A DNA stretch of 20,852 nt from a virus: positions 1 to 20,852 of the IMG/VR virus record IMGVR_UViG_3300022925_000224; one strand, given 5' to 3'. The position numbers and the translations under genes are program-made. The notes under the pieces are model-generated. The model made no database searches. It was given only the letters and a program-made list of their open reading frames with translations, and was not told the origin of the DNA. Below, one piece after another: positions 1 to 20,852 of the stretch (the first letter of the stretch is position 1; every line of letters starts with the position of its first letter).

Positions 1-51
1 TTCTTTCTGAGAGGCTCAGGTTACCATATTCAAGAGGAGGATTGGCAATGA
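1..51 (+). CDS. 3' end of an upstream gene (partial)
   Basis: The first frame is open from base 1 and stops with TGA at 49-51, giving a 16-residue C-terminus that ends EEDWQ. The stop overlaps the start codon of the next gene (ATGA), the junction style used all through this window, so this is probably the tail of a real gene that begins outside it. Nothing can be said about its function. Confidence 0.6.
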   Translation, partial: FFLRGSGYHIQEEDWQ

Positions 52-275
52 CACCACTCGAAATTTCAGACTATAAACGCTCCTGGCTGATGGCGGCACA
101 CTACGAAGGTTATATTCATACTGATCGTAGGCGAGAGACTATAGATTGGCTGAAAGCGAATATGTGCCCAGGAACTTATGACCTCAAACAGTTTACTGAT
201 GTATACCAAGATACCGTAAGATTTGAGACTTGTGCAGCTTTTCTGAGATTTAATGAGTGGTACAATGAGCGGTAG
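48..275 (+). CDS. Small phage protein of unknown function
   Basis: A 75-residue soluble protein beginning MTPLEISDYKRSW and rich in aromatic and charged residues. ATG at 48 was chosen because an excellent ribosome-binding site (GGAGG at 36-40) lies 7 nt upstream; a TTG at 42 would be too close to it. There is no signal peptide, membrane segment or cysteine motif. It overlaps the previous stop codon and the next start, so it is part of a translationally coupled operon. I do not recognise a domain. Confidence 0.8.
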   Translation: MTPLEISDYKRSWLMAAHYEGYIHTDRRRETIDWLKANMCPGTYDLKQFTDVYQDTVRFETCAAFLRFNEWYNER

Positions 276-441
276 ACTATGGAGATTATGGGCGAAGAGC
301 CTCGGAGAAAAAGTTGGAGAAACTGACACAGAAGCTGATATTATCGCTGTTATTAGGACTACTTGGTGGTTCACTCATATGGCGACTTGTATCATTATTA
401 TCTTAAACGCAATAGCAACCCATGGGTGGAACTTATTATGA
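265..441 (+). CDS. Small single-span membrane protein
   Basis: A 58-residue protein. The N-terminal part (SGRLWRLWAKSLGEK) is basic and amphipathic, an acidic patch follows (ETDTEAD), and residues about 36-53 form one hydrophobic segment. The pattern (R)LWAKxLGEK...EADIIAxIRT followed by one membrane span is familiar from small proteins of unknown function in several tailed phages; that resemblance is from memory. It overlaps the preceding gene by 11 nt and its stop overlaps the next start (TTATGA). A role in the inner membrane, such as lysis control or exclusion, is possible but not shown. Confidence 0.75.
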   Translation: MSGRLWRLWAKSLGEKVGETDTEADIIAVIRTTWWFTHMATCIIIILNAIATHGWNLL

Positions 442-662
442 AACTTGAATTAGAAGACGACCTTCTCGACCTCTGTATTGTTAAATCTCTGGACGAGACT
501 CTTGAATGCTTTGAGTTGGGTCTCGAAGACCCAAACTCTTCTATTTTCTCAATGGAACTTGAAGCAGAGCACGCTGAGATAAAAAAGCACATTGAAGCCT
601 TTAAGCTCGTGAGAGGTTGGTATAGTGTTCCAAGTTGGCATGCTGTTCCAGGGTGGTATTAG
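438..662 (+). CDS. Small acidic phage protein with repeat-encoded C-terminus
   Basis: A 74-residue acidic protein beginning MKLELEDDLLDLCIVKSL and predicted mostly helical. ATG at 438 overlaps the upstream stop codon. Similar short proteins that begin with an acidic 'LxLEDDLLD' segment and end in a helix before a WY motif occur in many phages, without known function. The last 16 residues (RGWYSVPSWHAVPGWY) repeat a W-x-S/A-VP pattern because the DNA at 615-669 is a degenerate 18-bp tandem repeat, so the C-terminus may have been remodelled recently. Confidence 0.7.
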   Translation: MKLELEDDLLDLCIVKSLDETLECFELGLEDPNSSIFSMELEAEHAEIKKHIEAFKLVRGWYSVPSWHAVPGWY

Positions 663-680
663 TGTTCCAGCTTAGTATGA
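615..680 (+). repeat. Degenerate tandem repeat, about 18 bp, 3.5 copies
   Basis: Units at 615-632, 633-650 and 651-669 share the form xGTTGGTATxxTGTTCCA, and a partial fourth unit runs from 670 to 680. The third unit is 19 nt long, and the extra base places the TAG stop of the preceding gene inside it. The array spans the junction between two genes. Confidence 0.65.
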
Positions 681-934
681 GATACACTCCTTCTGGAAGA
701 AAAAAGAAAGCTCTTCCAAAAGTAAGAAAGCGTGTAGCTCCTTTTAAAGAGCTGCAGCCAAGTGACACCTACAGACGAGAAACACCTGAGTATAAAAGCG
801 TAGTAAGTACCTCACATAATTGCGGGGTCGTAGCGAAGCCGAAGCTCAGTAGTACATATACTATTGCACCCGCGTATAATAAAGGTGCATACCAAGTAAT
901 TAGCAAAGATAACATAAAGGATATTGGACGATGA
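677..934 (+). CDS. Small basic phage protein of unknown function
   Basis: An 85-residue basic protein starting MRYTPSGRKKKALPKVRKR, followed by a Tyr/Thr/Pro-rich, probably flexible middle. The start at 677 was chosen because this basic motif is the conserved-looking N-terminus; upstream codons in frame belong to the repeat. No strong ribosome-binding site precedes it, so translation may depend on coupling to the gene ending at 662. The Lys/Arg-rich start could bind nucleic acid, but no fold can be named. Confidence 0.7.
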   Translation: MRYTPSGRKKKALPKVRKRVAPFKELQPSDTYRRETPEYKSVVSTSHNCGVVAKPKLSSTYTIAPAYNKGAYQVISKDNIKDIGR

Positions 935-1296
935 AAATTTATGACCTCGAACAACAGATCATGAGATGTTGGGCTGTGACTGACGATATAGGTATGGTCA
1001 CAAAACATTTCATTGATGACCCAAAATGGCAAGACATGAGTGCTGAGCTAGCAGATGCTATGATGAATAAGTACTTTGCTATTCAAGAACTTTATGAGTT
1101 AAAGTTTGAAGCGTTGTGGAGCTGCTTCGAAGAAGTTTGTGCAGAAAAATTTCAGAAAGAAGACGACTACGAATACCAAGTGCCAAAGATGGATGAAAGC
1201 TCAATTGACTGGAGCAATATTGTTGTAAAAGAATCTCCTTTTGAACAGCTTTCCTTTGACTTTGAATCAGAACAATATAGTAAACTGGAGAAGTAA
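931..1296 (+). CDS. Acidic helical phage protein of unknown function
   Basis: A 121-residue acidic protein beginning MKIYDLEQQIMRCW. It is predicted mainly alpha-helical, with an acidic tail after residue 80. ATG at 931 overlaps the TGA of the preceding gene, with AAGGA about 9 nt upstream. Proteins with the opening 'KIYDLEQQIMxCWxVTDDI' are common in phages, but I know of no assigned function. Its stop shares one base with the peroxiredoxin start, so the two are translated from the same message. Confidence 0.8.
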   Translation: MKIYDLEQQIMRCWAVTDDIGMVTKHFIDDPKWQDMSAELADAMMNKYFAIQELYELKFEALWSCFEEVCAEKFQKEDDYEYQVPKMDESSIDWSNIVVKESPFEQLSFDFESEQYSKLEK

Positions 1297-1868
1297 TGAA
1301 CATTTATACAACAGATGTAGCAGAATATGTAGAATATGCGTGGAGGCAACTACCAGCAGTTGTTCCATCCGTAGTGTTTAAAACACGAGTACGTGATGAA
1401 AGCGTAGCGGGGTCAAACCCTTATCGCTGGCAGGATGTAAACTCTTTTGAGGTTTTCGCAGGAAAGAGAGTATTAGTATTCTCACTGCCAGGCGCTTTCA
1501 CGCCAACCTGTGATACCATGCAGCTTCCTCGATTCGAAGAGCTTGCAGAAGAGTTCTATCAAGCAGGAATCGACGATATTTACTGTATCTCTGTAAACGA
1601 TTCCTTTGTGATGAACAAGTGGGCAGAGAGCCAGAACCTGCAAAATGTAAAAGTGCTGCCTGACGGCAATAAGCAATTTACTACTGATATGGATATGCTA
1701 GTAACAAAAGAGAACCTGGGTTTTGGTGAACGTTCATGGCGTTATGCTGTAATCGTGAACAATGGTACTATTACTGATTGGTTCATTGAAGATGGCAAAG
1801 AAAGAGACGCTGAGGAAGACCCATACCACTACACTAATCCTGATTTTATTTTAGAAACCCTCGTATAA
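1296..1868 (+). CDS. Peroxiredoxin, Prx5-like (AhpC/TSA superfamily)
   Basis: A 190-residue thiol peroxidase expected to reduce hydrogen peroxide or alkyl hydroperoxides in the cytoplasm. The peroxidatic cysteine is Cys72 in the signature PGAFTPTC (residues 65-72). Other family features are the 'IYCISVNDSFVMNKW' stretch and a conserved Arg in GERSWRYAVIV. It carries about 20 extra N-terminal residues compared with compact Prx5 proteins. The start has GGAG 5 nt upstream. Prx5 enzymes are commonly recycled by glutaredoxin or glutathione, and a glutaredoxin gene lies at 5324; this pairing is inference. A promoter begins 5 nt after the stop, so read-through into the next operon is likely. Confidence 0.93.
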   Translation: MNIYTTDVAEYVEYAWRQLPAVVPSVVFKTRVRDESVAGSNPYRWQDVNSFEVFAGKRVLVFSLPGAFTPTCDTMQLPRFEELAEEFYQAGIDDIYCISVNDSFVMNKWAESQNLQNVKVLPDGNKQFTTDMDMLVTKENLGFGERSWRYAVIVNNGTITDWFIEDGKERDAEEDPYHYTNPDFILETLV

Positions 1869-1872
1869 AATC

Positions 1873-1902
1873 TTGACAACGAGACCTCTCTTCGCTTATA
1901 AT
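1873..1902 (+). promoter_or_regulatory. Sigma70 promoter
   Basis: TTGACA at 1873-1878 and TATAAT at 1897-1902 with an 18-bp spacer, a perfect match to both consensus boxes. Transcription should start near 1909. It drives the group of small genes from 1931 to the terminator at 3862. Spacer and -10 lie inside the left arm and loop of an inverted repeat (1885-1923). Confidence 0.9.
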
Positions 1903-1923
1903 AGATGTATAAGAGAAGAGAGG
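1885..1923 (+). promoter_or_regulatory. Inverted repeat enclosing the -10 box and ribosome-binding site
   Basis: The left arm 1885-1900 (CCTCTCTTCGCTTATA) and right arm 1908-1923 (TATAAGAGAAGAGAGG) pair at 15 of 16 positions with a 7-nt loop. The right arm contains the GAGG ribosome-binding site of the gene at 1931. RNA coming from the peroxiredoxin side would fold and hide this site. RNA started at the internal promoter lacks the left arm and stays open. The arrangement parallels the early and late transcripts of T4 lysozyme gene e. Confidence 0.75.
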
Positions 1924-1930
1924 ACTACCC

Positions 1931-2308
1931 ATGAGACTAATTCGCAACGCACTTCAAACACCCGATGGTACAATCATCGAATCAAAACATCGCCACGACT
2001 ATGTAACTTACACAGATGCAAACGGTAAGCAATATATGGTAGATGGTGGCCTCGAATACCTTCGAAGAACTGTTCACGCAGATCAAATCGACCTATCCCT
2101 TTATGATGACCAACCTCACGAAGTACAGCGAGAGCTACTTACCTGGGGAACCTACGGCATCAATGGAGATCAACCCTTGCAGTATAAAAGTATTGCACAA
2201 ATGGAAACTGGGCACCTCGAAGCCGTAGTAAAAATAGGTGGCCTATGTTTAGTTAGAAAAAGCTGTATGTTAAAAGAGTTGGAGATAAGAAATGACACTA
2301 CCTTATGA
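1931..2308 (+). CDS. Conserved phage protein of unknown function
   Basis: A 125-residue protein beginning MRLIRNALQTPDGTIIES, with the segments HRHDYVTYTDANGK, YMVDGGLEYLRR and LLTWGTYGINGDQPL. I recognise this pattern from many phage proteins annotated only as hypothetical. It looks like a small beta-rich soluble domain with no catalytic signature I can name. It is the first gene after the promoter at 1873, and its ribosome-binding site sits in the right arm of the hairpin described there, so its translation is probably the one controlled. It overlaps the next gene by 17 nt. Confidence 0.85.
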   Translation: MRLIRNALQTPDGTIIESKHRHDYVTYTDANGKQYMVDGGLEYLRRTVHADQIDLSLYDDQPHEVQRELLTWGTYGINGDQPLQYKSIAQMETGHLEAVVKIGGLCLVRKSCMLKELEIRNDTTL

Positions 2309-2549
2309 GCGTAGATGGGCTGTAAACAACACTAGACGGTTTCTTGTAGACTTACTACATCAAGACGACAGCGTGCCTGAGGAAGTGAAGGAAGAAGCGT
2401 ATAGATGTCTCAAACACTATCCTGGTGAGTATCATATGGATGAAGCAAGAAAAGCAGCTCCTGAAGTATTTGGAGACTGGGAGGACATGAAGCATGAAGA
2501 GTTGGTCAAACTTGGCTGGACTCCTCCTAAGAAAGAGAGTGAGGGATGA
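2292..2549 (+). CDS. BPSL0761-like small protein
   Basis: An 85-residue protein starting MTLPYERRWAVNNTRRFLVDLL. Its layout, 'YERRxAVxxTRxFLxDL', then 'VPEEVKEEAYRCLKHYP', then 'APEVFGDW', matches the small protein family I know as BPSL0761, found in bacteria and phages with no established function. It is probably all helical. GGAG lies 8 nt before ATG 2292. The family call is from memory and moderately sure; no function is implied. Confidence 0.75.
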   Translation: MTLPYERRWAVNNTRRFLVDLLHQDDSVPEEVKEEAYRCLKHYPGEYHMDEARKAAPEVFGDWEDMKHEELVKLGWTPPKKESEG

Positions 2550-2764
2550 AAGAAATAACAGATGAAGAGTATGCGCTATTTCAGAAACTCGCAAAGATTT
2601 GGTATCACACTAAACCAGATAAGAGTGGTTCATTCTTTATCTGTGGTGAAGGCGGTGAGAAAGACGCACATGGACTACCGGACATTATCCTTGTATGTCC
2701 TCAAATGGGATCTAATACTACGGCAATATATCGTAAAGACAGAGTAGGTAGAAGCGGGCAATGA
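2546..2764 (+). CDS. Small phage protein of unknown function
   Basis: A 72-residue protein: MKEITDEEYALFQKLAKIWY, then SGSFFICGEGGEKDAHGLPD, then IILVCPQMGSNTTAIYRKDR. The 'F.CGEGGxKDxxGLPDxxxVCP..G' core recurs in phage hypothetical proteins. The two cysteines are separated by about 20 residues, which does not make an obvious zinc site. It starts within an ATGA overlap and shares 4 nt with the next gene. No function can be assigned. Confidence 0.8.
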   Translation: MKEITDEEYALFQKLAKIWYHTKPDKSGSFFICGEGGEKDAHGLPDIILVCPQMGSNTTAIYRKDRVGRSGQ

Positions 2765-3129
2765 GCGTTACATATAGCACAAACTGGATGGGCCCTGTAT
2801 CTAATCGTTGGTACGAAGAACGAGACATACCTTTCGAGTTGAGAATGACTTCTGGCAAATTCATCCAGCCACCGCGTGAATACAAACACTATCTTGAATC
2901 TTATTCGTGCGGTCGTATCGACATTCGTGGATTAGATGAAGAAGAATATTACAGCGGGTGGTACGAGTATGGTGTTGCTCCTATGCGTACCGAAGACTGG
3001 AATGCACTTAGTGATTGGTTGGATGATTTAGAAACTACAGAGCTATGGGAATACGATATGCTGATTAGCATATTTGAAGCCGAAGTATTAAACGGCAGAC
3101 AGATAAGGTGGGCAGATGAGCGAATATAA
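2761..3129 (+). CDS. Conserved phage protein of unknown function
   Basis: A 122-residue acidic, Trp/Tyr-rich protein. Recognisable conserved blocks are YSTNWMGPVSNRWYEER near the start, YSCGRIDIRGLDEEEY near residue 50 and YGVAPMRTEDWNALSDWL near residue 75. I recall this block order from phage hypothetical proteins that often sit next to the family encoded by the following gene. It begins with an ATGA overlap and overlaps the next gene by 14 nt. It is soluble and has no catalytic motif I can identify. Confidence 0.8.
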   Translation: MSVTYSTNWMGPVSNRWYEERDIPFELRMTSGKFIQPPREYKHYLESYSCGRIDIRGLDEEEYYSGWYEYGVAPMRTEDWNALSDWLDDLETTELWEYDMLISIFEAEVLNGRQIRWADERI

Positions 3130-3436
3130 CCCACACAATTGGGTTGTTTTAAAAATAACCCAGGGCGAAGAAACAATATATAAAGTGCTAGGCGGTTGGT
3201 CTGGCGGTTATCTTGATGGTGACTATTGGAGATTGAACAGCGGTATCACAGGTGTAGAGAAACAGGCATATCTGTATGGATTCTACGGTAGTTCTGGTTC
3301 TATATACTGGTGTCATCAGGGTAGTTATCGCTTGACAATGGCGATCTCTGGATTCTACAATGATATGAAAAAACGCTTTGGGGATGCAGTTGAACTGATG
3401 CCTGAAGATACTAATTGGCATGAGGTGGAGTGGTGA
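3116..3436 (+). CDS. Conserved phage protein of unknown function
   Basis: A 106-residue beta-rich protein. It opens MSEYNPHNWVVLKI and has a Gly/Tyr-rich core (KVLGGWSGGYLDGDYWRLNSG) and an 'FYGSSGSIYWCHQGSYRL' segment. The core recurs in phage hypothetical proteins. The predicted fold is a small antiparallel sheet. It is coupled to the previous gene by a 14-nt overlap and is followed after 3 nt by the next gene. No function is known to me. Confidence 0.8.
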   Translation: MSEYNPHNWVVLKITQGEETIYKVLGGWSGGYLDGDYWRLNSGITGVEKQAYLYGFYGSSGSIYWCHQGSYRLTMAISGFYNDMKKRFGDAVELMPEDTNWHEVEW

Positions 3437-3439
3437 ATA

Positions 3440-3700
3440 ATGTTTAAATTTTTAGCTGCTGGATTATTTGGTGTACCAGCCCGCCAGGAAAAAGAGCTAC
3501 ATAATAATCAAATACATCGTGCTCGGCAAGTTGGCAAGCAAGAACTGACCTCCTTAGTCAATCGTGTTGAAGTGATTGATGAGACAGGTCGTGCGTATAT
3601 AAAGTATCTTGATGATACCAAGTTTGTTTGGTTGAGTTATCAGGACAATGGGCGAACACTGAAAGTGTTTGTTGATTCAACCAGTTGGAAAGGAGAGTAG
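3440..3700 (+). CDS. Small protein of unknown function
   Basis: An 86-residue protein. The first 14 residues are hydrophobic (FKFLAAGLFGVPA), too short for a confident membrane span; then comes a charged helix (QEKELHNNQIHRARQVGKQEL) and a beta-rich end (RAYIKYLDDTKFVWLSYQD). It lies 3 nt after the previous stop. It could attach to the membrane at its N-terminus, but this is inference. I recognise no family. Confidence 0.75.
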   Translation: MFKFLAAGLFGVPARQEKELHNNQIHRARQVGKQELTSLVNRVEVIDETGRAYIKYLDDTKFVWLSYQDNGRTLKVFVDSTSWKGE

Positions 3701-3703
3701 AGC

Positions 3704-3853
3704 ATGTCGAGTGAGAAAGTTACAACAAAAGTCTGCCCAAACTGTGGTAATGTACATTTGATTTTATTAACGTCCTTAAACCTAAAGATATGTGCAGATT
3801 GCCAGACAGAGATACCCTGGTATTTAGAAGAAAAACAAAAGCCCCTTATTTAG
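3704..3853 (+). CDS. Mini zinc-ribbon protein
   Basis: A 49-residue protein with two CxxC knuckles, CPNCG at residues 11-15 and CADC at 30-33, the classic four-cysteine zinc ribbon. A GGAGAG ribosome-binding site lies 7-8 nt before ATG 3704, only 3 nt after the preceding gene. Small proteins of this kind in phages often bind nucleic acid or RNA polymerase; the partner here is unknown. Its stop codon is the first part of the descending arm of the terminator hairpin, so translation to the end could disturb folding of the terminator. Confidence 0.8.
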   Translation: MSSEKVTTKVCPNCGNVHLILLTSLNLKICADCQTEIPWYLEEKQKPLI

Positions 3854-3862
3854 GGGTTTTTT
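3837..3862 (+). terminator. Rho-independent terminator ending the 1931-3853 gene group
   Basis: An A-tract at 3837-3840, stem CCCCT (3842-3846) with AGGGG (3852-3856), loop TATTT, and six T residues at 3857-3862. The left A-tract can also pair with the T-tract. It overlaps the stop codon of the zinc-ribbon gene. Confidence 0.88.
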
Positions 3863-3871
3863 ATTGGCCAT

Positions 3872-3895
3872 AAAAAAAGGAGCTTTCGCTCCTTT
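3872..3895 (-). terminator. Rho-independent terminator of the leftward operon
   Basis: On the minus strand, an 8-bp stem AAAGGAGC/GCTCCTTT (3895-3888 with 3883-3876) with loop GAAA is followed by seven T residues (3878-3872). It ends transcription of the minus-strand genes and faces the rightward terminator 10 bp away, so converging polymerases are stopped from both sides. Confidence 0.9.
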
Positions 3896-3900
3896 CTTCG

Positions 3901-4281
3901 TTACTCTATAATACTTTTTAGATCAGGGGGTGAGTAGTTTGGCCCTTTTAAGATTTTTCCATCTTCCCTTTTGATAGGGCGACCATCTTCTCCTAGCTTA
4001 CTTAAATTGCTGCGATGCACTTCTGCAAAGCAAGCATCAAGATCAAGACCAAAGGAATGGCCTGCTCCGTACACAACATATAATAAATCAGTGAGCGCAT
4101 CTGCTATCTCCACTAGGTCTTTGTTTTCTACGCCAACAACCAGTTCTCGTAGTTCTTCTTCAATGAGTTCAATCCGAAGATCTTGTACGTCCCAACTTGG
4201 GAGTGTAGGGACATCCAGGACTTCCTGACTCATGGCTTCCATGAAATCTCCTACTAATTCAAAGTTTGTGCCTTCCATCAT
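3901..4281 (-). CDS. MazG/HisE-type nucleotide pyrophosphohydrolase
   Basis: A 126-residue all-helical enzyme, expected to hydrolyse a nucleoside triphosphate to monophosphate and pyrophosphate in the cytoplasm. The metal-binding signature is EEELRE at 41-46 followed by ExxD at 58-61 (EIADALTDLLYVVYG). The C-terminal motif 'EVHRSNLSKLGEDGRPIKREDGK' ending 'GPNYSPPDL' is typical of the phage and bacterial phosphoribosyl-ATP-pyrophosphohydrolase-like proteins. Two ATGs are adjacent (4281 and 4278); the second is better spaced from AAGGA. It overlaps the bS21 stop codon. It probably removes unwanted nucleotides or a host alarmone; the true substrate cannot be read from sequence. Confidence 0.9.
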   Translation of the reverse strand: MMEGTNFELVGDFMEAMSQEVLDVPTLPSWDVQDLRIELIEEELRELVVGVENKDLVEIADALTDLLYVVYGAGHSFGLDLDACFAEVHRSNLSKLGEDGRPIKREDGKILKGPNYSPPDLKSIIE

Positions 4282-4451
4282 TTTTTCCTTTTCTGTTCCC
4301 GTTTAATTGCGGCTTTCTTTTTAGTTTTCTTCTTTTCAGAAGGTTTTTCGTAGTACTGATTACTTTTTAGATCAAACAGCTTCTCAGAGCATTTCTTGCG
4401 AAAAACCCTGAGAGCTGCTTCAACATTACCGTTTCTAACCTTGACGTCCAT
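4278..4451 (-). CDS. rpsU-like: Phage-encoded ribosomal protein bS21 homologue
   Basis: A 57-residue, very basic protein: MDVKVRNGNVEAALRVFRKK, then CSEKLFDLKSNQYYEKPSEK, then a Lys/Arg-only tail. The order 'VKVRxxxxxxxALRxFRKxC', a short charged linker, '(Y/F)YEKPSEKKKxKKxAAIKR' is the hallmark of small-subunit protein bS21. The residue order and length fit the family, which normally has about 70 residues in gammaproteobacteria. ATG at 4451 was chosen because AAAGGA lies 5 nt upstream and because upstream residues do not match the family. bS21 sits near the 3' end of 16S rRNA and aids Shine-Dalgarno pairing, so the phage copy may bias initiation toward phage messages (inference). It overlaps both neighbours. 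Confidence 0.92.
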   Translation of the reverse strand: MDVKVRNGNVEAALRVFRKKCSEKLFDLKSNQYYEKPSEKKKTKKKAAIKREQKRKK

Positions 4452-4698
4452 TAGGTTCCTTTCGTTGCAACATCGGAGGAGTACCCCAAACGTCCCTTGC
4501 GTTAACTCTAATAACGCGTTCGTTAGTACAACTTTTATCAGGGTTGTCAATAGTTAGAACTACATTCTTACCTGCCAGCCAAGCATTCTGCTGGTTAATT
4601 GTTCGTGTCATAGTACCATGTAAACTAGTGCGGCATTTGCTAGGGCTCCCTACAATACCTTGGCTAGTACGTGATTTTCTACTTTTTTTCTTCGCCAT
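4435..4698 (-). CDS. Small basic protein of unknown function
   Basis: An 87-residue protein with a strongly basic N-terminus (MAKKKSRKSRTSQG), a middle segment NAWLAGKNVVLTIDNPDKS, and the stretch NERVIRVNARDVWG. An AGGAGAA site 5 nt before the start makes it well expressed. The basic head suggests nucleic-acid or ribosome contact, which is notable because it directly precedes and overlaps bS21 by 17 nt. I recall similar small proteins in phages, but no named family. Confidence 0.75.
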   Translation of the reverse strand: MAKKKSRKSRTSQGIVGSPSKCRTSLHGTMTRTINQQNAWLAGKNVVLTIDNPDKSCTNERVIRVNARDVWGTPPMLQRKEPNGRQG

Positions 4699-4712
4699 TC
4701 TTATTTCTCCTG

Positions 4713-4811
4713 TTAATATCCATCGTTATCGTCTATGTTCACCCATACTACAAATAATACAACAAGTAGGAGTCCATAGAGGTGGTTAATTGTTATCGCG
4801 CTTTCTAGCAA
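4713..4811 (-). CDS. Possible 32-residue membrane peptide
   Basis: A reading frame hidden between two genes. It starts with TTG at 4811, preceded by AGAGGA at a 7-nt spacing, and encodes a short polar head, a hydrophobic span LYGLLLVVLFVVWV (residues 11-24) and an acidic tail (NIDDNDGY). It fills almost exactly the gap between the HTH-like gene, which it overlaps by 26 nt, and the next start at 4698. Length, topology and ribosome-binding site fit a single-span phage membrane peptide. There is no homologue I can name, and the TTG start lowers certainty. Confidence 0.5.
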   Translation of the reverse strand: MLESAITINHLYGLLLVVLFVVWVNIDDNDGY

Positions 4812-4965
4812 AAGTCCATCCTCTTTGTCTTAGGTAATATACCTGATTTACTATCGACTTAGGATTTCTGTCTGGAAGTAGTGCAGCAAGTTCTTCCGGA
4901 GAAATAACATTGTAGTATTCCTTCAGAATCTTTCGCTCTTTCATTGTCCATCCTATTCTTTTCAT
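4786..4965 (-). CDS. Small SANT/HTH-like DNA-binding protein
   Basis: A 59-residue protein: GWTMKERKILKEYYNVISPE, then ELAALLPDRNPKSIVNQVYYL, then RQRGWTFARKR. A leading Trp, three short helices and 'P(D/N)RxxKSIxNxxxxLRxRGW' match small SANT/Myb-like homeodomain folds that bind DNA. ATG 4965 keeps the leading Trp, but it coincides with the predicted transcription start of the promoter at 4972-5001, so that message would be leaderless. ATG 4944 is an alternative with AGGA 6 nt upstream but loses part of helix 1. As first gene of the leftward operon it may regulate it or the divergent operon (inference). Confidence 0.75.
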   Translation of the reverse strand: MKRIGWTMKERKILKEYYNVISPEELAALLPDRNPKSIVNQVYYLRQRGWTFARKRDNN

Positions 4966-4971
4966 TTGATT

Positions 4972-5001
4972 ATTATAGAACAAAACAGATGTTAATGTCA
5001 A
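4972..5001 (-). promoter_or_regulatory. Sigma70 promoter, leftward, proximal
   Basis: Minus strand TTGACA at 5001-4996 and TATAAT at 4977-4972 with an 18-bp spacer. The expected transcription start is at about 4966-4964, on top of the ATG at 4965. Confidence 0.85.
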
Positions 5002-5062
5002 GATTTATTTTTGTTATCATTTAAGATTTACCTTTCTAGTAAGTTACTTTTCAATAGATATT

Positions 5063-5091
5063 ATTATACAGAAAGTGAGCTTAAAAGTCAA
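5063..5091 (-). promoter_or_regulatory. Sigma70 promoter, leftward, distal
   Basis: Minus strand TTGACT at 5091-5086 and TATAAT at 5068-5063, 17-bp spacer. It would give the leftward operon a 5' leader of about 90 nt, unlike the proximal promoter. It lies back-to-back with the rightward promoter at 5122, with 30 bp between the two -35 boxes. Confidence 0.85.
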
Positions 5092-5121
5092 GTAATATTT
5101 TTAGCTCCTTAAAAATACTTC

Positions 5122-5150
5122 TTGACAATTATATAAATATGTCGTATAAT
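5122..5150 (+). promoter_or_regulatory. Sigma70 promoter of the 5197-11299 operon
   Basis: TTGACA at 5122-5127 and TATAAT at 5145-5150, 17-bp spacer, with an A-rich stretch just upstream (TTAAAAATACTT). The transcript would begin near 5157 and fold a small 5' hairpin (GCTC 5168-5171 with GAGC 5176-5179). I see no other promoter until 11296, so this one probably drives the whole 6-kb modification and lysis operon. Confidence 0.88.
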
Positions 5151-5196
5151 ATGTGTTCATTAGGAAAGCTCTACAGAGCAAGAAACGGAGAAAACA

Positions 5197-5334
5197 ATGC
5201 AGGAATTAGCTATATTTGTATTCTGTTTAATTGGGTGCGGTATAACATCATACCGATTAGGATACCATTGTGGCGTTGTCGGAGCCGTCGAACATTTAAT
5301 AGACGAAGGAGTCTTAGAGGTAGATGATGAGTAA
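5197..5334 (+). CDS. Small single-span membrane protein
   Basis: A 45-residue protein: MQELAIFVFCLIGCGITSYR, then LGYHCGVVGAVEHLID, then an acidic tail (EGVLEVDDE). Residues 4-18 form a hydrophobic segment followed by a basic/polar turn, so it probably spans the inner membrane once. GGAG lies 8 nt before ATG 5197, and it is the first gene after the promoter at 5122. It overlaps the glutaredoxin start. As no classical holin is visible nearby, a role in lysis is conceivable, but nothing in the sequence proves it. Confidence 0.75.
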   Translation: MQELAIFVFCLIGCGITSYRLGYHCGVVGAVEHLIDEGVLEVDDE

Positions 5335-5569
5335 TACAACAGTACATATTTACGGCGGGGTCGGCTGCTCTGCCTGCGTAAACGCAGAGAAACTAGCAGA
5401 AAGCAAGGGCTTTAATATACTAAAAAATGACATTGGTGATATTAGCCCACAGGAGTGGATAGATCGAATTGAGATTGTTCCGCGAAGTATTCCCCAAATC
5501 TTTGTAAATGGAGAGTACATAGGCGGCTTAGATAGCTTTCGAGGATGGCTACATGAACACGATCTCTGA
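5324..5569 (+). CDS. Glutaredoxin
   Basis: An 81-residue thioredoxin-fold protein that should exchange disulfides using glutathione in the cytoplasm. It has the dithiol active site CSAC (Cys15 and Cys18) after the first beta strand, the cis-proline segment RSIPQIFVNG and the closing glycine pair YIGG before the last helix. Length is usual for a glutaredoxin. Two adjacent ATGs (5324, 5327) are possible starts; GAGG lies just upstream. Phage glutaredoxins often serve ribonucleotide reductase, but no reductase gene is in this window; recycling the peroxiredoxin at 1296 is another option. Confidence 0.93.
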   Translation: MMSNTTVHIYGGVGCSACVNAEKLAESKGFNILKNDIGDISPQEWIDRIEIVPRSIPQIFVNGEYIGGLDSFRGWLHEHDL

Positions 5570-6101
5570 GGAGTATCGCAAAGTTTTAGTAGACACACAT
5601 AAAGGAAGCGGAGAGCGGGGTTGGGGAAATACTGGATCAGTAAAATATCTACAACCAACTCTCAGTCTTATAGATAGATATAAAGCAAAAGAAATGCTCG
5701 ACTATGGCGCAGGTTGGGGAGGCATGAAGGAAGCTTTAAAAACAGAACGCCCCGACGTAGTAGTACATGAATATGAGCCAGCACGAGTAGAAGTAGCAGC
5801 ACCCCCTGAACCATGTGATTTTGTTGTTTGTCATGATGTACTCGAACACATTGAACCCGAGTTTTTGGATAACGTTATACTGGACTTAAAGAGAGTAGTA
5901 AGTGGTATGGGCTACTTTTCTGTGTGCACAGTTCCAGCATTAAAAAAGCTATCCGATGGTAGAAATGCTCATCTTATAGTAGAAGAATTTGAGTGGTGGT
6001 TAGTAAAACTTGCCCCACACTTTCATATAAGACAGGCCAGATTCTACAATAGTAGGCAGGTCTCCGGAGACATATTAGTGGAGAAGCGATGTGTGCGATA
6101 A
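5553..6101 (+). CDS. Class I SAM-dependent methyltransferase (copy 1)
   Basis: A 182-residue protein with a Rossmann-type methyltransferase core. Motif I is LDYGAGWGG (residues 49-57), and the post-II region is CHDVLEHIEPE (93-103). The target is unknown. The later segment SDGRNAHLIVEEFEWW has a counterpart in the second methyltransferase at 13926, with the shared anchors DVLEHIEPE, DGRNAH and WW, so the two belong to the same phage subfamily. It overlaps the glutaredoxin by 17 nt and the amidotransferase by 13 nt. Its place in the operon suggests a small molecule, sugar or protein substrate rather than a restriction-linked DNA methylase; it lacks the NPPY or PC motifs of DNA base methyltransferases. 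Confidence 0.85.
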   Translation: MNTISEEYRKVLVDTHKGSGERGWGNTGSVKYLQPTLSLIDRYKAKEMLDYGAGWGGMKEALKTERPDVVVHEYEPARVEVAAPPEPCDFVVCHDVLEHIEPEFLDNVILDLKRVVSGMGYFSVCTVPALKKLSDGRNAHLIVEEFEWWLVKLAPHFHIRQARFYNSRQVSGDILVEKRCVR

Positions 6102-7705
6102 ATGGAATTAGTTGGGATGACTTACACCTAGTAGAAAGAATGTGCAAAGCGAATAAAAGTAGGGGGCCTGACTATACACGTAGTTTTGTAAGAAACGGTG
6201 TATCACTAGGACATAACCTTCTAGCTATAAATAGAGATGTAAAATACTCTATACAACCAAGAATGACACCTAAATCTATGCTTGCTTTTAACGGCGAGTT
6301 ATATGATATAGACGCAGAAGAAATATTAGATACAGACTATCTTCAGGCTCGTTTAGAAGCAGAAGGAACAAAAGCTCTACGGGGTCTCAACGGGGCTTTT
6401 GCTCTCGCATGGGTACAAGGAGATATTCTCTACTTGGCAAGAGATCACTTTGGTAGTAAGCCAATGTATTATTCTCTTACAAAACAGGGTATTATATTTT
6501 CTTCCACAATCTTTGCAATTATAGAAGGAGGCGTTCACCCTTACTTCTCTCCTGCAAATATCGAAGAGTTTCAAATGGGAAACTACTGGCAGAACGGCCA
6601 GAAAACTGTATATAGTAATATTCATAAACTTGCTCCAGGGCAGATTATGAAGTATGATGTAATAAAACAACGAATTATTGGATATGATAGTTGTTGGGAT
6701 GACTACAATATAGAACAACGTGACTTCAATCATTTCGAGTATAGGGAAAAGGTTTTAGAAGGAGTTCTGCGTACTGCACGAACTAAAGAAAGGTTAGCCT
6801 TGTTGCATAGTGGAGGACTTGATAGTAATCTTATTGGTGCTATCCTGGGCGCTACAAACACTGAGAACTTCTTCTCTGCGACTCTTTCGTATGAGGACGA
6901 TCCAGTACTTGACCCTGATCCTTATAGAGCTATGATGGATGAAGTAGACTTTGCAATGCTATGCACAAAAGAATATAATATTGAGCATTTTATTACAGAG
7001 ATGCCTGCTTCACAGGAAATTATAGACCGATACTCAAAAAGAGCTATGGAAATATGTGGCTCAATTTTTGAGGATAGTTATAGAATGGTACCTCGACTTT
7101 ACCTTCTTGAGCAGGTTGCGAAAAGAGGTGCAAAAGTTGTGCTTACTGGCGATGGTGGAGATGAAATTTTTAGTGGTTATAATAAACATGGAGATTGGTT
7201 AAACCCCAAAGTACAAGCTAATCCAATGTCTATAAGCCAGCTTAGGCCACAAGACCATACAGTACAGCATCATATTGATAGGCATGGTTTGGAAGATTGG
7301 TTTCCTCTCGGTGTGATTGAAGGTGTACATCCTATAACCTCTCAAATGTTCATTGATCTATTGACAGGTTGTGAAACTTATTTATTACGTTCAGATTCGT
7401 TTTGCGGGGCTTTTGGTATGGAAAGTAGAAATCCCTTTCTCTATCAAGACCTTGCTAAATATGTTTTGGAAATTCCTCTAAAAAGAAAATTACAGTATGA
7501 GACAAATTTGTTTCGTGGTACTAATAAATTTTTAATCAGAGAGGTGTTCTCGGATATTATCCCAGATCTAATTACTAAACGAAATGGTAAGGTAGGTTGG
7601 TCGTTACCTTATTGGAGAAAAGATCCTGCTATTAGGAAAAGAAGAATGACCAAAGATCAAAATATGCTAGAAAGCATAGTGGAGGATAAAATAAATGAGC
7701 GGTAA
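6089..7705 (+). CDS. Asparagine-synthase-type glutamine amidotransferase
   Basis: A 538-residue, full-length AsnB-family protein. The Met-Cys start places the Ntn nucleophile Cys2 at the mature N-terminus, which fixes the start at 6089. The glutaminase half also shows RGPDY and FNGELYD; the ATP-pyrophosphatase half has the PP-loop SGGLDS near residue 242 and GDGGDEIFSGY near 354. The family makes ammonia from glutamine and amidates an adenylated carboxylate. The residue equivalent to E. coli AsnB Arg49 (HERLSI) appears to be Leu here (HNLLAI). The product may be asparagine or, as for family members in polysaccharide clusters, an amidated sugar acid; the flanking methyltransferase and glycosyltransferases favour the latter (inference). 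Confidence 0.92.
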   Translation: MCAINGISWDDLHLVERMCKANKSRGPDYTRSFVRNGVSLGHNLLAINRDVKYSIQPRMTPKSMLAFNGELYDIDAEEILDTDYLQARLEAEGTKALRGLNGAFALAWVQGDILYLARDHFGSKPMYYSLTKQGIIFSSTIFAIIEGGVHPYFSPANIEEFQMGNYWQNGQKTVYSNIHKLAPGQIMKYDVIKQRIIGYDSCWDDYNIEQRDFNHFEYREKVLEGVLRTARTKERLALLHSGGLDSNLIGAILGATNTENFFSATLSYEDDPVLDPDPYRAMMDEVDFAMLCTKEYNIEHFITEMPASQEIIDRYSKRAMEICGSIFEDSYRMVPRLYLLEQVAKRGAKVVLTGDGGDEIFSGYNKHGDWLNPKVQANPMSISQLRPQDHTVQHHIDRHGLEDWFPLGVIEGVHPITSQMFIDLLTGCETYLLRSDSFCGAFGMESRNPFLYQDLAKYVLEIPLKRKLQYETNLFRGTNKFLIREVFSDIIPDLITKRNGKVGWSLPYWRKDPAIRKRRMTKDQNMLESIVEDKINER

Positions 7706-7853
7706 AGGAAGTAAACAAAGACCTACTGACAAAGAGAAGTTTGATGCAGCATATGACGAAATCTTTGGCAAAAAGGATCAAAAAGTCAAGCAAGCCATGG
7801 TGACTGATTTGAATTGGGACGGCATAGAAGACGACGAGCCTGAAAATGAGTAA
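7695..7853 (+). CDS. Small conserved phage protein
   Basis: A 52-residue protein beginning MSGKGSKQRPTDKEKFDAAY and continuing DEIFGKKDQK, with an acidic tail. The 'MSxGSxxRP...(Y/W)DxIFGKK' pattern is familiar from very short proteins in many phages, with no function known to me. GGAGG lies about 9 nt before ATG 7695. It overlaps the amidotransferase by 11 nt and the spanin gene by 8 nt, so it is translated as part of the same string. Confidence 0.8.
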   Translation: MSGKGSKQRPTDKEKFDAAYDEIFGKKDQKVKQAMVTDLNWDGIEDDEPENE

Positions 7854-8274
7854 GATACTGCTAGGTATCATATTTGCAATGGGCTTAGTAGGTGGGTTAT
7901 ATTACTATACTACTGACGCAACCATTACAGAGCTGAGAAAACTACTAGCAGCTTATGAATTGAAATTCGCAACTCAAGAAGAGACAATTCAGGCTTTAGA
8001 AAAAGATTTTGCCCTTCAAACAGAAGCGTTAAAGGATATGCAGGTTCAAAGTCAGCAAATCCAACAAGAGATGAACAGGTATTTAGATATCTTCAAAAGA
8101 CATAACCTAACTAAGTTAGCTGCTGCAAAGCCAGGTCTTATTGAAGGTAAAGTAAATAAAGCTACCAAAGGAGTATTCGATGGGATCGAAGATGATAGTG
8201 CTAGCCTTGACCGCCTTGATGACGGGGTGCAGCTTTCTAATGCCAGCCCCGAGGGAAGTGGAGATAGTAACTAA
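7846..8274 (+). CDS. i-spanin (Rz-like)
   Basis: A 142-residue inner-membrane protein. Residues 4-20 form one N-terminal membrane span, residues about 25-95 a coiled coil facing the periplasm (many heptad-spaced L/I and E/Q/K), and a segment 'RHNLTKLAAAKPGLIEGKVNKATK' follows that I associate with Rz-type proteins of several phages. The i-spanin pairs with an outer-membrane lipoprotein, and together they fuse inner and outer membranes at lysis. The o-spanin gene starts inside this one in another frame. Presence of a spanin pair indicates a Gram-negative host. Confidence 0.85.
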   Translation: MSKILLGIIFAMGLVGGLYYYTTDATITELRKLLAAYELKFATQEETIQALEKDFALQTEALKDMQVQSQQIQQEMNRYLDIFKRHNLTKLAAAKPGLIEGKVNKATKGVFDGIEDDSASLDRLDDGVQLSNASPEGSGDSN

Positions 8275-8572
8275 ACCAGTAGAGCGGGTTATAGCCCAAC
8301 CTGTTCTCCCAAGAGCCTTAGACCTCAAAGAACCTTATTGGTACGTAGTATCAAAAGCCAACCTCGAAGAGTTCTTAGCTCGAATGGAGAAAGAAGAAGG
8401 GCAAGTCGTATTTCTTGCAATGTCAGTACCTGACTATGAGCTAATGGCTTATAATATGCAAGAGATCAAAAGATATATAAAAGAAACGCAGCAGGTGATA
8501 ATTTATTACCGCAAGGTCACTACGGAGAAAGTAAATGGACAAGAAAGCAGTGTACGAACAACTAAAGATTGA
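8180..8572 (+). CDS. o-spanin-like outer-membrane lipoprotein
   Basis: A 130-residue protein with an N-terminal lipoprotein signal: hydrophobic MIVLALTALM followed by a TGC lipobox, Cys17 being the likely lipidated residue. A Pro-rich stretch (LMPAPREVEIVTKPVERVI) follows, as in Rz1 proteins, then a folded domain containing YWYVVSKANLEEFLARM, FLAMSVPDYELMAYNMQE and QQVIIYYRKVT. AAAGGAG lies 6 nt before ATG 8180, inside the i-spanin gene; the overlap is 95 nt in another frame, the partly nested Rz/Rz1 architecture. It is much longer than lambda Rz1 because of the C-terminal domain, whose role is unknown. Confidence 0.83.
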   Translation: MGSKMIVLALTALMTGCSFLMPAPREVEIVTKPVERVIAQPVLPRALDLKEPYWYVVSKANLEEFLARMEKEEGQVVFLAMSVPDYELMAYNMQEIKRYIKETQQVIIYYRKVTTEKVNGQESSVRTTKD

Positions 8573-8981
8573 TGAAGGGGTGGTTTATGAAATCTATCTC
8601 GATCATCTCGGCTACCCCACGTTTGGCGTTGGACACTTGGTACTTAAAAGCGATCCAGAATTTGGACAGGAAGTGGGAACAAAGGTTAGCGAAGAAAGAG
8701 TCCAAGAATGCTTCGACAAAGACCTCGAAACCTCAATCGACGAGTGTTACGCTCTATACGGCCCAGGGACATTTAACAACTTCCCATCCGAAGTCCGAGA
8801 GATCCTGGTTAATATGATATTTAACATGGGTCGTCCACGTCTTTCAGGGTTTAAAAACTTTAATGCAGCACTAATTGGCTGTGATTGGAGTAAAGCCTCA
8901 GAAGAAATGGTGGATAGTCGTTGGTACCGTCAAGTCGGTGCTAGAGCAGAACGTTTAGTAGAGAGAATGAAAGCGGTATGA
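8535..8981 (+). CDS. Endolysin, T4-type lysozyme (GH24)
   Basis: A 148-residue muramidase that cleaves the beta-1,4 bond between N-acetylmuramic acid and N-acetylglucosamine. The catalytic triad E-x8-D-x5-T is present: Glu14, Asp23 and Thr29 (DEGVVYEIYLDHLGYPT), followed by FGVGHLV. The C-terminal lobe has FNMGRPRLSGFKNF and SRWYRQVGARAERLV, typical of this family. Without signal peptide or signal-anchor, export should need a holin, and no clear holin gene is seen. The start has GGAG 8 nt upstream and lies inside the o-spanin gene. The stop overlaps the next start (ATGA). Confidence 0.95.
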   Translation: MDKKAVYEQLKIDEGVVYEIYLDHLGYPTFGVGHLVLKSDPEFGQEVGTKVSEERVQECFDKDLETSIDECYALYGPGTFNNFPSEVREILVNMIFNMGRPRLSGFKNFNAALIGCDWSKASEEMVDSRWYRQVGARAERLVERMKAV

Positions 8982-9616
8982 AAATATTTATAGGCCATGA
9001 TAGACAGATACCTGAAAATACAGATGTATGTGAGAAATCAATACGTAAGTACGAACCAGGAGCTAACATTACTCGCATCGATATATCAGAGATGTGGGAA
9101 CGGGGTTACAATAGAAAGGAGGATGGGTCAACGGAGTTTACTTATACTCGTTTCTTAGTGCCTATGTTATCTGGATATCAAGGCCTGTCTTTATTTTGTG
9201 ATAGTGACTTCGTATGGCAAGGAAGCCCATACGGGGTCGCTAATTACCACGACGACGAAAACGCAGTCTCAGTAGTGCAACATAGGGTCTATGATGCACA
9301 CGAAATAAAGATGAATAATATAAGGAACGAAAGCTATGATAGAAAATGGTGGTCGTCTCTTATGTTATTCAACTGTGGGCATGAGCATACTAAAAGGCTA
9401 ACTATGGAAGAAGTAAATCAAGCGTCTTCTGCTTATTTACATCGACTATGGTGGGCAGAGACTAAAATTGGGTCAATACCAGGAATCTATAATCATTTAG
9501 TTGGTTATGACGAGCCTGAGCCAGGCATTCAAGCCTACCATTTCACAGACGGAACACCTATTCATAAAGGACAGAAGTTCGGCCCTTGTGTGGAGAAATA
9601 CCTTGAGTTTATGTGA
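8978..9616 (+). CDS. DxD-type glycosyltransferase (GT-A fold, GT8-like)
   Basis: A 212-residue protein beginning MKIFIGHDRQIPENTDVCEK, typical of the first strand and nucleotide-sugar loop of GT-A enzymes. Residues 74-77, CDSD in LSLFCDSDFVWQG, form the metal- and sugar-nucleotide-binding DxD motif. Residues TYTRFLVP just before it match the 'xxxRFxxP' of GT8-like proteins. WWSSLMLFNCGH is the acceptor-side segment seen in relatives. It should transfer a sugar from an NDP donor to an unknown acceptor in the cytoplasm. It is coupled to lysozyme by ATGA and overlaps the GT29-like gene by 14 nt. Confidence 0.82.
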   Translation: MKIFIGHDRQIPENTDVCEKSIRKYEPGANITRIDISEMWERGYNRKEDGSTEFTYTRFLVPMLSGYQGLSLFCDSDFVWQGSPYGVANYHDDENAVSVVQHRVYDAHEIKMNNIRNESYDRKWWSSLMLFNCGHEHTKRLTMEEVNQASSAYLHRLWWAETKIGSIPGIYNHLVGYDEPEPGIQAYHFTDGTPIHKGQKFGPCVEKYLEFM

Positions 9617-10325
9617 TATTCAGCAAACCGTACGAAACAAATCAGTAATCGTAGTAGGAAACAATGCCACTGCACTTGAAAAAGAGCAGGGAGAGCTTAT
9701 TGATAGCTATGATGTAGTAATTCGGTTCGGAAAAGGTATTCCAGACGGCTATGAGCAGTATTTAGGTAGGCGTACTGATATTTGGGTTACTGGAGGCTTT
9801 CGCATGACGATGAGAGACTATTTTCCGTCCACAACTCAAGTATTATTTAATACTAGCACAATAAATGGCATAGAAATAAAGCGCCCAACGTATGAGCATA
9901 CTGTAATGTATGAAATAGACGAAATTAAGGCGTTAAACGAGTATTATGGCGGAAAAACGAGTCGCTTATCTGCTGGCGCCGTAGCGGGGTTATGGCTAGT
10001 CAACGAAGTTACTTGCTACCAGGACCTCACCTTCATAAATTTTGACTTTTTCACGCATACGGTAAAGTTTAATGACAGACTCAGTAAAAAAACTAATATA
10101 GCCTCAAGTTGGCACTTACCTCTTGCTTCTGGAGCAAAAGTAGACCTCGTTAATCCTGAGAACCACCCTGCACATAGTATAGAAGTAGAGAAAGCCGTAT
10201 TTAGAGATTTACAGTTACTAGATAAAGACGTAAAAATTATAGCAGATTTAGCACAACCAGCAGAGTTTATTGACGTAGAAAGGATGGCATGGGACAATGT
10301 TAGACACCGTATTCAAACCTCTTAA
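9603..10325 (+). CDS. GT29 sialyltransferase-like protein
   Basis: A 240-residue protein with the three motifs of GT29 sialyltransferases in order. A motif-L-like block is VIVVGNNATALEKEQGELID, then SYDVVIRFG; a motif-S-like block is LSAGAVAGLWLVNEV, then INFDFF; and H-x4-E (HSIEVE) is the VS motif. GT29 enzymes move sialic acid from CMP-sialic acid to a glycan. Here donor and acceptor are unknown; related nonulosonic acids are possible. TTG 9603 was chosen because GGAG lies 7 nt upstream and motif L begins about 14 residues later; GTG 9588 is an alternative. No CMP-sugar synthase is in this window, so the donor would come from the host or other phage genes. Confidence 0.8.
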   Translation: MSLCDIQQTVRNKSVIVVGNNATALEKEQGELIDSYDVVIRFGKGIPDGYEQYLGRRTDIWVTGGFRMTMRDYFPSTTQVLFNTSTINGIEIKRPTYEHTVMYEIDEIKALNEYYGGKTSRLSAGAVAGLWLVNEVTCYQDLTFINFDFFTHTVKFNDRLSKKTNIASSWHLPLASGAKVDLVNPENHPAHSIEVEKAVFRDLQLLDKDVKIIADLAQPAEFIDVERMAWDNVRHRIQTS

Positions 10326-10842
10326 ATATGAAGAAGTAGCTCCTGATATATACCAAGTAGATTTTTTAAATGAACAGTTCTGTGAGTTTATTATAGCCTC
10401 TTGTAATCAGGTAAACACCTGGGCTCCAAATAAACATGATAAGCGTTATGCTACTCATGATATTCATTTGGAGAAAGAAGTACCAGACATTTATAGTATA
10501 GTTCAGCCTTACTGGGATACTAGCGTATCTCGTTTAGCTGAGTTTATCTGGCAGATAGATGGCTTTGTACTATCAGATTTCTTTGCATTAAAATACTCCA
10601 GAGAAACTCAGACAGGGCTTTCTCTTCATCATGACGATAGTTATATTACAGGAAGTGTAAAACTTAATAATAACTATACTGGTGGAGATCTTTATTTTCC
10701 ACGACAAAAGTTCTCTAGTGCAGACGTACCTGTGGGGTCTCTTTTATTGTTTCCTGGAAAGATAACTCATCCCCATAAATGTAATCAGCTTGTTGGAGGA
10801 CATAAGTACTCCCTTGCTATGTGGACTAAAGAAAGTGCATAA
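10297..10842 (+). CDS. Fe(II)/2-oxoglutarate oxygenase, prolyl-4-hydroxylase-like (1)
   Basis: A 181-residue double-stranded beta-helix enzyme, expected to hydroxylate a protein or sugar using O2 and 2-oxoglutarate. The iron facial triad is HHDD (H111/H112 with D113/D114) and a distal His in ITHPH (H158 or H160); TGGDLYFP and VGSLLLFPG are the intervening strands usual in the P4H/PLOD group. Where the family usually has Arg to bind 2-oxoglutarate, this protein has Lys170 (GGHKYSLAMW). Lys does the same job in some oxygenases, so activity is plausible. It overlaps the GT29-like gene by 29 nt. Confidence 0.87.
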   Translation: MLDTVFKPLKYEEVAPDIYQVDFLNEQFCEFIIASCNQVNTWAPNKHDKRYATHDIHLEKEVPDIYSIVQPYWDTSVSRLAEFIWQIDGFVLSDFFALKYSRETQTGLSLHHDDSYITGSVKLNNNYTGGDLYFPRQKFSSADVPVGSLLLFPGKITHPHKCNQLVGGHKYSLAMWTKESA

Positions 10843-11299
10843 AATAATAGACAACTTTTTGCCGAGAGGCATTAGAGTAGACACAAATCCTTTTAAAGGT
10901 CAGTGGTATGACTACCCTCCTCAAAAACCCTATCAACAAGCCATCTTTGAGGAGATAAAGCAAACCTTTGATATGAAGTCCTGTGTAGGGTTTGAAGAGT
11001 GGTCACACAATCCGCATTGGAGTTGGTTACCTGAAGAACACTACGATAAAGATGAGACTTTATTTTATAAAGAAGGCATAGTGAGAACGCCCCTTTGTAG
11101 CGCAGTTTTTTATCTTAAAGTGTCAGACCTTGCAGGAGGAGACTTACACTTAATAGATGAAGACGTTCTAATATCTCCTAGAACAAATAGACTTGTTTTG
11201 TTCAGTCCAGGGGTTTTGCACACTGTTACCGAGTATATATCAGGAGAACGAGTAAGTTTAAATATAAATCCATGGGACTATGCTATAAAAAGTTCTTGA
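10835..11299 (+). CDS. Fe(II)/2-oxoglutarate oxygenase-like protein (2)
   Basis: A 154-residue protein with the same fold signature as its neighbour but little sequence identity. A likely triad is H69-x-D71 (EEHYDKDE) and H129 (FSPGVLHTV), with R139 (GERVSLNINPW) as the 2-oxoglutarate anchor; AGGDLHLID is the strand preceding the jelly-roll core. GTG 10835 was chosen because it overlaps the previous stop by 8 nt and keeps the conserved start VHKIIDNFLP. The substrate is unknown. Its stop codon TGA is embedded in the -35 box of the next promoter (TTGACT, 11296-11301). Certainty is lower than for the first oxygenase because H69-x-D71 sits in a less typical context. Confidence 0.75.
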   Translation: MHKIIDNFLPRGIRVDTNPFKGQWYDYPPQKPYQQAIFEEIKQTFDMKSCVGFEEWSHNPHWSWLPEEHYDKDETLFYKEGIVRTPLCSAVFYLKVSDLAGGDLHLIDEDVLISPRTNRLVLFSPGVLHTVTEYISGERVSLNINPWDYAIKSS

Positions 11300-11324
11300 C
11301 TTTCTTTGTTAGTTTCGGTATAAT
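11296..11324 (+). promoter_or_regulatory. Sigma70 promoter
   Basis: TTGACT at 11296-11301 and TATAAT at 11319-11324, 17-bp spacer, preceded by the AAAAAGTTC block shared with other promoters here. Transcription should begin near 11331. It drives the gene starting with ATT at 11351 and, by overlap, the ThyX gene. Confidence 0.9.
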
Positions 11325-11352
11325 AGTATTTCAATTTTAGGAGAACTATTAT
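11320..11352 (+). promoter_or_regulatory. Inverted repeat pairing the -10 box with the start region
   Basis: ATAATAGT (11320-11327) is the exact complement of ACTATTAT (11345-11352). In read-through RNA the AGGAGA ribosome-binding site would sit in the 17-nt loop and the ATT start in the stem. RNA started at this promoter lacks the left arm. The stem is AT-rich and only 8 bp, so its effect may be weak. Confidence 0.45.
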
Positions 11353-11944
11353 TAACCTTTTTTACCTAGACGAAGACCTCGATAAATGTGCAGAGTATCA
11401 TGTGGACAAGCACGTCAACAAGATGATTCTCGAAGCTGCACAGCTTATCTGCACAAATCTCTGGATAGATCACCTATTCGGTTTTGTACCTCGTGCTATC
11501 ACTAAGGAAGAGAATGCTATCCTTCAAAAGACTCGCAAAGAGTGGAAAGAAGTTCCAATGGAAGATAGACTCTTTCCATACCTTCCTACCATGCAAAATC
11601 ATCCTTCATGTATATGGGTGCGTTCTTCGCTAGAAAACTTTTATTGGACAAATAACTACGCCTTTGCTCTTGGTAGCGAGGCACACTATCGTTATGGTAG
11701 TGAACACAAAAGCATGAAAATGCTAATGAATTTACCAGAGCCAAAGAATATGGAAGACCATGGGTTTACCACTTTTGCTTTAGCAATGACTGAGGAGTTA
11801 AAAGACTATGGCGATCCTATACAGTCTTATCGTAATTTCTATATGCTCGACAAAGCTACGTTCGCTTCGTGGAAACATAGAGACAAGCCGTATTGGTGGG
11901 ACGAGAGCCTCGCAGACTACGACCAAAGAATATCAAGAAAATGA
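11351..11944 (+). CDS. Conserved phage protein with an ATT start codon
   Basis: A 197-residue protein reading INLFYLDEDLDKCAEYHVDK, then HVNKMILEAAQLICTN, then a central NHPSCIWVRSS and an end with YRNFYMLDKATFASW. I recognise the 'xxFxLDxDxxxxAxYxxDKHVxKMxxExAQL' opening from many phage proteins of unknown function; it is conserved, so the gene must start at or before it. The frame has no ATG, GTG or TTG between the stop at 11324 and that motif, only ATT at 11348 and 11351. ATT 11351 lies 7 nt after AGGAG. The first normal start, GTG 11402, would remove 17 conserved residues and has no ribosome-binding site. Confidence 0.8.
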   Translation: MNLFYLDEDLDKCAEYHVDKHVNKMILEAAQLICTNLWIDHLFGFVPRAITKEENAILQKTRKEWKEVPMEDRLFPYLPTMQNHPSCIWVRSSLENFYWTNNYAFALGSEAHYRYGSEHKSMKMLMNLPEPKNMEDHGFTTFALAMTEELKDYGDPIQSYRNFYMLDKATFASWKHRDKPYWWDESLADYDQRISRK

Positions 11945-12201
11945 AAAATAACTTTGTAGCAAAACACGCCAGAGCATACAATAAAGCGAAAGTATTTATT
12001 GATCGCAAAGCCGCGTCTAAAAAAGGCTACAGCAAATACAAAGGATACCAAGAAATGGATGAGTCATGCCCAAATTGTGGAGAGTTTCTTAGTGGTGACG
12101 GCTATGGTACGCCTGAACGCTGCCCTAATGCCTCAGAAGAACGCTGGTGGTATGCAGAACCGGACTCTGGCCCATATTATTGTTTAGAGGAAGAAGAATG
12201 A
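11941..12201 (+). CDS. Small basic protein with cysteine motif
   Basis: An 86-residue protein. It has a basic N-terminus (MKNNFVAKHARAYNKAKVF, IDRKAASKKGYSKYKG), then CPNCGEFLSGDGYGTPERC and a later single Cys near the acidic C-terminus (CLEEEE). One CxxC plus two more cysteines could bind zinc, though spacing is irregular. The 'MKNNFVAKHAR(A/T)xNKAxV' opening is familiar from phage hypothetical proteins. Start 11941 overlaps the previous TGA (ATGA) and has little ribosome-binding site of its own, so it depends on translational coupling. Confidence 0.72.
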   Translation: MKNNFVAKHARAYNKAKVFIDRKAASKKGYSKYKGYQEMDESCPNCGEFLSGDGYGTPERCPNASEERWWYAEPDSGPYYCLEEEE

Positions 12202-12872
12202 GTAAAGTAAGTTTAGTAGGAATGACAACGCCTTCAGCGACAACCGGCTGTCATACAGCTAATGAGCTAGTGGCATATACGGCTAGGGTAAGTAATCCGA
12301 GTAATCAAGCAACTCTATATTCAGCTCCCAAGCTGTTAAGATACTTGATTCAACATGAGCACTGGTCACCTTTCGAGATGGTACACGTTACTCTCGAAAT
12401 CGAAACTACTCGTGATATTAGTAGGCAGATTATTCGTCACCGTAGCTTCTCTTTTCAAGAGTTTAGTCAGCGATATGCAGAAGTACAGGAGCCTTACGAG
12501 TCTCGTGAGTGTCGCCTACAAGATACAAAAAACCGTCAGAATAGTACTGAACTTGACTACTCTGACCCTGTATCACGTGAGCTGGCAGAGAGCTGGAGAA
12601 TGAAGCAAGCTACAGTTAATAGAGCTGCAAATGAAGCCTATAAGTGGGCACTTGATAATGGTATTGCAAAAGAGCAAGCCAGAGTGTTGTTGCCGGAAGG
12701 AAACACCCCCACTACTTTGTATATGGCAGGAAGTCTGCGTTCTTGGATACACTATTGTCAGCTACGAATGGCTCATGGAACTCAGAAAGAACATATGATA
12801 GTTGCTGAACAATGTTGGAATGTCCTAGGGCAACACTTTCCAGATGTTGTAGCAGCACTTGACGAAGTATAG
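12198..12872 (+). CDS. thyX: FAD-dependent thymidylate synthase ThyX
   Basis: A 224-residue flavoenzyme that methylates dUMP to dTMP with methylene-tetrahydrofolate and NADPH. The ThyX signature RHR-x7-S is present at 80-90 (RHRSFSFQEFS), followed by QRYAE. Other family features are the early 'HWSPFEMVH' segment, 'ARVLLPEGNTPTTLYM' and 'SWIHYCQLRM' near residue 190. Length is normal. ATG 12198 has GAGGAAG upstream and overlaps the previous stop. It would supply dTMP for phage DNA replication independently of a host ThyA. Confidence 0.96.
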   Translation: MSKVSLVGMTTPSATTGCHTANELVAYTARVSNPSNQATLYSAPKLLRYLIQHEHWSPFEMVHVTLEIETTRDISRQIIRHRSFSFQEFSQRYAEVQEPYESRECRLQDTKNRQNSTELDYSDPVSRELAESWRMKQATVNRAANEAYKWALDNGIAKEQARVLLPEGNTPTTLYMAGSLRSWIHYCQLRMAHGTQKEHMIVAEQCWNVLGQHFPDVVAALDEV

Positions 12873-12873
12873 T

Positions 12874-12902
12874 TTGACTTTAAATGCGTATGCTAGTATA
12901 AT
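12874..12902 (+). promoter_or_regulatory. Sigma70 promoter
   Basis: TTGACT at 12874-12879 and TATAAT at 12897-12902, 17-bp spacer. The -10 is part of GTATAATATACA, the extended form found at several promoters here. It starts 2 nt after the thyX stop and drives the genes from 12927. Confidence 0.88.
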
Positions 12903-12926
12903 ATACACATATAGAGGAGAGAAATA

Positions 12927-13301
12927 ATGACTGAAGGTAAAAAATTTGATGGCGAAAAGCCAAGGCTGTATTTGTTACCGCCTAAAACTTTAGTAGAAGT
13001 TGGTAAGGTGCTGACATACGGTGCAGCCAAGTATGATGAACATAACTGGAAAAAACTAGACAACTTGCAAAATAGATATACGGGCGCAGCGTTGCGTCAT
13101 TTATTCGCACACATGGACGGAGAAGACCTAGACGAAGAAACAAATCTAGACCATCTTGCTCATGCCATATGTTGTTTAATGTTCAAATTGGAGGCAAAAC
13201 TAAGTGGCATTAGCGAAGAGGGTGAAGAAAAAGGATCACGAAAATCTATCGAGTACAAACATAGAGAAGGTGTTAAATCTATTGAGTCCTGGCTCAACTA
13301 A
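12927..13301 (+). CDS. DUF5664-type dATP/dGTP diphosphohydrolase-like protein
   Basis: A 124-residue, mainly helical protein of the all-alpha NTP-pyrophosphatase type: KFDGEKPRLYLLPPKTLVEV, then GKVLTYGAAKYDEHNWKK, then YTGAALRHLFAHMDGEDLDE and NLDHLAHAICCLMFKLE. The 'YGAxKYxxxNW' and 'AxxRHxxxxxxGExxDxExxxxHLAH' blocks define the DUF5664 group, commonly annotated as dATP/dGTP diphosphohydrolase. Known relatives act in phage nucleotide metabolism. Its last 33 codons overlap the next gene in another frame; the conserved domain ends before that overlap. GAGGAGAG lies upstream of ATG 12927. No purine-substitution genes such as purZ are in this window. Confidence 0.85.
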   Translation: MTEGKKFDGEKPRLYLLPPKTLVEVGKVLTYGAAKYDEHNWKKLDNLQNRYTGAALRHLFAHMDGEDLDEETNLDHLAHAICCLMFKLEAKLSGISEEGEEKGSRKSIEYKHREGVKSIESWLN

Positions 13302-13929
13302 AGCACCAATTACTAAGAAAGAAGCCTGCGACTTCTTAAATATAGCATACAACACAACTAGACTACAGAAGATTCTTGATGAGTATGAGGAACGTAAGGA
13401 ATACACAGCAGCGCGTAAGGCAAAGCTACGCGGCACGAAGGCGGCTGATCATGAGATTAGAGAAGCCGTTACCAGTTATCTCGACGGAGAAAGTATTGCA
13501 GCAATCGCAAAACAGCTCTATCGTTCAGCAAGTTTCGTAAAGAATATAATTGATAGAGTCGGTGTGCCTAGTAAGCCAGCGTCTGCGGCAGATCGCATTA
13601 ACCCTGCTTACTTACCAGATGAGTGCGTAGCAGAGTCTTTTGAGAAAGGAGCTATAGTATGGTCTGCAAAGTACCATTCACCAGCTATCGTAGAACAAGA
13701 GATTTCTATAGCATATCAGGCTGAAAAGATGGGGTATCAAGACACTAACTACGAAGCGCGTTACGGAAGTAAGTGCTATAGTATTTATATCTTGCAGCCC
13801 ATACAACAACAAGAAGATATGTGGATGGCCGTGCCTAATAGTGGCGGCTTCAACGCATTTTCTCTAGCATATGATCTCGGGTGTCTAAAGCATCTTGAGA
13901 AGTATGGAGTGGATTTAAAGAAGTTATGA
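13204..13929 (+). CDS. HTH-containing phage protein, DNA-binding candidate
   Basis: A 241-residue protein starting at GTG 13204 with GGAGG 9 nt upstream (13190-13194). The N-terminus is basic (ALAKRVKKKDHEN). Residues about 35-60 (ITKKEACDFLNIAYNTTRLQ) and about 90-115 (GESIAAIAKQLYRSASFVKN) are helix-turn-helix-like; the C-terminal 120 residues look like a separate beta-rich domain. I recall phage proteins with 'KPITKKEACxxLNIxYNTTRLxxI' of unknown function. It overlaps the upstream gene by 98 nt and the methyltransferase by ATGA. A site-specific DNA-binding role is likely but not established. Confidence 0.75.
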   Translation: MALAKRVKKKDHENLSSTNIEKVLNLLSPGSTKAPITKKEACDFLNIAYNTTRLQKILDEYEERKEYTAARKAKLRGTKAADHEIREAVTSYLDGESIAAIAKQLYRSASFVKNIIDRVGVPSKPASAADRINPAYLPDECVAESFEKGAIVWSAKYHSPAIVEQEISIAYQAEKMGYQDTNYEARYGSKCYSIYILQPIQQQEDMWMAVPNSGGFNAFSLAYDLGCLKHLEKYGVDLKKL

Positions 13930-14441
13930 TAAGCGATTACTATAGACAACAGCTACAAACCTTACATGAGGAAAACGTTACTTGGGGTAACGGCCCTCGT
14001 ATGTATATGTTACGTATCTCCAAATGGATTCTGGAAGAAGAAGTTACAGAATTACTTGATTACGGGTGTGGAAAGGGTAAAAACGTACCTTTTATTCTGC
14101 CAATTAAAATAGTAAACTATGATCCAGGTGTACCTCAGTGGAGTGCAGACCCTCAAGTTTGTAAGCACTTATTATGTATAGACGTACTAGAACATATTGA
14201 ACCTGAGCATCTTTATTCGGTGCTAGAGCATATTGCTAGTAAATTTACAGTAGGTGCTATGTTGAATATAGCATTAACAGAGTCTAAACACTTTCTTCCA
14301 GACGGAAGGAATGCACATATTTTATTACGCCCAGTAGCTTGGTGGGTAGAAGTACTACAGGAATTTTACACACTAGAGTCTCTTGAGTTTAAGGAAGCAA
14401 GTTTTACAGCTTTTATTAGGCCTAAGAAAAATAATTCTTGA
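13926..14441 (+). CDS. Class I SAM-dependent methyltransferase (copy 2)
   Basis: A 171-residue enzyme. SAM motif I is LLDYGCGKG (43-51), the acidic residue after strand 2 is in NYDPGVP (64-70), and CIDVLEHIEPE (84-94) is the motif IV-like region. It shares these anchors plus LPDGRNAH and a WW pair with the protein at 5553, but the rest has diverged. No DNA-methylase NPPY or PC motif is seen, so the target is probably not a DNA base. Its stop TGA lies inside the -35 box of the promoter at 14438. Confidence 0.85.
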   Translation: MISDYYRQQLQTLHEENVTWGNGPRMYMLRISKWILEEEVTELLDYGCGKGKNVPFILPIKIVNYDPGVPQWSADPQVCKHLLCIDVLEHIEPEHLYSVLEHIASKFTVGAMLNIALTESKHFLPDGRNAHILLRPVAWWVEVLQEFYTLESLEFKEASFTAFIRPKKNNS

Positions 14442-14467
14442 CTTTCTTTGGTATATATTGTTATAAT
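14438..14467 (+). promoter_or_regulatory. Sigma70 promoter
   Basis: TTGACT at 14438-14443 and TATAAT at 14462-14467 with an 18-bp spacer. It is preceded by AAAAATAATTC and followed by ATACAC. The -35 contains the stop codon of the upstream methyltransferase (14439-14441). Confidence 0.87.
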
Positions 14468-14492
14468 ATACACTTAATAAATGAGGAAAGCA

Positions 14493-14939
14493 ATGGGCGA
14501 CCGATTTTACCAAGCACAATTACGAGCAACAGGAAACTGTCCTGGAGCACCACTTACTAATAGAAGGAAGCGCAAAATGGCGTGGGACGACGACAAAAAA
14601 GCACAAGCAGTTTCAATGTACGAAGAAGCTGAACCAACCCCTGAAACATCTATGGAAATCGTTAAAGAGATCGCAGAAGAACTTGATGAATCTCCTAACG
14701 GTGTTCGTATGATTCTCACCAAAGCTGGTGTATACGTCAAGAAGACACCTGCTGCTAGCGGTGCAAAAGCATCATCTGGCAGTACCGGCGGTACACGAGT
14801 ATCAAAAGCAGACGCTATCGCAGCTCTGTCCGCAGCACTATCTGATGCTGGCCAAGAAGTTGACGAGGAAATCATTTCCAAGTTGACTGGTAAAGCTGCA
14901 CAGTACTTCGCTGCTGTAGTAACGGCTGTCAACAGCTAG
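14493..14939 (+). CDS. Putative abundant DNA-binding protein, HTH-like
   Basis: A 148-residue protein. A short basic leader (RATGNCPGAPLTNRRKRK) precedes an HTH-like domain, WDDDKKAQAVSMYEEAEPTP and EIVKEIAEELDESPNGVRMI, continuing LTKAGVYVKKTP; then an Ala/Ser/Gly linker and a C-terminal helical domain ending ISKLTGKAAQYFAAV. The 'S.xGVRxxLxKxG' unit resembles the repeats of the protein at 17485. From about 14580 codon use shifts to well-expressed codons (GCT, ATC, CGT, GGT), unlike the AGA/ATA-rich neighbours, hinting at high expression. ATG 14493 was chosen over 14481 because AGGA sits 5 nt before it. I know no function. Confidence 0.78.
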   Translation: MGDRFYQAQLRATGNCPGAPLTNRRKRKMAWDDDKKAQAVSMYEEAEPTPETSMEIVKEIAEELDESPNGVRMILTKAGVYVKKTPAASGAKASSGSTGGTRVSKADAIAALSAALSDAGQEVDEEIISKLTGKAAQYFAAVVTAVNS

Positions 14940-15073
14940 ATTCTAAGAGCGTCTAAACGACTAACTACCTTAGCCCAGGAGGCACGCGCTGCCTGGGATA
15001 ACAACAAAACGGCGCACCTCCTTTATGGATAGTACAGCAGAAGATTCTGCTAACCTGCTTTAAAGGAGCAACT
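14940..15073 (+). promoter_or_regulatory. Structured 134-nt leader with a sequestrable ribosome-binding site
   Basis: No gene is seen here. A GC-rich hairpin lies at 14974-14997 (CCCAGG/CCTGGG, extended to 10 positions with one mismatch and one G-U pair), not followed by a T-tract. CTCCTTTA (15018-15025) is the perfect complement of TAAAGGAG (15061-15068), the ribosome-binding site of the next gene. A small hairpin (AGCAGA/TCTGCT, 15036-15051) lies between the two strands. AGGAGG (14977-14982) in the first hairpin can instead pair with CCTCCT (15017-15022), which would free the ribosome-binding site. This is alternative-structure logic like a riboswitch or attenuator, without a class I recognise. 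Confidence 0.6.
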
Positions 15074-15334
15074 GTGAAAAAAGAAGAACTAGCACAGATT
15101 GTTGAAGACCACGGTGATGCTGTAATTACTTATCGAAGTGAAAACAGTAATAAACTAAAGTATAATGTTTGTACATTAGATTTTAGCACTCCGTATATCC
15201 AACAAAAGAAAAACCGTGCAAAAGAAACTACCGATACACTTCTAATGTTTTGTTGGGATACGGACTCGTACCGCCTGATAAAGCCTAAGAATGTAACAAG
15301 TGTAGTATCATTATCCTCAATTCTTCGTAATTGA
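15074..15334 (+). CDS. Small phage protein of unknown function
   Basis: An 86-residue protein starting at GTG 15074 with AAAGGAG 5 nt upstream: KKEELAQIVEDHGDAVITYR, then NVCTLDFSTPYIQQKKNRAK, then DTLLMFCWDTDSYRLIKPKN. The predicted fold is a small beta domain with one helix. The 'TLLMFCWDTDSYRLxxPxNVT' block is familiar from phage hypothetical proteins. Its translation may be controlled by the leader upstream. The next gene follows 8 nt later and encodes a PC4-like protein, so a replication or transcription role is possible. Confidence 0.78.
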   Translation: MKKEELAQIVEDHGDAVITYRSENSNKLKYNVCTLDFSTPYIQQKKNRAKETTDTLLMFCWDTDSYRLIKPKNVTSVVSLSSILRN

Positions 15335-15342
15335 GGCGACTA

Positions 15343-15645
15343 ATGGAACTACATGAAGCCCCAGAATTATTCGAGAGAGTAATTCACTATGATGAAAGTA
15401 AGGAAGTACAAGTACGCCTCACTGTCAGTACCTTTCGAGGTGTTGAGTATTTGAGTCTACGAAAATACTATCTTGACTTTACAGAGGAATGGAAGCCAAC
15501 ACCAGAAGGCATATCAATGCCCCTGGACTTTAATAACTCAAGAGAACTCTTTGTGGGTTTAACTGAGATATTATCGTTAGCAGAATCTAGGGAGATCATT
15601 GAGGAACACTTTTCTGATTTAATGTCCCAGGTTTACGAAAAATAG
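15343..15645 (+). CDS. PC4-like single-stranded DNA-binding protein
   Basis: A 100-residue protein matching the PC4/p15 coactivator domain: VQVRLTVSTFRGVEYLSLRK, YYLDFTEEWKPTPEGISMPL, then a helix (FVGLTEILSLAES). The order of four beta strands with 'FRGxxYLxxRxxY', 'W.PT.(E/K)GISxPL' and a C-terminal helix is diagnostic. PC4 proteins form dimers that bind ssDNA; T5 is known to encode a PC4 homologue linked to replication. ATG 15343 was chosen because GAGG lies 6 nt upstream. Placed just before the ligase genes, it likely acts in replication, recombination or transcription of the phage genome. Confidence 0.85.
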   Translation: MELHEAPELFERVIHYDESKEVQVRLTVSTFRGVEYLSLRKYYLDFTEEWKPTPEGISMPLDFNNSRELFVGLTEILSLAESREIIEEHFSDLMSQVYEK

Positions 15646-15648
15646 TTC

Positions 15649-15677
15649 TTGACTTTAGTTTCATTTGTCGGTATAAT
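15649..15677 (+). promoter_or_regulatory. Sigma70 promoter of the ligase N-terminal gene
   Basis: TTGACT at 15649-15654 and TATAAT at 15672-15677, 17-bp spacer, with AAAAATAGTTC just upstream and ATACATTCA just downstream. The upstream gene's TAG stop (15643-15645) lies in the AAATAGTTC block. Confidence 0.9.
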
Positions 15678-15702
15678 ATACATTCATTAAGTGGGAATAC
15701 GC

Positions 15703-16623
15703 ATGAAAGACTTTTTAGACAACGCAAGTAACGCATACTACGAAGGTACTCCGATTATCTCGGATATCGAGTTCGATGAGTTAGCTGCAAAGTACGGATA
15801 CAATGAGGTAGGCCATAAGATTACTGACGGCATTCCACATCTGTACCCAATGTACTCGCTCAAAAAAGTCTTTGATATGAATAGTGCCCCGGCACTAGAC
15901 GAATACGTGCAGACTCCCAAACTTGATGGTGCAGCAGTGTCTTTAGTCTATGTAAATGGATTATTGGCACTAGCTTTAACACGAGGTGATGGTAATGTCG
16001 GAAGAGACATCACTGAAAAGATGCAGTACCTAGTACCTGAGGAAATCCTCTATCGAGGCAGTATCCAGATTACAGGTGAGGTAGTTTGCCCATCTCGTGT
16101 TGTAAATGCTCGAAATGTCGCAGCGGGGTCACTAAACCTAAAGTGTATGGACGAGTTTCATGCTCGAGACCTGACTTTTGTGGCCTATGATATTCAAGGC
16201 GGAGACTATGATACATGGAGCGAAGCAATGAGGGCTTTAAGCGTTCAAGGCTTCAGTACAGTTAATAAGTTTGATGCTAGTGAATATCCTACAGATGGCA
16301 TTGTCTATCGTGTAGATTCGTATAAGACTTTCAAGCAACTCGGATTTACTGCACATCATCCTCGTGGTGCTTTTGCTTTCAAAGAGCAGAAGAATGGTGT
16401 AGTAACAAAGTTACTCGATGTTGTGTGGCAGACAGGCAAATCTGGTGTGGTTAGCCCTGTAGCAATCCTAGAGCCTGTGCTCATTGGAGACGCTAACGTA
16501 AGAAAGGCAACCCTGCACAACATAGAGTATATCCAAGAGCTCAATCTGGAGATTGGGTGTATGGTGGAAGTTATTAGATCTGGGGAAATTATACCTCGAA
16601 TTTTGAGACGTGTAGCCGAATAG
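15703..16623 (+). CDS. NAD-dependent DNA ligase, adenylation/OB subunit
   Basis: A 306-residue protein with the catalytic half of bacterial LigA. Part of domain Ia is at the N-terminus (NASNAYYEGTPIISDIEFDE), then the nucleotidyltransferase domain with the active-site Lys73 in KLDG, TRGDG, GEVV, NARNVAAGSL, DGIVYRVD and AFKE, then an OB fold (WQTGKSGVVSPVAILEPV; RKATLHN; GEIIPRI). It forms the enzyme-AMP intermediate and seals nicks. Zn, HhH and BRCT parts are missing and are encoded by the next gene, the split also known in T5-group phages. ATG 15703 was chosen over GTG 15691 because GGGAA lies 5 nt upstream. Confidence 0.95.
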   Translation: MKDFLDNASNAYYEGTPIISDIEFDELAAKYGYNEVGHKITDGIPHLYPMYSLKKVFDMNSAPALDEYVQTPKLDGAAVSLVYVNGLLALALTRGDGNVGRDITEKMQYLVPEEILYRGSIQITGEVVCPSRVVNARNVAAGSLNLKCMDEFHARDLTFVAYDIQGGDYDTWSEAMRALSVQGFSTVNKFDASEYPTDGIVYRVDSYKTFKQLGFTAHHPRGAFAFKEQKNGVVTKLLDVVWQTGKSGVVSPVAILEPVLIGDANVRKATLHNIEYIQELNLEIGCMVEVIRSGEIIPRILRRVAE

Positions 16624-16646
16624 GTTCACCTTAGAAAAAATAGTTC

Positions 16647-16675
16647 TTGACTTTTACCTTAAACTTGTTTATAAT
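16647..16675 (+). promoter_or_regulatory. Sigma70 promoter between the two ligase genes
   Basis: TTGACT at 16647-16652 and TATAAT at 16670-16675, 17-bp spacer, AAAAAATAGTTC upstream and ATACATTCAAT downstream, nearly identical to the promoter at 15649. Separate promoters mean the two ligase subunits can be made in different amounts. Confidence 0.9.
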
Positions 16676-16704
16676 ATACATTCAATCAATAGAGGACACT
16701 CCGC

Positions 16705-17484
16705 ATGATACCGATCCAAGCTCCTACACATTGCCCTAGTTGCAGTGCGGAACTTACTTGGCGGAATCACCTTCTGTACTGTGTGTCTGCGTCCTGTACC
16801 GCACAGATGCAGAAAAAAGTAGAGCACTTTGCAAAGACTCTTAAAATTAAGGGTCTTGGGCCAAGCTCCATTGAGAAGCTAGGTCTATCTGATATTCGTG
16901 AGATATATTGTCTTGCTGAAGATCAGATTGCAGAGTGTCTTTCCTCTCCAAAGATTGCAGCAAAGCTATTTGCTGAGATTAAGAACTCTGAGAGTGCCCC
17001 TCTTGAGATGGTACTACCAGCGTTCAGTATTCCGCTAATAGGCAAAACAGCAGCAAACAAGCTATCTTCAGTAATCACTAATATATTTGAACTGAGCGAA
17101 GATAAGTGTGCAGATGCCGGTCTTGGCCTAAAAGCTACGGAATCCCTAATGGACTGGTATCACTGGGACTTCCTAGGAGTATATGATACACAACTGCCTT
17201 TTGATTTTAAATTCACTGAGAAGTCAAAAGATACTATTACAGTCACTATAGATCCTGTAGGAGTAGTCTGTATTACTGGAAAACTAAAGAGTTTTCCATC
17301 AAAAGCAGAAGCTACTAAATACTTAGAGCACTATGGATGGATTGTAAAAAGTACTCTTACTAAAGACTGCACTCATCTATTAAATGAGTCAGGAATTGAA
17401 TCGGCAAAAACTAACCAAGCAAGGTCAAAAGGTATCACAGTAGTTGATAACCTAGGCCAACTAACAAATAACGGAGTTATATAA
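16705..17484 (+). CDS. NAD-dependent DNA ligase, Zn/HhH/BRCT subunit
   Basis: A 259-residue protein containing the C-terminal half of LigA. The four-cysteine zinc finger is Cys10, Cys13, Cys26 and Cys31; helix-hairpin-helix repeats follow (KIKGLGPSSIEKLG near 50, IPLIGKTAANKL near 110); a BRCT domain occupies about 183-259 (VGVVCITGKL, YGWIVKSTLTKDCTHLL). It should clamp DNA and join the adenylation subunit non-covalently. In a normal single-chain LigA the break lies just after the OB fold. GAGGA lies 9 nt before ATG 16705. It is followed without a gap by the next gene. Confidence 0.94.
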   Translation: MIPIQAPTHCPSCSAELTWRNHLLYCVSASCTAQMQKKVEHFAKTLKIKGLGPSSIEKLGLSDIREIYCLAEDQIAECLSSPKIAAKLFAEIKNSESAPLEMVLPAFSIPLIGKTAANKLSSVITNIFELSEDKCADAGLGLKATESLMDWYHWDFLGVYDTQLPFDFKFTEKSKDTITVTIDPVGVVCITGKLKSFPSKAEATKYLEHYGWIVKSTLTKDCTHLLNESGIESAKTNQARSKGITVVDNLGQLTNNGVI

Positions 17485-18210
17485 ATGGCACTTCCTAAGT
17501 GGACTGAAGAGCGTACTGCTCAACTTACCTCATTCGTAGGTGATGAATCACCTATTTCTCAAGCAACTGTTGCAGAAGCAGCAGAACAACTTGAAACCTC
17601 TACTCGTTCTATCTCTAGCAAATTGCGCAAGATGGGTTACGATGTAGTCCTCGCTTCTACCGCTGGCGGTAAGTCTTTCTCGGAAGACCAAGAAGCAACC
17701 CTCGCAGCTTTTGTCAATGACAACAGCGGTGAGTATACTTATGCTGAAATCGCTAATCACTTTGAAGATGGTGCATTCTCAGCTAAGTCAATCCAAGGCA
17801 AAATCTTGTCTATGGAACTGACTGGCCACGTCAAGCCAGCTCCTAAAGTAGAAACTGTACGCACGTACAGCGAAGCTGAAGAAGCCACCTTTATCGGTAT
17901 GGTTAATGACGGTGCTTTCGTTGAAGCTATCGCAGAAGCTCTGGATCGTAGCGTAAACTCTGTTCGTGGTAAGGCTCTGAGCCTCCTTCGTTCAGGCGAA
18001 ATCGCTGCTATTCCTAAGCAAGAGCACACTAAAGGTTCTGACAAAGAAGATCCTTTGGCTGCACTGACTAACATCGGTGACATGACTGTTGAAGCTATCG
18101 CTGAAGCTATTGGTAAGACAGCTCGTGGTGTTAAAACCATGCTGACTCGCCGTGGTCTGTCTGCTGCTGACTATGACGGCGCTGCTCGTCAACAGAAAGC
18201 TGCACAGTAA
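17485..18210 (+). CDS. Multi-repeat HTH DNA-binding protein (T5 D5-like by position)
   Basis: A 241-residue protein of about four SANT/HTH-like repeats: 'W(T)EERTAQLTSFV...SISSKLRKMG', 'FSEDQEATLAAFV...SIQGKILSM', 'YSEAEEATFIGMV...SVRGKALSLLRSG' and 'MTVEAIAEAIGKTARGVKTM' with LTRRGL. Each unit ends in a recognition-helix-like 'S(I/V)xxKxxxxx'. Between ligase and replicative helicase, T5 encodes its abundant dsDNA-binding protein D5 of similar size; position and repeats make this a D5-like candidate (inference). Codons are strongly optimised (CGT, CTG, ATC, GGT), unlike neighbours, and a good terminator follows, both signs of high expression. Confidence 0.82.
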   Translation: MALPKWTEERTAQLTSFVGDESPISQATVAEAAEQLETSTRSISSKLRKMGYDVVLASTAGGKSFSEDQEATLAAFVNDNSGEYTYAEIANHFEDGAFSAKSIQGKILSMELTGHVKPAPKVETVRTYSEAEEATFIGMVNDGAFVEAIAEALDRSVNSVRGKALSLLRSGEIAAIPKQEHTKGSDKEDPLAALTNIGDMTVEAIAEAIGKTARGVKTMLTRRGLSAADYDGAARQQKAAQ

Positions 18211-18226
18211 GTTGTTGTAAAACATG

Positions 18227-18266
18227 GCCTACACCTCTGCTTTAGGGCACGTGTAGGCTCTTTTTT
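18227..18266 (+). terminator. Rho-independent terminator
   Basis: GCCTACAC (18227-18234) pairs perfectly with GTGTAGGC (18251-18258); TGC/GCA inside the 16-nt loop can pair as well. A TCTTTTTT tract follows at 18259-18266. It ends the transcript carrying the abundant DNA-binding protein, and the helicase gene starts 14 nt later without a promoter of its own that I can see, so partial read-through probably sets helicase level. Confidence 0.9.
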
Positions 18267-18280
18267 GTTCGGGGGAACTG

Positions 18281-19630
18281 TTGAATATATCTAGTGCTAT
18301 TATCAAGCAGGTTATTTCATTGCGCGACTTTGAGACTTGGTCTTATCTGCGTAAGGAATACTTGCCTGCCGAATATCATAAGCTCCATGAGCTTATTGAT
18401 AAGCACTGTGAGAATTTTCATTCGCTCCCCTCGTTCGATGATCTCAAGCTTAGTATTCGCCATTCTGGTACGCAAGAAAAGATACACGCTATTGAAGCAG
18501 TTGATGTTGATGTAGACGCATATACTTTATTGCAATACCTCAAGAACGAATACACTCAGAAAGAAATTCTGAATTCGCTTGATAGTTACATTGATAATAC
18601 CGTACTGTTCGCAGATGCGGAAGAGTCAGTAGGACAACTACACCAGATCGTACTTGACATTGAAGAGAAAGTAGATTTGGAGGTTCCAGAAGAAAGTATG
18701 CAACGCATAAAACTTTTTGAACCTGAAGAAGAGATAGGGAAATATATTGGCCTCGGCTTAAACGCTGAATACGATCACGAGATAAAGTTCTCCCCCCGAG
18801 ACTTGGTTCTTGTAGGCGGTCGTAGAGGTGCTGGTAAATCCTTAACTTGTGCTAACATTGCTAATAATGTCGTTGAATCCGGTCGATCCGCTATTTATTT
18901 CACTATTGAGATGGATAGCCGCTCTGTTCTACAGCGTTGCTGTGCAATAGCGACTGGTGTGCCGTTTTCTCGTTTACGCACTAAAAATCTTAGTGTACTC
19001 GAATGGGAAAAAGTGGCTGGCTGGTGGGCAAATCGCTTCCAGCAAGGGCAAGAGCGTCTTATGGAATACAAAGAACACAGAGACTTTGAGAAGTTTCACG
19101 ATAAACTAACTACTAGCTGCGAGCTTCTCCCGACTCAGCAGTTACAAGTTGTTTACGATCCGTCTCTTACATTAGCTAAGATACGTGCAACGCTTGACAA
19201 GAAAGTCAAAGCATTAGACGTAGGTGTGATTATTGTAGACTATATAAACCAGGTTAAACGCTCTGCCGCTCCCGCACGAGGCGGGCAGTACGACTGGACT
19301 GAACAGATTGAAGTTAGTAAAGCACTGAAAGCTATGGCACAGGAGTATGAATGCACTGTATTCTCTCCATACCAAACAGACGCTACTGGTGAGGCTCGTT
19401 TCGCCAAAGGTATCTTGGACGCAGCGGATGCGGCCTATGCCTTGGAAACCTGGGATCACGAGGACAATTGCATGACTTTTAACTGTGTTAAAATGCGTGC
19501 CGCCAGTATGCGTTCGTTTTCATCTACTGTAGATTGGGAAACTCTAAAGATCGGGCCGGAAACTGCCCTGACTCCGAAAGAGAGAGAAGATAGTTCACAT
19601 AAGACTGACGAAACTATTGATGACCTTTGA
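18281..19630 (+). CDS. Replicative DNA helicase, DnaB family
   Basis: A 449-residue ring helicase that unwinds DNA at the fork. An N-terminal helical region (1-130) may bind primase. The RecA-type core starts near 165: Walker A GGRRGAGKS (179-187), a catalytic-glutamate region YFTIEMDSRSVLQRC, Walker B VGVIIVDYINQ with Asp320, and SPYQTDATGEARFAKG for the sensor and arginine-finger region. It starts with TTG at 18281, after a GGGGGAA site; no ATG fits. It lies downstream of a terminator, so expression depends on read-through. The stop is followed by a promoter nested in an inverted repeat. Confidence 0.94.
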   Translation: MNISSAIIKQVISLRDFETWSYLRKEYLPAEYHKLHELIDKHCENFHSLPSFDDLKLSIRHSGTQEKIHAIEAVDVDVDAYTLLQYLKNEYTQKEILNSLDSYIDNTVLFADAEESVGQLHQIVLDIEEKVDLEVPEESMQRIKLFEPEEEIGKYIGLGLNAEYDHEIKFSPRDLVLVGGRRGAGKSLTCANIANNVVESGRSAIYFTIEMDSRSVLQRCCAIATGVPFSRLRTKNLSVLEWEKVAGWWANRFQQGQERLMEYKEHRDFEKFHDKLTTSCELLPTQQLQVVYDPSLTLAKIRATLDKKVKALDVGVIIVDYINQVKRSAAPARGGQYDWTEQIEVSKALKAMAQEYECTVFSPYQTDATGEARFAKGILDAADAAYALETWDHEDNCMTFNCVKMRAASMRSFSSTVDWETLKIGPETALTPKEREDSSHKTDETIDDL

Positions 19631-19642
19631 CAAAAATAGTTC

Positions 19643-19671
19643 TTGACAATCCTGTCATTTTTGAGTATAAT
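19643..19671 (+). promoter_or_regulatory. Sigma70 promoter of the primase group
   Basis: TTGACA at 19643-19648 and TATAAT at 19666-19671, 17-bp spacer, with AAAAATAGTTC upstream and ATGTATTCT downstream. The expected start is near 19678, within the loop of the surrounding inverted repeat. Confidence 0.9.
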
Positions 19672-19700
19672 ATGTATTCTTGAGTGACAGGATTTTTTTT
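19648..19700 (+). terminator. Terminator-like inverted repeat around a promoter
   Basis: AATCCTGTCA (19648-19657) and TGACAGGATT (19685-19694) are perfect complements, and the right arm runs into eight T residues (19693-19700). Helicase read-through RNA could fold it and stop. RNA from the promoter inside contains only the right arm and cannot. The 27-nt loop and AT-rich stem make it a weak terminator at best. Confidence 0.5.
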
Positions 19701-19715
19701 AAATTGGAGAAAGAA

Positions 19716-19967
19716 GTGAACAACCGCATAGTTCCAAAGATTGACCTACTTTTTGATCAACTGCAGATTGCACTTGAAAACGAAAGGTACGAGACAGCTG
19801 ATCTTGCTCTAGCAAAACTATCAAAGTATTACATTCACTTTGACCAGGATTCTGCCGAGTACTATGAGTATGCTCAAAATGTAGTAGAAATTATGCTCAA
19901 CGGGGTTGACGAATCGTTTGAACCCTCAGAGATGGATGAATGGCACGACTTTGACCCGGACTGTTAA
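19716..19967 (+). CDS. Small acidic protein of unknown function
   Basis: An 83-residue helical protein: VNNRIVPKIDLLFDQLQIAL, then ENERYETADLALAKLSKYY, then an acidic end. Two amphipathic helices look like a TPR-like or dimerising hairpin. GTG 19716 was chosen because GGAG lies 6 nt upstream; the earlier TTG at 19680 falls inside the promoter hairpin. It sits between helicase and primase and shares one base with the primase start, so a link to the replisome is plausible. I recognise no family. Confidence 0.72.
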   Translation: MNNRIVPKIDLLFDQLQIALENERYETADLALAKLSKYYIHFDQDSAEYYEYAQNVVEIMLNGVDESFEPSEMDEWHDFDPDC

Positions 19968-20800
19968 TGAACGTACTCGATTTATTACAAAGTAAAGATA
20001 TTCCATACATACCTAAAGGTGCTGATTATTTGATTAGCTGCCTTAATCCTGAACACCCAGATCGTAACCCTAGTATGAGGGTAGATCAGGTTACTGGTAT
20101 CTTTAACTGTTTTTCTTGTGAGTACAAGGGAAATCTATTTACACATTTTGGGGAAAAGGCAAATCAATTACAAATACGCAGAGAACTTTTAAAGAAAAAA
20201 ATTGCTGAGAAACGTGCGGAAAGTATTGGTTTGTCTTTTCCCGAGAATGCTGTAGATTATACAGGTGAGTGGAGAGGTATTTCCAAAGAAACGTATGCAA
20301 CCTTTGAAGCCTTCGAGTCTACTGACCCAGAATTTATAAACCGTATAGTATTTCCTATAAGGGATACTACAGGTAAGATAGCTGCCTTTATTGGTAGACA
20401 TACCGCAATGGGTACTCCTAAGTATCTAAATAGTCCTCGCGGGGCTAAGATGCCTTTATATCCAAAGGTAAAGCCGCAGCGGGGTTCGATAATGTTGGTA
20501 GAAGGTATCTACGATATGCTTAACCTTCATGATAAGGGCTTGACTAATGCGGTATGCTGCTTTGGTGTAAAGAATGTAAATGAGGATAAATTAAGTATAC
20601 TTTCAATGCAGGGCGTTGACAGTATAGATGTATTCTTTGATAATGATGAGGCAGGTAAATCTGGTGCCTCTAAAATTAAGACAATGTGTGATACTCTCGG
20701 CTTAAACTGCCGTGTTATCCAGTTTGGTAACAAAGAGCTTGATGCAGGTGCTCTCACCTATTCACAGGTTCGCAGTTTAAAGAAGAAATTATATGAGTAA
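19967..20800 (+). CDS. DNA primase, DnaG-type (CHC2 zinc finger and Toprim)
   Basis: A 277-residue primase that should make RNA primers for the helicase-linked replisome. A zinc-binding head has Cys25, His30, Cys48 and Cys51 (CLNPEHPDRNPSMRV; FNCFSC). The Toprim domain has the acidic motif VEGIYDMLNL near 178 and DNDEAGKSG near 224. It is much shorter than bacterial DnaG and lacks the C-terminal helicase-binding domain, as usual for phage versions. There is no clear ribosome-binding site; TAATG coupling to the previous gene probably feeds ribosomes to it. The stop overlaps the next start by 8 nt. Confidence 0.92.
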   Translation: MNVLDLLQSKDIPYIPKGADYLISCLNPEHPDRNPSMRVDQVTGIFNCFSCEYKGNLFTHFGEKANQLQIRRELLKKKIAEKRAESIGLSFPENAVDYTGEWRGISKETYATFEAFESTDPEFINRIVFPIRDTTGKIAAFIGRHTAMGTPKYLNSPRGAKMPLYPKVKPQRGSIMLVEGIYDMLNLHDKGLTNAVCCFGVKNVNEDKLSILSMQGVDSIDVFFDNDEAGKSGASKIKTMCDTLGLNCRVIQFGNKELDAGALTYSQVRSLKKKLYE

Positions 20801-20852
20801 CCTTAAAGATGCCATATTCAAACTTGGCTATAAAAGATTTGGAACAGCAGCA
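20793..20852 (+). CDS. Start of the next gene (partial)
   Basis: ATG at 20793 opens a frame that stays open to the window edge: MSNLKDAIFKLGYKRFGTAA. It overlaps the primase by 8 nt in the usual style. Twenty residues are too few to name a family; the helix pattern 'AIFKLGYKRFGTAA' would suit an HTH or a polymerase-associated protein equally. Confidence 0.6.
   Translation, partial: MSNLKDAIFKLGYKRFGTAA

Follow-up and report, generated by a model that had tools for sequence, protein, structure and literature searches.

Glycosylation of the capsid and tail is known from mycobacteriophages. Procollagen lysyl hydroxylases make a hydroxylated product that is subsequently glycosylated, and the JmjC_2 family includes protein hydroxylases. 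Hypermodification of phage DNA bases uses methyl-, glycosyl-, and amidotransferases together with TET-like oxygenases. KdsA and KdsB are enzymes of CMP-Kdo synthesis, and Gram-negative hosts make CMP-Kdo in any case. The Arabidopsis GT29 protein MGP2/RCKT1 has been proposed, on mutant evidence, to be an RG-II CMP-Kdo transferase (PMC11288761), and bacterial GT29 sequences have been reported (PMC5811610). Marine virus surveys class viral kdsA and kdsB as LPS synthesis genes (PMC10653327, PMC9529941), and surface lock-out has been proposed for marine viruses (PMC5332604). Our literature search for GT29 in phages returned no paper; because a few viral proteins already carry a GT29 annotation, the family is not wholly unseen in phages.

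We analyzed a viral genome fragment of 20,852 bases (source record IMGVR_UViG_3300022925_000224), referred to below as the window. Its right half shares the gene order of a Vibrio T5-like phage for a split NAD ligase, D5, DnaB, and primase, and its DnaB is only about 30% identical to those of Vibrio T5-like phages, which together place the window virus as a distant marine T5-like phage. A search of phage records for a close DNA match to the whole window found none. The presence of spanins (g06 and g07, Table 1) implies a Gram-negative host.

Operon Structure and Gene Content

The initial annotation had described twelve overlapping genes behind one promoter, with neither a promoter nor a terminator inside, and this description was borne out. 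The twelve genes span positions 5197 to 11299, overlap at 11/11 junctions, and form a real operon between the two promoters listed in Table 1. No other site matching at least 11/12 promoter positions was found between these promoters in the window or in the homologous operons of L011 and L033-L036, which have kept both promoters although their gene content differs. Between positions 3000 and 14000, weaker promoter-like matches (30, against 28.4 ± 5.0 in shuffled sequences) and terminator-like matches (9, against 6.5 ± 2.7) were at chance level. Thymidylate synthase and pyrophosphohydrolases, genes of nucleotide metabolism, adjoin the operon.

Table 1: Features of the twelve-gene operon and its flanking promoters.
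Feature	Position	Strand	Basis
Sigma70-type operon promoter, TTGACA-17-TATAAT	5122..5150	+	12/12 match; same site in L011 (12/12) and L033-L036 (11/12)
g01, 45-aa small membrane protein, first operon gene	5197..5334	+	Sequence; homologues at same place in L011, L033-L036
g02, glutaredoxin	5327..5569	+	PF00462 E 4.4e-5; phrog_22
g03, class I methyltransferase	5553..6101	+	PF13489; phrog_24759 E 1.4e-21
g04, AsnB-type glutamine amidotransferase	6089..7705	+	PF00733 E 1.5e-36; PF13537
g05, small hydrophilic protein	7695..7853	+	ORF; homologues in L002, L003
g06, i-spanin	7846..8274	+	phrog_739 E 1.5e-13
g07, o-spanin lipoprotein	8180..8572	+	phrog_812 E 1.8e-13
g08, lysozyme (endolysin)	8535..8981	+	PF00959 E 6.7e-9
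g09, GT8-fold glycosyltransferase, DxD (FCDSDF), first of core pair	8978..9616	+	phrog_28018 E 1.2e-42
g10, GT29-fold glycosyltransferase, second of core pair, predicted CMP-Kdo user	9603..10325	+	PF00777 E 7.5e-9
g11, Fe/2OG oxygenase, procollagen lysyl hydroxylase relative	10297..10842	+	phrog_61 E 1.8e-23; PDB 6ax6 E 1.6e-10
g12, Fe/2OG oxygenase	10835..11299	+	PF13640 E 2.5e-6
Promoter of the next operon, end mark of this operon	11296..11324	+	11/12 match; same site in L003, L011, L012, L032-L036

The enzymes, spanins, and lysozyme named earlier are all present, and their assignments hold by Pfam, PHROG, and sequence. Two starts were corrected: g10 begins at a TTG, which makes it shorter than the listed open reading frame, and g12 begins at a GTG. 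The g04 protein retains Cys2, SGGLDS, and GDGGDE; because it scores 187.8 bits against the curated equivalog TIGR01536, below the cut-off of 267.1, it is read from its sequence as an AsnB-type amidotransferase and not as asparagine synthetase proper. The g11 protein resembles the procollagen lysyl hydroxylases of mimivirus and human in sequence (human LH3, E 2.7e-9), with the HHD iron ligands aligned, and is classed only as a relative of these enzymes. A PDB search with g12 gave weak similarity to a PKHD hydroxylase and nothing else.

The Core Glycosyltransferase Pair

The AlphaFold model of g09 (pLDDT 88.6) found its best Foldseek matches in LgtC, GlyE, LARGE1, and glycogenin; it has a GT-A fold with a DxD motif, and D75 and D77 are invariant. 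No Pfam family matched g09 at E < 1, placing it outside Pfam GT8 and every other Pfam glycosyltransferase family, and it is therefore called a GT8-fold enzyme rather than a GT8 member.

The g10 protein scored 35.8 bits against PF00777, above the curated cut-off of 23, and relatives' proteins exceeded that cut-off in 29/48 records. The first 30 PDB matches to its AlphaFold model (pLDDT 80.9) were all GT29 sialyltransferases, with E-values down to 6e-8, and no PDB entry outside GT29 matched at E < 0.01; global TM-scores to PDB entries were only about 0.5. Across 62 non-redundant sequences, the sialylmotif L and S-type residues G19, N20, D37, G43, R121, S123, and G125 are invariant, and R41 is kept in 57 sequences and replaced by K in the other 5. 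Motif III H171 is found in 62/62 and the VS motif HxxxxE (H191, E196) in 61/62, with one gap.

Distribution of the Pair in Phages

Homologues were sought in viral contigs with AsnB, the glycosyltransferase (GT), GT29, and the methyltransferase as queries, and also with a GT29 alignment; 80 loci were retained from the 327 viral stretches that this alignment matched. Companion genes were counted within six genes of GT29 across 99 GT29 loci, nearly all of them viral. The GT accompanies GT29 in 94/99 loci and lies directly upstream with overlapping reading frames in 90. The pairwise distance matrices of the two proteins were correlated (r 0.89, 0/999 permutations, 62 non-redundant pairs), as expected for two co-inherited genes, with shared phage ancestry accounting for part of the correlation. 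We are confident that the g09 and g10 glycosyltransferases act together. They represent a real and widespread phage glycosyltransferase pair for which we found no described function. In cellular genomes, a pattern scan, which sets a lower bound, returned two matches only, one to a metagenome-assembled contig whose genes are ordered as in a virus and a short one in Helicobacter.

The pair occurs on several unrelated backbones, namely marine T5-like phages, the T4-like Stenotrophomonas phage DLP6, and two other marine groups. DLP6 carries methyltransferase, GT, GT29, and glutaredoxin genes in a row, the pair being AAY80_201-202. Among T5-like loci, L002, L003, and L011 have AsnB and both oxygenases, in L012 AsnB directly precedes the pair, L055-L061 have one oxygenase, and L033-L036 have an Hsp20-like gene at the AsnB position and neither oxygenase. 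The GT29 profile found no match around g09 homologues in S-SCSM2R, Pelagibacter phage Mosig, and Caulobacter phages, so that these stretches hold only the GT half of the pair.

The methyltransferase cluster of g03 is a recurrent companion of the pair (30/99 loci). AsnB lies within reach of GT29 in 4/99 loci (L002, L003, L011, and L012 only), g11 in 5/99, and the g12-type oxygenase cluster just downstream of GT29 in 12/99; AsnB and both oxygenases are thus lineage-specific additions, and the roles given to these rare genes, which may apply, were assigned by family resemblance. The lysis genes adjoin the pair on the T5-like backbone only. We discarded them as candidate members of the pathway because other backbones carry the pair and lack them; in this lineage they are part of the T5-like backbone, and the pathway is not defined by them. 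Because T5-like relatives differ in gene content, we read the operon as a T5-like lysis region with an inserted GT-GT29 module and variable decorating genes.

The initial annotation had read the operon as a phage-encoded route to a decorated glycan and had suggested checking whether the set is conserved as a block. The block exists for GT and GT29 and does not extend to AsnB, g11, or the g12-type oxygenase. The single transcription unit stands and the glycan idea holds in part, whereas one fixed twelve-gene pathway finds no support.

Predicted Sugar Donor

KdsA is encoded within six genes of GT29 in 24/99 loci and KdsB in 15/99. In L014, L017, L027, L028, and others both genes directly precede the pair, in many cases with a methyltransferase between them. 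The relatives' KdsA exceeds an NCBIfam curated cut-off, and the best matches of their KdsB, below cut-off, are Kdo cytidylyltransferase models. The KdsA family DAHP_synth_1 was found in 15/48 records, and the sialic acid synthase NeuB, searched with working positive controls, in 0/48. Given this proximity of KdsA and KdsB, the absence of NeuB, and the Kdo transfer proposed for a plant GT29 protein, CMP-Kdo is the best-supported donor of g10, and we consider it likely. This prediction replaces the general "decorated sugar" of the earlier reading with a specific donor.

The window encodes neither KdsA nor KdsB, and its donor is therefore deduced from what relatives carry. Those loci that have KdsA are divergent: their GT29 proteins share about 30% identity with g10, and not one of them is on a T5-like backbone. 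As the spanins imply a Gram-negative host, which would make CMP-Kdo, the window phage would not need KdsA and KdsB of its own.

Alternatively, g10-type GT29 proteins could be genuine sialyltransferases that use host CMP-Neu5Ac or a related nonulosonic acid, as GT29 is the family of sialyltransferases and the nearest structural matches of g10 are its mammalian members. We find this improbable: NeuB is missing from all 48 records while KdsA-type enzymes occur in 15, and the KdsB matches are cytidylyltransferases for Kdo, not for sialic acid.

Predicted Acceptor

From the operon, the folds, the motifs, the conservation of the module, and its linkage to KdsA and KdsB in relatives, we infer a donor, an order of reactions, an acceptor, and a purpose as follows. 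With its GT8-type fold and DxD motif, g09 would transfer a sugar, probably from a UDP-hexose donor, onto the acceptor. The GT29-fold g10 would next use a CMP-sugar to add a terminal 3-deoxy-ulosonic acid to this sugar. Kdo is the likeliest candidate, and the CMP-Kdo would come from the pool of the Gram-negative host or, in some relatives, from KdsA and KdsB that they encode themselves. The methyltransferase may O-methylate the glycan, AsnB may amidate its acidic sugar, and the protein-hydroxylase-like g11 may make the hydroxyl to be glycosylated. The acceptor would most likely be a virion surface protein, and the resulting charged coat would change adsorption or shield the particle. That the operon as a whole co-expresses lysis genes with a mobile glycosylation module of two genes and with decorating enzymes specific to the lineage in this way is the best explanation we have, and we give it an even chance.

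A protein target is favored by the resemblance of g11 to the collagen lysyl hydroxylases of mimivirus and human. A JmjC_2 oxygenase unrelated to g11 lies upstream of the pair in 19/99 loci, and in 34 loci the opposite-strand genes after GT29 (c5, c4) lead to long tail-like genes, whose proteins were named by sequence appearance, the one checked in Pfam giving no match. The relatedness of g11 and JmjC_2 to protein hydroxylases, the tail-like genes, and the gene layout of Caulobacter phages (see below) point to a virion protein, which is our leading, if tentative, choice of acceptor. The pair probably attaches Kdo to a surface glycan, with the virus particle itself as its most likely bearer.

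Host LPS is a strong rival acceptor, because Kdo is an LPS sugar and the marine virus surveys read viral kdsA and kdsB accordingly. The GT might extend a core or O-antigen sugar of LPS or capsule and GT29 might add Kdo; KdsA and KdsB are enzymes of LPS synthesis and CMP-Kdo is a substrate for it, and the GT8-fold enzymes LgtC and WbbM act on LPS. We regard such an alteration as a serious possibility, although well short of likely, and the same holds for its supposed purpose of keeping competing phages from adsorbing, or progeny from binding to debris. In the window, however, the module is co-expressed with lysis genes, when a new LPS change would have little time to bring a benefit; the oxygenases nearest the module resemble protein hydroxylases; and no lipid carrier or flippase gene was recognized among the neighbor clusters examined.

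DNA is an unlikely acceptor. Hypermodification of phage bases against restriction would fit the adjoining nucleotide-metabolism genes, but the window proteins scanned, from a genome fragment, include no TET/JBP-type oxygenase and no hydroxymethylpyrimidine synthase. The oxygenases match PF13640 and lysyl hydroxylase instead, both GT folds differ from those of the T4 DNA glucosyltransferases, and a base modification drawing on a CMP-sugar is not known to us. The paper on DLP6 reports its restriction digests with too little clarity to decide between modified and unmodified DNA. We give this reading very little weight.

The most specific form of the virion reading is a mobile, self-contained system of tailed phages in which a peptidyl hydroxylase, a GT8-fold enzyme adding the first sugar, and a GT29 enzyme adding a Kdo cap act in succession to give a Kdo-bearing virion. 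This full sequence is a speculative proposal that we think rather unlikely in all its parts; if true, the virion would wear a sugar ordinarily confined to bacterial LPS and capsules. If the virion is the acceptor, viral kdsA and kdsB near the pair would act for the virus particle rather than for the host envelope. The analysis predicts a phage GT29 Kdo transferase and offers a concrete function for marine viral genes labelled as hypothetical or LPS auxiliary. DLP6, an isolate carrying the pair, is open to direct tests of virion or LPS glycosylation.

Comparison with Known Systems

The CAZy GT29 enzymes, which include mammalian sialyltransferases and Arabidopsis RCKT1/MGP2, share with the viral proteins the fold, sialylmotif L, an S-type motif, two histidines, and HxxxxE. 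In contrast, the viral proteins are short, lack an evident membrane anchor, and are tied to a GT8-fold partner, and their donor is predicted. In giant Caulobacter phages (CcrColossus, L042), a tail gene on one side and the endolysin, holin, and spanin genes on the other flank a g09 homologue and a gene annotated as sialyltransferase-like; the product of the latter gene gives an MptE-like match and none to GT29. Phage-encoded glycosyltransferases have likewise been proposed for virion proteins in the putative capsid and tail glycosylation of mycobacteriophages (PMC11256854), which differs in its mycobacterial hosts, other GT families, and lack of a CMP-sugar enzyme. Mimivirus L230 (PDB 6ax6) combines collagen lysyl hydroxylase and glycosyltransferase functions; the operon divides its hydroxylase and glycosyltransferases among separate genes, the GT families are others, and no collagen-like substrate was seen in the window. 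Nevertheless, g11 aligns with L230 over 170 residues including HHD, and both cases bring a hydroxylase and glycosyltransferases together within one viral system.

Promoters of the window

A scan of the whole window revealed 12 promoter sites matching the consensus at 11/12 or 12/12 positions, and the sigma70 promoter set of this phage is unusually strong and regular. Most of these sites mark the start of transcription units, with positions common to relatives.

Genes flanking the glycosyltransferase pair in relatives

The 441-aa protein found ahead of the pair (a glycosyltransferase followed by a GT29-fold one) looks, from its sequence, like a GT2-type glycosyltransferase, and a Pfam search with it gave no match. 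In 34 loci, the genes that come after GT29 lie on the other strand and encode two unannotated proteins, c5 and c4. A Pfam search with c4 returned no match; its KPHP motif is reminiscent of GT-B glycosyltransferases. In the giant Caulobacter phage CcrColossus, the product of the sialyltransferase-like gene matches MptE-like proteins and not GT29.

Features in the window and in loci of relatives (L-numbers)
Feature	Position	Remarks
Peroxiredoxin	1296-1868	phrog_2281, E 5.8e-63
Second methyltransferase, family of operon gene g03	13926-14441	phrog_24759; among replication genes
441-aa protein with DGDD	L092:4062-5387	precedes GT-GT29 pair in 12 loci
Radical SAM/SPASM protein	L028:1797-2732	upstream of KdsB-KdsA-GT-GT29 cluster
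c5/c4 examples	L069:6628-7587, L112:5653-6552	
CcrColossus gene	L042:3401-4051	annotated alpha-2,3-sialyltransferase-like

Other genes of the window

The second methyltransferase keeps its position in several T5-like relatives. Peroxiredoxin is likewise present in Synechococcus phage S-SCSM2R, near that phage's homologue of g09, the GT8-fold glycosyltransferase.
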